A stretch of 64,000 bases of DNA, from the NCBI GenBank assembly GCA_902728285.1, contig CACVBU010000979.1, positions 356,802-420,801 of the forward strand, given 5' to 3'. Made by a program: the position numbers and the translations under genes. Of the stretch, positions 1 to 64,000 are shown one piece after another. Origin of the DNA: Clytia hemisphaerica (lineage: Eukaryota > Cnidaria > Hydrozoa > Leptothecata > Clytiidae). How positions within the stretch are numbered: the stretch's first letter is position 1; each line of letters starts with the position of its first letter. Under the pieces are notes generated by a model that did no database searches, had not been told where the DNA came from, and saw only the letters and a list, made by a program, of their open reading frames with translations.

Positions 1-456
1 CTCGAAAGGTTAACATGGGGTATCGAAACCTATTTTGAGCGTAAAACGAGTGATGTGGAATTATATGATTCTTATGAAGCATGGTTTGCAGACGTGTCAA
101 AATTGATGGCTAATAGAGCTATGTATTTGAATGTTAAACTGTTTTTCTTGAAGAAAGAATTCGAGTCGAAGTCTCAAAATAAGTTATACCTTCATAATCA
201 AAAGGTCTCGGGCGAGGAAGACAAATCAATGAACGATAAATTCACTTTTGAACTAGATGTTGCGAAAATAAGCAATTCATTCTGGGAGAAAGGACACTTC
301 GTATTGCTCCACCCCAGTCTCCAAAAAAGTTGTTCACATTTTAAAAGCTTTCAGGTTGCTGGATTGTCGGAAGAGTATTATCATGGAGATAAAAATTCCG
401 CAATCATTTTCGGAACACTTGATGAAAATTTGTTGCGACAAATACACAGCTTGTAG
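1..456 (+). CDS. Unrecognised protein, paralog A (5' end outside window)
   Basis: The frame is open from base 1 to the TAG at 454-456, so the gene begins upstream of the window; a GTG at 55 is only an internal Val. About 151 residues are visible. It aligns by eye with the complete gene at 749-1507: both carry WG-ET-F, then LYDSYE-WF, then a lysine/aromatic stretch, then WEKG-FVLLHP, and end about 60 residues later. No signal peptide or membrane segment is visible in this part. I do not recognise the family and assign no function. Same strand and about 290 bp from its paralog, which points to a tandem duplication; sequence divergence is high, so the duplication is old. Confidence 0.6.
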   Translation, partial: LERLTWGIETYFERKTSDVELYDSYEAWFADVSKLMANRAMYLNVKLFFLKKEFESKSQNKLYLHNQKVSGEEDKSMNDKFTFELDVAKISNSFWEKGHFVLLHPSLQKSCSHFKSFQVAGLSEEYYHGDKNSAIIFGTLDENLLRQIHSL

Positions 457-748
457 ATAATACTGAAAATTTATCATTGTTCTTAGTTTTATCTGATAGT
501 CTAGATAGATCAATTCTTAAAACACATTACTAGTATAGGAAATTACCTAAAAAAAATTAAAAATGCACCCATTTTTTGTAAATATCCATGGATTTCAATC
601 CTTACAATGATGTTTTAAGTTTTCATGGAGCCGTAGCCTCATATCATATGCAGCATTTCATTTTTCTTTATTTGAGCTTTTTAATATTTCCTCTTCGTCT
701 CTCCTTTTAGCAAAACATTAAAATTAAAAAAAAGATCAGCCAAAGAGA

Positions 749-1507
749 ATGTCATCTGCAAATAGGCCTAAACTAAATGTACGCACAAGAACACTGGTCA
801 ACGAAAAAGTGGGGAATGTCAAGAAGGGTTATGAAGAAACAATTGAGAGATTGAAAAACGAAATTAAAGGAATAAAATATGAAATGAAGACAGAAAGGGA
901 AAAACATCCGGGGAAAATTGACAAAATTGAAAATGAGTACCACACGACAAGAGACACTTTAGGCATTGTGAAAGGCCAGATTGAAGATATCAAAATGAAA
1001 ATTGGACCACACGATGATATAGAACATATGGTTTGGGGAGCTGAAACATTTTTCCAAGGAAAGAAATTGAGTCATATTTTATACGACTCTTATGAGGAAT
1101 GGTTTGAGGGAATTTCGAAAATGATGGAGGACAATACTCCGTATAGGACATCAAAATATATTTTTATGAAACGAGATATGAATTACTTCGAGACACATCC
1201 AGAATGGTATAAAAAGTATATTTTCCGAGGAGTCGAGAGCGATGACCCTTGGGATGCTTTCGACTGTACAGATGACCATATGTTCATGTTTGAAGATCTT
1301 TTCAGAGGATTATGGGAAAAAGGTAGTTTTGTGTTACTCCATCCGAAGAAAGTTGAACAATGTTTGGAGTTTGAACGAGCCTGGCATGAAACGGAATATG
1401 GGCGCAGGAGTAATTTCAGCACGTGGAGTATCAAAGATATTCCCAGTGATTTCCATGAACCAGGTTTTGCAATGATGGTTGGAGTCTTGAATAAAATCTC
1501 TTTGTAA
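749..1507 (+). CDS. Unrecognised protein, paralog B, N-terminal coiled coil
   Basis: 252 residues in one exon. ATG at 749 lies in an A-rich context after an AT-rich leader. Residues about 15-90 are highly charged (alternating Lys/Glu with hydrophobic residues at heptad-like spacing, e.g. RLKNEIKGIKYEMK), which looks like a coiled coil. The C-terminal part, about 95-252, is the region shared with the partial gene at 1-456: WGAETFF, LYDSYEEWF, then LWEKGSFVLLHP near residue 190. The conserved block is Trp/Phe-rich and globular in appearance. No transmembrane segment or signal peptide is seen. I do not recognise the domain. The coiled coil suggests oligomerisation (inference). An antisense ORF at 1183-1599 is a shadow. 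Confidence 0.65.
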   Translation: MSSANRPKLNVRTRTLVNEKVGNVKKGYEETIERLKNEIKGIKYEMKTEREKHPGKIDKIENEYHTTRDTLGIVKGQIEDIKMKIGPHDDIEHMVWGAETFFQGKKLSHILYDSYEEWFEGISKMMEDNTPYRTSKYIFMKRDMNYFETHPEWYKKYIFRGVESDDPWDAFDCTDDHMFMFEDLFRGLWEKGSFVLLHPKKVEQCLEFERAWHETEYGRRSNFSTWSIKDIPSDFHEPGFAMMVGVLNKISL

Positions 1508-2582
1508 ATAGCATCTGGTTTTAATTGTACCAGTGATCGAACATTTTTTGAGTACAATTGTCGATTAAACACGAAAAGGAAATTGTAGTTTGAGTTCATA
1601 GGATAAGGTTCAGATTACAATCTTATTCTGCTTCAAAAAAGACCCTATCTAAAAATTTTGTTAACACAGTGACCTTGAATGCGGCCAAAAGCTCAAAATG
1701 TTCTACTTTCTACTAAGACACCCATACGAGGGACTGATTTTTGACTAAGAAGGACTTACTTTTCAATTTTGGGTTTTCTAGTATCCTACCGGAGAAAGTT
1801 CATGTATTTTTTATATTAAGCATAACACATATAAGCATATGAAGGCTCAGATTTGCAGATTTCCTAACCATACATAACATAAGCATATACACCAGCTCGA
1901 AATATTTTTCAATTTGTCGATTTTCTTGCGTCACACTTGCTTATAAATAAAACATGTACTAGCTCTGGGATGGCAAAATTAATAGTCAATTCAAAGTGTT
2001 TACGAAAAGAAGTTTCGCATATGATGGTAAATCACACTAGCAAATTTTCCATTTTGTTTAAAAGACTATCAAACCTCATGTCTCGGCACTTATCGAAAAC
2101 GAAAAAAATATACATCAAAATTTAAATTGAAAAAGGTCCACGATAGAAAATTCATACTTTTTAATCGGACTGCAAATTCTTCTTAATTCTTCAAAATACC
2201 AGGCTATTCTTATTCATTCTTAGGCTTTTGCCGAATTTCAGCCTCGTGTTATCATAAAATTACTCTAAAAAAAGCGAATATCGACTACTTTTTATAAATC
2301 GTTGAATCCTTGACTAGAGGACATAATGAAATTAGCCAAACTCAAACAATAAAAGAGTATGTTAATTGACCTGCTTTGTGTGTTATCAAATTAAATAAAG
2401 ATGTTGTAGCAGCAATTATAAAAGTTCTTTTCTAATACTAGGTTGTCGTCATGTAAATAAAGCCTAAACTTGTAATTGGAAACAGCTTATTTAAAAACCT
2501 CAAATTCTTAATAGAAGGAATTATATTGCAAGCTTGGTAAAGAAGACGGATGAGGTTATCGTTTTAATAAAGGCAGGAAAAT
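1508..2582. other. Gene-less AT-rich spacer
   Basis: No credible coding region, RNA gene or repeat was seen. A 62-codon ORF at 1937-2125 has no recognisable features. The last 120 bp are presumably the promoter/leader of the coiled-coil gene that follows, but no clear TATA box was identified. Confidence 0.4.
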
Positions 2583-3251
2583 ATGGAAAGAAACTTAGCT
2601 CATTGTGATGAAAGAAATTTGGCTCATTGCGCTGGCAATAATTCAACTGAAAACGGCAACATGGCAAAACTGAAAGAAGACTACGAAAGACAAATCCAAA
2701 CTTTAAAGTTGGAACACAAAATTCAGTTGTTAGAAATGGACAATACTAATAAGACAAAGATAATGGAAGCTACTCAAACATTACAGGAGAGATGTCTGGC
2801 CTTGGAGAAAGAAAACCAAGCGTTGAAGCATGAAAATCAAATCATGAAGCTCAAATCCGAACATGAAAGTGATTTGAGAAAATCACTGATAGGTTCTGAC
2901 AATCACGTGACTGTTGAAACATTACGTAATGATATTGAAGGTTTGAAGGCGAACAGCAATAATCAACAGCCAATGAGTGAGAAACTGAGCAACTTGGAGA
3001 AGACTGTTGCAACATTACGTAATGATATTGAAGGGTTGAAGGCGAACAGCAAAAATCAACAGCCAATGAGTGAGAAACTGAGCAACTTGGAGAAGACTGT
3101 TGACACATTACGTAATGATATTGAAGGGTTGAAGGCGAACAGCAAAAATCAACAGCCAATGAGTGAGAAACTGAGCAACTTGGAGAAGACTGTTGCAACA
3201 TTACGTAATGATATCGACGGATTGGCAGGGACAACAAATTCTCCAAGCTAA
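2583..3251 (+). CDS. Coiled-coil protein with 31-residue tandem repeats
   Basis: 222 residues, single exon, ATG at 2583. The N-terminus has a small duplication (NLAHCDER / NLAHCAGN). Residues about 28-105 are a long charged helix with Leu/Ile at heptad positions (LKLEHKIQLLEMDN, LEKENQALKHENQIMKL). From about residue 110 come three copies plus a partial fourth of a 31-residue unit containing LRNDIEGLKANS, NQQPMSEKL and SNLEKTV; the DNA units are 93 bp and differ at only a few positions. The helix breaks at Pro in each unit, so the repeat is probably segmented coiled coil. No signal peptide or membrane segment. Unrecognised family; a structural or scaffold role is inference. A minus-strand ORF at 2851-3264 is a shadow of the repeats. 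A sequence like its 3' flank recurs near 8400-8500. Confidence 0.6.
   Translation: MERNLAHCDERNLAHCAGNNSTENGNMAKLKEDYERQIQTLKLEHKIQLLEMDNTNKTKIMEATQTLQERCLALEKENQALKHENQIMKLKSEHESDLRKSLIGSDNHVTVETLRNDIEGLKANSNNQQPMSEKLSNLEKTVATLRNDIEGLKANSKNQQPMSEKLSNLEKTVDTLRNDIEGLKANSKNQQPMSEKLSNLEKTVATLRNDIDGLAGTTNSPS
2911..3225 (+). repeat. 93-bp in-frame tandem repeat
   Basis: Units start at 2911, 3004, 3097 and 3190 (exact 93-bp spacing) with the landmark CTGTTG followed by ACATTACGTAATGATAT. Units two and three are almost identical; unit one differs at a few bases. The fourth is partial and degrades after about 36 bp. Near-identity implies recent expansion or gene conversion. Confidence 0.9.
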
Positions 3252-3914
3252 AATGAAAAGGCACAAAATCTTGAATGGGAAAGACACAAAAACTTGATAC
3301 TGTATCATATTTTCTTCCACACTATGTGGGACATATAATACGTCGAGATATTAATTAAACTCTCCCAATGAGACACTAAAAAACTCCTTGTCGTATGAAG
3401 TTTCTAAAAATCAAAATAAAAATAAAAATATTCTCCTCTCAAATACAAAAAAACTCTCACAGATAGAAATTAGCATAAAAATTCTCGAAAAGAAGAGAAA
3501 TTTCTTGAAAATCTATCGTGATAAACAAATAAAAACCACTCAACTGGAAAGGAGAATAAAAGAAAGAAAATTACAAAAATTATAAAACACATAGAAACAA
3601 AAGAAAATGAATTCGTAACAAAAGACAACTTATTATGATAACAAGCGTCTCTAAAAAATCGGAAAACGATTTTTGTTTAATAAGCTCTATGCTATTAACT
3701 CCAGTCCCATAGCAATTAAACAAAAAACAGATGAACAATTGTAATAAGTAAGCTAATAAAACATATAACAACCAGGATAATACCGACTGGATTTTTTCCT
3801 CTAACCTGGTTCTCGTATGATAAACTCAGAACTTTTTTAAAATGGATAATAAATAATAATGGATATAAAATTCCTCTATTATACCTTGAGGAAAATCTAA
3901 TTTGAGTAAACTAT
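3252..3914. other. AT-rich spacer before the Penelope-like element
   Basis: Contains a 65-codon ORF at 3388-3585 that is Lys/Asn/Ile-rich and coiled-coil-like in composition; it could be chance in A-rich DNA or part of the element's 5' region. Just inside ORF1 (about 3924-3940) a pyrimidine tract ending in TTTTCCTCAG resembles a 3' splice site, so the element's first exon might lie in this stretch. No terminal repeat was identified. Confidence 0.3.
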
Positions 3915-4553
3915 ATGCTTGTTATGTTCTTTTCCTCAGACTCATTCTCATCAATCCCAAGTTTTCAACCTGAACCCGAAATGGACCCGCTTCAAGCAGA
4001 GCTTGAGCGTCAAAAAGAGGATTTAAAGCCATCATGGTCGGGACCAACTGAGAAGGAAAAGATCTACATCGAAAAGTACAAATCCATATCGATACAATCG
4101 TTGATCGCCAACCGTGAACTACTCAAACTAAAACAACACCAGAAAGACAACACCGTACCAAATGGACTACTCCCTAAAATAAGCTCCATTCGGAGCTTAT
4201 CCTCAAATAACAAAGGGAAATGGGACCAAATCCTACGGAGTACAGCCAACCAATTGAGAAACTTATTAATCACTCACTATGAGGAATGTCTAAAGGCGAG
4301 AACAGACGAGATTGAGCTGGTAAAGAAAGAGCTGGCGCCAAACCTTCAACTCGCAGCCTTCAAAGAAGCAAAGAAAGAGTATGACGAAATCGAAGAAAGA
4401 AAAACCCAACAACAACAACAACAAAACACACAAAACACACCAAAGGCAAACAACACACACAAAAGAAAATCTATGAACAATAATTACTCCAACAATAAAC
4501 GAAGAAAAACACAAGACTTTACACCACGAAAACACCATCAACAAAAAAACTGA
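3915..4553 (+). CDS. Penelope-like element ORF1
   Basis: 212 residues from the ATG at 3915; a second ATG at 3981 (MDPLQAELERQKEDL) is an equally plausible start, and the codons between follow a splice-acceptor-like CCTCAG. Middle part: charged, with PTEKEKIYIEKYKS and a segment with predicted helices (KWDQILRSTANQLRNLLITHYEECL). C-terminal part: low-complexity Gln/Asn-rich followed by basic KRKS and NNKRRKTQ, likely nucleic-acid binding or nuclear localisation (inference). It ends with a TGA at 4551-4553 directly after the slippery run AAAAAAC, overlapping the RT frame. I know no assigned domain for it; in this position it would act as a nucleic-acid-binding partner of the RT. Confidence 0.65.
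   Translation: MLVMFFSSDSFSSIPSFQPEPEMDPLQAELERQKEDLKPSWSGPTEKEKIYIEKYKSISIQSLIANRELLKLKQHQKDNTVPNGLLPKISSIRSLSSNNKGKWDQILRSTANQLRNLLITHYEECLKARTDEIELVKKELAPNLQLAAFKEAKKEYDEIEERKTQQQQQQNTQNTPKANNTHKRKSMNNNYSNNKRRKTQDFTPRKHHQQKN
4544..4550 (+). promoter_or_regulatory. Predicted -1 ribosomal frameshift site (A_AAA_AAC)
   Basis: In the ORF1 frame the codons are CAA AAA AAC TGA, so the heptamer A_AAA_AAC (X_XXY_YYZ rule) sits immediately before the stop. A -1 slip enters the RT frame at 4550; that frame is open from 4499 and has no ATG until 4850. No strong GC hairpin or pseudoknot was seen downstream; the next 60 bp are AT-rich with a 22-bp imperfect direct repeat. Confidence 0.55.
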
Positions 4554-6595
4554 CATATTGTGTAAATAGTAATGTAAATATTTCTTTAGAAAACAATGTA
4601 CATATTTCTTTAGGACCAACATTAAAAAGTGAAAGTGAACCAAAAAGTTGTATAAATGTTAATAATCCCAAGGATTATTCGGCTGAATGTAGTTTCAAAA
4701 CTAAGGAAACTAACCAAAACATAAGCCAAAACACAATCTCAAAGAATCTGAGTCATAAAAATAACATTATCAACCTTTCAAAGAAATTCAAACTCAGAAA
4801 AACTGACAGAGAAGTACTAGAAAAAGGTCTGACTTTTGTCCCTACACCTATGAAAATGGATGTGAAATCTCTAATTTTATCTGCACTTGAACAACTTTTT
4901 AATAAGATGTCCACTATTTATTTCTTTAGCAAAAATCATAAACGGGTAGGAATGAAAAAATTGTACAGAAAAAGTAACTGGAAAGCACCACCTCCTAAGA
5001 ACAAGTCTCTAAATATTTTCTTCTGGAAAACAAGGAATGAAATTATTAACTATATAGAATCCAAAAAATTCCTTACTACCACAAATAATCTAAACCCTGC
5101 GCAAACAAAAGCGTTGAAATTATTGACAAAGGGGAAGGATATTATTATAAAAAAGGCTGACAAAGGTGGTGCCATTGTAATCCTTGACAAAGACGACTAT
5201 ATAGTCAAGGTCATGAACCATTTAAATGATCAAGTATCTTATGAAAAAGTCGAAACCAACCCACTCAAGGATTTACAAAAGGACATAGAATCTTTTCTTT
5301 TAACGATTCTTTACTCGTACAAGATTGATAAAAATACATATGATTTTCTTCTCCCACCCGCAAATCCAAGGACAAGTCTTTTTTACATCCTTCCAAAAAT
5401 TCACAAACTAAATATTCCTGGAAGACCGATTGTATCCTCGATAAATTCACTCACAGAGAATATATCAGAATTTCTAACACATTGCATCCAACCTTTACGT
5501 GCAAAATTGAGATCACATATCAAAGACTCTAACGATTTCATGAAAAAATTGTTTGGAGATAATAGAGCAAAAAACTTGAAAAAAGATACTTTTCTTGTAT
5601 CGGTTGATGTGGTTTCACTTTATACTAATATACCTCACGAGGACGGGATTGACGCATGTATACATTATATAGAAAAACATCGTCAAGATTTACCGCCATT
5701 CACCCCAAACAAAACTATTCTTAAAACACTTTTTCTATTTGTCCTACAAAACAATTTTTTCCTATTCCAGGACAAATTATACAAACAACTATGGGGCACT
5801 GCGATGGGCACGAGGCTAGCGCCGGCTTATGCGGATTTGTTCCTAGGCAAACTCGAGGAGGAACATATACGTGAAAAATATGTTAACCACATACTGTTCT
5901 ATAAAAGGTTTTTAGATGATATATTTCTAATCTGGGAAGGACCATTGTCCTCATTAAGAGAATTTTTCTCCTACCTAAACACTATTCATCCGAATATGAA
6001 ATTCACTTTTGAATTCTCGAAAAGTGAAATACACTTTCTTGATATGACAATATACAAAAGTGACGCTAATGATCTGATGACAAAACTTTATATCAAACCC
6101 ACGGATACTGGTACATTACTTCATTATACCTCCTATCATCCAAAACATGTTTTTACAAACATTATTTACACACAAGCACTGAGATATCGCATGCTAACCA
6201 CAAGCGATGAGGTTTTAAAACTCGAACTGAATTTTCTCAGGAATAAACTAGTCACACGGGGTTATCCAAAAAAACTTATCAAAATTGAATTTTCAAAAAT
6301 AAAAAACATGACGCAAATAGAGTGCCTATATGGGAAAAGAACCAGTCTCAAGAAAAAAACAAACCAACCCATTAGAGATCATGTTTTCAAGGAACCGCAC
6401 GAAACGAAGGGTCGACTACCCTTTATAATCCCTTATAATATAAGCTTCAATGACCTGATGAAACACTTGACCAAACATTGGTACATAATTATGAATAGTA
6501 ATGAACTTAATGAGCTCTTCCCAGAGAAACCTTTTATTGTATATAAACGCAATAAAAATCTAAAGGATATATTAACCCAAACTAAATTCTCATGA
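4550..6595 (+). CDS. Penelope-like reverse transcriptase (ORF2, entered by -1 frameshift)
   Basis: Coordinates start where the predicted frameshift enters the frame; the first in-frame ATG is at 4850, downstream of the conserved-looking EKGLTFVPTP segment (about 4820-4849), so an ATG-only start would remove it. RT landmarks in order: KGKDIIIKKADKGGA, PKIHK and GRPIVSS (about 5395-5440), motif A VSVDVVSLYTNIP (about 5600-5637), motif B GTAMGTRLAPAYADLF (about 5800-5845), catalytic FLDDIF at 5909-5926 with both Asp at 5915-5920, then IHFLDMTIY and the thumb-like LHYTSYHPKHVFTN. These are typical of Penelope-like RTs, which are related to telomerase RT. The ORF ends with LKDILTQTKFS and has no GIY-YIG nuclease. 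No internal stops. Roughly 681 residues after the shift. Confidence 0.85.
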   Translation: MTYCVNSNVNISLENNVHISLGPTLKSESEPKSCINVNNPKDYSAECSFKTKETNQNISQNTISKNLSHKNNIINLSKKFKLRKTDREVLEKGLTFVPTPMKMDVKSLILSALEQLFNKMSTIYFFSKNHKRVGMKKLYRKSNWKAPPPKNKSLNIFFWKTRNEIINYIESKKFLTTTNNLNPAQTKALKLLTKGKDIIIKKADKGGAIVILDKDDYIVKVMNHLNDQVSYEKVETNPLKDLQKDIESFLLTILYSYKIDKNTYDFLLPPANPRTSLFYILPKIHKLNIPGRPIVSSINSLTENISEFLTHCIQPLRAKLRSHIKDSNDFMKKLFGDNRAKNLKKDTFLVSVDVVSLYTNIPHEDGIDACIHYIEKHRQDLPPFTPNKTILKTLFLFVLQNNFFLFQDKLYKQLWGTAMGTRLAPAYADLFLGKLEEEHIREKYVNHILFYKRFLDDIFLIWEGPLSSLREFFSYLNTIHPNMKFTFEFSKSEIHFLDMTIYKSDANDLMTKLYIKPTDTGTLLHYTSYHPKHVFTNIIYTQALRYRMLTTSDEVLKLELNFLRNKLVTRGYPKKLIKIEFSKIKNMTQIECLYGKRTSLKKKTNQPIRDHVFKEPHETKGRLPFIIPYNISFNDLMKHLTKHWYIIMNSNELNELFPEKPFIVYKRNKNLKDILTQTKFS

Positions 6596-6719
6596 AAAAG
6601 AGCATGACAAAGAGCATGAAAAATATTTTTCATACAACCTAAATAAAATCTTTTACTCAATACCTACAAAATAATTTATCCCTCATTTATTATCAGAATA
6701 TTTGTACATCCAACCAGAA

Positions 6720-7135
6720 ATATTCTTTCATTATTTTATCTTCACCATCCCACCCCTCAACCCACCTCTGCCTCGCTATTCACTTTCCCCGCCCGTTCTC
6801 TCGGTTTGGGTTTCGGTCCGCCCCCGTACCCACCCAGCCCCGCCCCGCCCCGCCCCGTCTTTTAGGTAGGGTTACACCTTTGCTCGGGTCTCGCCCCAGT
6901 CTCACTATTCACTTTCTAAACTTATTCACTTTCTCCACCTCTTCTTTTCGCTTGGGTTTCGCCCTTTTGTCAAAACTGCCACCACCCTGCCCGCCACTCC
7001 CACCCTTACCGCCCCTGTCTCAACGTGGTTTATTCGATCTATACCGTCTCGTTTATTGGACTGCTCTCCCTACCACTATGCCACCCTGTCCTGGTTATCT
7101 AATTTCATTATTAACTGCTTGTACAGCCCTATAAA
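6720..7135. other. GC-rich, C-rich island downstream of the element
   Basis: Strand-asymmetric C-rich sequence in an otherwise AT-rich window. It holds repeated short motifs: TATTCACTTTC (about three times), GGGTTTCG-type words and a CCCCGCCCCGCCCCG run near 6836-6858. An 84-codon ORF at 6880-7134 is Pro/Leu-rich and looks like composition, not a gene. It may be the 3' terminal region of the retroelement or an unrelated GC island. Confidence 0.45.
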
Positions 7136-7229
7136 GTTTTAATAAGGATGATTGATAATTAACTTATTGGTAATAGTTACTAAAAAGTTAGCAACTGAGA
7201 ACCAAAAAAAGCTCTCTGCGAGCTAGAAA

Positions 7230-7546
7230 AATCGCCCTGTCAATCAAATATCGCAACATACTTTCAAAAACAAACAGCCAATCAACCACAATCGGGAGAT
7301 TGACAACTTCGGCAATTGCCAATCAAACTACAGGGAACCAATAAGAATAGCTAAAACAAAACATTACATCTTCCTAAAACATCAAAGAATAGCTCAAACG
7401 AAACATTACGTCTTCCTAAAACATCAAACAATAGAATTACAAGGACCACAGACGACCTTTGTAAACGTGCTAAATGCTGGCACGAAACTAAACATCATCC
7501 TTTTTGAAAATTGCTGTAGAAGAAGAAGGACATCAATATTGAAAAA
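7230..7546 (+). promoter_or_regulatory. CCAAT-rich putative promoter
   Basis: At least three CCAAT words lie within 80 bp (in AGCCAATCAAC, TGCCAATCAAA and AACCAATAAG), followed by a tandem duplication of about 43 bp (AATAGCT-AAACRAAACATTAC... at about 7350 and 7390). An ATG with splice-donor-like sequence follows at 7547. Promoter function is inference. Confidence 0.35.
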
Positions 7547-7800
7547 ATGGCAGAAGGTAAAAATATCTTATTCTATATTACCCCAATTAAGGACTTACAT
7601 TCAATCAACAAAATAGAGTAATTAAAATAATTTATGAAACTAATTAATCAGCGCTATTTTAAAAGAACTGCTGAGCTTGAGGATGTAGTATCTTGGATAA
7701 TACTGATACTACATGGCCCGCTGATCTACAAGAAGTTATTGAATTAAAGGGCCGAAAACTTCATTTGAGTAGATCTGAGTCAACTGATGACCTCCTATAA
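7547..7800 (+). CDS. Possible two-exon 42-residue microprotein
   Basis: Exon 1 would be 7547-7556 (ATG GCA GAA G, in AAAAATGGC context) followed by GTAAAA as donor. Exon 2 would start after the AG at 7680-7681 and run to TAA at 7798-7800; the phase-1 join gives an open frame containing DTTWPADLQEVIELKGRK and SRSESTDDLL. Other AGs tested in the intron hit stops immediately. The weak point is the acceptor, which lacks a pyrimidine tract. No homology recognised; it could also be the first part of a longer gene or chance. Confidence 0.2.
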
Positions 7801-8323
7801 GCTCTTCAACTTAACAAAAACAACAGATAATCCTTAAAATTCATGACATAACTATTCGAAAACATTATCTTAAAAAATCTCAATAATCCAAGAAGATAAT
7901 GAGTTATAAATCATAAAAATATATTATCTGTTACATCAAATTATGAATATTAGAAAAAATTTCACTCTAAAAAATTTTTTTATGACTTCTATACCTTCAG
8001 AAACATGACTTCATTATTCCATGTATCTGCTCTCCCTGTTACAGCCTAGGGTCTCTATCTCTTTAAAAATCTTATCGGCAGTACTCTGACCATATATATT
8101 TTTTTGTTTTTTGTTTTTGTTTTCATTTTCCATCAAAATTTGCTACTACAGAGGAACCCTCTTTTGATAAGATAACTAATGACTGTCATTGTAGTGATAA
8201 CACACATTGACCTGTAGACTATGGCATGTAACGGAGTCTTCCGTGTTGCTAAATAAAATTTTAAAAAACACGAGAAGAATTTCTCCTGATAAAAACTCTT
8301 TTAAATGCTTGCCTTTGAGCTCA

Positions 8324-8515
8324 TGTTTTTTATGATGCTTACTTTAGCCCATGTTCGTCTCTTTCAACATAACTCCAAACCTTCAACATAACTCCAATCT
8401 AAAATGGAAAGGCACAATATCTTGATACTGTATATTGTTTTTTATAATGCTTACCTTAGCCCATGTTGGTCTCTTTCAACAAAAAACTCCAAGCTAAAAT
8501 GGTACAGCCTCATAA
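8324..8515 (+). repeat. Tandem duplication related to the 3' flank of the coiled-coil gene
   Basis: Two imperfect copies about 112 bp apart share TGTTTTTTATRATGCTTAC and TTAGCCCATGTT-GTCTC. Within them CTCCAAGCTAAAATGG and GGCACAA-ATCTTGA match the stop-codon region and 3' flank of the gene at 2583-3251 (3238-3310). This looks like debris of a duplicated gene copy. No open frame remains. Confidence 0.55.
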
Positions 8516-9925
8516 ATTTGAGGTTTTAATTTCGACTCTGTTGATGAAAAACTAATTTCTCTCAACTGACGGACTTCGTACCCTCGTAGCACTACTCAAT
8601 GTGGGTACAGTGAAATTGCGAACTAGCCTTTGATCGGGATAATGTATTTATTTTGATCCGATATTGCAGGCTACTACTTGGTTCCGCACTAACATTGCCG
8701 TGCTCTTAAAAGGTCCATTCGCTAACCGCGCTGGACCAAAAACATATGATATTTGATAGCAAACAAAAAGGCTTTAGAGAAAAAGAACACGACTCGATAA
8801 TATCCCGATTGTAAAACTAGAATTTTTTTGCTATTGTTTTAGTACAAACTCGGTCTCTATTTTAACAAATCAGCTTGTGCAGCACTTTTTTGCCTGCAAC
8901 CGACTTTGGGTGATACCCGGCCCTCGCCAGCTTCGCTGGCTCGCGAGGGCTGAGGGTTTCCTGGCTAACCGTGTACTATCATATATATGAGATAAAAATT
9001 TACCCAAAGAAGGGTAAAGGGGGGACCTACTATGCCTAAAGAAGGCTGCAGTTAAGCTATGGGGCCTATCCATACATGACTGGAGACCATTTCAGGCAAC
9101 TCTGACACAAGAGGGAAATCGCCCTATAAATATAGGGAATGTGAAGGGGACCAAAAGGAAAAGTAGGCAAAAAAAGGTGATAAAGTCAAAAAAACCCTGA
9201 CCTACACTACTACCGTGAATAGCACAGGTCAAAATCATATATTGACGCTGTGCCGACGAATCGAGATTCTATTCAGCGCGCAATCAACGAAGACAAAAGT
9301 AACCATGACGACCATCCAAGATCTTGGATGAGGCACAAAGTTGATATTTTTATTCCCGTCGTTGAAAACACAACTTACAAAAAGTCATCAATGCTTTGTA
9401 AAAAGAGTCAGTGATAGAGAATCATAACATAAAGTCTGTCTATTATTTCGATTCAATCAAAGTGACATTTCCATAATTGAAAGTTTAGTAATTACTGTTA
9501 TACATTTGGGGATCATATAAAAGATTTCTTTCGAAATAAACTCATTTCAATTACACTTGGAGGTTTCTGGGGAATTTGTAAATCGTAAACTGCATACTCA
9601 TAGCAGTCTGCTAGACATTAATATGGTAATATTTGCTCTTCATCTTTGATATTTTGTACAGTGATTAGATTGACACATGCGCGATAAAATTTCTATTATT
9701 GGTCTTCAGAGGTTAATATATTTTTTGAAAACTTAACCTCTGATACTCAGGGTACTACACTACACTAACAAAATAAACATATAAGTTTCGTATTAAATAT
9801 CAATATATTTATGTTAAACTGAATATAGACAGCCTCAATCATACCGACAAGAGAGAAAAGGGGCTAAAGGAGTCTGTGTACAGACTACGCGGAGGTGGTA
9901 AATGCCACGCCTACTTCTTTCTTAT
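8516..9925. other. Gene-less stretch with two short palindromes
   Basis: A hairpin at 8921-8949 pairs CCCTCGCCAGC with GCTGG-TCGCGAGGG around TTC. A 16-bp perfect palindrome CCCTATAAATATAGGG spans 9123-9138. No gene was recognised; the minus ORF at 8870-9073 overlaps the hairpin and shows no coding signal. A motif CTCTGATACTCAGGGTA near 9736-9752 has a near copy at about 60160-60176. Confidence 0.4.
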
Positions 9926-10073
9926 CCAATGAGAACTGAGCTTTAAATTTTCGAGAAGACTGGGTCCAAGTTTTTGGAGTTTTAAGAAATCAAAAAAAAA
10001 AAAAACGAAAGCGAAAGTCCTTGAATTTGTAAATAAAATGGCGGATTTTGTAACCACGGTACGCATGGTATGA
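9926..10073 (+). promoter_or_regulatory. CCAAT box, ISRE-like motif and short initiating ORF
   Basis: CCAAT at 9926-9930; GAAAGCGAAAG at 10007-10017 fits the GAAANNGAAA core bound by interferon-regulatory-factor-type proteins; ATG at 10038 in AAAATGGCG context. The ATG frame runs MADFVTTVRMV and stops at 10073, but GTACGC and GTATGA inside it could be splice donors. A possible next exon (10220-10296) ends CCACAG|GTATCT and is open in one phase. Any regulatory role is inference. Confidence 0.25.
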
Positions 10074-10376
10074 ACATGAAGGAAAAAATTGGACGATACG
10101 ATTCCTTAAAACGTCATCTGTAACCATCAACCCTGCTGAGATAATCACTCGCTTACTAAAGGTTAATGAATGTAAGATTATTCTTAACTTTGCTTATGTT
10201 TTTATCCATCATCAGAAGAAACCTCAGCTTCAGAGTTTTTAAGCAAACTGTTTATGAAAGACGAATTTTTTGGCTCCCACCACCACAGCAGCCACAGGTA
10301 TCTATGATTTTTTTCTCATATATATATAAAAAAATTATTACCTCTACCTATATAGACCTTTTTTCAAAGAGGCCAC

Positions 10377-11089
10377 CCTGTTGAATAATTATGTAGTCCA
10401 GCAGAAAAACAATGATAAAACCATGCATAATTATTACAATATCCAGGCGTCCGCGCTCAATAGGATCGATCATCGGAACGGCTCGATGACGGATCGATAT
10501 GTGATCAATGGATTACTTATCGATCCGGATAGGAGATCGATGGAAGATTCAGCCATTAAAAAGTCTTGAGTATCGATCCTTCGTTGATCCATTATCGAGC
10601 TAGTATTTCAATCGAGTATATCGATTCGTCATCGATCGTTAATCGATTCGTCATCGATCGTTAATCGATTCGTCATCGATCGTTAATCGATTCGTCATCG
10701 ATCGTTAATCCATTCGTCATCGATCGTTAATCGATTTGTCATCGATCGTTAATCGATTCGTCATCGATTATAAATCGATTGTGCATTGATAATATCGACG
10801 ATAGAGTCGATAGGGTCGATAAGATCGATAAAAGATCGATGATAGATCGATGATAGATCGATGATAGATCGATAACTAATCATAAGCTTAAAAAAATCTT
10901 GAGTATCGATCCTCTATCGATCTCCTATCCGGATTGATAAGTAATCCATCGATCACATATAGATCCCTCATCGAGCCGTTCCGATGATCGATCCTATCGA
11001 GCGCGGACGCCTGGCAATATGCATGATACAGTAATTATGCATGGCTCTATCATCGTTTTTATGGCTGGACTACATAATTATTCAACAGG
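10377..11089. mobile_element. Foldback element with about 175-bp inverted arms and TCGAT-rich core
   Basis: The left arm starts CCTGTTGAATAATTATGTAG (10377) and the right arm ends with its reverse complement at 11089. The arms match with few differences through GGCGTCCGCGCTC and GGATCGATCATCGGAACGG to about 10547 and from about 10915. The core is nearly all TCGAT/ATCGAT words and holds two tandem arrays. No transposase. The right end abuts the LINE tail at 11088. A 2-bp AC on both sides is the only possible target duplication. Confidence 0.8.
10621..10873. repeat. 22-bp and 11-bp tandem arrays inside the foldback element
   Basis: Seven units of 22 bp start every 22 bp from 10621 to 10753 (TCGATTCGTCATCGATCGTT plus AA), decaying after 10775. 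A second array of about 11 bp (AGATCGATGAT) follows at about 10822-10873. Every unit is itself rich in the palindrome ATCGAT, so the array can fold on both strands. Confidence 0.9.
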
Positions 11090-11682
11090 ACGTTGATGAT
11101 GTCATGTTAACCCTTTGGAAGTCACTTGCCATTCCACACCTTGACTACTGCTCTCAACTATGGTCTCCATCAAAGAGATGTCTCATTCAAGAACTAGAGC
11201 TGCTACAAAAATCATTCCTGAACGGTATCCCCTCGTTGAGCCACTTAAACTATTGGGAAAAATTGAACCAACTGAAAATCTACAGTCTTGAAAGAAGAAG
11301 AGACAGGTACAGAATCATTTACACGTGGTGCATACTAGAAGACATTGCCCCCAATTTCAACTACAATGACGAGGCAGGCGACGTGCATTCTTACACAAAT
11401 CAGAGACTGGGTAGAAAATGCAATTTGAAAGCTATAAATGTCAAACATAAAAATATCTGGAGAGGTTGTCTCTCACAAGAAGGACCAAGGCTCTTCAATG
11501 CTCTGCCAAAATCCCTTAGAAACCTCACAAACTGTGCCAAACAAACTTTTAAACAGCATCTTGACCAATTCCTCAGTACACTGCCAGACGAACCGCTGCT
11601 TCTTAATTATTTCAACTTCAGGAGAGCTGACTCTAACAGTACAACAGTAATGGTCAATCATCGGATTCAACGAATTGGATGA
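11088..11682 (+). pseudogene. LINE C-terminal fragment, 5' truncated (copy 1)
   Basis: The frame carries VMLTLWKSLAIPHLDYCSQL, then LNYWEKL, LYSLERRRDRYRIIY-type and FNALPKSLRN segments, characteristic of the region after the RT domain in CR1/RTE-like non-LTR retrotransposons. No RT catalytic core is present: the fragment starts where the foldback element ends. The first about 15 codons of the ATG-initiated ORF (from 11041) are foldback DNA. A diverged copy lies on the minus strand at 19620-20513. It is non-functional as an element; the remaining frame is intact to the TGA at 11680-11682. Confidence 0.8.
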
Positions 11683-11761
11683 GTACCATAAAGTACATAA
11701 TCAATAACGAAGTATCACGAAGTAAGAAGTAAGAAAGAGAAATTAAACATTCAAATCATAA

Positions 11762-12145
11762 AGCTGGGAGCAAACCGTCAAACATTGTTCTTCAAACATC
11801 GTGACGTTTCATGTTTGAAATCATATCGATTGATGGTTTGCGGAGTCAAAAATCGTATCTTTTCAACAAAAAGATGAAAAAATATGTTTGAAACAATGTT
11901 TGAACAAGTTCATAATTCTTTCAAACATTCAACTCTGGGTTTCCCTAGAAGGAAGACATTGCATTGCTAATCGAACATTAAATATTATGATTTCGAACGC
12001 GTGATTTGAAAAATAAACAAAAGAAAGAAGCCGTTGTAATGCAACAAAATAAATGTTTGAGACAATGTTGGAAAATGCCGCGCAAACCATTCAACAAGAA
12101 AGTTCAAATGTTTGAAGAACCATGTTTGATGGTTTACTCCCAGCT
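11762..12145. mobile_element. 384-bp MITE with TAA target duplication (Harbinger-like)
   Basis: Ends are inverted repeats of about 38 bp (AGCTGGGAGCAAACCGTCAA on the left, matching the reverse complement of the right end with few changes). TAA is duplicated at 11759-11761 and 12146-12148. A 3-bp TWA-type duplication is the signature of PIF/Harbinger elements (family knowledge). No transposase; the small ORF at 12006-12191 crosses the right end and is not credible. Confidence 0.75.
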
Positions 12146-12246
12146 TAACAACAAACAGGGGGGGGTCAACATTTATAATACCAACCCATAGCCCAAAAAA
12201 CTGACTTTTGACCTTTTGAGCTAAGTTAACACCACCACCCCAAAAT

Positions 12247-12440
12247 TGGTATCGATACCAACTTTAAAATCATAATTTTAAGAAAAAGGGGGGACCCACC
12301 CCCTTATTTTGGTATCGATACCAGCTTGAAAATCATAATTTTCAAAAAAGGGGGGACCCACCCCCTTAATTTGGTATCGATACCAACATGACTTTTTGAA
12401 TTTGACAAAATATCATGGGACCCACCCCCTAATTTAGTAC
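12247..12440. repeat. About 62-bp minisatellite with GGTATCGATACC palindrome
   Basis: GGTATCGATACC occurs at 12248, 12311 and about 12373, each followed by an A/T segment and a GGGGGGACCCACCCCC block, which is itself a near-palindrome. A fourth unit is degenerate (about 12420-12445). Related, more decayed units occur at 15118-15300. Confidence 0.85.
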
Positions 12441-15117
12441 CAATACCAATCTAACAAATTTGAGTTTAAAGCTGTTTAAAGGGGACCCATCCCCTCCCAC
12501 ACAAACAGGGTACTAAGAGAAACTTCAAAGAAATTCATTTTTGAAATACTCTTTCTTCATCACAACACAAAAAATGTCATATGCTAAAATAGAAAATGAC
12601 TGAAAACTGACAATATAATAAAAACAAACCCAATGAAGCTACCAAAATCAATTGAATCAATATTATATGAATATAATTGATGTGAAAAAACTAGGAGAAG
12701 CTATTATTAGTACATAATTTTAGAACAGAATAGATTTACTCATTACTAAATGCTATCACAGAAAAAATGTTTTTGCTTCAGGCTTGATCAAAAATAAAAC
12801 TTGACTCGAGTGTGTCAATGAGGTGAATTTTCTGGTCTGTAAAATTTATCAAATTTTGCGATTTTCATAATGAAGAGTATTGAGCTCAAATTTAAACGTA
12901 TAAACAAGTTCAGAATATTGTGTAATTGATTTATTGTGAAAATATAACCTTTTAACTGAAGTTTAGGGCAAACTCTTTTGTTAAAACTGTCAAAAACCGC
13001 GAGTAAACGACCACTGAAGTAAGGTCCCAAAATTGCTGTTTATCAAAAAAAGCAACGACTCGGCCGAGGCTTAAGGGTCAAAAACAACTGTTTAGGGTGG
13101 CCTGCACATAGGGGCACCTGATCTAGGGTCGGGGCTAATTTTATGGCTTAAATATTTTCTTCAGGAAGTTATTTTGTCCAAGGAAATTTCGAAGTCCAGA
13201 CTTTGATCTCCTGTTATTCGAGATAGGGACCATGAAAAAATAGCCCCGACCCACGGTTCGGTCCGCAATTTATCTGGCTTTCAAGAAAATCTAAAATGGC
13301 TTTTTGATAGCCAATACAATCGCTGCATTTGCAGGTTTAGTGGGCCCCATTCCTCTGCTAAAGAAAATTCATTGGATTCGAGAAAACATCAAAATTACAG
13401 ACCAGACAAAAAATTACGTAATGCCCTCTACAAGCCACTGTGATTGGCTGATCGGGAAAAAGACGTGGAATCTGATTGGCGTAGAAAAAAGTGAATTTTT
13501 TTTAAGAAGGAGGCGGGGAAGAAAAAACAGGCGAAATGTCCCAAAATGAACTTCAAAAATCAAGAAACTTGCAAAAATTGAAAGGAAAGAAATTAATTTT
13601 ATTCTTCTTTCTGAAATATTTTATAGCTCATTCATAGGACAGGGATGTATCTAAACTAGAAGGACTAGATATCAGATTTAGAACAACGAGACAAGGTGAC
13701 TTTTTGATACACAATGTACAATATATTTTAAACTTTCTGTTGCTCAGACATAAAAAATCCAGAAAAAAACGACTCCAAAACCATCTGAAATCCATTTTTT
13801 CTACATCCTGAAGAAAAAGAAAGAATATAAATAAATCTAATATAAATCAAGATTTGTGTCATCAATCCTTAATCTTAGAAATAAAGAAGATACTTTCAGT
13901 GAGACAGGGATGGTTAGCATAAATACCCATCTTTTACTTCCATTCTCTTTATAAAAAGACCATAATAGCATAACATAGCATTTTAATCTAAATTCTGCCA
14001 GAACAGGGATATCAGAAAATGAAAGAGCCTTAGCTCATCTGTAGGGAAATTAAATATCTAAAGTGAGGAGAGTGTAGGGGGTTTAGCATTTGCCAGCAAA
14101 TAATAATGAGCTGAGTCAGGGATTCTCCATGAATTTCGGCCAATTTTGAGGTGGTAGAAGTTTCACAACTCCTTCTTCAGTTGACAGTGAGAGAATTCTC
14201 TTGCTCTTGTCATTTGCGACTTGAATAATATCAAGAATCCACAATTAATAAAAGTTAACTAACCTTTGTTGTATTGCAGTTGAGCTCCAGCACGCATTTC
14301 AAATTCAAAAACATCTCAAAACTGAAGAAAGCTCGGTTTTTTCTTCTTCCCATCTTCTTCGTTTTTAAATTGCACTAACATCATCATCATCATTGACAAC
14401 ACCAAAAAAAATCTAAAGCTTTTTGGAGAGTAAAATAAAGAATTGTGAACAACAAAGAAGTGAATAAAATGAAAACTGAAGCTATAACTCTGGGCAAAAA
14501 TAATGCCCTTCCAATAAACTTGTGCATCCCAAATACAGTTAAAATTACTAAGAAGTGTTTCCTGATTATAAATCATAATTCTTTGAAAAAAAATACATTT
14601 TGACTCTGTTTAATGAAAAGAATACCGGTATGCAACATTTACAAAAAGAAAATATCTGAGTCCTTCCCCTCTCAGAAAAAAAGATTTCAATGATTTCGAA
14701 AGATCGAGTGACAAATAACATTTTCCAGACTGTCCAGATTGAACGTACTTACTAAAATAAATTGTTTCTAAACATTCGAAAACATTTGCGCGCTCGTGTG
14801 AACACTCAAAAACATTCGATTTTCAAAGCGCTGTTTACATTTGAAAATTCGAATGTATTTTCGGCGTAAAGCTCTGTTTAGACTTAAACACGGAAAAAAC
14901 TACAGACTCGCAAAATTCACCTCATTGATTTCCTCGAGAAAATATCGAAAAAGTCCAAAATAAACAAACTTCAAAGTCATTTATACTTATTACTCATTTA
15001 CAGTCATTATACTCAAAAGCTAAAACAAATCCAATTGAAACCTGTTTAGACTGATATGTACCCCGGGGTATTTTCTAGCTATAAGAGCAAAAATTAGGAA
15101 AGTTTTGCTTTCATTTT
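12441..15117. other. Gene-less stretch
   Basis: No credible gene. The word ACAGGGAT recurs between about 13640 and 14010. ORFs at 12815-13030, 13304-13549 and 14316-14576 have no recognisable domain and biased composition. One hairpin element is listed separately. Confidence 0.4.
13126..13252. repeat. Short inverted repeat (127 bp)
   Basis: GGGTCGGGGCTAATTTTATGG on the left pairs with CCATGAAAAAATAGCCCCGACCC-type sequence on the right (about 20-bp arms with a mismatch or two). Likely a small MITE remnant. Confidence 0.55.
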
Positions 15118-15300
15118 GATATGGATACCAACTTTCTGAATCATATTATTTAAAAAAAGGGGTACCATTCCCCTATTTTGGTATCAATACCAACTGAGGA
15201 TAACTCTTTTTTTCTAAAAAAGGGGGACCCACCCCCATCAATACCCACCCCCATCAATACCAACTTGACTTTTCAGACTTTTAAAGAAAAAAAAGACACC
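15118..15300. repeat. Second locus of the GGTATC-ATACC minisatellite
   Basis: Contains GATATGGATACC, GGTATCAATACC and ATCAATACC words interleaved with GGGGGACCCACCCCC blocks, matching the organisation of 12247-12440 but more diverged. The ORF at 15178-15375 is composition only. Confidence 0.7.
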
Positions 15301-16047
15301 ACCACCCGGCTATGGGTCTGGTATCTGGATGTTGACCCCCCCCTGCAACAAAGGGTTTTCTGTCAGCATAAATAATAAAAAGATGCAACAGATCAGATTG
15401 ATCAGGAAGGTTTTCCCCTTCTTCTTTCTCAAACAAAGGTAAACACATAAACATTCGAATGTAAAAAGATTCTCTTTGATCTAGCTTTTTCATGAAGCTC
15501 TTTAATTTATATTGGCTTATCTAACAAAAAGCATTCACATGGTTAATGGTTTGTAAGAGGGAAAACCCGTTTAACTTTATTAGCAATTGTTCGAAAAGAT
15601 CTCTGAGAAAACCCTGAATAAAGATCTTGCTTTGAAATTTACGTTTTCGAGTAAGAAAAGTAATATACGGAGGAGATATTTTCGTGTTTTTTCTACACTA
15701 TACTATGTTCTGTAAAATACAACTATGAAAATCAAAATGGCAACAACCATTTTCAGTGGATCATGGATTTTCTTCATCATCCAAAATTCAAATTTACAGC
15801 TTTCTACCTTTTATTTTCTGGTAGAAAATGGTATATTTGTTTTGTTGAAAGTGTTATCTCTCAAATTTTCCTTATTATAGCCTCTAAAATTGACATTTTT
15901 CTAATATTATGCATTATGCATTATGCAATATGTATTATGTTTTATGCATTTTGTACCCGTCCTTTTTTTATACCTCCAAACGAAACTAAATATGTGTCTT
16001 TCATACTGTGAAGTCGGGGAACTTGCATCAGTGGAGGGAAACTTGCT

Positions 16048-16277
16048 TACCGTAGGTTGGTCTAATGTCGACATCGGTCTTCTAGTTTCGACACCCTTCT
16101 TTAGAGATAGGAACAATAGAAACTGAGGAAGGTGGAAATCGCTGATTGACTTTGATTAGTGCGATAAGAGGAAAAACTTTTAGTCTATCAGTGATTTCGA
16201 CCTTCTTATTATTTCTATCTATAAAGAAGGATGTTGAAATTAGAAGACGGATGTCGACATTGGACCAACTTACGGTA
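16048..16277. mobile_element. 230-bp foldback MITE
   Basis: Arms of about 100 bp: TACCGTAGGTTGGTCTAATG at the left is matched by the reverse complement of the right end (TACCGTAAGTTGGTCCAATG), followed in both by GTCGACAT and TCTTCTA-TTTC. Small central loop. No coding capacity. Several short ORFs listed in both strands here arise from the palindrome. Confidence 0.75.
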
Positions 16278-16325
16278 GCCATCAAATGACTGACCAATCA
16301 AAGCAGCAAAATTTACCCTACCATT

Positions 16326-16634
16326 GGGCCATTCCAGAATTTGTCTGTAACACTTAACAGGGGGGGGGGCGGACGACACAGGATTTCCAAGGGCAAAAAT
16401 TTTCACCAAAATTCAAAATTTCCAAGGCGAGAGAAGAAAATGTATGAATTTCCAAGGCAATTGAATTAAAAAAAGCAATAAAAAGTGGAATTTTCTATGC
16501 ATTTTTCAAAAGTACATGAATTTTTATTGGAATTTCTGATCACCACTGGAAAGGAAAAATTATTTCCGAGGCTAGAAAAAATTAAAAAATGCACGTCGTC
16601 CGACGGGGGTAGCAAAAATTTTCTGGAATGGCCC
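16326..16634. mobile_element. 309-bp GGGCC-family MITE, copy 1
   Basis: Starts GGGCCATTCCAGAA and ends TTCTGGAATGGCCC, perfect 14-bp inverted repeats. ATT flanks both sides (16323-16325, 16635-16637). Inside are a run of G and repeated TTTCCAAGG words. A relative with the same ends and AAT flanks sits at 33844-34148. Confidence 0.7.
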
Positions 16635-17010
16635 ATTTTTGTTTTGATTTAACTTTGTATTTTAAAGGGGAAGTTAAGTGATTTTTAGGGTAAATGTTTT
16701 TCCCCTTAAAACCAATCTTAGCATCATAGAATTCAATAAAATATAAAATTCAATGGCTAAACATCGGTAAATCTTTCATAAACACAATAAGGTAGTCCAA
16801 GAAAACAGCTTTTTTTTTAGAATCTTCCTTACAATCTAGTTTTTATATTTATAAAAAGTAGATTGCTGACGTGTGGAAAGGAATTTCGGCATGACTGATC
16901 CTTTTGTTTCAATAATAATATCAAAGCGGGAATTAATTTTCTTCTCGTTTCTTTCTTTCCTTTTTCTTTCTTATAAGTTCACGCTTTCCCTCCCCACTCT
17001 CAAAGCGTGG

Positions 17011-17081
17011 TTAACTCAAGCGGTTAGATAGTCTGTCTCATGTGCATGGGGCTCCGAGTTCAATTCCGATGGGTGTCCAAT
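17011..17081 (+). other. tRNA-like (Pol III promoter-like) segment, left arm
   Basis: A-box-like TTAACTCAAGCGG at 17011-17023 and B-box GTTCAATTCC at 17058-17067, 35-45 bp apart as in tRNAs and tRNA-derived SINE heads. The flanks do not form a good 7-bp acceptor stem, so this is a SINE-type relic and not a tRNA gene. Confidence 0.55.
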
Positions 17082-17936
17082 TTTTCAATTCTACCCCGGT
17101 GGAGGTCCTATAAATTAACAGATGTCAATCCGTCCGTCCGTCCGTTTGTCCGTTTGTCCGTTTGTCCGTCTGTTACCAGATTTTCTCAGGATTGGCTCAT
17201 TATTTTTTTCTGATTTTTGGCACAATGATGCAAAATGGCAATACCCAAAATGTGACGGAGCTCAATTTTTGAAAACAAAATTTTTTCCGGGCGAAAATGT
17301 CGGTAATATGCTGGAAAAACTGGTCTTTTGGCATTTTCTCGAGATTTTATCATTAATTCTTTCTGATTTTTTGCTCAAAGATGCGTACTAACAATGCCCA
17401 AAACATGGTCGAGTCAGATTTTGGAGAAAAATATTTCCGGCCGTGAATGTCGGAAATATGCCGGAAATCGCCGTTTTTCTTGATTTTCATTGGACTTTTT
17501 CCTTTAAATTGGTTGTTTTTCCATTCAAAAACATTATTAATAGCAATGCTAACCATCAAGCATGTTTCAATTTTCAACAAAATTAATTTTTGAAGATTTA
17601 GATAAGCTATGATATATACTTTAAAATTAAAGGCAGAATAATAATTGATTTCCAGGTCAAAATGTTTGGAACTTGATCCAATCGTTTGCTTACCTTTCTT
17701 GCGTGGTCGTTATTTGAATTTCAGTATTCAATGCTTATGAATACGGTTGTTATAAGAGTATCAAACTCCTCACTAGGAGGGAACAGTTCATAGATTCGAA
17801 TTGAACGCGTAATTACTAATAGCAATTAACATTACATAATGCGTTGATATCTCTTCACTCTAATGAAAATGTGATACAAAATTAAAGTGATGAGAGAATC
17901 ACAAAAAGAATCAAGAATTGAAAAAATTGGACATCC

Positions 17937-18003
17937 ATTGGAATCGAACTCGAAACCCCATGCATATGAGACAGACGATCTATTAACCGCTTGAGCTAAC
18001 CAC
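17937..18003 (-). other. tRNA-like segment, right arm (inverted copy)
   Basis: Reverse-strand copy of the segment at 17011-17081: B-box complement GGAATCGAACTC at 17940-17951 and A-box complement CCGCTTGAGCTAA at 17987-17999. Here the boxes (TTAGCTCAAGCGG, GTTCGATTCC) fit the consensus better than in the left copy. Acceptor stem again absent. Confidence 0.55.
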
Positions 18004-18198
18004 GCTTTGAAAATGTGAGAGAAAGCGTGAACTGATAAGAAAGAAAAAGGGAAGAAAGAATCGAGAAGAAAATTAATTCCCGCTTTGATGTTATTATCGA
18101 AACAAAAGGATCAGTCATGCAGAAATTCCTTTCCACAGGTCAGCAATCTACTTTTTATAAATATAAAAACTAGATTGTAAGGAAGATTCTAAAAAAAA

Positions 18199-19619
18199 TT
18201 AACTTTGCATACTCTTTTTAGATGCAAAACCGGTGTTTAAAAGACCTCCTTTTTGTATAAAATTTCTTCTAATCTCTCTTTCGTGTGACGTCATTTGCTC
18301 CAGAAAGAATCTTTTTTAAACAACTTTGTAGTAGAAAATAGCTGTATCATAACTGATAAAAACTTTTTTCAACCCCTGATTTTTTCAGTATTTCATTACT
18401 TGATGTTTTATACGAGGTTAGACCGGTCTAACCATACTAGAATCCAAAAACTTTGTTAATTTTTCAATAGAAATTCAATGGTAACCACAATATCTAGGTA
18501 TGTGAAAGAATCTTTCAAGACTTCTTTCAATGTGATGAGGCCGTAAGTAAAGTTATAGTTATGAAACATGAATGACAAGAGATATGAAGATTGTATTTAG
18601 ACCATTCCTTGCTTTTTAAAGAGAAAAATGTTATTACACAATTCCTATTTCATGACAAGTCAACTTTAGTGAGTTAATGCTAACGTATAGTATGTTGTGC
18701 ACCCTATATCTAAAGTTTAGAACTTGTTTTTACCAGTAGGTTTTTCTAAAGGCTAGCTAATCTAGGCTACGTCGTATCTTCCTTCGTTTCGAGCGTAAAA
18801 CTCCTACTCTTCGGGCTATGAGCACTGCTCTTGTTTTGAATATTGAAATTCTCCAGATAAATCGCATGCGCACTGAGGTTTTAATGAAACAATAGAGAGT
18901 TTCGAAACCTAAGCCAATCAGCTGTGTTTTAAACATTCTTTTATTTAAAATCTCTATTGATAAACATCTTTTATGAATGTTGTCTATTATGTTTTAACCT
19001 ATTAATAAGCAATTCCCGGTGGGGGTCACTAGTGGCCGCCTATAGCAGTGCCTATAGACCAAGAATAAGGCCTAAAAGCCTGGATCTGTCTATTGTGTAG
19101 ACTAAGCTAATCCAGCAATGGGTGGAATTTGAAGTCGAAGCAACTGGGTTAAAATATATTTTTCTAAATTCTAGGAGAAGTAAAGGAAGGAGAATGTTCT
19201 AGTGAACGTTTGAATCTCATACAGTAAATTCAAAGTCAATAAATATGGGATATGTTAATTCTTTTTTTTCTCAATGGGATCATTTTCAGCCACAAAATTC
19301 AAGTGGAATTAGCGATTTACTCAATCGGGATGAGGACTATTCGTGGACACATTTTCCATTGGGGTGGCTAGCAGAGAAAATCTCACTGGGTAGAGAAGCC
19401 CCTATATAAAGAGACGAGTATCAACGTTACTGAGAGTTTTACAGTCATGGGTTAGAATGAATTTAACATTTTATAATAAGAAATAAGCTCTGAGCAAGAG
19501 CCAAAGCTTTTTCCTTATCTACAAATCTAGCATTAACGGTTGTTTCATACTTACTTTTGATACTTTTGATGGTTTTTTGAGTCTCTCAATCAATCATCCA
19601 ATTTGGAATTCTAATGATT
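18199..19619. other. Gene-less stretch
   Basis: Contains a perfect 18-bp palindrome GGTTAGACCGGTCTAACC at 18416-18433 and a TATATAAA at 19403-19410 preceded by CCCC, which could be a core promoter, although no following ORF or splice donor supports it. Nothing else recognised. Confidence 0.35.
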
Positions 19620-20513
19620 CACCATTTCTCTCATATTGTTTGAATTTGCTCTCCTGTAGGGATAATAATTTGGGAGCAGTGGTTCGTCCGGCAGTGTGGA
19701 AAGAAAAAGGTCAAGTAGTTTTTTAAATTTAATTTTTGTGCAGTTTGTGATATTACGAATGTAGAATGGGAGAGAATTAAAAAGCTTTAGGTCCTTCTTC
19801 AGATAATGAGACTCTCCAAATGTTTTTGTGCTTAGAATTTACTTCTTTAAGGTGACATTTTCGTCCGAGCCTCTGGTTTCTGTAGCATGTGATACCCCCT
19901 TTGTTCTCAGAGTGGTTGAAATTTGGAGAATATTTTTCTAAGATATACCAAGTATAGATGACTTGATATCTTTCTCTATGCCTTTCCAGACTGTATAGTT
20001 TTAGAGTTTTTAGTTTTTCCCAATAGTTCAGTTTTTGTAAAGAGGATATTCCATTTAGGAATGATTTTTGACGCTGGATTTGGTGTCTCTTGGATGGTGA
20101 CCATAGCTGTGAACAGTAATCAATGTGAGGGACTGCCAATGTCTTTCATAGGGTTAGCATTACAGTAGGGTCCTTTGTTTTGAAAGTTCGATATATCCAT
20201 GGACTGATGCCTTTAACTTTGTCGATTATATGTTTTTCATATGTTATAACCACATCTAAAGTGATCCCAAAGGCTTTGACTGTAGTCTTGGTCTCTACCA
20301 CCTTTTGGGTATCAGAGAAGTATTTGGAAAGTTCTTTAAGTTCTTCATTTCTACCATAATTGAGATGTTCAAATTTAAGTACATTCAATTTCATGTTATT
20401 TAGTTCAGTCCACTCACAGACTGCGTTCAGGTCATCTTGGAGCTGAATAATATCAGCAAGGTTTTTAAAATCTTTCATTAGACGTGTATCATCAGCAAAT
20501 GATGGTAAGAAAG
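19620..20513 (-). pseudogene. LINE RT/C-terminal fragment (copy 2), frameshifted
   Basis: On the minus strand the fragment begins at SFADDTRLMKDF, the RT catalytic FADD box (about 20490-20505), then NMKLN and KAFGITLD, then MLTL, HIDYCSQLWSPSKR, LNYWEKLKTLKLYSLERHR, and FNSLPFYIRN to STLPDEPLLPNYY. The reading changes frame near 20145 and near 19779, so it is broken. Upstream RT motifs are missing (5' truncation). Same family as 11088-11682, with diverged sequence, so it is an independent old copy. Confidence 0.8.
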
Positions 20514-21464
20514 AAGTGTAATATCTTCACATTATTGTAGTTTTCTATATGGTGGACAAGTCGTTCTGTGTGAGAGAGCAGTTGGCTCAGGCAGGATCTG
20601 CCAGGATCTGCCAGATCGGAAACCATGTTGTTTGCAATTAAAAAGATTGTTAGCTTATATAACTATAATAATAACGTTGTAAATATTATCGCTACGTATC
20701 GCTACGCACCTATTTTTATTAAATCTTTTTAACATTTTCTTTGTTTTATTCCCTATAGAATCTTTTCCTTTGTTCATTAGAATTTTTTATTTCTCGCTTT
20801 TGATCTATGCATCACTGATTTTGTAGCATTTAAAAATGTGTTAACGCTTGTGCAGTATCATACCTGATGAAGTTTTGAAAATAGAACGAAATATCGTAAC
20901 AAACTGTGTTGATTTTACTTTTTTGTTCACTTAATTATAATAATTATATATAATTATATAATAATACAGATTATTTTCTGGGTCACAAGGTCTGGACGAA
21001 GTGTAACCAAAGTTAATTTTGGGTAAAACGTTTGATTTTGATAATGTCCCTTTGAAAGTAGCAAAGTATGAATGAAATTCTTCTTCTCGTCCGACCTCCA
21101 TCATCCATCTTTGGAGTGTATTCTTAAAGGAAACTGCCAGCCAGCCAACAGCCAAAACAACTCCGTATTATAGGTGGTTTCAAATTATGACCTTTGAACA
21201 GCGTGACCTCCGACCCAAAATGGCGCATGTAATGATAAGCAATTTGACAAAAACTCAAAATGCCGCGAATGCGCTAGAAATCGCTCGTAAAAAATCGGCA
21301 ATAATAAAATTTTTGAACGAAGGAAACGTCATCGACAGAAAAAGTCCGATAAATTTACCGACTCACCGACTCAATTCTACTCAATTTTCGATTTGTGATT
21401 GCCACCTTAATGTGGATCTTTTCTATATTGTCAGCGCAGTTCCCCCAAATCAAAATACCATATA
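20514..21464. other. Gene-less stretch
   Basis: Contains a short direct duplication of CAGGATCTGC near 20593-20612 and an AT palindrome at about 20935-20966. A minus ORF at 20931-21155 and a plus ORF at 21187-21483 have no recognisable features; the latter runs into the MITE. Confidence 0.35.
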
Positions 21465-22135
21465 CCGGGTGTGCCACAAATAAGTTATTCTCTTTGATTT
21501 GATATTGTAGGCAGTAAAAAAGAGATTTTTTAAAGATTGTTTCGAAATCATTCAGAGGAAAGCCTAACTTAAAATTTGGTGTGTTACTTTTTAATTTTAC
21601 TTCATTGGTTCAAAAGTTATGTTCAAAAACCTAAAATGTCAATTTCAAAAAATGTCAAAAAAGGCTAAAAACAAGGTATCGTTTTATGAGAGAAAGGACT
21701 TCTTTTACTAAAACATTAAAATACAAAGTCTTGCTCCTTGTAACACTCTTTATGTTTTCTTTATCTCCATTGTTTTTTTTACTTCTGTTTTCCCCTTGGG
21801 CATAAACAAGATGCAGAATGCTTCAACCCCACAAAATTTTCAACATCTTTCCAAAAGTTTCCGAAAGTTTTTCTGTATGTGCATCATCGTTGAGAAAGGT
21901 GGAGAAGGTAAACGTTTTGAGAAAAATGCCTTGCTTGAACTGTTGCAGCTCATCTTGATTCACCCTGTATTTACAGGGATGATTCACTTTCTTTTTTAAT
22001 ATTTTTTGAAATTGACATTTTAGGTTTTTGAACATAACTTTTGAATGAATGATTCCGAAACAATCTTTGAAAAAACTCTTTTTTACTGCCTACAATATCA
22101 AACCAAAGAGGGTAACTTATTTTTGGCACACCCGG
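21465..22135. mobile_element. 671-bp palindromic MITE with TA target duplication
   Basis: Ends CCGGGTGTGCC / GGCACACCCGG with TA at 21463-21464 and 22136-22137, as for Tc1/mariner-type insertions. The inverted match continues inside (GATATTGTAGGCAGTAAAAA, then AGTTATGTTCAAAAACCTAA), with about 55 bp extra in the left arm. The overlapping ORFs at 21796-21999 and 21823-22035 are products of the palindrome. Confidence 0.8.
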
Positions 22136-23089
22136 TATCTACTGATGGTAAAATTCCACTGTTGTAAATTGTTCTATGGGTAACTTTAGTGGAATATAAT
22201 ATGCTGGCCTGTAGTTTATATGACTGGTAACTCCATGTCAATGACATTTGACTTTTGACCTGTGACCTGCATTAAAAAATGATTTTAAAGAAGAATTTTA
22301 TCTTCTCAAGCTTGAGAATGCAGAAATCTAACGCCAAAGGAAAATGTTGAACTTTAAAAATCAACTCAAACAAAAACCCGTCCATGGACAAAATTTCCAA
22401 AATTTAGTTAGAATGAATTTTCCCAATGTACCCACTTCCAAATCTAAGGTTTGGGTAATGACCAACCAACATTTTCAGTCTAGGTGATATTTTTTTGGCC
22501 TGAAAAATTAAATACGGCCATTCCCATAATCTTCAGTTCAATATGCCTTTTTGATGTTTCTCAGAAAAAGTACTGTGTCAGACCATTTCAATAAGTGGAT
22601 GGTGGGTGTTAGTGGTGATAAACTTTTGCACAATTTGTTGAGATGCCTTATTATGCCTTAGGAAGTGCATTGTCTCTAACAAAACGTCTAATTCCCAAAA
22701 TTTCAATAATATTTTTGTCTAATATTGCTTCTCCTTTCTAAAAAGACTGGGGTAACTCGGGAATGCTTATGTAGCCTAAAAAAGAAAATATCTTCATGAA
22801 AAGTATTCTAGGCAATTCTGGGCATTTTTTTATTGAACATCATCGATACTTCAGAAGCTTTAAAAGTCAGAGTATGACCATTTAAGCTCTTAACTTTTGA
22901 ATACTATTTTGAAAATGTTTGTTCCTGAAATGCTTCTGTTTCTATCGTAGGTCCAAATTTGTTTGATTCGTAAGATGCAGGACGACTCTACCATTGTTCC
23001 TCCTCCAGTAAAGAAATTCAGTAAGCTTCTTCACTTTATTCTTGTATAACAGATAAGATTATTTAATAATGAGCACAATCCTTACCCAA

Positions 23090-23185
23090 TTAGCACAAAC
23101 GTCTTTTGGACGTCTAATGTACGTTTCTAGGACGTCCAAAGGTCCAAGCCGTCCATTGGATGTCCATAAGACGTTGCGTGTCCAA
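23090..23185. repeat. Cluster of GACGTC-type words
   Basis: ACGTCTTTTGGACGTCT, TAGGACGTCCAAAGGTCC, GCCGTCCATTGGATGTCC and AAGACGTTGCGTGTCC follow one another at about 20-bp intervals. Looks like a degenerate short tandem palindromic repeat. Confidence 0.45.
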
Positions 23186-23629
23186 AGGGTAGGTTTGAAA
23201 AATCAGTCCAATTCCCAGATTGCTAAGCTACTATGTATTAAATTTTTGAAATACTTTATCCATTAAATTCCTTTGTTTGTTCATTTGAAAGATATTTTAA
23301 AGGGAATATGAAAAATACTTTTCAACTGTGAAGAAAAACGTTATTCAGATATTAGCATACCACCAAATTAGGGAATTTTAAAGCTAGATAAACAATTGAT
23401 TCTTGCTTAGTAAAGTTTGACTCAGAATAATCAATAATTAAAAAATATGCCCACTGACCGTTTTTTGATCTAGAAATTGAGTTTCAGCCAATTCGTCGTC
23501 TTGTTTAAGAGTTTAGTGGTTATTTAAAGAATTAAAATGCTGCAAACATTTTCAAGTCATTGAACAATCAATCAAACAATCATGGCGATCAAAATCTCTA
23601 AGACAACAGATAGATGTAACATGTAGAAT

Positions 23630-23899
23630 TTGACTGCTATCAGCAAATTCAATGGTTACGTCTCAGCTTTTTTCAAAAAAGTTAAATATACAACTCGAGT
23701 ATTCAGGACAGCTTTTGAAGGAGGAGAACCCAAATTGTCTGTACATCAACAAAGGTGCGAAGAGTTACCTGCGTTTGACAACCTCATCCACAAATCAATG
23801 CTTGATAAAAAAACTCCGAAGAGAAAAATGAAAAACGTCCTCCGCGCATGGCTAAAGGGAAACACTACCGTTAAGCTTATAAGCGCCAGCTCTTCTTGA
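23630..23899 (+). CDS. Unrecognised ORF, possibly an exon
   Basis: 89 codons with balanced composition (unlike the AT-driven ORFs nearby), including VHQQRCEELPAFDNLIHK and a basic KKTPKRKMKNVLRAWLKGN segment. No domain recognised. The ORF starts at a TTG-type codon at 23630 and not at an ATG, so if real it is more likely an internal exon or remnant. Confidence 0.15.
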   Translation: MTAISKFNGYVSAFFKKVKYTTRVFRTAFEGGEPKLSVHQQRCEELPAFDNLIHKSMLDKKTPKRKMKNVLRAWLKGNTTVKLISASSS

Positions 23900-26557
23900 T
23901 AACAAACTTCACGGAGCGCTAATTTGACACGACGACGCAAAAGAACAATTCGCAAAAAATCGCCATTACTGTCCAATATCTTCCTTCAATTCTTAATCAG
24001 ATTACTTGTGCCAGGGTGTCCTCAGCCTATCGTGAAGCGAAACTCTTTCAAAGTATAGTCAAGTCCTCATAGATTTATAAAACCCGAAGGGCTAGATGCC
24101 GTGCTTTAAGCTCTTCCAAGCAAAAAAAAAATGAATATCGCAAAAAATATTGCTGCTATTGTTTTCGAAAACCTGCGAAGCTTCTAATTTGTCAAGCCCT
24201 GAAATTCTATCGTAATGTCACGTGACTTAGCATGGAGGTATAAAGAAACAGGAGATGCTATTGTAACCAAGCTCGCCCTACGATTAAAAAAGTTACGATG
24301 TAGGCATAAACTCGTATATCGTGCATTTTTAATGAGCTCTTTTATCCATAGGTGAAATCTTATTGGCTCATTTAAGCTTTAGAAATTAGATGAGACGAGA
24401 TTCATTGTTTTCGACATCAGTCTAATAAAATATTTGGACTAAAAAAGGCCTGTAAACTTGGCAAACCTTCATCAAATGATAAGATTTTTCGATCAATGTT
24501 TTCTTTAAGGTGAACTATAATTACTTGATATTTTCCTCCAAAATTCTCCGCCTTTATGTCTACAAATTGAGTCTGAAATCGCGTGTGCTTATAAATAACT
24601 TTTCATTTTCTGGCTTGAGAAAATATCTTTTCAAAACAAAACTTAACGGTTAACGAAATTGAACATAAAAACTTTCGTTTTATTTAATTTTTGTATATTA
24701 GAAGGCTAGAAATCTTCAATATTGATAGCAAGAATGTTCAGAGCAAACTCGAGTTCTAATAAAAGCCTTATTTCATCGGGCGAGCTTAGAATTTCTTTTG
24801 ATATATTTCATAAAAGAAAACAAAAGACTTTAACGACCAATTACCGACAAATTCAACTCCTGTTTATCTTTATACCTCCATGGACTTCCTCGGCACACTT
24901 TTCAGCAAAAGCACGATATCTAGCCCTTCGGGCTTTTACAAATCTATGGTCCTTCTTAATCATTCTAAAGGTTAGTGTTCCTAACTAGCTTTTGATCAAG
25001 ACCTGGTTTTTGACCAGCTTATTTTTTGAAAGGATAAACGTCAACACCCCTTTACAACATGCTTAAAAATTGTAAAAGCGTACTTGAAAGTTTGAAAAAA
25101 TTTTTAGAAGGTAATCGCTATGAAAAATATTTTCAATAACATTTAATCAATCATAAACTGTAGCTCAAGGTTTATCATCGGTGGACTTCATGAATAAAGC
25201 CTTTTTTTGTAGTCACTAGATATGATGTATGTTTAGACATATATATTTTTTTACAGTAATACCGATCTAAGATATTCTGATTTTCAAATTTTATCAAAGC
25301 ATAATTTTACAAGAAGTTGATTTTTATCTCTCTGAACTTTATTTTCAGTGATTTTATTAAATTTCATGATATTGTACTTGCAAATACCTTTTCAACAGAC
25401 TAACAACTTCTTCAGGTCAAACTGTTACATTTTGTGGGCGTTTTCGTTTATTTAAACTTTCACCTAGCAACTGGCATATAAAAATGAATTTGGATCGATT
25501 GATATTATTTGAATACTCAAAACATATCCTTTGAAATATAGCCTAAGAAATCATGAACAAAACATATTTTATCAAAACAGTTTGCATTATTCATGAAATT
25601 ATTTAGATCAAATATTGGCGACATATTATTCTATTCTCGAATTTTTCACAATCCCATTATTATTTGCATAATTTTACAGAGCTAGGTCACCGGAATAATT
25701 TGCAGTATAAGTCAGGATAACTTAATACTGGTTGACCTAGGTTTAGCGTTTGAAGCGATGAATGATATATAGTGAAGAGCCGAGATTTCAAATTATTAGT
25801 TTTCATCTTCGAAAAATATGGGTCATTCTTTTTTGTTTAGTTTGTAAAACTTATGTCGGACTTGAAAGATATGGGTCACTCTGGTTATTCCAAATTGTTC
25901 AAGCTGCCAAATACTGTGATATGCCTGTGGTATTTGGAGTTGTTTTAGTCAATGTCTTTATCAATCAATTTATGTCAATTATCTTCTTTGTTGTTTCTGA
26001 AATCTGGGAATACATTACTGGTACTAATAATTCGCAGACAATTGTAGAAAATCTTCGTTGTAAAGTTTATCAAAAAGATAGGTTACGTAACTCTTGTCGG
26101 GCGATTGTTCTGAAAGTACAGAAAGCGGGTCTCAAAATTGAATCTTTTCATAGTTCGTCACCCCCCCCCCCTTCTTAAGGGTGATAACACTTTTCGAAAA
26201 AATGAAGAAGAGGGGGTCAGAAATCTTCATGAAAAGGGGGGGGGGGTAGCACGGAAGAGGCCTTACATTTATATTGTAGATTATTTTCAAGTTGTGAAAT
26301 TTGGTATTCACGAAAGGAAGTTTTCTGTTAGAGTAGTCAAAAAGAAGAAGGAAGTCTATCATTTCTCTCTCTAAAGATATTTCACATATATTTGTTAGCT
26401 ATTTTTGTCCAAAATCCTTGGGGGATAGACATTTTTGAAGGTTGGGGATGCCAAGATGGGGGATCATTTAAAATCTCCAGGGAGTGGACAATATGAAATA
26501 TTTAAGTTGATCGTGCGCGATTTAATAATATACATCAACCTATTCATGGACACTTAG

Positions 26558-26759
26558 ACTAGCAAACTAGTCTGTTAATGAATCATGTTAGAGGGCGGGA
26601 ACATAAAGGCGGCGGGCGTTTTTTAGAATAGGAGCTGCGTAGGGGAACGAGCAAAAGTTGTTGAGAGGCTGCTGATTAACAGCTTTTTACCTTTGACACC
26701 GACAAAATTTCTTCTTACGCTTACCTAACTCCTACGCTCACTTACTACGTGCCAGTCTA
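26558..26759. repeat. Dispersed repeat, copy 1
   Basis: Shares AGAGGGCGGGAACATAAAGG, GCGGGCGTTTTTTAGAATAG, GGAGCTGCGTAGG-GAACGAG and GGCTGCTGATTAACAGCTTT with 49571-49812 in the same orientation. Starts ACTAGCAAACTA and ends GTGCCAGTCTA; only about 5 bp are inverted at the ends. Non-coding; superfamily unknown. Confidence 0.75.
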
Positions 26760-26949
26760 ATGCACACTATACCAATCTTGTATATTATATTACCCCTCGC
26801 ATTTTCGCTTTAGTAGAGATATTAGCTTTTTAAAGAGTGGAATTTTGACCTTTGGACTTTAATCCTTCGCAAATTAGATGAACATTCTAAAACACTAATA
26901 ATACCATTAGAAATTTTTTTATGTCGGTTGTTGGAAAAAATGCATGAAG

Positions 26950-27299
26950 CAGTTACACGTTTTTTTTTATAAGGAGCACCTTTATAAGGAAGTTGAAGCC
27001 GAAAATAATGGTCCAGATAATAAGAAATTGTTAAGGAACTGATCAGGCTAAGAATAAGAAAACAAGTTAAGGAACAGAGAGTTAAACTTGAACTTGCACA
27101 TATTTACAAAGCCTAAACAAAAAGATGACAAGGTATTGACAAAAAAAAAATATTCAATAAACTTTTGTCCTGTACTTTCGTCCATACAAAGGTTTTACAC
27201 TCAACAAATCCAATCTTAGCAGCTTAGTAAGTAAGGAACTGGAAAAATAAGCGGCTTTAGGCTCGGAGCCAAGTTCCTTATAAAAAAATGTGTAACTGG
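26950..27299. mobile_element. 350-bp MITE, CAGTTACAC ends
   Basis: Left end CAGTTACACGTTTTTTTTTA then TAAGGAG; right end is the reverse complement with one or two changes (AAGTTCCTTATAAAAAAATG then TGTAACTG). Internal sequence non-coding. Its poly-T plus TATAAG arrangement resembles the element at 54272-54548. No clear target duplication. Confidence 0.6.
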
Positions 27300-28766
27300 T
27301 ATAATTTGATCTAATGAGTTAACGACCTTCCCTTTTGTTTTTAATCATTTTTCATTTGACAAAAAATGTGGTAAATGAGTATTTTTGGATGATTGGTTGT
27401 ATGAAAGCACGCTAAATGGGAAAGAAGGAGTGTGCAGATAGCTTGTGTTTTTTGTTGATGGGAGCGTGGAAAAAGAACAGTCAAGCATTGGAGATTTGTT
27501 ATCTAAGGCTTGTGGACACTAGAAGTTCTTTTCGCGTTGGTGCAATGCAACGTGCTCCATCCCACCAACCTGAAACACTTTTTTGTGTCTCCATCCTATT
27601 TTTCTTTCTACCAATAAAAGTGAAATCTCGCAAAACTGATTCGAATCAAAGTTTGTCCCAGGGAAAAAAACTTCTCGTGTCCCCAAGCCTTTAGTTTTGC
27701 TCGATATTATTTTTTGTTACGATGATGGTGATGCGTGGTAGGGTAAATATTTGACAAGGCGTGATGTAATTTTTGGTATTTTCCGCATTATTTTTGAGTA
27801 GATAATGATGTCGAAGTTCGTGATTGTGATGAGAGCATAGTATAAGAAAGCCGCGGCTGGAATATGGACTACATTGTCTTTTCAGTTAGTTGCTATTCCA
27901 TCTCTGTCTCCGAGCTTTTTGTTATTGGTAGATAGTTTTTGAAATTTTTCTCTTATTTTCCTTCACAAAAAACTTTTTGTTACTAGATATCTTTGAATCT
28001 ATACCCACTTGAACTAATTTTGGAACTATTTTAGGGGTAATTTGTGGAAACAATAGTTTTTCGCTAAAATTGAAATTATAAGAACTATATTCAAGATGAC
28101 AACTTTCCTGTCAGTTTAAATGATAAACTTTGAAGGTGTTGGCTTGAAATTTTCACAGTATTATCTTGATGTGCTTTTTCATTGATTTCTAAAAAGATTT
28201 CACTGAAATATTGCGAAGGCATCTCGAGGCACCTCGTTAATTTTTGAGTTCTTTCAGCACAGCCATTTTGTGCTTGTTTAAATTTCTTAGTGTTGATTTT
28301 TCCTTTACAATGATTTTATAATGCAAGTGTATTATCAAGAGTATATCATTAATGTCTAAAACGCACTGAGAAGTAAGTATTAACGACAAACCAATAAAAT
28401 TTACCATTAAAGATGCTACATTACTGATCTCTTGATCAACAAATAGTCATCAAATACGACAGAGATAGAATAACAGAAATTCAGATGTTATCGTTCCAGC
28501 CAGGGCTTTCTTATACTACCAAGCAGGTATTGTTTTGGTAAATGATTTTGATTTGTACAAAACGTAGTCTAAAGTTACAGTGAGTGGATGTGTGCTTTAC
28601 AATAATACTTTAATGAAATAAATTGAAGATAAAACTTAACGAATTTAAAAATAAATTGCACGACTTTTGTTAATTCCAATTCGTCTGATTTACTCGAATT
28701 ACAGTAGAAATTCAAAAAATAGAAATTATTTTGTGAAGGTTTTCCTAACACGGTGGCTGAGAATTA
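27300..28766. other. Gene-less stretch
   Basis: ORF 27416-27694 shows no recognisable domain. No RNA gene or repeat seen. Confidence 0.35.
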
Positions 28767-29441
28767 AAGTCTGTTCACGATAAGTGTGCACTCTTTTTTT
28801 CTTTTACCTATAACTTTTGAAGGAATTCTTCAATCTTCATAAATTTGGAATCGTTGGAGAGATATTTGTGAGTGGAACAATTTAAAATCAAAAAGTCTTT
28901 AGAAAAATTCTAAAAATGAAGATGAAAATGAAGAAGAAAAAAATGAAGATCTTGTAGAAAAGTGCTATAACTTTCATTTTCACTGGAGAGATTCTTTGAT
29001 CTTAGGAGGTCATCACTGTGAAGAAATTTCACTGAAATATTTATTCAATATAAAGTTATGATACAAAGTTAATAAGTGATTGACCCCAAAAAACAGCAGA
29101 AAACAGCAGAAAACAGCGTTTTTAGACGTCAATCAGCTTATAACTTTGTTTGATATCTTTTGACTAAATCATTATTTTTTAGAAATTTTTTCACAGTGAT
29201 GACGTTCGATAATCCAGGATTCACTTAAGGGAAAATGATGGTTATAGCACTCTTCTACAAGATCTTCATTTTTTTCTTCATTTTCATCTTCATTTTTAGA
29301 ATTTTTAAAAATACTTTTTGATTTTAAATTGTTCCACTCACAAATATCTCTCCAACGATACCAGATTTATGAATATTGAAGAATTCCTTCAAAAGTTACA
29401 AGTAAAAGAAAAAAGAGTGCACACTTATCGTGAATAGACTT
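28767..29441. mobile_element. 675-bp near-perfect palindrome with TA target duplication
   Basis: The left half (from AAGTCTGTTCACGATAAGTG) and right half (to CACTTATCGTGAATAGACTT) are reverse complements over about 320 bp each, with a loop of about 40-50 bp around 29090-29130 containing a duplicated AACAGCAGAAAACAGC. TA flanks at 28765-28766 and 29442-29443. No coding capacity. Confidence 0.85.
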
Positions 29442-29531
29442 TAGTTCAGATTAGCGAGGTTCTGCTGTAAGGGTAAAAAGATTAATACATTATTGTAAAT
29501 ATTGTCAAAATATCAATTTCATTATACATGT

Positions 29532-29760
29532 CGTCCCTCACATGACTAAAGGTTCAATCTCAAAATAAGTGTCTTGGAAAATTGGAAATCTTGCAATCCT
29601 GTTCTGCCTTTGAGATTGGCCTTTTTGTCATATGAAAACATTGACTATTCCTCTAAATGAAAAAAGGGTAATCTCAATGTCAAAGATGACCACCACAGTA
29701 AAACTCTAAATTTTGTAAGGTATTAATTTAGAGATTGAACCTTTAGTCATGTGAGGGACG
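29532..29760. mobile_element. 229-bp MITE with perfect 30-bp ends
   Basis: CGTCCCTCACATGACTAAAG (continuing GGTTCAATCTC) at the left is perfectly inverted at the right end. ATGT flanks both sides (29528-29531, 29761-29764). Perfect ends suggest recent mobility. It lies about 90 bp from the preceding palindrome. Confidence 0.8.
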
Positions 29761-30220
29761 ATGTTTGAGAAGTAAAATGAAGTGTGAGCCATCCCTTTTC
29801 ATTTGAAATTAGCCTAGAAAAATTAAAAACTAAATATTCCAAGCAAATTTCTACGCATATGAAGCGTGCACACTTTTCTTTATATCAGAACATCAAAAAT
29901 TTTTGAAGCCCTCGATGCTCTTATCGTTTTTGAGTTTTAAGCCTAAAATTGTTCTTGATATTTTCTTATTATTTTCACCATTTTGTATTTTTGTCCATTT
30001 TCCCTAAGAAATTGAGATTTTCAGAGTTTTAGATTTTCAAAGCCTTAAAATGTTCTAAACTTGTTCTTAACTTTTTAAATGGCAAAAAATAGGGTTTTGG
30101 AAAAATCCTGGTCTGAAAATTTTCGCAAGTATTAAATTTGGCGAATTTTCGGGAAAACTCGCGAAACTCGAGAAGTATAATTCTCGTGTAAATTGATCCA
30201 CTTAAGGTAGAAATAATAAA

Positions 30221-32920
30221 TTATGTAGTATTGCTACATGTGTCTGGGCCTTTACGAACTCCTTTGATGTAGAAGTTACAGAACTTTGGTTGCTCTTCCG
30301 ATTTGCAATTTTTGCAACACCAATCATATGGGTCCTTATCCTTTTCCATATGATCAAAAAAACTTGATGATTTGTCAGGAGTACCTGCTGCTGGACGCCC
30401 AGATCGGATCCATTTGAATTGTTCACCAATTCTTTCATAGCAGCATTGTTGTGAAGGATCTCCATTACTAGTCTTCGATTGCATACATCCGTAAGCTCCG
30501 GTATGACCTATTACAAAAAAGTTGCTGTTTCTTTACTTATTTTCTAAAACGTTCAACTCAAAAGAACTTTCATCATATGTACGTGCGGCTTTCAAAATCG
30601 CGCGGTATAAATTATTTGGGAGGGTTACTACTTGTATAGATCTTAGTGGTCTGAACCCAGGAATGATGCTACCAATGACACCCTTTTCTAACCCTACTTG
30701 AATAAAAATAAGTGGAAAAAGATATTTTTTTCTTGGGTTTGTTCGCAAATTTGAGAAAAAAATGAATCATATGTATACCATTTTCACAGTTCAACCATGA
30801 TCGCCACATCTCTGTTGATTTTCCTTCTCTTGCACATGCGCTGTCAACTTTCCACTCGGCAGTTGGATTTTTGTTTGCGCTGGTCAGTTCATATCCTGTA
30901 TCTTTAGCGTAACAAGGGCAGGGTATTTCTCTATTCAATTTCTCTAACCAAGCTGTGTTCTTCGCTTCTTCCTTGTACCACACTTCACATTTCTTACAAT
31001 AGTAATTGCAAGGTGTTGGTATTATATAATTCAGTGGATTTTCCCAGCTTTTTTTACATGTTTGGTCATCATCGTCCCAATATCTGACAGTAGAAAAATA
31101 ATTATTGGAATAAAGTAAAGACGCGATTTGCAAGGTGTTTAAATTTAGCACGCTAATCAAGTCCAAGCTGAAAGGCTTCAGGAAACAAACGTGCACTGAC
31201 ATAAGATCTTTTCTATTCTTTTTGAGTAATACATACCTATGAGAAGATGTTTGACAATTTTCACAATTGTCATAACACGATGTAGGCTTATTTTGGTCAT
31301 TTGTGTCTTCAGGGCAATGTGATTTTACAATAAGCCAAGCTGTTTTATCTGTTGTTCTATCGGTATAACTATCATACCATTCTCCTAGAAGATTGTCTGG
31401 ATCTTCAATAACGACCTCTAAATCTCCAGAGACCTTAGAAACTCTTGCCATGTAGTCGAAATCAGGTATTTGGAGATTGGTAGCCACCCAGTGAACAGTG
31501 ATGGGATATCTTCCAGGGTTGAATTTGTATCGTCCAGTACCAAGTTTTCCAAAATCCGGAGCTTGATGTTCAATGTTTCCAACTTGGATGTTATATCGCT
31601 CAGAATGGCTTCCACTAGGATCACCTGTGTATGAAATCAAAATGTTAATGATAAAATTATCCTACAGTATCGATATTTTCGAAGTTAAAATAGTCTTTGT
31701 GAAGCTGATTTTGGAAGTATTTAAAAGTAAACGAATGATTAAACCGACCTATGGTTACTTGAATAATGGCAAATTCATCCGAAGAACTTGGTTTACGACC
31801 ACCGTCTAATCCATTCAGAGGATCAGCATTGTTTTTGACTTCATCGCCATCGTTTACACCATCAGAATCGCTGTCTGCATTCATAGGATCTGTTCTACGA
31901 ATTTGTTCTTGTAAGTTTGTAAGTCCGTCCTCATCATCATCGGCATTTGTGTCATCTCTCTTGGTCGGTGACATACTGTTATATGATTCGAAACCGTCTA
32001 ATAGTAAGTCCCTGTCGCTGTCTGGGTTGATCGGGTTTGAACCAATGATTTCAAACGCTCGACGATTCCGGGATTTTTCTTGTTGTTCAAGATCGAAATC
32101 AGTATAGCTATCGCTATCTATGGATCTTTGCTCTCGGGAATCTGTCAGTGTGAAGTCGGTGTCGGCATAATATTCCAGGATATTGACAAGCCCGTCATTG
32201 TCGTTGTCCATAAGGTAAAATTCTTCAGTTGATCTGTTTGTGTGGAAATAATACAAAACCCACTCGTCCCAATTCTTCGGTTTCTTAATGCTACAGAATT
32301 GGTCAGAAAACAAAATGGTGTTTCTTGAGCTGACCTTACTATAGCCTTTAGCTGCTGGTCCTTGATCATAGATTGCCAAATTGCACATGGATGGGATGCA
32401 TTTTTTTTGGTTTATGCAGAGTTGCGATACGAAGGTTACCGGGACTTGAATATGGACGCTAGGTTCTGTGCAATCTGTAGCCGAAAAACCATAAGAAGCC
32501 CAAAATAGGAGAATGATGGAGAAAAGGATTTGCTTTTTAATGTTGACAAAAAAGCCAGAGATCAGCAATAAAGGAAAGGTACATAGCAATGTTGATAGCT
32601 TCGCTGTGGTAGCTGAACAAGGTGTACCGGTCGAAGTCTTGAATTCAATTTGAAGAGCATCTTCGGTAGTCGACTTAGTGATTAAAACATTGTTTGTTGA
32701 ATTGATTGAGATTTGATTTCCAGTTTTAGTGACGTCCCAAGTCAACTTGATGCAGTTTGGATGGTTTAGTTTGATGGTGACGTCTTTCTGTACCAAAAAT
32801 AATGAATCATTCTTCCAATAGCATTCTGGGTCGCCAAAAAAGTTTGACTTTTTAGATTCTGAGTTAAAGTCAATAAAGGCACCCACTGAAACTGCAAATA
32901 ACAGCACCTGGATGATCTTC
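30221..32920 (-). CDS. Secreted AMOP-domain protein with TSP3-like calcium repeats (5' exon missing)
   Basis: Four exons inferred: 32920-31749, 31624-31237, 31083-30779, 30507-30221; joined length leaves an uninterrupted frame of about 716 codons to TAA. The first three introns follow GTCGGT, GTATGT and GTATAC donors and pyrimidine-AG acceptors. Exon 1 starts after TTTTTAG in phase 2, so the initiating ATG lies in an unfound upstream exon. Its first residues (KIIQVLLFAVSVGA) look like a signal peptide; a second hydrophobic stretch (LFSIILLFWASYGFSA) lies about 130 residues on. Then come acidic loops DNDNDGLVN, DDDEDGLTN and DSDSDGVNDGDE, typical of thrombospondin type-3-like calcium binding. 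Exons 3-4 form an AMOP domain: PCPC, W-VDSAC, GAYGC, QQCCY and WCC with conserved Cys. Extracellular adhesion is the usual context for AMOP (family knowledge). Ligand unknown. The minus ORF 31418-31624 and plus ORF 31766-32107 are shadows. Confidence 0.75.
30533..30693 (-). CDS. Possible alternative last exon of the AMOP gene
   Basis: Lies in the last intron. A strong pyrimidine-rich acceptor (TTATTTTTATTCAAGTAG) ends at 30694 and the exon would start at 30693 in exactly the phase left by exon 3. It encodes about 53 residues (GLEKGVIGSIIPGFRPLRSI and onward to VLENK) and then stops at 30533. Use of it would replace the QQCCY half of AMOP and so abolish the domain. It could also be chance. Confidence 0.3.
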
Positions 32921-33843
32921 CTAAAAATATTCAAATGGAATGAATAAGTTTTTTACGCATCTCCCAGAAAGCTTTATTAAATCAAGACTAACTCCTTCCT
33001 ATAGGAGGCAAGGGCAAACAAATCTTAATAAATTAGGATTTAGACTGTAAACTATAGCTATCCATAAGTGATCTATGTCCCAACCAATTGCAGTCGAGAA
33101 CTGTGAATCGAAAAACGAAAAAAAACTTTGCTAGTTAGGATAATTGTTATATAACTTCTATCGTGAAATATTCCTTACAGGATATCCTCCTGGATATAGC
33201 TGTTCACCCTCCCTCATGCATGGTATAAAATGGAACGGCCCATTATCTCTCTTTAAAATTCTTACCGTTGCATGTTGTAGATTGCACTCTTTGCCAGTTG
33301 GACGCACAATGTATCTGCCAACTGCCAGTGAAAATCTTTTTTCCTCCTTTTTCACTCTACACCTAGCAGAATCTCATTAATCAAGCAATGCTGTTCTAAT
33401 GACTCAAAATGCCTTGTGTATTTTGATGTCTGGGTATTTTTACAACGTCTAAGCGTCAATAAATTTTCACTCGACTTAAACCTCGCATTTACAAGAATAA
33501 CCAATGATAAGAGATTTAGCAAGAACTCCATGCACATTGCTATCATTTAAATTCCGATTTAGAGTCTATTTGTCAATTTACTTTTGTTCTTAAATCATTA
33601 ATAAGTTTTGTGCATCTTAAGGTACTAAATGTATACCATAAATGCAGGTTTATTTTAATTTTTTTCAGACATCAAGCTGTTTTTATCCTGCTATGCTGAT
33701 ACTCCTTAAAATGCCTATTCAACTATTCATTTGATTAATCGGTCTAATTTTGTAAGTCTCTTAATCACGTTTTCTCAAAATCATATTGTCCACCATTGTA
33801 GTATTTTGTGCTTTTATGCACTCTTTCGCTTTTATTTAAGAAT
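32921..33843. other. Upstream of the AMOP gene; no exon assigned
   Basis: Should hold, or lead to, the missing first exon. An ORF on both strands at 33144-33380 was tested as an exon: its minus-strand donor (CCT|GTAAGG) leaves phase 0, which does not fit the next exon. GTATAAAATGGAACGGCCCATT near 33221-33242 resembles one end of the GGGCC MITE family. Confidence 0.35.
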
Positions 33844-34148
33844 GGGCCGTTCCATTAAATTTCCATACAAACCTTTTCAAGGCAACAAAAAGATTCTTGG
33901 AAATGGATGGATACCCCTGGAAAATGGCAAAATTTGCACAAGAACCCTTGGAGAAATTCTTTTCATACCATTAAAAGTGAGGGTGGACGAACTAAAATCA
34001 ATCTTTTACCCCTTGGAAATTTACGAACAACCTTTTACCCCTGGAAAAAAGAAAAAAAACTAATTTAAGCCCCCTGGTAATTCTTCTCTTATTACCCCCT
34101 GAAAATGTTCGTCCATCCTCCCTGTATGGATATAAAGTGAAATGGCCC
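33844..34148. mobile_element. 305-bp GGGCC-family MITE, copy 2
   Basis: Starts GGGCCGTTCCATTAAATTTC and ends AAAGTGAAATGGCCC, flanked by AAT at 33841-33843 and 34149-34151. Inside, words like ACCCCTGGAAA and CCCCTTGGAAATT recur. The ORFs 33731-34063 and 33998-34240 overlap the ends and are not genes. Confidence 0.7.
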
Positions 34149-34151
34149 AAT

Positions 34152-36205
34152 TTGTATATCAGAATACATCTAAGCATGTATTGAAATTTGGCGAGGAACT
34201 TATTTTGACGAAAGCAGAAACTTTTCTTGATTTGATGCAAGAAGTAATATTGGAGAATTAAAAAATTTTGGAAATTAACTTTGCCAAAATTAATTCTCTT
34301 TAAAGGTAGTGTACTCTAAACTTAATAAATGAGTTTTTCAAAGAAAACTGCTTGTTTGGCAATGGTCCCAATAGCATACCGAAGTGGTTCTAAAAATAGA
34401 CATCAAAATTACTGTTTGTCCGAGTTTTTTAATCCCATCATCCTTTGCAAGACAATTGCTTTTGCAAGTCAATTACATTTATTGACAATACAAAAGTAAT
34501 AACTTGCACGCATTACGAATCAAAATGAAAAGGATTGTGGTATTGAATTTCGGTCAAATGTTAAAAGTAATGATTATGACGTTTGCATAGCGGTGTGCTT
34601 TTTGAGAGTCTTTCTTGTGACTCTTTTTCTGACGCAGCTTTTAAACTCTTGTCACACAATACTGGACCATTTCTTTGGCCTTGTCCCTTTAATAAAATGA
34701 AGTTTCGCTTTTTTTTTTTTTTTTGCTTGTTTTTTTGTAATACCGAGTAATAAGAGCAATAAATCATCTTCTTTTGAATAGTGATAGGGAAATATGTTTA
34801 CGTCATTTATAAACAATTGGCGTTTTTTACAGATGGAAAAGCCATAAGTACACCATTATGATGATGTCACATGAGCCATGAGATAAACACGAGTGAATTC
34901 CAAAGTCCTTTGTCTATGGTAGAAGTTTGATGTTTATATTTCTATCATCGAATTGTTGACAAAAGCTTTCTTTTATAAGCAATTATAATGTTTTATAAAG
35001 TTTCGTCCCTAGAATTCAGTTTTTACTTTGTATCCGAATTTTTTGGCTGAATTTTTTCTTTCTTATTACCATGTTGCCATCACATAATATGAAACCAAGG
35101 TTTGCTTTCATAAAGGAATCATATACGTTGTAACTAATTATGAGACCATTTTTCTTATAACAACCAACCATTATTCCTTCCTCTATGTTTAACGTTTTAA
35201 TGCGAAAAAAAGTACTGCCTTTTCCTCCTTCAAAAATATATTTGAGTCGAAACAATAATACCTGTGTATCGAGAAAAAGGTAGCACATAATATACAATTT
35301 AAAGGTTATTTTGAATTTTTGAAAATTGGGCAACATCATTTATGCATTAATTGGAAATACACACTTTGATATGCCATAGTTTAGGTTTTTTGGCAAAAAT
35401 TACCGAGATTTGGGACGAAATAAAGGCCGAAAAATGGGTCCAGTTTGGTCAACGTGTGCAGGTGACAAAAGTTCTGCATCAGCAAAATATACCACTGAAG
35501 ATGAAAAAGGTATTGAAATATTTTAACTGTTTGAAATTGTAACTATTACAATCCAAAGCTTTTGCACTGGAATTGAGGACTATACGTTGAAATTACCTGG
35601 ATAATGTGAGAATTTTGTTACTAGGGTTGTTTGCTCCGATTTTCGTGTTTCGTCTCAGCCTTTTTTGGCTTTAAACTCTAATGTAACATTATTTTTAGTA
35701 AAGGCTTTGTAGGAAAGGTAATAAGGGTGTAAACACACTATAGAAGTCTTTTCATCCTTGTCCTTGTGTATCCCAGGCTTTGTTAATTTCGCTTAGCGAA
35801 AGTATTACGATCAGCGTTCGTGGGTCGCGGGTCGGAAAATTTTTTTGCGAAATCGAAAGTAAAGTATCGGTGGACTAACTCTCTTAAATATTTTGTAATT
35901 GTAAAGTATCGGTGGACTAACTCTCTTAAATATTTAGTGATTTTTTAATATGGGGCGCCATTATGTGAAAATAATATTGTAAGAACGGCGCCTTAAAAGC
36001 GATAGAAAGCAAAGGTAAAAGCAGTTTTAACTGGTTTCTAACTGTCTGAAGAAGCCCGAAGAGAAGTCCAAGTTGTAAGTACTTTGTATCTTTTTGTCTG
36101 TAGGAAAATAGCATTCATAGCTGTGAGGTTATTTTCTGTGTTTTAGCTATATTTTGCTTCTCAGATCCATCCAGTTTAATTATTGGACTGGTTCTGTTTT
36201 AGAAG
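34152..36205. other. Gene-less stretch with one short tandem duplication
   Basis: A 42-bp tandem duplication (AAAGTATCGGTGGACTAACT... starting at 35861 and 35903) is present. ORFs 35016-35339, 35351-35542 and 35926-36114 have no recognisable domain. A poly-T run is at about 34707-34724. Confidence 0.35.
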
Positions 36206-36356
36206 TTGTTTTTTTTTATTTTTGCCCTTCAGATTTATCTGAATCTGATTGAGGCAGCTTTTTTTTCGCCCTTCAGATTTATGCACTACGGGCCACTGAA
36301 TCTGATTGAGGCACCCCGTGGCCAGGGCAGGTTGTCATCCTGTGCCTGCGACCGTA

Positions 36357-36505
36357 CAAGCTGCATTGTCAGCTCTTACAAACCAAAGCTGCATTGTCAG
36401 CTCGATTACAAACCAAAGCTGCGCTGTCAGCTCTTACAAGTCAACTCAAAGCTGCGCTGTCAGCTCTTACAAACCAAAGCTGCGCTGTCAGCTCTTACAA
36501 ATATC
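36357..36505 (+). repeat. 28-bp minisatellite at the Helentron left end
   Basis: Five copies of a unit containing AAAGCTGCGCTGTCAGCTCT (some with CATT for CGCT), separated by TTACAAACC or variants. A related duplicated GCCCTTCAGATTTAT...GAATCTGATTGAGGCA lies just upstream at about 36225-36315. Confidence 0.85.
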
Positions 36506-36514
36506 TAATTGCTG

Positions 36515-36522
36515 TATATAAG
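36515..36522 (+). promoter_or_regulatory. TATA box of the Helentron
   Basis: TATATAAG lies 41 bp before the first ATG (36563) and just after the minisatellite, giving room for a start site near 36546. Position and consensus fit a core promoter; activity is inference. Confidence 0.5.
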
Positions 36523-36562
36523 TTCATAATAATTTTGTAGTGCTAATTTTTAAAGTGTAAAA

Positions 36563-36987
36563 ATGATATCCATTGAGTCATATCGTTCACGTATAGGATG
36601 TTTTGCTTTTACAGCTCAGAGAAATGTTAAAGGTATTTCTAAATCTATTGTTTTTGGTTCAGAACTTTCCAATGATGCTTTTTCTAAACTATTGAGACCA
36701 GTTCGCTTTGTAGCACTTTTAACAATCCTTTTTTTTTTTTTGCAATTCCAAAATCATACGAGATAACGTTTTATGAAACACCACTGGATTTTTTGCATCT
36801 TTCAAAAAATGGTATATTTGTTAGATATCCCAATGTGACGCATAATTTAGGAGATCCAAATCTTACTTTTCTTAAAGTTAATTACACACTTTTATTATCA
36901 GGAGATATAGAACTCAATCCAGGTCCAAACACTGTAGAAATTAAAAGTGTGCAAGGGTCTTTTCATCAGGGAAATTTGGTTTGGTGA
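36563..36987 (+). CDS. Helentron N-terminal leader ending in a 2A (StopGo) peptide; frameshifted
   Basis: The first frame starts at ATG 36563 (MISIESYRSRIGCF) and runs into a poly-T run at about 36729-36742. The reading then continues coherently in another frame (AIPKSYEITFYETPLDF) to SGDIELNPGP at 36901-36927, a match to the DxExNPGP motif preceded by the usual Leu-rich stretch. In 2A peptides the ribosome skips the bond between the last Gly and Pro, so the leader would be released from the downstream protease-Rep-helicase (family knowledge; known in CR1-type LINEs and some viruses). The frame then ends at 36987 and the protease frame takes over near 36975. Function of the leader unknown. 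Confidence 0.7.
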
Positions 36988-38383
36988 GACTGCAGGCATA
37001 CAATGTTCGTCAAATTGTTTTTTTGCTATTTGTTATGCGCAACTTAGAAAATTATCATTGTGGAAGACTCATGATTTGGATTACGTTTTACATCAAGGTG
37101 ATCTGAATTTCAAAAAACTTGGCATCACTGGGCAGTCCCCTTATATTGAAGAGTTTTCAAAAACAATTGAAATAGGAAATAGTACTTGTACACTAGATTT
37201 CAATATTTTTGAAGGTTACTTTGTGACCGGAGATAATATTTCAGTAAATTTTATCAGTGAAGAAATCCTTATGCAGCACTCTGGTGCAGTTTTAGTAATT
37301 TCTGGTAATTGTTTAGGTGTGATGCACTACAACAAAAAATATTTTCTTTTTGATTCACACAGTAGAGACTCAACAGGACGTCAAGTTCCTGGAGATGTTG
37401 GCAAGTCAGTACTTTTGGAATTTCACCATGTAAATGAAATCAAGCAGCACATAAGATCTGAATACAACGCAAATTTATTTAACATTATATATCTGAAAAC
37501 TGCCTTTCAAGAAGTAGAAAATACTAAAAATGTTATTTTGAGGGAAGTATCACGCCGTCAAAAAAATGCTTCACACAAAAGATCATATGAACAAATAAAA
37601 GGTACTGAAAAGCATGAAAAGAAAAATAAAGTTAAGAGACAATTCCGCAAACAAAATAAAGGTTCTGAAAAACATGAACAAGAAAAAGAAAAAAAACGTC
37701 TTTCATGGCAACAAATGAAAGGGTCTGAAAAACATAAAGAAAGAACAGAAAAGAAACGTTTATCATATCAACAAAATAAAGGGTCAGAAAAACATGAACA
37801 GGAAAAAGAAAAGAGACGCAAGGCTTACAAAGACAAAAAAAACAAACCAGGGAAAAGAGTTGAAAACTTTAAACAGAAAAAACAAGAGGGCCCTTCCTAC
37901 ATCTGTGTAATGTGTAACCGCTGTATGTTTAAAAAATCTGTGTTTGGTTTTGATGAACAAAAGTTCTCATTGATCAACTTTGAAGAAATAGAAAATTTTA
38001 ATCCTGTAACCTCGTTTGATGGTAATTTCTACGTATGCACAACCTGTCATAGAAAATTAATGAAGGGAGAAATCCCATGCCAGTCTGTTACTAACAAGCT
38101 TCAAATTTTTGATCTCCCAGATAATCTAAATGATATACGAAAACTGGAAAGAATTTTAGTAGCTCAAAGAATTTTATTTTCTAAAGTCATGATCATGCGT
38201 AAAGGTGAATTCCCCAAATTGCAAGGTGCAATATGCAATGTTCCTATTGAAACACCAGGTGTATGTAAAGTACTTCCTAGAGGAAGTGATAGTAGTGGTG
38301 TAATAAATGTTGAATTAAAAAGAAAAAATATGCTACAAAAACCCTGTTATTTCGCAGCAAGTAAGACGACAAAAAGTTTTTGA
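36947..38383 (+). CDS. Helentron cysteine protease and DUF6570-like region
   Basis: True coding in this frame starts near 36975, after the 2A frame. Residues GIQCSSNCFFAICYAQ (Cys codon at 37004) and YFLFDSHSRD (about 37343-37369, with His) match the herpesvirus-tegument/OTU-like deubiquitinase-type cysteine protease found in Helentron proteins. Next come four Lys/Glu-rich repeats of about 22 residues (KGSEKHEQEKEKKRLS-type, about 37600-37860) and then a Cys-rich part (YICVMCNRCMF, YVCTTCHRKL) that fits the DUF6570 zinc-binding N-terminal region of Helitron proteins. The frame runs into a stop at 38383, but the sequence continues in the next frame from about 38335, at a run of A. Confidence 0.75.
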   Translation: MCKGLFIREIWFGETAGIQCSSNCFFAICYAQLRKLSLWKTHDLDYVLHQGDLNFKKLGITGQSPYIEEFSKTIEIGNSTCTLDFNIFEGYFVTGDNISVNFISEEILMQHSGAVLVISGNCLGVMHYNKKYFLFDSHSRDSTGRQVPGDVGKSVLLEFHHVNEIKQHIRSEYNANLFNIIYLKTAFQEVENTKNVILREVSRRQKNASHKRSYEQIKGTEKHEKKNKVKRQFRKQNKGSEKHEQEKEKKRLSWQQMKGSEKHKERTEKKRLSYQQNKGSEKHEQEKEKRRKAYKDKKNKPGKRVENFKQKKQEGPSYICVMCNRCMFKKSVFGFDEQKFSLINFEEIENFNPVTSFDGNFYVCTTCHRKLMKGEIPCQSVTNKLQIFDLPDNLNDIRKLERILVAQRILFSKVMIMRKGEFPKLQGAICNVPIETPGVCKVLPRGSDSSGVINVELKRKNMLQKPCYFAASKTTKSF

Positions 38384-38387
38384 AACT

Positions 38388-41060
38388 TTGGACTTTTTAG
38401 TGAATAATAATCCTTTGTATCATGATATAAATATTGATATGTCAATAATTGACCAAATGAATAATGATGAATATGTTGAAAGGGTTTTATCAAATAATGA
38501 TTCCATATCAAACGCTTCTTCCAATGATATAAGATTTGTTGATGATACAACAGTTACCTTAATCAAGCCTTTTGAAGAGCAATTAGAGAATGAATTTGAT
38601 TCTGATGATCCACTCAGTGCGTATCGGACACCAACATGTGAAACAGTCATTGTATCAGAAGTGCCAAACATTATTTTAGATGATGAAAATGCAATTTTAG
38701 CTCCGGGTGAAGGTCAAACCCCCAATTCATTAACTCAAGATGAATTTTGTGAAGAGTTAGCCCATCCTCATCTTTTTCCTACTGGGAAATTTGGATATAA
38801 CGTAGAGCGAGATATAAAATTGTCGCCAACAAAGTACTTTAATCAGCGTCTTTTAAATTACACTCAAAAGTTTGCTTCGGATTCAGATTACATTTTTTTT
38901 GCTCACAAAACATTACTACAGCTTAATCTTAGAAGTAAAATCAATATCGCAATGAGAATTTCAAATTCCAACTTGACCGCGGGACTATTAGCAAATAATT
39001 TTAATGATACAATTCAAAATTGCGTAGCATCTGATAATGCATACAAGTTTATGAGTACTATAAAAGGAACCCCTGCATACTGGCAACATATGTTATCTGA
39101 TGTTCTTGCAATGGTTAAACAACTTGGTGTCCCAACATACTTTATGACTCTCTCTTGTGCAGATTTACGGTGGGAGGAATTTGTTACCATTATCAGACAA
39201 TTAAGCGGGGATGCTGATACTGATCATGAACTTCTTGATTACCAATCTAGATGTGCCCTACTTAATAGCAATCCTATTGTGCTTGTGCGTCAATATCAAT
39301 ATAGAAAAGAGTTGTTTTTCAAAGAGATAATAATGGATGGCCAACTTGGAAAAATTACATACTATGCTCTCAGAGTAGAATTTACTTTCAGGGGTAGTCC
39401 ACATGATCATTGTTTGCTTTGGGCAAAAGATGTCCCAAAACTTGAAGACGGAAAAGAAAAGTATATTGAACACATAGATAGTGTTATTTCTGCTAATGTT
39501 CCTGATAGAGAAGAAAGTCCTGAGTTATGGAATTTAGTCACTAAATATCAAATACACTCCCATTCAAGAACGTGTAGTAAATATCGCAAAAATGAATGCC
39601 GATTTCAATTTGGAAAACTTTTTTGCAAGCGTACTATTTTGTCTGAACCGCTTCCCGAAGGGTTACCTGAAACTGAAAAACATGATATTTTAGTTGCTAG
39701 AAATAATGTGATACAAACTGTTCAAGAATTTATAGATACAAATTTGCATCCTAAAAAGAGAAACATTTTGGATCCTGATAAGCCTGAGTATATTGAAATT
39801 GGATCTATTGATACAATTTTGAATTCTTTAGGGTTAAATTATGAAACGTATGAATATTACTTATCAATCTCACCAGACAAAGATCAGCATTTGTTTCTAA
39901 AACGTGACCCATATTCTTGTTTTGTCAACAATTATTTTGCAGAAGGCCTCCTAGCATGGGAGGCCAATATCGATATCCAACCAGTGTTTAATGCATACAA
40001 GGCAGTTACATACATGTGTGCCTATTTTTCAAAAAGTGAAGATAAGTGTTCAACTGCAATGCAAGAAGCATTAAAACAGGCCAAAGATTCAAATGACAGT
40101 CAGTTTGAGAAAATGTCTAAAATTGCCAAAGTTTACAACTCTAATAGAGAATGCTCAATCCAGGAAGCAGTTTACTTAACAATGCCTGAACTGTGGCTTA
40201 GAAAATGCTTTCCTGCTATTTCATTCGTTAACACTAACTTACCTGATCAAAGGTACAGAATTTTCAAGTCAAAAGAAGAAATTGAGGAATTGCCTGAGGA
40301 TTCTGATGATCTTTTCAAACGAAATATGTTAAACAGATATATTGACCGCCCAAACACAGGGCAATTCAATACTATGTGTTATGCCACATTCTGTGCAAAC
40401 TATACATTAGACACAAAAAAAAATACAAATGATGAAAATGATTGGCAGCCTACTGTACTAGATGATTCAACAAGTGCAGTGAATCATCAAGAACCCCAAA
40501 CACTTCCAAAATCAGCCAAATTACTCAACAGTAAGGAAAAACTTAAGCTTCGTAAAGTTCCAAAAGTTTTGAGGTACTACACTCCTAACAAAAACAAACA
40601 TCCAGAAAAATTTTCCCACCATATTCTAATGTTGTTTTACCCATTTAGATCAGAAGAGAATGATTTGAAACTTGATGGCTCGTATGTGTTGAAGCTCAAT
40701 TTAGATGAAGTCAATGCAGTTGTTAACGAGAACAAGCAAATTTTTGAACCTGATGGTCATCTTGTTGATTTAGTACTTCAAAACTATCGCAATGACCTTA
40801 TGCATAATCAAGATGCCTTTGCTCAACAAGAAAATGATGAAGTACAAGACCTAATGAGCAACTCATCAGACAGTGAAAATGATGATGAAAGTCATGATAT
40901 TGAACAAAATTTTGCACCATTTACTCAAACAGTTCATAGCTTGCAAACTGATGACCAAATCAATACCCATATAAGATCTTTAAATTCTAAGCAAAGAGAT
41001 ATTTTTGATATAGTACTAAATTGGGGAAAAAATGTATGTGCAAAATTCCAAGTCCAATAA
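38388..41060 (+). CDS. Helentron HUH Rep (rolling-circle endonuclease) domain
   Basis: 890 codons; the coherent reading starts a little upstream, at about 38336 (NPVISQQVRRQKVFETLDF). The two-His metal site is GSPHDHCLLW (PHDH at 39399-39410) and the tyrosine motif is YMCAYFSKSEDKC (about 40009-40047), with two Tyr five positions apart as in Helitron Y2 Reps. These carry out the strand cleavage and transfer of rolling-circle transposition (family knowledge). A linker of about 300 residues follows, acidic near the end (SNSSDSENDDESHD). The frame breaks at a run of six A (about 41026-41031) and the helicase continues in another frame from 41032. Confidence 0.85.
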   Translation: MDFLVNNNPLYHDINIDMSIIDQMNNDEYVERVLSNNDSISNASSNDIRFVDDTTVTLIKPFEEQLENEFDSDDPLSAYRTPTCETVIVSEVPNIILDDENAILAPGEGQTPNSLTQDEFCEELAHPHLFPTGKFGYNVERDIKLSPTKYFNQRLLNYTQKFASDSDYIFFAHKTLLQLNLRSKINIAMRISNSNLTAGLLANNFNDTIQNCVASDNAYKFMSTIKGTPAYWQHMLSDVLAMVKQLGVPTYFMTLSCADLRWEEFVTIIRQLSGDADTDHELLDYQSRCALLNSNPIVLVRQYQYRKELFFKEIIMDGQLGKITYYALRVEFTFRGSPHDHCLLWAKDVPKLEDGKEKYIEHIDSVISANVPDREESPELWNLVTKYQIHSHSRTCSKYRKNECRFQFGKLFCKRTILSEPLPEGLPETEKHDILVARNNVIQTVQEFIDTNLHPKKRNILDPDKPEYIEIGSIDTILNSLGLNYETYEYYLSISPDKDQHLFLKRDPYSCFVNNYFAEGLLAWEANIDIQPVFNAYKAVTYMCAYFSKSEDKCSTAMQEALKQAKDSNDSQFEKMSKIAKVYNSNRECSIQEAVYLTMPELWLRKCFPAISFVNTNLPDQRYRIFKSKEEIEELPEDSDDLFKRNMLNRYIDRPNTGQFNTMCYATFCANYTLDTKKNTNDENDWQPTVLDDSTSAVNHQEPQTLPKSAKLLNSKEKLKLRKVPKVLRYYTPNKNKHPEKFSHHILMLFYPFRSEENDLKLDGSYVLKLNLDEVNAVVNENKQIFEPDGHLVDLVLQNYRNDLMHNQDAFAQQENDEVQDLMSNSSDSENDDESHDIEQNFAPFTQTVHSLQTDDQINTHIRSLNSKQRDIFDIVLNWGKNVCAKFQVQ

Positions 41061-42195
41061 TCCTGTACTACTAGAACCATTGAGAATATTTTTAACAGGT
41101 GGTGCGGGCGTAGGAAAATCTCACTTAATTAAATGTATTTACAATTGTTTGTCAAAAGTCCTAGCATATAAAAGTGATGAGCTAGAAAAGCCACGTATTA
41201 TTAAATTGGCCCCAACTGGTATAGCAGCTATCAATATATCTGGCACCACAGTACACACAGGATTGAGTATTCCAGTTGGAAAATTCAGAAATATGGCTGA
41301 CAAACAAAGGACTGCCATTAGAAATAAATTACATCACGTAAAGTTGATAATAATTGATGAAATATCTATGATTTCGTCGCAACAGCTTTTGAACATCCAT
41401 ACAAGATTATGTGAAATTTTTGGTGTAAATGACAACACACCATTTGCAGGGAAAAGTATCATTGTTTGTGGAGACCTCTTTCAATTACCTCCAATTTTTC
41501 AAAGTCCAGTATTTTCAACTGAGGGACCTATTATTGGTGCATTCAAATTATGGCACCTATTCAAACTAGCTGAATTAGATGAGATTATGCGTCAAAAGGA
41601 TGACTCTGACTTCATTGATCTCTTGAACAATGTAAGAGTAGGTGAATTGAATAGTAATGATGAAAGTATGATTAAATCTAGACTGATAACACGAGAACAC
41701 CCTGATTATCCAATAGAATCATTGCATTTGTTTGCAGAAAATGCTTCAGTCCATCTTCACAATATTCAAAGATTAGATACTCTGCCCTCGGAAACAATAA
41801 ATGTAGAAGCTATGGACGTTTATCCAAGGGATTTTACTGAATCTCAAATCACCAAGGTTAAAAACCTGCCACTTAACGATACAGGTGGCTTATCAGTTCT
41901 ATTTGATTTGAAAATATGTGCAAGAGTAATGCTAATTAGTAATATTGATATAGAGGATAGGTTGATCAATGGTCAACTTGGAACCGTCACTGAGGTAAAA
42001 TTCAGAAACAATAAAGTAGAGCTAATTTATGTTAAACTAGACGATAAGACGGCTGGAATAAAAGCTCAAAGTAAAGACCAATATGCTAAGGCCACTGAAA
42101 CTGTTCCCATTGAAAAGAGTGAGGTAAATTTTCCCTTTGACAAAAAAAACCCCATACACTTCACCTATCATTTCTCGGACACAATTTCCTCTTAA
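41032..42195 (+). CDS. Helentron PIF1-type helicase, N-terminal part
   Basis: 387 codons, SF1B helicase motifs in order: Walker A GGAGVGKSH (about 41098-41124), motif Ia-like KLAPTGIAAINISGTTVH, Walker B IIIDEISM (41347-41370), and GDLFQLPPIF (about 41473). The helicase unwinds donor DNA during transposition. Motifs V and VI lie in the next frame; the break is at a run of eight A near 42141. No other internal stop. Confidence 0.85.
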   Translation: MYVQNSKSNNPVLLEPLRIFLTGGAGVGKSHLIKCIYNCLSKVLAYKSDELEKPRIIKLAPTGIAAINISGTTVHTGLSIPVGKFRNMADKQRTAIRNKLHHVKLIIIDEISMISSQQLLNIHTRLCEIFGVNDNTPFAGKSIIVCGDLFQLPPIFQSPVFSTEGPIIGAFKLWHLFKLAELDEIMRQKDDSDFIDLLNNVRVGELNSNDESMIKSRLITREHPDYPIESLHLFAENASVHLHNIQRLDTLPSETINVEAMDVYPRDFTESQITKVKNLPLNDTGGLSVLFDLKICARVMLISNIDIEDRLINGQLGTVTEVKFRNNKVELIYVKLDDKTAGIKAQSKDQYAKATETVPIEKSEVNFPFDKKNPIHFTYHFSDTISS

Positions 42196-43108
42196 GCTAG
42201 CTTATGCTTGTACAGTGCACAAAGTTCAAGGATTGACTTTGGATTCAGTAGTCGTTAGTTTTGACCTTGCAAGGCAAAGAAAGTTCAATGCTGGTCAAAT
42301 GTATGTTGCAATGAGCAGAGTGAAAAATTTAAATGGTTTGTACTTTACTGGTCAATATCGACGTAGTGCTTTTGTCTGTAGTGATAAAGTTAGTGAAGAA
42401 TACACACGATTGCGTCAGAACAAAGTTGAAAGAGTTGCAGATATTATGAGGTGCAGTTCTAATTTAAATGTTTGCCTATTGAATGTAAGATCTTTAAAAC
42501 GACATGCAGTTGATATTCAAAAGGACAGATTTTTGTATGAAAATGATTTGTTATGTCTGACAGAGACACAGATGAGTTATGAGCATTCTGAGGAAGACAA
42601 ACAAAGTATTCATGAAAAACTTCCTTATTATATTCTTAGTCATAATATTGACCAGCATAAATTCAACAGTGTTACTGTCTGTCATTCTCCTTCTTTTATT
42701 GACATTGATGAGTATGATCATTCATCATGCTTTTCTCTTGTAAAATTTAGAAAAGCTGAATTTACTGAAAAGGGATTTTGTGTTTTGGTTCTCTATAAAA
42801 GTTCAAGAATTCAACGTGATGTGTTCTGTTACAATCTTGCTCAATTTATTGAAAGATACACAATTGATATCATTTTAGGAGACTTCAACATGGACGGCTT
42901 TGAAATGGAGCATGATCAATTGTTGGCTGACATTCTCCAAGATTATGATTTAGTTCCGAACTTTCCAACACATATCGATGGGAAAATGCTTGATCAAATT
43001 TGGACACATAAGGAATTGGTGCACGAGTATGGTATTGAAGTTATTCGTAAATGTGTGAACTTATCCGATCATGATGGAATCAAATTATCGCTGACTTTGC
43101 TAGCTTAG
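42137..43108 (+). CDS. Helentron helicase C-terminus and AP-type endonuclease
   Basis: The reading begins coherently at SRTQFPLKLAYACTVHKVQG (about 42165), with helicase motifs V/VI (YACTVHKVQGLTLD, YVAMSRVKNL). From about 42460 an endonuclease/exonuclease/phosphatase fold follows: LNVRSLKRHAVDI, LLCLTETQ (catalytic Glu), GDFNMDGF (42878-42901) and SDHDGIKLSL (SDH at 43064-43072). This nuclease is related to those of CR1/RTE-type LINEs and is the hallmark of Helentrons. The stop is at 43106-43108, shortly before the presumed element end. Confidence 0.85.
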   Translation: MTKKTPYTSPIISRTQFPLKLAYACTVHKVQGLTLDSVVVSFDLARQRKFNAGQMYVAMSRVKNLNGLYFTGQYRRSAFVCSDKVSEEYTRLRQNKVERVADIMRCSSNLNVCLLNVRSLKRHAVDIQKDRFLYENDLLCLTETQMSYEHSEEDKQSIHEKLPYYILSHNIDQHKFNSVTVCHSPSFIDIDEYDHSSCFSLVKFRKAEFTEKGFCVLVLYKSSRIQRDVFCYNLAQFIERYTIDIILGDFNMDGFEMEHDQLLADILQDYDLVPNFPTHIDGKMLDQIWTHKELVHEYGIEVIRKCVNLSDHDGIKLSLTLLA

Positions 43109-43127
43109 AATACCCGTCAGAGGCGAT

Positions 43128-43138
43128 TCCCGGCGGGA
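43128..43138. repeat. Short palindrome at the presumed Helentron right end
   Basis: TCCCGGCGGGA is palindromic around its central base. TCCCGACGGGA, the same design, occurs at 53070-53080, and a related CCCGGTGGG is near 19016. A short terminal hairpin is usual near Helitron-type 3' ends; assignment is inference. Confidence 0.35.
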
Positions 43139-46004
43139 CGAGGGGGGGGGGTTGGAAACTGGGGTGGTGGATGATCTCAACTTTCTGATGATTAGTTTTG
43201 AGTGGTCAAAAGATACATTTGCTTATGTTGTCATAGGTGCTTCTTTATGAACAGTTTGAATTGATCAAAGGAAATTTTTTGTGATAGACTGAGTAAACCA
43301 GGAATACTCTTTAAAGCAATGATGTTATCGAAAATCTGTTAATATGATATCAGTACATGTTTGATTCTGGATAAAATTAACTTTGTAATTAAGGATTGAA
43401 GCTTAACTCTGTTGGAAATATGCAATTAAGGTCATCCCACCACCCCGTCCATTCTTATGTAAGTTTTCTGACGTTTAAAGACTATTCTTAAAAGACATTT
43501 CTGCATTAACCAAAAGGAGGGCTCTGTTGAGTTTGACATTTGCAGATGAAGTTGGGGAGGGTCTGAGAAATGGGTCAAATATGTGTGAGTGTCTTTTATG
43601 GATGGTCTATGGTAGAAAAAATCTATAGACAAAGGACAATTAGTTTAAAGATGCCTTTCATTAATTCATTTTTGATTACTATCTCGTCAGGAAACTTACA
43701 TACCTATGGGTATGGCATTTAATGTATCATTTTATTTATTGTATTATTTATTCCTATTTTTTATATTATTTATTCCTATTTTTTATATTTATCATTTTTC
43801 TTCTGTTTTTCATAATTATTAGATTTTTTGAAATTATTTTATTCAGAACAAAGTAATATTTCTACCATTTTTTAATAGGCTTTTGTTAATTGTTTTATTA
43901 TTTTCTTGTACTCTTTTTGTTATTCATTTGCCTACTCAAAAATCAAAAAGACTGTCACAGAGTTAAAAAATAGACGATATGGAAAAATATGGAATGAAAA
44001 AATATGGAAGTACATTGCAAGTGAATTGATTCATCTATATATGTATGCATTTTGGTTGATATTATAAGGATAATTATTGAAACGTTGAATAGTGGTATAA
44101 GTGGATATATATTTCTATTTTGGAATTGATGTAATCGCTTATCCTAATGCAGCTTGAATTCATTGAATCTCAAAATATCCTAAATCGTCGTCATTTTCAG
44201 TCTTTATTAACAAAGAGTCGAATGGTTTCGAAAATTTTCATTACAATCACCAACATTCGATACAATCGCCAACATCGATACTGCAAAATATGCGCTTAAA
44301 GTCATTGTACCATATCATCGTTTCATCCGATTTCCACAATATGCTGTATTTGCTCATTGGAAACATAAAATTTTATGATTTTCAGCATTTCTATAGCAAA
44401 TCAACTGTCGCGCTCAGCCACCAACCGACCATTGATAATACAAAAATAACAATTCTTATCGCGATTTCCATGATTCCACTGTGACTTCTTCGACGTACGT
44501 ATCCTGACTTGACCTCAATTTTCGAAATGTCTGGTGATTTGTTCCTGTTGGATAAAAAAACGTTTTGGTATGTACACTTTGTATGGTTTGATTACTCGAA
44601 ATGTGACATTTATGTAAACGAAACACTGAAAACTAATTTTTATTATTTTGGAAGCCGGAAATCCACCGGATGTGAAAAAAAGCCAAATTTGCACAATACT
44701 TGTAAATTTGTAAATTGCTAGCTATTTTCTATGAGCTATGTACTATCGAACTTTTGGAATTACGAATACTTGGAAATATAATTTTTAGATTCATGAAATC
44801 CAAACTCAAGTTTTTGCCCCTGTACCAACCTGTATTTCCCCTGTTCATTAAAAAACGAAAGCACATTTTCGGCCAGAATGAAAGAAAACTTTTCTACGAA
44901 TTGCTTGGAATCTCGAATCTTGTCTTTTCAAGTTCAAAATATTGGATATTTTCGACCAGAAATGATGTAAAATTTTACCTTGCCTTTCGTTCTAAACTCA
45001 CTCAAAATAGGTTTATCTTATTAATTTTCCGCATTCCTCGTCAAGTTTTAATTGTGAGCCCATTGTTCTCCAAGGATTTCAATGTTCTTTTCTTCTTCGT
45101 CTTATTTAAAGCGAAATTTTCGACTTCTAGTCGTCTTGTTTATGTTACTATAGGACGCCATGTCTGGCACCATGGGGGTACCATCAGTAAACAATGTATA
45201 TTCTGGGATTTGAATATGCCGGGAACGGGGTTTCAAGATTTTTAAGATATTTAAGATATTGTCTTTTCCAGGCCTTGTATACATTATTGATGGATGGTCG
45301 GTCGCTATCAGTAAACATAAAAGCTAATAATACACTGGGAACGAGGTTGAATCTTTCTGCGAGTTCTAACAAAATTTTAACACCGTGGCCAGATGTTGAA
45401 TGTTGTCGAGGGAAAATTCTTGAAGGTATGAAGATATCTTCTCGGGACATCCCATTATTCAATAAATTCGTGAAAAAGCTGGAATTTTCATGCACTGTTT
45501 GCTGTTTGCCAAAAATAACTTTTACCATCTAAAAATCTGGAAAGGAAAGAAGTGATTTTAAAAGCTCTGTCTGTCTGTCTGTTATTTTCTTACATCATAT
45601 ATGGTTACATTTTGTTACATCGCTTCCTTCCATATATAGAAACGACACACAATGAACTATGTAGTAACACGTCCGTAACCAAAAAATAACTTTCCCTTCA
45701 AAAAAGTAAAGAGTGTTCCAAAAATGCTGGAAGTTTTGTCTGTCTTAGACATGTTTTGTAGTAAAACGTTCATATGTTAAAAGAAACCAAGAAAAAAAGC
45801 TTTTTCCTCTAACTGCCCTAACTGACAAAATGTTCGATTCTTTCTTGGATATCATCTTGCAGTAGCACTAAATAACCCAAACCCTAATTCCGTCTAAAAA
45901 GAAGGAAGTGGTTGAGAACGTGGAATGCTTTTTCTGTCTTTTCTGCTAGTACACCCAGCAGTTGCAAAACATTCATTCCAACGTTATACGGATGTTTGTC
46001 GCGT
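43139..46004. other. Gene-less stretch after the Helentron
   Basis: Starts with a run of ten G. The overlapping ORFs around 44500-45530 on both strands (the longest are 176 codons at 44715 and 114 codons at 45184 minus) show no recognisable domain, no clear splice sites and mutual overlap, so no gene is called. Confidence 0.35.
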
Positions 46005-46093
46005 TAAGGCCGGTGTAAATGCGTCCAACATTTCATCCAACATTAGAAATTTCGATGCTGAATGAAATGTTGGATGCATTTGCGCTGGCCTTT
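46005..46093. mobile_element. 89-bp hairpin (mini-MITE)
   Basis: AAGGCCGGTGTAAATGCGTC with CAACATTTCAT on the left pairs almost completely with the right half (ATGAAATGTTGGATGCATTT, GCGCTGGCCT). Small loop. Most likely a minimal MITE; a small-RNA precursor is possible but unsupported. Confidence 0.6.
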
Positions 46094-47007
46094 CAGTAGG
46101 TTCGTCTTGCAATTCCTGCATTAATAACACGCATGCGTAATTTGTCGTTCTTTTAGGCCACATGTAGTTAATTCCCGTGATAAACAAAGAGGAATGAATC
46201 TGTAGGGGTTATACGGTCACTTTCGGTCGGAGTTGTGGACGGCGAAAATATGAAATTTGTCGTTTTTCTTTGTCGTTCTTTATGAAATTTGTCGTTATTT
46301 TTGTCTATTTATAGTAATGCAGAATTTGTTAGATAGAGCCCCTTTTTAGATAGATGGACGTTCTATTGATGTTTGCCTGTAAATGACACGAAAGTTGTTT
46401 CCCTTCTTTTATGTTTATTTGTTTGTGTTAGCATTGGTTTCACTTCTATTATTGAGTTTAAGCAATAATCTCTACCGTACTTTCCCCTCTCAAGTCGTGT
46501 CAATTTCTTTGGCTTGTTGTGAGTTACGTATAAGAACAGTGGAAAAATAAGAACTTGTTTATTCTAAAACCCACATTAGGATTAAGGCTAGAAATTTCGG
46601 GGGTCGATGATAAAATCATTTTGCTAATTACTGCTACTAGCAGTAGACTCTACAGCTGATTGGTTGCAATAGTCACGGGTTCTCTGATTTCAACCAATCA
46701 TCAGCTGTTAGTCGATTCTTATCATGATTAAGTATAAACTAAGAACGTTAAAGCTAGAACATTTTAAAATCAGATGTCAATACCTGTGTGAAATAAGCTT
46801 CTCCAAAGTTAAGGAAAACTTTCTTATAAAGAATTTGTTAGTAGGAAACATATGATAATTGTTCATGTCCCTCACGGATTTCCAAAATCCTCTCAAATTA
46901 CGACATTTAAGCATCATTTTTTTTATTTGGGAACTTTAAAAATAATTCTATAGATTTTATTAAACATTTTTTTGCACGCAAATACCTCTGCTCGAAACAT
47001 TCATTGC

Positions 47008-47142
47008 TATATAAGGTCGAATTTTTTATTATTGGTCATACACTAACTAACGTGGACACTTCCAACTCGGTACAGCTCAGTAGAGAAGACTACGAAGCAA
47101 CAGTCATCGTGAAGAATTTGTTCAAATTTCCTTACAAGAAAT
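47008..47142 (+). promoter_or_regulatory. Putative TATA promoter and first exon
   Basis: TATATAAG at 47008-47015 is followed about 28-32 bp later by an initiator-like TTGGTCATACAC and about 100 bp later by a perfect donor, GAAAT|GTAAGT (donor GT at 47143). The stretch between is open in one frame (SREDYEATVIVKNLFKFPYK). It may be a 5' exon of a gene further along; whether it belongs to the NUDT9-like gene cannot be told. Confidence 0.3.
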
Positions 47143-48732
47143 GTAAGTTTTACTTCTTTATCTTCTTCTTGTCCTTTCAACTCATCTTCATGTTCCATTT
47201 TCAAATTTAGATCGATCCCATTATTACATTTTGAGTGAAAAATAAGCGAAAACTTTGAGCCCAATTTTGGTGAGCCATTACTCAAAATTGATCTAAGAGA
47301 AACCAGGTTTCAGTTTTTTTTTATTTTCAAACTTTATTGTCTGGTACACAAACATGGCCCATGCAGTATACTTTTCATCTTCATTTTTAACTAAACACTT
47401 GATTAAACTGTCTTAGTGAACCAGTGATGCCTTGGTAGTGATGCGAGTCGGCGGACTAAATTTTTGTAGAAAAGTTACTTTTAGAGAGACAAAGTCGGGG
47501 AGTGACGATTTTCGAAAGGGAAAAGCCTAAGGTCAAAAACCTTACTGTTCGCATATATAGGCAGGGCAGAAAGTCGGCCGTCTAAACTAGAGCTAACCAG
47601 TACGTTCTTTTCTATAAGTACGCCCCCCCCCCGGTCTGAGGCGACCAATTCAGAAATTTGATTTAGCTCAAAGAAACCAGACCTTTTTTCAGTTTCTCTT
47701 TCATTTTCACTTTTTAAAAAGCATAGTTGATAAACGGTTTGTTTACTTCATACAAAAGTATGTTCAGTATACTGTTTTCGACGTAAACAATTTTTCGCGA
47801 TCTCTGCTTACGCGCTTTTTTCGTTCATTTTACGATGATTTTTTTTACTACGTTTCCTTTTTGAAAATGTGGAATACTTATGGATATTCAAATGCTGTTG
47901 TATTGTAATTTTTCTTGAATGTTCCTTGTTTTGGTTAATTGAAGTAAAATTTTAATTTTTTTCCTTCGTGCATCGATTTGTTTTATTCTAAGGCAATCTG
48001 GGATTAATTGTTAGATACACGCTTTTTCTTTTATAAGAATACACATTATAAGAATGTCCATGATGAAAATGGCCAAAAAAAAAAAAAAAAAGAATATCAC
48101 CATCATGGAACTTTGCTAATCAAGCTAAGAATGCCATTTTTAGAGCATTTTCAATTACAAATTATCAATTATCCCCAAGTTAGGCTCACTCCTTTTACAA
48201 AAGTGCCATTTTATGCTTGAGACGTGTAATGACTAAAATGTTAAATCTAGTCTGAATTAGGATCATAACCTAAGAATACTGTAAGAATATATTTTAGGAT
48301 GATTTTCCCAAAAAAGTAAAGAATATCCATGATGAAATGGATCGTTTTGCGTTATGTTGAAGAAACAAATTTCTCATATTGTGAGAATGTGATTGGCTTT
48401 AGAAGGAGGAGGAAATTCTAAACGAGAGGGTTTCACATTTGATAGTAAATACAGCGTCAGTACACTAGCTGAAGTTATCTCTAGGTTCATTATATAATCC
48501 CCACCAAAGCCTGCTATTGGAAGATCCTGCTTCATAATTTACAGACCAGCCAATCATAGTTCGCCTCCGTAAAATGTTTTGACATGGCATGTTCTGATAT
48601 TTTCCCTCAGGCTGTGCTTAAAGGGCCTACTGTTAACAAATTAAATTACTTTAAATTAGAATCGCAGCTCTATCTTCGTTTTAACTGAGAAATCATTTTT
48701 GACAGTCAAATACTGTATGTAACTTTGAAAAT

Positions 48733-48740
48733 TATATAAA
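48733..48740 (+). promoter_or_regulatory. TATA box before the small secreted-peptide ORF
   Basis: TATATAAA ends 32 bp before the ATG at 48773, so a start site 25-30 bp downstream would give a very short leader. Confidence 0.35.
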
Positions 48741-48772
48741 GCTGTAGAATGTGGGTTTGTCACTTTAAAAAG

Positions 48773-48901
48773 ATGAGGCTGTGTTACTTAATACTCTTGT
48801 GTGTATGTTTATCTTTCAAATTCTGGCAACGGTTCAAAATCAAGAAAATATTCGACGTTAAGTTAAAGAAAATGCTTAAATTTGAAGTACTTAAAGGCTA
48901 G
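48773..48901 (+). CDS. Candidate 42-residue cationic secreted peptide
   Basis: ATG at 48773, TAG at 48899-48901. Residues 1-16 (MRLCYLILLCVCLSFK) look like a signal peptide: short basic start, hydrophobic core with Leu/Cys/Ile. The remainder, about 25 residues, has eight Lys and one Arg against one Asp and one Glu, with Phe/Ile/Leu/Val spaced to allow an amphipathic helix; no Cys. That profile resembles linear cationic host-defence peptides, but no family is recognised. Too short for most gene finders. A good TATA box lies upstream. Chance ORF in AT-rich DNA remains possible. Confidence 0.25.
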   Translation: MRLCYLILLCVCLSFKFWQRFKIKKIFDVKLKKMLKFEVLKG

Positions 48902-49570
48902 TTACCGTTTGTTGTTGTTTCGTTTTTGCGAAACAAAACTACGTACTTTGGACATTCATTTCTAGGCTTTCATATCATTAGATATTTATCTGGATACTTA
49001 AAGTTATGACGATATGTTTCGTTGAATAGGCAGGGATGCTCTGTTCGTTATTACACCCCTGTCTCAGTGCCCTGGTGGAACTTTTCCCACAGTCTGGATA
49101 AAATTTCTATAGAAATTCTATTGTTTCTAAAAAGTCCAGTGTTCTGAATTTCAAATGGGGTTGAAATCAAAGTCGATTTCCCAGCCAGGCTAAAATAATT
49201 ATTCATTTTTCACATCGGTTCTGTGACACTGTGTCTTATTGTTTGTTGTTGAAACAGTTCTGAAGCTTGGAGACAAAAACTTTTTGTACATTATTGGAAC
49301 ACTGGAGGTACTTATTTCGACAAGGTTGTGAATATCAAGCCTTACTGTAGCGGCGCGGTAGGCTTTTGAGGGGACTGGAAATGAATTTCAAAAGAAAGTA
49401 AATCATGAATCCTTATCAAGGACACACAATTGGAAAGATAATCGCGGGTAAAAATGTTAAAGAATAAACTTGATAGAGTTGTATTTTAAAATGATTAAAA
49501 TTGCAGATGATTAAATTTTTTTAGAATTTCAAACTACAGAAAAAACTTTTTCGTGGAAAATCTTATATAT

Positions 49571-49812
49571 ACTAGCAAACTAAGTCTGTTAATTAATCAG
49601 AGAGATTAATGTCAGAGGGCGGGAACATAAAGGCGGCGGGCGTTTTTTAGAATAGGAGCTGCGTAGGAGAACGAGCAAAAGTATGTGAGAGGCTGCTGAT
49701 TAACAGCTTTCAACCCTTGCCACCGACAAAATTTCTTCCTACGCTTACCTAACTCCCACGATCACTTTCACCGCGTGATACCGTTCCAGCCCGACTGGCG
49801 TGCCGGTCTAGT
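49571..49812. repeat. Dispersed repeat, copy 2
   Basis: Same family and orientation as 26558-26759, about 40 bp longer, with extra sequence near both ends (AGAGAGATTAATGTC; GATACCGTTCCAGCCCGACT). Ends ACTAGCAAACTA and GTGCCGGTCTAGT. Central part nearly identical between copies. Confidence 0.75.
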
Positions 49813-52513
49813 AAAATCTGAATTGAAATTTACGTAAAAGAAATGAATTTATTGGACTTTGAACCCCACTGAAAGCACAAAGATAACAATAAGTATTCTT
49901 TCACATATATCTTTACATCATTTGCTTGTCTTTTTGTCGTTTGAAATAGATTGTATTCTTTCTATTAAATTTATTGGAGCAAACCTGCTGTGAACCTAAT
50001 CGTTCTTTATTCGTTTTTTCCTATTGTTTTTTAGCTTTTTATTAGAACACGTTTTTTGGTGAACAAAAGAGAATTCTGTTCTGTGAAAATTTTCAAGATA
50101 TATCGAGTGAAAAGTTTCTTCTTTTATGTATTCTTCCTCTTTTTCCTTTCTGCTTTTTATGTGTGAAGAATATATATTTTATCCATAAGAACGTTATTTT
50201 TAAGTTTTTTTAATAGAAATCATTACAAGTTTGATCGTTTTTTACCTTTTGGTTCGAAAGGTAAAACTTTTACGACTTTTACATTAAATAAGTATGTCGT
50301 GTATTATTCAATTCAGAGAATGAACAAGTTTTTATAAAGAACCTCACGTCAGTTTCGAACTATCCAAATATTCTTATAAAAGATTTTTTAGTTGGATCCT
50401 ACAAAATAAAAAGGATATTGAAGCAATGTAATACATGAGAACAATGAGTCTGTGTTTAATGGAATGGACTCAGATACTATTCATTCAATTCTCTCTCTAC
50501 ATCTATTTTATTTATTTCATTCACACCCGTTCAAACTATACTTGCTATAGCGCGCTTTTTTTCGTGGTGGTTTTTTTCAGAAGAGCAGCTGCATGAATTT
50601 ATAATATTACGCTTAGTTTTTATTGGATTGAGCGAGATTTCTTGAGTTTGCTTTCTGGGGTTGGGAGTACTTTTGCTGGCTCTGACTAGACGATGGTTTA
50701 CGATAGGATTTTTCTTTTTCGTTGGTGTGTGTTAGATCCAGATGATATTTATATTGAGAATGTGGGATTACGCACTGTTACACATGAAAATCTCGAAGAT
50801 TTCAAAATAACAAATAAACTAAATGAATGAAATTGTTGGGTAAACATGTTCAAGTATTCGGAAATGAATACAAATATACTTTTTATAAAAGTAACTTTTA
50901 TTGAAAGCAGTATTGTTTTTATAAAGAAATAAACATTATGTTACTTTCTAAAAATATATATTTTTACTCGTTATCCTAATACTTGACCACGTTAACCAAA
51001 AGAAGAAATAATTTTGAATTGAAGTGTATATGCTTCTGTTTTTAGAAAGCGATAAAATTAAAGATTTTACAATACAGAATCTAGACTAGCTTTAAATCAG
51101 AGAAAGATGGTTCCGACGTAGATGAAGACGTGTAAATTTGATCTACCTTTTGCTTCTTTTCGACAAGTATTTGTAAACTTGATAAACTTCAACTCATTGA
51201 TCAAATCAACGAGGATTCTCAATTCTTTTATAAGAACACAAAATGTATTTTCAGTCATATTTCGGTTCAGACAATCTCTAGACACTCCAAACTGCATTGC
51301 TGGATTGATGTTTATGTAGGCCTCTCTGTTTGTTAATATTTACAAGTCTTTTTATTGTGAAATAGATTTCAGCGAACGGTTATGAGGATTCTTTTTACGA
51401 ATACCAGTAAATTTTTCTTGAGAGCTTTAAAACACGAGATTTTTTCAAGGGTGTTCTTTCTAGCAACCACAGAGATATAGAAAAATGTTTTAAGCTTTGA
51501 GTTTGCACATGAAGTTGATGAATAAAATTTGAAGTCTTTATGTTGTTTTTATGAGTAGTAAGCGGTATGAATTATAGATCAGAGAATGTTCAGATTACAT
51601 ATAGAGCGAAAGGGGGCGTTTATCATTTTACAGTTTATCGACATCACATATTTGATTTGATGTCTGAAAAACCTTCTGTGTTTGTAATTTGGGTGAATGA
51701 AACAAAGTCTTTCATGTGATTTTTTGGGAGAGAGAACTACTGAATATTTTCTTTTTGTGACTGTTGAGTGGTTTATATGGTTTGTTATGTGGATGTTTTA
51801 TGGGACAGCTTGATTGGAAATATTCTTGTAATCGTGTTAAGATGATTGAGGGTAGTATTTTATTGTAAATGTCATGATAATACTTTTTTAACAACAGCTC
51901 TTATAGAACGCACGATTTCTTGGAAATTTGTTTCAGATGGTATAAAATTGAACTCTGTAAACTTTGTTGTTTTAAATTACGTTTTTTGGATCTGTGCTTT
52001 CAATCTCGACTGAAGAGTTCGGACCTTATATTGAGAACATAAAATAGTCAGACAACGCTTGTAGGTTTTCCGTCGTACATAACCATCGAATTGAGGTTTT
52101 AATGCAAGCTGCCGAGTTGCTTTTTCTATCGTTCGCTAGCAACTAGCATTCAAGCTACCCTCAAGATAGTTCTATGTATACGAGTTTTTGTTTGGATGTC
52201 TTACTTTTTGCTTGAAGGCACACGACCCGGTAGACCTTGTTCACACTCGGCAGAAATTGAATTGAATCTTCAATGGGGATAGAAACTTTGAAAATTCACA
52301 TGATTAACTGGTCACTGGTATAGATATCTTGACTTAACTTTTCTGATTTCTACATAATAAACTAGTCACTGAGACAGGGGTGTCTGAACTTGGTTTCATC
52401 ACACAGTATTTACATATGTTCAGCATTCCTATTGTCCCTTCTGGCCATTTTTATCCAAGAAATTTAGAATCGTATCATTTGAAATAACTGACAATCATTC
52501 GGTTTCCCTCGTT

Positions 52514-52546
<33 letters not shown>
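52514..52546 (+). repeat. (GTT)n microsatellite
   Basis: About ten uninterrupted GTT units. Confidence 0.9.
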
Positions 52547-53584
52547 TATTGTAGTAGTTAGGGCACGACGAAAGTATTTTAAATCCTAGAAGGCTTATAG
52601 GGTATGTATGTAGTTAGACTGGAGTCGTTTATAATGCGTGTAATACAGTAGTAGTATAGGCGTTATATGATAATACAGTTATTGTTACGGGATTTAGTTC
52701 AAGTATAAACTAAAATTGTTCCTTCCGTTTCTTTTTTGGTTTATTTCTACTATGTGTGAATTAGTCGTCTAGCTTTCCAGAGGGGGTTTATCTAAAGAAT
52801 CCTGCATTACTAAAAATAGACAAAAAGAACGACAAATTTCATAAAAACGACATATTTCATAAAAACGACATATTTCAGGCGGGAATTTTACGTTACAACA
52901 CATGCTCTTTGTCACGCCGTGTTCACATGTTCCTGAGCTATTAAGAGTAATTAACTTTGAATGTGTTTTAATAATTATCAAATGTTATTAATATTCTAAA
53001 AATAACACTTGGCTTTTGTAAAGTGTGAATTTTGTCACCTTTTCACATTCCTTTGACTTGATTCTTCATTCCCGACGGGACAAAATGTGTCATTATTTTT
53101 AATAGCATGCTTCTTTACATTTGACATCTTGTAGAAACCAACAACTAGTAGTAGTCTAGGCTACCTTCCTGAATGTGAAGCATGCAAAGGGTTTGGTTTT
53201 TGATAGGGAACCTTTGTTTGTTAAATGTGGTGCGTGCTACCGAAGAAATCTGTATATTCTTTAAACATGAAAGTCTACAATTTCTCCTGACTTTTTTAAA
53301 TACAGTATAATTAGTTAAGTTTTATGAACCCACCGCCCCAGCAGTTTGTGTGAGGGCGTGATACGAAAGGACGTGGCGTAAATTTTAGCTATATTTGTGA
53401 TTCGTGATAGTGTGAACTCCTGCTGGGTATCTTGACTATTCTGGTTCTCTTTATGTTTGTTTTTGCATTCTTTTGTTATTTTTCCCAATAAACCAATAAC
53501 CAATAATGATTCTTTTTCGTACAGGAAAATAAAACAAGTATATACTTATTTCACTTTCTGAAAGTACTAATTAATAAACTCATA

Positions 53585-56500
53585 ATGTCAAAACTTCTTG
53601 GAAGGTGTCGACGTCTATTATGTTGTTGTTGTCCGACCAAATGTGGACGCGCAAAGGATTATGGTTTGTATTTCTTTTTCCATCAATTCTTCATCCTGGT
53701 GTAAAAAATGTTTGGTTTGGTCCAATGAAAGCTTATTAAACGAATTTGCCAAATCTTATTAAATTCAGTAGACCTTTTCATGAATTACGTCACGAACATC
53801 ACTTACCTCGTATTCAAATAATTTCCACGGTGATCATATCTCTGCTTGAGACATTTTAAATGATTTTTTTATAAATAGAAAGTAGTTGTAATGAAATCCG
53901 CTGGGAGTTAATCACCATGGCAATGGTTTCAAAACGAGGCAAGTGATGTTCGTAACGTAATTTATGAAAAGGTCTACACCTCGAATTTTTTCAGTAAAAT
54001 TTGAGTTATTAATCAAAATGATAATTAATAATTTATTGCACAGTTGTCCAAATAAGCAATCCATTTACCAAAACTAGCTTTTGCAGTCGATCAAACAAGC
54101 AAACTACAAACTTTTAGAACCAAACAGACAAAATAAACAGAAATTATTTTGCAGTGGTCGATCTAAGTGGGTTAAAAAGCTATGACGGGGAGTGTTTCTT
54201 TTAGACGTATTCCTCATAAGGAAATTAAGACACTCTGTCATAAGTTGATTCCCCTTTTGATCCGACACTATATACACTTTTTTTTATAAGAACAATTTTA
54301 TGAGAACAATGAGGCTCAAAAATGCCAAAAAATAAGAACAATTTTAGAACAATGCTGAGCCTGAAATTACTCAATTTCAAGCAACTTAGGGGTTCAAGTA
54401 GTAAAAATTGGGTATAACGCTTGAAATACCTCAATTACACCCTATAATAAGAACAAGATAAGAACAATTTGAGGCTCAAAGTGCCAAAAAAATAAGAACA
54501 GCCGAGTCTCAGCAAAAATTTACTGGCTCTTATAAAAAGAAAGTGTAAGCCTCACACCAAACCAATTTAACAAACTAGATCTATTAAGTGTTTGACGTAT
54601 TGGCTGATAGTATGCACATCATAAAAGGCTTATCTTGATTCTACGTTTTCATAGCTGAAAAGAATTTTGTAAAATATACAATATTATGTTATGATACTTA
54701 ATCGGTCTTATAACTGCGTGCATTTCCTTATGTTTTCATTTGCGCGTCGAGCACTTTTTAATAGAGATTCACTTTTTTGCTTTTCTTGTCATTTTTTTGT
54801 ATTTTTTGTTACAGTTTCTATACTGCACCATTTCTTTTGCTTTGTCACTTATCTGCTTGCTCGGGTCAGGATCAATTTCCAATTTCTCATTATTTGTGCT
54901 TCGAGATTTGTGTGATTCGGGGAATTTTAAGTTTGGAATATACAGTATTGACATTGGCAAAATCATCCCGTCAATCAAATCAAATAGTTGTTGTCTTTGA
55001 AAACGACCTCGCGTTAGAAACGCGTTGTCAACAACAAGGATTTAACAATATTTTCGTAGATTTTATGTTCGAAACATGATAAAGTTGTTGCCTGAAAGAT
55101 ATGGTGGAAAACGTTGTATCATATTGTATCACTTCTTTTCAATGTCTCAAAATATCTTTTTTCGTGTAATTCTTTCTTTTAGTGTAGAGAATCTCTTCCT
55201 ATCTGATGTCTGAAACATATTTCGTGATATAAATTAATGATGGTTATCATCTTTATAATCAGAATTTCATAAGATTTTTCAAAAAACTAGATATGGTTTA
55301 TTTACCATATCATAATATCTATCTACTCTTTGTTTCTCATTTCGATTTTCTTGAAATCGTTTTGAATCTGTAAGTTTTCACATGGAAGAACCTCTTATCT
55401 TGGAAAAAATTGTTGATATGGGAAATACATCCCTAGATATGTGCATTCCGGTTTCAATCCTTAATATCTTAACAGCTTCGGATTTTTATTTTCACTTTCC
55501 TTTTTGCTTTATTTCAGAGAAAAGCCCAGCTGAAGAACAACCTTTAACCAAGGCTCCAGGTGAAGAAGAAAACGAACTTAATGCGACTTTGCCACAAGAA
55601 GAAAAACCAACAGAAACTATAGAGGAAACCCCTAAATCTGCAGAAGAAGAACCCGCTTCAAAGGAAACCCCTGAAGAAACCAAAGAAGAGGACACCCCGA
55701 AACCAGCGAACGGGGAGGCACCAAAAAGCGACGAACCCACCGCAGAGGAAACTGCAGAAACTACAGAGGAAACTCCGAAAAGCACAGAGGAAACGACCGA
55801 GACTATAGAAACAACAGTCATCCAAACGGAAGGAGGCACTCGAGTAGAAACAACGACCGTTATCATCACCGAAGAAGTCACCATGGTTACACAAAACGGA
55901 GAAACGATCACAACATCAACGACCACTACATCTTACGACGTTCATCAAAAAGCAAGACAAGAAAAGTACCAAGGGGCACCTGATGACGTCAAACGATACC
56001 AAATCAAAGATGAAGATGTACCATGGATGACAGACCTTCCTACATACGCACCTGTCACTTACACGGACGCTAAAATCTTGACAGAGAAACCTGTATGGGC
56101 TGATCCTGATGTCGCGTAAGTGCAATTATAACTTAACTTTTATTTTTTTGCCATAAAAGGAATGGAAAAACAAACTCGAAAGATCACTAATATGATGCTC
56201 AATAGAAAAAAAGTGTAAAATTCTTTCCATTCTACTATGTCATAGTTTGAACCCCTCTTTGTTCAAAATTTACATATTCCCTAAGAAAGCCACTTTTTAA
56301 GAAAGGTAAAAGAATGCATGAGGATGACCTAAATTACATTTAAAAGTTACACTATGACAATTCAAATCTTTCTTATGATTCAAACTATGTAGAGCTATGA
56401 CCCTTAATACTTTGAAACCCTTTGGAAATACACTGCGAATTTTGATATCTTTTGTCATTGCGAGATAAAATTTTGCATTCAACCATCATGACTTCAATCA

Positions 56501-59039
56501 ATTCCTTTACTTTTATAGCGATGAAGCTTTCGATAAAATCGCGTTCAACGCTATGGACGGCCAAACAAACCGTACCAGTTATCACGGGGATTACGTTTTC
56601 GAAGATTTAAGCGGAAAACAAGTACCAAGGTAACGTATTAGCTGAAACTTCACAAATATAATGTCAGTGAAATAATTGCTAGATGGAAATCTTGAACCTT
56701 TTGATAAAACTCTTTACAAGTTAAATTTATTGTGCTCATACCATAAGATTCTTGGAAAAACATGATTAAGGAAATATTGAAGATTTCTTAGGCTGCACAC
56801 ATCCCCTCTGATAAGTTTTGATATAGGGGGATGGATTTGGGGATGCATACAGCCTAAAGATTTCTGGATTCCTCATCGTATATTTTTAGATTTCTACAAC
56901 ATACTCACACCGAAACAAAATGGAACCATTTTATCAGTTTATTTGAAGGCTAACTTTTTTCTGACCAATTTTAGTAGAATTACTTCATTTCGGAAGCGTA
57001 CGGAACCGTCGATTGTGGTCTTAGTCTCAGTATATTAATTCATTTCCTTCATCATACTTTTCAGGAATCCAATGGGTCGTACTGGAATGAGAGGGCGTGG
57101 TCTTCTCGGAAAGTGGGGTCCAAATCACGCCGCTGACCCAATCGTCACAAGGTTAGTAATGCATCTTGCTTCCTAAGCCGGCCCATGATACCACAACCAG
57201 ATGTGATGAATCTTTTATAAGATACTTTAATAATTGGTCATTTGAAGTAATAAAAATGACGCGTTCTTTAGAAAAAGTAGCAAAATTGTTTTATTACTGG
57301 TTAACGACCAACCAAATCGAATAAGAGCTTGTAAAAACTCCATCTCGTCCCACTTAAACGTCCATAGCATATACCATCCCAGTAACGTTGGATGAACGTT
57401 CAAACAATTTTTTTGCCAGCTGGGTCAGTTAGAAATGATGCTTGCTCTTTTGTAGCAACTCCGTTAGAACAGTGATTTGATTTTCTGTGATAAAGACTTT
57501 GTCTGGAATAACACAAATTCTTCTGTAAATAATTTTCATCAAGGAACTACAGATGTTGTTCAGTTCCTTGGTTGCCAGTAAAAGTGTACTCTCAAAAACT
57601 AATACCCTATTACATTTGTTTTTGTTGTAGATTCAAGCGTGACAGTGAAGGAAATGTCGAGAAACGTGGTGATAAACCAGTCTTAGAGTTTGTCGCAATT
57701 CAAAGACGTGATACTAAAGAATGGGCTATCCCAGGGGTAAGTTCACGTAGACTTATGACCACTTTTTATTTTTCCATGTTTCGGCATTCTGGATTTGTCG
57801 AGATGATGCATACTCCTTATTTTCACATATCATATAATTAATGTCTGGGAACTTTAACCATATTTTATAGAACGATTTTCCTGTATTCGACAGTTGCCAA
57901 ACACCTTCCTTTTCTCACAGTTTTATCAGAATTAGAAGTCGAATATAAAATTGAGTGGAGAATGTGTGGGGAATTTCCAAAATTAATATTGTTCACAACT
58001 AAAACTCTCCATGGGGTGGGATTCCCTACTGAAAACCATTTTCTAATTAACACGAGGGTTTATTAAATATTTAGAATAATCAATGAGGACTGTTCTTTCT
58101 TCAGGGAATGGTCGATGGTGGTGAGCACGTGTCAGCCACTTTGAAACGAGAATTCGGCGAAGAAGCATTGAACTCATTGGAAGATGACCAAAAAGAAGAG
58201 ACCAAAACACTCATTGCTGATTTCTTCAAAGGTGGAGAAAAGGTAAAACATTTTATCTCTGGAGTCTTGTAGTTTCTCGGATATTTTCTAATCCTTGGGC
58301 AAACTAATTCGACAATAGTGGGTTATAGACTAATGAGAAAAATGGCCACCATAGAAAAAGGCTGGGTACATAGTTGCATTTCTAAAGCAAATCACACTTT
58401 ATATTAGCTCCTTTACTTTTACCGGTGATATAGTCCAGAAGCTGGTGCTTAACTACTTTTTGCCTTTAATAATTCTGATGGGGGAAAGTATTGTAGCGTA
58501 CTATCGTAGCGCCATCATTCAAATCAGAAAGCGAAGATAGTATACGGCAGAATTTCTGACTACGCATGATAATGCGACTAGTGTGTTGTGTATCATCGAC
58601 GAAGTAAAAAAAAGATAAAAACTGTGTACCTATCTAAATAACTGGGTACTGAAAGTAGGTGTGGTGCTCCACTTCAGCATTCGATCTCTCAGGCTTAGCA
58701 CAAATAGAGAAAGGGTTAGACTTCTTCACTCCAGTCTCGGCCGACATCTACCAGATGATTATACTTATGTATTCATTCGTTTACCTTCATCCTTCCTCCT
58801 TTCTTTAGATCTACGAAGGTTACGTCGATGACCCCAGAAACACCGATAATGCATGGATGGAATCGTGCGCTTACAACTACCATGACGACGACGGTAAAAA
58901 GGCCGGTAAGATCCCACTAAACGCCGGCGATGACGCACAAGCTGTACGATGGATGACGATAGACGGAGATATTCAATTATACGCAAGCCATAAAGATTTC
59001 ATTGAAAAAGTCTGCACGAGGTTAGGTGCACATTTTTAA
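53585..59039 (+). CDS. NUDT9: NUDT9-like ADP-ribose pyrophosphatase, 7 exons
   Basis: Exons 53585-53663, 55518-56115, 56519-56629, 57065-57151, 57631-57736, 58105-58242, 58809-59039; total 1350 nt, 449 aa, all junctions GT/AG and in phase. Hydrolyses ADP-ribose to AMP and ribose 5-phosphate (family knowledge). Core landmarks: [53 protein letters not shown], and the Nudix box with [13 protein letters not shown] (from 58105); the REFGEE glutamates are intact, so it should be active, unlike many TRPM2 NUDT9H domains. The C-terminus includes [17 protein letters not shown] and [12 protein letters not shown]. Exon 1 gives [20 protein letters not shown], a basic/Cys cluster suggesting lipid anchoring and not a typical mitochondrial leader. 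Exon 2 starts with about 130 Glu/Thr/Pro-rich residues. The ATG-initiated ORF from 55382 includes intron and is not the start. A TTCGTACAG acceptor at 53524 suggests a 5' untranslated exon upstream. Confidence 0.9.
54272..54548. mobile_element. 277-bp MITE in intron 1 of the NUDT9-like gene
   Basis: TACACTTTTTTTTATAAGAAC at the left is inverted at the right (CTCTTATAAAAAGAAAGTGT). Inside, a unit with GAGGCTCAAA-TGCCAAAAAA and AATAAGAACA recurs. End structure is similar to 26950-27299. Confidence 0.55.
56786..56860. repeat. 75-bp hairpin in intron 3 of the NUDT9-like gene
   Basis: TCTTAGGCTGCACACATCCC pairs with GGGATGCATACAGCCTAAAGA-type sequence over about 21 bp with a few mismatches, with a loop of about 32 bp. 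Confidence 0.5.
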
Positions 59040-59043
59040 TAAA
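59038..59043 (+). terminator. Polyadenylation signal overlapping the NUDT9 stop
   Basis: AATAAA at 59038-59043 shares two bases with the TAA stop (59037-59039). If used, the mRNA would have a very short 3' UTR. No other AATAAA was looked for exhaustively downstream. Confidence 0.4.
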
Positions 59044-61652
59044 GTGATATTTTTATTGTCTAATTTTTAAAATATTTTTCTTTTAGTATTTTTTTCTCCC
59101 CATCATCACAGTATTTCACATCACACGGCGTTGTATATATTTGAATTTTATTTCTTTAAATAGTCTTATCATTTGTCAACAGAAAATTATTCTGGATTTG
59201 TTTTTTTAACCCTGGACCTGACTTAAGTGTGTCTTGTTTGTCCCAGGTTACTTATAGGTACCAAAATTTAACTCTAAATTTATTTTCAACAATTTTTTCA
59301 TTCAATATGTGTTGTACTAGGCTAACCTTTACGTCCATTTAGAAATAATTCAAAACAAAAGTTATTAGGAGTATGTTTTTGTCAGTAAAATATCTTTTTG
59401 ACACTCTTGAATTTTATTCACAAATTTTTATTTGTTTGTTTTCTTTTTGTCAAATTTTTATGTTGCAATTGCTTTGTCTTAAAAGTAGAAATTATTTTAG
59501 CAAAAACTATTATTTCATACTTTGTAAGAATTTTTTTTGATAACGAAAGAAATTCTTAGCTTATTTTACAAAAAAAAATTTCTGAAAAATTTATTTTCCT
59601 GCCAAATTTTCCAACTCACTTAACCTTGTTAATGGGATAGAATTTTCTGAAGTGATTGAGGCGTTGTGACTCTGGACCGAAGGAGAATATTGAACTTTTG
59701 AAGAAATTGCTTGACGGGTGTAATCGACTTTTAAAGAAAAAAGTGTTTTAATCACAGAAAAGTTAATTTTCTCACTCGACAATCTACCAACAAGAAAAAT
59801 TCGAGTAACTGAGGGCGTGATTTAGCCTACAATTGGCAAGGGGAATCGCGCTTCGAATAACACCGAGAGTGTTTTTGCCTGACTTGGATAAGCAGGGGTA
59901 AAAAATGCATGAATCAACCTCTAAATTTAAATCAACCTACTTTGTTATTCAATAATTGACATTGATGATATCGATTTGGATGCTTCACTTCAAGGACTAG
60001 ACCTTTCAAAATAATTGTCAGTGTATTAAGGGGCCATCCACATACTTCACCATAATAGTACGTACGTACGCACTGAACATATTTCATACACATATTTACC
60101 GTGTGAGTATCACACCTCGAATAAATTCGTAGTTAATATTTTCGCTTTAAAAACTTGGCTTCTGATACTCAGGGTAATACATATTCCCTGACTAAAATAC
60201 TTTCTTCATTCACCCCACCCCCCCCCCCCCCTTCGCAAAATTTGCCACTAGTCTTTTGTTATTTTGCCACTAGTTCCGGGTTATCTCGGGTGCTTCCGTA
60301 TAAGAGATTACGTCATGAATATCATATCATGAATGGCGGGAACTTAGGAATGACGTCATCTTAGCGCGAAAAAATAAATACAAATTTTTATCGAAAAGGC
60401 ACTCCATATTCTCTAAGCTCTAAAGATGGCGGCAGAAAAACCAGAAAAAATGTGAAAAACAATATCCAATCAGTCAAACGAAACAGAATTTTGGCTGTAT
60501 ATGGTGAGTATTCATGTGTAAATATTGTATTAACCCTTAAGATAGATGTAATGACTGCATTTAGTCTAGGCAAATAAGGGATCTTCGACAAAAAACTTTT
60601 GGGCCGATAAGGGGGTGGGGGGTCCAACTACATGCCGATAAAAAATCAAGTATTGAGACGAAAATCCTTTCAGCCAATTTCTTTCTGATTTCGTCCACAA
60701 ACTCCACTGAAAGCATATGAATTCACTTGCTTTCACCTTTGCGCGCAAATTCGCAGAACTAGCTTTGATAAACTGACGTGACCAACTTTTTGATATGTTT
60801 CTTACTTAATTTGAGGGTGCTGATTCCAAATTTGAATGTTTTTTTTTTGGGGGGGGGGGTGGTCTTCAAAATCAAAAAAGACCTTTACCACGTGATAGAA
60901 CTCTTCAAACTGAGCAAAAAAATGTATTATATCAAAGTCTCAACTTTTCTAGATCAAAAGTTATGGACAATTTTATTTTTATGGTCAAAATTTGATTGAA
61001 AATAGGCACTTCAGTCACGTGACTAAAAACTGTCGCGAAAATTTAGCGGGGAAGCGTTTTTTTATAAAGACGGGGTTTTCGATTTTTCAAAAAATAGTAT
61101 ACATTCTTCTATCAAAATATGGCAGGGGTTTTTACCAGCTTTTCATAAAACAAATGATTGTGTATAAAGCTCAGAGGACTGCCTGAGTTTCTCCCGTGTG
61201 TGCCGAATTTATTGTTTTTCCTAGTAAAATTCTACAGAGCTTTGAAATTCTTTTTTAGTCATAACTTTTTATAAACTCAATTTTTAAATATAGCACACCC
61301 TAAGTATTATAGAACAAAAACTTAACTTTCCAAAAACTATAAACACTTTATATCCAGTGTATTAGAGACCATGCCAAAATTCAATATTGTGATTTTCAAA
61401 TTTCCAACATGACCCCCGTCCCAAAATCACTTTCGATTTTGCACGGGTTTTTGAGATTTCGGATCAAGAAGCAGCAGGAGAAGAAGAAGTGTGGAAGCTG
61501 TAACACATGGAAATATCCATTCCTATTTTAATGAATAGAAGAGAAGAAGGTAAGCATAAATTTGGAACAGCTTGCACTTGTCTTTGTGGCCCATATATTT
61601 AGTCTTGATGTCTGATGCTAAAGAAAACTAGATGTTAAAATATCCCTGTCGC
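59044..61652. other. Gene-less stretch
   Basis: A C-run is at about 60218-60230 and a G-run at about 60849-60860. ORFs 60155-60364, 60388-60627 and 60778-60999 cross or neighbour these runs and carry no domain. Nothing else recognised. Confidence 0.35.
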
Positions 61653-61781
61653 CTGTGTACTTTTTTGTACACTCACTGTGCTGTGAACCTTTTTGTATGG
61701 TTGCTGTGTATCTTTTTGTATGTTCCCCATGTACCTTTTGTATATATGCTCCCTGTGTACATTTTTGTACTTTCCCTGTGT

Positions 61782-62906
61782 AAGCAATAAGCAAAAAGCT
61801 CGTCCCAAAAAATCTGAAAAATGGCAAAAAATGAAGTTTTCAGAATGTCAAAAATTTTTATATAGACATAAAGAATATCATTTCATGAACAATATGTGAA
61901 AAAATCAGAGCAGGAACATGCTCCATTGAAAAGTTATGACCAGATTTCCGATTTCCAGGCTAAAATTCCTTGAAAGCTCACAAAAATCAAGATTTTTACA
62001 AAATGGGCATATAAAGGCTACAAAGTAGTTTACCTTACCAAATGTTTTTAAAAATTGATAATTTTCAAGTTACTGAAGAAATTAAGTCATTTCAGATGTC
62101 CAATGGAGTTTTTAGGGGGTCTAAAATTCGGTTGCGCCGTGACGGAAAATCATAATTTCTAAATAAAATTGAACAAAGCAGAATTTTTTCAGTTTTTAAA
62201 TGTTTAAAATATTAGACCTATTAGGACTGTTGAGAATCACTAAAGGAATTCACTCTAAAACACCAAGGTAATTCTTTAGTGTACTTTAAAGTTTGCGTTG
62301 CGCCGTGACGGAAAATTCCAGGTTGGCGTTTTTTTTAAAATTATCTTTTCTCCAAAACTTGTTCATCAATCAACTTGATGTTTATATGACATTGCTTAAA
62401 CAAGTCATCTGGTAAAATATTTAGCTGCTAAAATTTAATTTTTAGACTTAGTCATACCTTAGAAATAGCCAATGGAAAAATACTAACAGATTTTTTTTCA
62501 AAAATGTTTCATTCTCATTTTTTTCCAAAAATGTCCATATTTTTTAAACAGTGCTAATTTTTCAGTATATGATTTTTGATCTTCGAAAATACATGCCTTG
62601 GGAAATATTTAATAATTGTTTTGATGGCAATATGTTGAAATACGATGAGAATAATATATTATTCATATTTGTGATTTTCATTGTTTCATCAAATTTTAAG
62701 CCAAAATGGGCCATTTATTGACCTTTCAAGAACCAATATCTTTCCAGCACATTCACAAAACCCTATGATGTTATATATCATTGAAAGCAAAAATTTTCAT
62801 AGATTCTGAATATCTAATTCTTAGAATTCACAATTTTGTTGGGTGAGAGCTATAGTGCTTTAAGTAGTTTTTTCAACAGCTGGGACGAGCTTTTTGCTTA
62901 TTGCTT
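61782..62906. mobile_element. 1125-bp DNA transposon (non-autonomous) inside the minisatellite
   Basis: Perfect 26-bp terminal inverted repeats: AAGCAATAAGCAAAAAGCTC (then GTCCCA) at 61782-61807, inverted at 62881-62906. Flanked by GT on both sides (61780-61781, 62907-62908); removing the element and one GT restores a regular array unit (CCCTGT-GT-ACCTTTTG). No ORF of transposase size. A 20-bp direct repeat GTTGCGCCGTGACGGAAAAT occurs at about 62132 and 62296. Superfamily not recognised. Confidence 0.85.
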
Positions 62907-63514
62907 GTACCTTTTGTATGCTTTTTGTGGTCCTTTTGTACGTTTTGTGTGATCTTTTTTGTACGCTACCCAGCATGGTCCTTTTTGTATGAGTTTGGTG
63001 TGTACCTTTTGTATCCCCTCCATAGGTCCTTTTTGTGTGTTCCCGGGTACCTTTTTGTACACTCCCCATGTACCTTATTGTACGTTCCCAGTGTACCTTA
63101 TTGTACGTTCCTCGTGTACCTTATTGTATGTTCCCCGTGTACCTAATTGTACGTTCCTCATGTTCCTTATTGTACGTTCCCTGTGTACCTTATTGTACGT
63201 TCCTCGTGTACCTTATTGTACCTTTCCTGTGTACCTTATTGTACGTTCCCCGTGTACCTTATTGTACGTTCACTGTGTACCTTACTGTATGTTCCTCGTG
63301 TACCTTATCGTATGTCCCCCGTGTACCTTACTGTACGTTCCCCGTGTACCTTATTGTACGTTCCCCGTGTACCTTATTGCAAGTTCCCCGTGTACCTTAT
63401 TGCAAGTTCCCCGTGTACCTTATTGCAAGTTCCCCGTGTACCTTATTGCAAGTTCCCCGTGTACCTTATTGCAAGTTCCCCGTGTACCTTATTGCAAGTT
63501 CCCTGTGTACCTTA

Positions 63515-63657
63515 TCGGTCAGGGAAATCCCTCAATTGCGGTATACTGTACTGCAATTGCAGTAGTTTTCATTCGTGGCTAGCTTATAACTGCTGCATAT
63601 AGTGCTGGTTGACAAAGATAAACAAACATCAACTGTAAAAATCGTACGCGAAGAAAG
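63515..63657. mobile_element. 143-bp insertion in the minisatellite
   Basis: Flanked by CTTA (63511-63514 and 63658-63661); its removal with one CTTA restores the array unit (GTAC-CTTA-TTGTA). No clear terminal inverted repeats; contains a CTGCAATTGCAG palindrome. May be a small MITE or SINE-like insert. Confidence 0.55.
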
Positions 63658-64000
63658 CTTATTGTATGTTCCCCGTGTACATTATTGTACGTTCTCCGTG
63701 TACCTTTGTACGTTCCCCATGGTCCTTCTTGTAGGCTCTCCATGGTCCTTCTTGTAGGCTCTCGTGACTCTTTTTGTATGTTCCCTGCTGTCCTTTTTGT
63801 ACTCTTATGTAAACTTCTTTAATGGCTCAGTATATATGCATGGCAAACATAGCCCTAACCATCAAGCAGAGTCTCACACCTTAAGAGTCTTTTTTTCTCG
63901 GGAGATTTCAGCGAATGACCACACATTTGGCATTGATTCCTTTAAAAGAGATTATTCCCATTATGAAATTTTGAATTTTTCTTTCCTTTCACATTCAGGT

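Follow-up and report, generated by a model that had tools for sequence, protein, structure and literature searches.

A Helentron in the genome of Clytia hemisphaerica very probably uses a StopGo (2A) sequence to divide a frame of about 2,200 codons, releasing a leader peptide before a second protein, reaching from a VTD (tegument-like) deubiquitinase to an endonuclease, is made. StopGo has mostly been regarded as a device of RNA viruses. Here its core octamer is conserved in a lineage of DNA transposons and adjoins a deubiquitinase of herpesvirus-tegument type, and it would let rolling-circle transposons produce two proteins from one frame. The analysis also brings to light an unstudied leader protein under selection. 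We did not find a StopGo leader of VTD Helentrons in print, although a survey of eukaryotic 2A sequences (Rao et al., 2025, Cell Rep 44:115822) may list such proteins.

Extent, reading frame and domains of the element

The original prediction placed the Helentron at 36563–43108 of the window (the whole 64-kb stretch of DNA analysed). That span is its coding region; the whole element, about 9.36 kb on the forward strand, runs from 35783 to 45141, its first and last T possibly belonging to the host. These ends were set by comparison with two further copies, on contigs C790 and C232. The match to C790 begins at 35783, and that to C232 earlier, at 35774, because the 5′ flanks of C232 and the window share CTTTG by chance. 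On the other side both matches run through ...CTTGTTT to 45141 and diverge beyond, so that a 3′ end at about 44,694, drawn from divergence against the related locus L026, was dropped. The 5′ terminus is a palindrome, TTTCGC-TTA-GCGAAA (35783–35801), present with small differences in the window, L026, L028, L029 and L032. As in Helentrons generally, there are subterminal inverted repeats and a 3′ palindrome: the 10 bp AATTTCGCTT (35785–35794) have an exact inverted match at 45109–45118, and a hairpin, CGACT-TCT-AGTCG (45121–45133), stands 8 nt ahead of the 3′ end. When terminal inverted repeats were sought blindly, in an interval stopping short of the true 3′ end, no candidate rose above the level of shuffled sequence. 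In the copies read, all of them occupied sites, T lies at both junctions, which is compatible with insertion between T and T. Ahead of the leader are a 42-bp tandem duplication in the 5′ untranslated region (35859–35942) and a 28-bp tandem array of 4.9 copies (36358–36501). The element has moved recently; scans of viral and genome contig collections returned no relatives.

All coding pieces lie on the forward strand in the order first claimed, from the leader ATG at 36563 to the stop codon at 43106–43108. In the window, however, the frame is broken: frame 2 holds the leader start and the protease, frame 1 the 2A stretch between them, and with three further shifts downstream the coding region changes frame five times in all. 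Taken by themselves, these changes would point to a dead relic, a copy with a frame that has fallen out of use. We consider this somewhat unlikely, since the copy L029 on contig C790, which aligns with window positions 35783–43430 over 7,658 bp with a single mismatch and 7 gaps, carries a single frame of 2,180 codons. This frame starts at the leader Met and encodes, in order, the leader, DIELNPGP, a tegument-type protease, zinc/DUF6570, Rep, PIF1 helicase and AP endonuclease. Moreover, five of the seven gaps lie at most 6 nt from a homopolymer run of at least 4, against 25% of random positions, and assembly error is therefore a real alternative to decay. A protein in EukProt, its name of transcript style, is a 100% match to the open copy L029, which also speaks against a relic.

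The protease, at 36928–37552, had been called OTU/tegument-type. Only the tegument part of that name holds: the domain matches PF04843 (E 2.5e-6) and, in a profile search, structure 8add (E 1.7e-18), and the window pieces give no match to OTU (PF02338) up to E 1, which rules out OTU identity. The catalytic triad is in place (Cys 37004, Asp 37352, His 37358), and the AlphaFold model (pLDDT 87) retrieves 8add (E 6.9e-12) and M48USP (9e-9) in Foldseek. Judged by sequence and predicted structure, this is a deubiquitinase of the VTD type, a tegument fold with Cys and D-x-H, and the three residues are invariant in 33 hand-chosen alignment rows. VTD-bearing Helentrons are already published, cnidarian ones among them, and their zebrafish VTD domains cleave ubiquitin chains (PMC9741609).

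The rest of the predicted architecture was found downstream of the protease on the same strand. Four 60-bp repeats coding for K/E-rich units (37590–37829), with a mosaic breakpoint at or just past the end of the array, precede a CxxC zinc region with DUF6570 (37889–38450, frameshifted within). There follow a Helitron_like_N HUH Rep (38835–39419; PF14214, E 4e-28), whose HxH motif at about 39399 reads HDH, a PIF1-type helicase (41077–42380; PF05970, E 4.6e-30, again with an internal frameshift), and a C-terminal AP-type endonuclease (42482–43105) with the motifs GDFNMD and SDHD, both also present in L029. HUH Rep, PIF1 helicase and C-terminal AP-type endonuclease together mark the element as a Helentron. 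In the window the endonuclease scores 26.2 bits with the Exo_endo_phos model PF03372 (E 7.9e-6), above the cut-off of 24.5. Among eight intact frames of the same genome scanned with Pfam (six with 2A and two without), DUF6570, Rep and PIF1 share a single frame in all eight and VTD is above cut-off in seven; the endonuclease model is above cut-off in none (five below, three unlisted), and its short motifs are missing from L022 and L025.

The leader and its StopGo octamer

The leader up to NPG occupies 36563–36924; it is 119 aa long in L029, and in the window it passes from frame 2 to frame 1 at a poly-T run. Its aligned residues are identical to those of P0001, a protein 100% identical to C790, at 57/58 and 81/81 positions. 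The SGDIELNPGP motif, claimed as a StopGo 2A sequence between leader and protease, is indeed located there: the core octamer DIELNPGP covers 36904–36927, with its Gly-Pro at 36922–36927 and TLLLSG just upstream. It is the sole [VIL]ExNPGP in six frames of the window, which contains another bare NPGP at 59208, and it is not a chance occurrence, because octamers of the same type stand at the same place in 87/116 homologues. With its (D/G/C/N)(V/I)ExNPGP form and Leu-rich upstream residues, it fits a StopGo class that has a published active representative, as classes are described in the parts of PMC12846837 consulted.

The original prediction had proposed to test whether the 2A is conserved at the same place in relatives, and in most of them it is. 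The protease comes directly after [DGCN][VIL]ExNPGP in 87 of the 116 homologues that retain its N-terminus, a share that may be biased upward because the profile query (A2) included leader sequences. The other 29 lack an intact octamer; 9 carry a damaged one and 13 a Met near the same boundary. After clustering of the longer rows at 80%, the octamer is found in 43/63, with 13 Met, 5 damaged and 2 fragments. Among the 87 octamers, G stands just upstream in 83, D at p12 in 85 and Ser at p15 in 73, which by sequence makes them members of the Leu-rich, D12, S15 class in PMC12846837, as far as that source was consulted. The scissile Pro lies 4–15 residues upstream of the GSFHQ anchor (77 measured); in the 13 proteins without 2A, the Met lies 8–20 residues upstream of it, and this Met may be the choice of a gene caller, because the record begins there in 8/13. 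One homologue, P0134, is a fish protein.

The same is seen within one genome. Twenty long open frames were retrieved from it: VTD is present in 18, and 11/20, in about eight families by similarity, have leader and octamer in frame. In-frame octamers occur in open frames of 2,026–2,349 aa at 10 loci, and also in L029; L026 has the octamer in an open frame and its leader start in another. DxExNPGP is thus present in related intact copies, though missing in 7/18 VTD-bearing loci. The leader and 2A are retained in P0129, where a USP domain replaces VTD, and in L014, whose protease is dead, having lost both Cys and DxH. The octamer is kept at a fixed place, and in many proteins without 2A a Met is found close to that boundary. 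Between them, such naturally occurring forms (intact, damaged, Met-start, dead protease, USP for VTD) allow each part's role to be tested directly.

Could the leader and 2A have come from an unrelated LINE inserted ahead of the transposon frame? CR1-like LINEs do have 2A leaders. This origin was rejected and is now scarcely conceivable, since the leader lies inside the mapped element ends and, in intact copies, in frame with the protease and the rest of the body. A search with residues 1–112 of P0008 (E up to 10; 140 candidates, proteins of 461–1466 aa only) returned, within those lengths, five proteins, query included, all five with the tegument protease.

Selection on the leader, its possible exchange and its proposed function

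The leader is under purifying selection. Its dN/dS is 0.14–0.30 in 11/13 pairs (8/10 in one set, 3/3 in another; two gave no value), based on 50–82 synonymous sites, with some dS near saturation. In some pairs leader dS falls below body dS (0.54 vs 2.84 for L029/L012), so constraint at the nucleotide level is possible, and the NPGP segment might be retained for a reason other than StopGo, such as leader structure or a DNA signal. We hold this to be improbable: the leader coding sequence changes synonymously while the octamer holds, a Met is often near the same boundary in proteins lacking it, and the motif matches assayed StopGo classes.

Under the preferred reading, StopGo release, a leader of 70–120 aa would be translated first, the ribosome would skip one Gly-Pro bond at the 2A sequence and free it, and translation would continue into a second protein with VTD deubiquitinase, zinc/DUF6570, HUH Rep, PIF1 helicase and AP endonuclease. 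Since there is a hydrophobic stretch in the leader, its removal by StopGo would also leave the transposition enzymes without a membrane anchor. The best 19-residue hydropathy is at least 1.6 in 69/72 leaders of at least 55 aa; the stretch exceeds shuffled leaders (≤5 of 100) in only 38/73. Where it lies near the octamer, the leader, once released, would look like a small tail-anchored protein. In the window family the stretch is 58 residues away from the new end. Peptide release, membrane insertion and a role for the leader are what we infer from these features. The octamer might instead be a partial switch, splitting most chains and leaving an unsplit fraction fused to the hydrophobic leader and bound for the membrane, the same enzymes thus reaching two locations. 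N-terminal hydrophobic 2A sequences of sea urchin NLR proteins do so in cells (PMC4981915, in the parts consulted), and the hydropathy of the leaders would suit it. It is nevertheless unlikely, as separation reached about 93% or more for the upstream classes assayed in PMC12846837.

Two of the families resemble each other at the DNA level in leader-2A only, which suggests exchange of this cassette. We tentatively propose, at somewhat less than even confidence, that leader-2A is a self-contained exchangeable cassette, that rolling-circle transposons within a genome pass it from family to family, and the deubiquitinase module independently of it, that the StopGo site serves as a joint for any protease and Rep body, and that the membrane-directed leader acts as a protein of its own on the host or the transposition site. 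For the L010 family, where a Met follows the 2A, we considered whether the leader had been grafted onto an ancestor with a Met start. This need not be assumed: in a quick body tree of 17 rows, which carries a long-branch warning, one change of 2A state suffices, so that loss of 2A is as simple as grafting.

Comparison with known systems

Close to the element in content are the VTD Helentrons (Erven et al., 2022, PMC9741609), rolling-circle transposons which likewise combine a tegument-like deubiquitinase with a C-terminal AP endonuclease. The element here has a conserved leader, and none is described in the sections consulted there; NPGP, StopGo and skipping do not occur in the main text. With OTU/RPA Helentrons (Thomas et al., 2014, PMC4067079) it shares Rep, PIF1 helicase and C-terminal AP endonuclease, as well as subterminal inverted repeats and a 3′ palindrome; those Helentrons prefer TT, which the T at both junctions of the copies read here would fit. 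It differs, on the parts of that source consulted, in that its protease is VTD, encoded in frame downstream of a 2A leader, instead of an OTU protease or RPA, and in an inverted repeat of 10 bp lying 23 nt from the 3′ end, against 12–15 bp and 38–60 nt in the mite families.

CR1-like and other non-LTR retrotransposons are known to have 2A leaders. These too are mobile elements with a 2A after a leader, but they are retrotransposons with reverse transcriptase, another class of element. The L-rich StopGo motifs 2 and 6 (Li et al., 2026, PMC12846837) resemble the octamers here in their LLLLSG-like hexamer, Asp at p12 and frequent Ser at p15; in the parts consulted, motif 6 is assayed and active and motif 2 is known by sequence. 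That source is a survey of viral sequences, its text containing no "Helitron" and "retrotransposon" once, whereas the present case is a DNA transposon. The N-terminal 2A signals of sea urchin NLR proteins (Roulston et al., 2016, PMC4981915) are again short hydrophobic N-terminal segments ending in a StopGo octamer; as far as described in the parts consulted, they are 26-aa leaders of host genes, in contrast to the leaders of 70–120 aa with a conserved YRxxIGxF-like start found here in a DNA transposon.

Architecture of the window's Helentron

The Helentron of the window (C678:356802-420801) lies on the + strand at 35783-45141, and every part named in the original prediction is present there, all on that strand. 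The leader ATG stands at 36563 (frame 2), and the 2A core octamer DIELNPGP follows at 36904-36927 (frame 1), directly after TLLLSG. A tegument-type protease domain (frame 2) lies 3' of the octamer, and behind it stand, in order, the zinc/DUF6570 region, the Helitron Rep, the PIF1-type helicase and, up to 43108, the AP-type endonuclease. Across the six frames of the window, [VIL]ExNPGP is unique to 36904-36927, with one further bare NPGP at 59208. This copy is split across frames: besides the shifts that set the 2A stretch (frame 1) apart from the leader start and the protease (both frame 2), there are three more downstream. Against the near-identical open copy on contig C790 (L029), which matches over 7,658 bp with one mismatch and seven gaps, five of the seven indels have a run of 4 or more no further than 6 nt away, as against 25% of random positions, so an assembly error may account for the broken frame. 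The Rep HxH reads HDH at about 39399 and in L028 and L029, and HIH, HAH or HVH in the other relatives inspected.

The protease is of the tegument/VTD kind. A profile search with this domain matched 8add, the crystal structure of a tegument-type deubiquitinase (VTD), at E 1.7e-18, as well as herpesvirus tegument proteases. An AlphaFold model (pLDDT 87.3) gave three Foldseek matches with E no higher than 0.001, namely 8add and two chains of M48USP; the putative triad residues Cys, Asp and His do not vary across the 33 rows aligned.

The 2A motif among relatives

How widely is this arrangement shared? A profile search yielded 123 proteins, 120 of them listed, and with earlier matches the set came to 134; the protease profile matched 123 of these, and the N-terminal end of the domain was present in 116. 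The octamer directly precedes the protease in 87 of the 116, which are not independent, and the query contained leaders and may favour such proteins. Sorted by eye, the other 29 comprise nine with a damaged octamer, 13 in which a Met stands close to that boundary, and seven fragmentary or unclear rows (P0009, P0041, P0062, P0077, P0103, P0104 and P0118). With short rows dropped and clustering at 80%, the octamer remains in 43 of 63, beside 13 Met, five damaged and two fragmentary representatives. The record begins at that Met in eight of the 13 Met proteins, and in five the Met is internal. In a quick tree of 61 representatives, which carries long-branch warnings, octamer and Met types are intermixed, and well-supported branches force at least four changes of the Met label. 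Another protein, P0127 (803 aa), is a divergent VTD protein with NDIEKNPGP behind a 217-residue N-terminus that has no strong hydrophobic stretch.

Around the octamer of the 87 proteins, position 11 is Gly in 83, position 12 Asp in 85, and position 15 Ser in 73 and Leu in nine. In PMC12846837, StopGo is defined as (D/G/C/N)(V/I)ExNPGP, the Leu-rich upstream motifs 2 and 6 accompany D at position 12 and S at position 15, and motifs 1, 3, 4 and 6 were assayed, all being active. Where the octamer is absent, a Met often occupies the position at which the released protein would start: the scissile Pro lies 4-15 residues ahead of the GSFHQ anchor (77 measured), and in 13 proteins lacking the octamer a Met lies 8-20 residues ahead of it. 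With or without the 2A, the body protein thus seems to begin at roughly one position.

At least 55 residues precede the octamer in 72 of the 87 proteins. These 72 leaders have a YRxxIGxF-like start in 61 cases and a 19-residue stretch averaging at least 1.6 in hydropathy in 69; the stretch ends at most 19 residues from the octamer in 62, and 51-52 residues before it in eight, including the window's family. Against shuffled leaders the stretch is unusual (at most 5 of 100) in 38 of 73, which makes a membrane reading likely rather than certain.

Within the Clytia genome, 150 of 441 candidate Rep loci were scored; 23 had open frames of at least 2,000 codons, and 20 of these were analysed. Eighteen of the 20, all but L009 and L027, match the VTD profile. 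Leader and octamer are found in 11 of the 20 (L010-L014, L017, L021, L022, L025, L026 and L028) and the octamer is lacking from seven of the 18 VTD loci. The eleven, with open frames of 2,026-2,349 aa (the leader start of L026 being in a different frame), form about eight families, L010-L013 being near-copies. The octamer-less L016 has a Met immediately ahead of the protease; in L018, L019, L020, L023 and L024 a Leu/Asn-repeat N-terminus (MRAPC...LLNLLNLLN) replaces the 2A leader, with a Met near the boundary; and the frame of L015 starts within the protease. A search of three frames, starting 1.8 kb upstream of the seven open frames, turned up neither an NPGP nor a leader-like motif. A leader/VTD match at G000:C774:8390-9298 lies within a 3,104-codon open frame.

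A Pfam scan of eight of the 18 VTD loci (six with 2A, two without) placed DUF6570, Rep and PIF1 in a single frame in all eight. VTD was above cut-off in seven; none was listed for L014, though our own VTD profile matches it. The endonuclease model was below cut-off in five and unlisted in three. Short endonuclease motifs occur in most long frames, are partial in L017 and L021, and were not found in L022 or L025; in the clade of these four loci the AP endonuclease after the helicase is weak or undetected despite the 2A leader (for L022, by motif search only).

PMC9741609 reports Helentrons with VTD domains from vertebrates, insects, cnidarians and molluscs, the zebrafish domains being active; NPGP, StopGo and skipping do not appear in its main text. 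Our literature search found no paper, judged by title, that joins NPGP/2A with Helitrons, and no 2A-related title among the Helentron papers listed. No earlier description of the 2A leader of VTD Helentrons was found in the literature searched; since the eukaryotic 2A survey of Rao et al. (2025) fell outside its coverage, priority is not certain.

Selection on the leader and possible exchange of modules

In a first set of 10 pairs, eight give a leader dN/dS of 0.14-0.30 and two were saturated; all three pairs of a second set give 0.18-0.27, the values resting on 50-82 synonymous sites. On these ratios the leader is under selection. Among the near-copies L010-L013, leader differences are too few to judge.

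Identity between L012 and L014 is 80/119 in the leader, 60/195 in the VTD region and 919/1890 in the rest. Within the interval -800 to +1300 relative to the leader ATG, detectable DNA similarity between L029 and L012 is confined to -3 to +392 (80% over 399 bp), the octamer ending at +360; it reaches +538 at 76% for L029/L014, runs from -242 to +364 for L012/L014 with further repeat matches, and exceeds 1.2 kb for L029 with L026 or L028. For L029/L017 none was detected in this interval. Synonymous divergence in L029/L012 is 0.54 (dS) in the leader against 2.84 in the body. L029/L028 shows the reverse: the bodies are nearly alike (dS 0.070), but that of the leader is 1.20 and that of the VTD 1.02. 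Compared over 35778-44712, identity of the window with L028 is about 0.5-0.8, then 0.94-1.0 from 37,830-37,890 to the end of the L028 stretch compared, jumping directly past a 60-bp repeat array; the relation is that of a mosaic. Exchange of 5' modules between elements, joined at the 2A and the repeats, would be the simplest reading, the alternative being constraint on the leader's synonymous sites; leader-2A may have passed between families.

In L014 (1720-8502, - strand) the protease Cys and DxH are gone, but leader and octamer persist in an otherwise open frame of 2,261 codons, and P0129 (1324 aa) carries a leader, DIESNPGP and a USP domain (PF00443, E 3.1e-23) in place of VTD, followed by DUF6570 and a Helitron Rep. 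Leader-2A is thus independent of VTD activity.

Copies and ends of the element

The genome (417 Mb, 951 contigs) was searched with P0001, a EukProt protein with a transcript-style name, giving at least 138 matches. The match on C790 is 100% identical with an open frame of 2,183 codons, that on C232 is 99% identical with one of 2,203 codons, and that at the window copy contains stops. Aligned with the window, the C790 copy begins at 35783; the C232 match starts further out, at 35774, since its flank shares with the window's a terminal CTTTG that the C790 flank lacks. On the 3' side both diverge from the window past a common ...CTTGTTT, at 45141. The remaining flanking DNA differs among the three, so they are independent insertions of an almost identical element and reflect recent transposition. 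Elsewhere in the window, 9443-9755 is a repeat 94% identical to DNA beside the C790 copy.

The element starts with TTAATTTCGC. Its subterminal inverted repeat is 10 bp long (35785-35794 and 45109-45118), and there are also a palindrome at the 5' end, a hairpin 8 nt from the 3' end and a T at both junctions. The T would be consistent with insertion between T and T; the other features fit the Helentron ends described in PMC4067079, the window's inverted repeat being shorter and nearer the 3' end.
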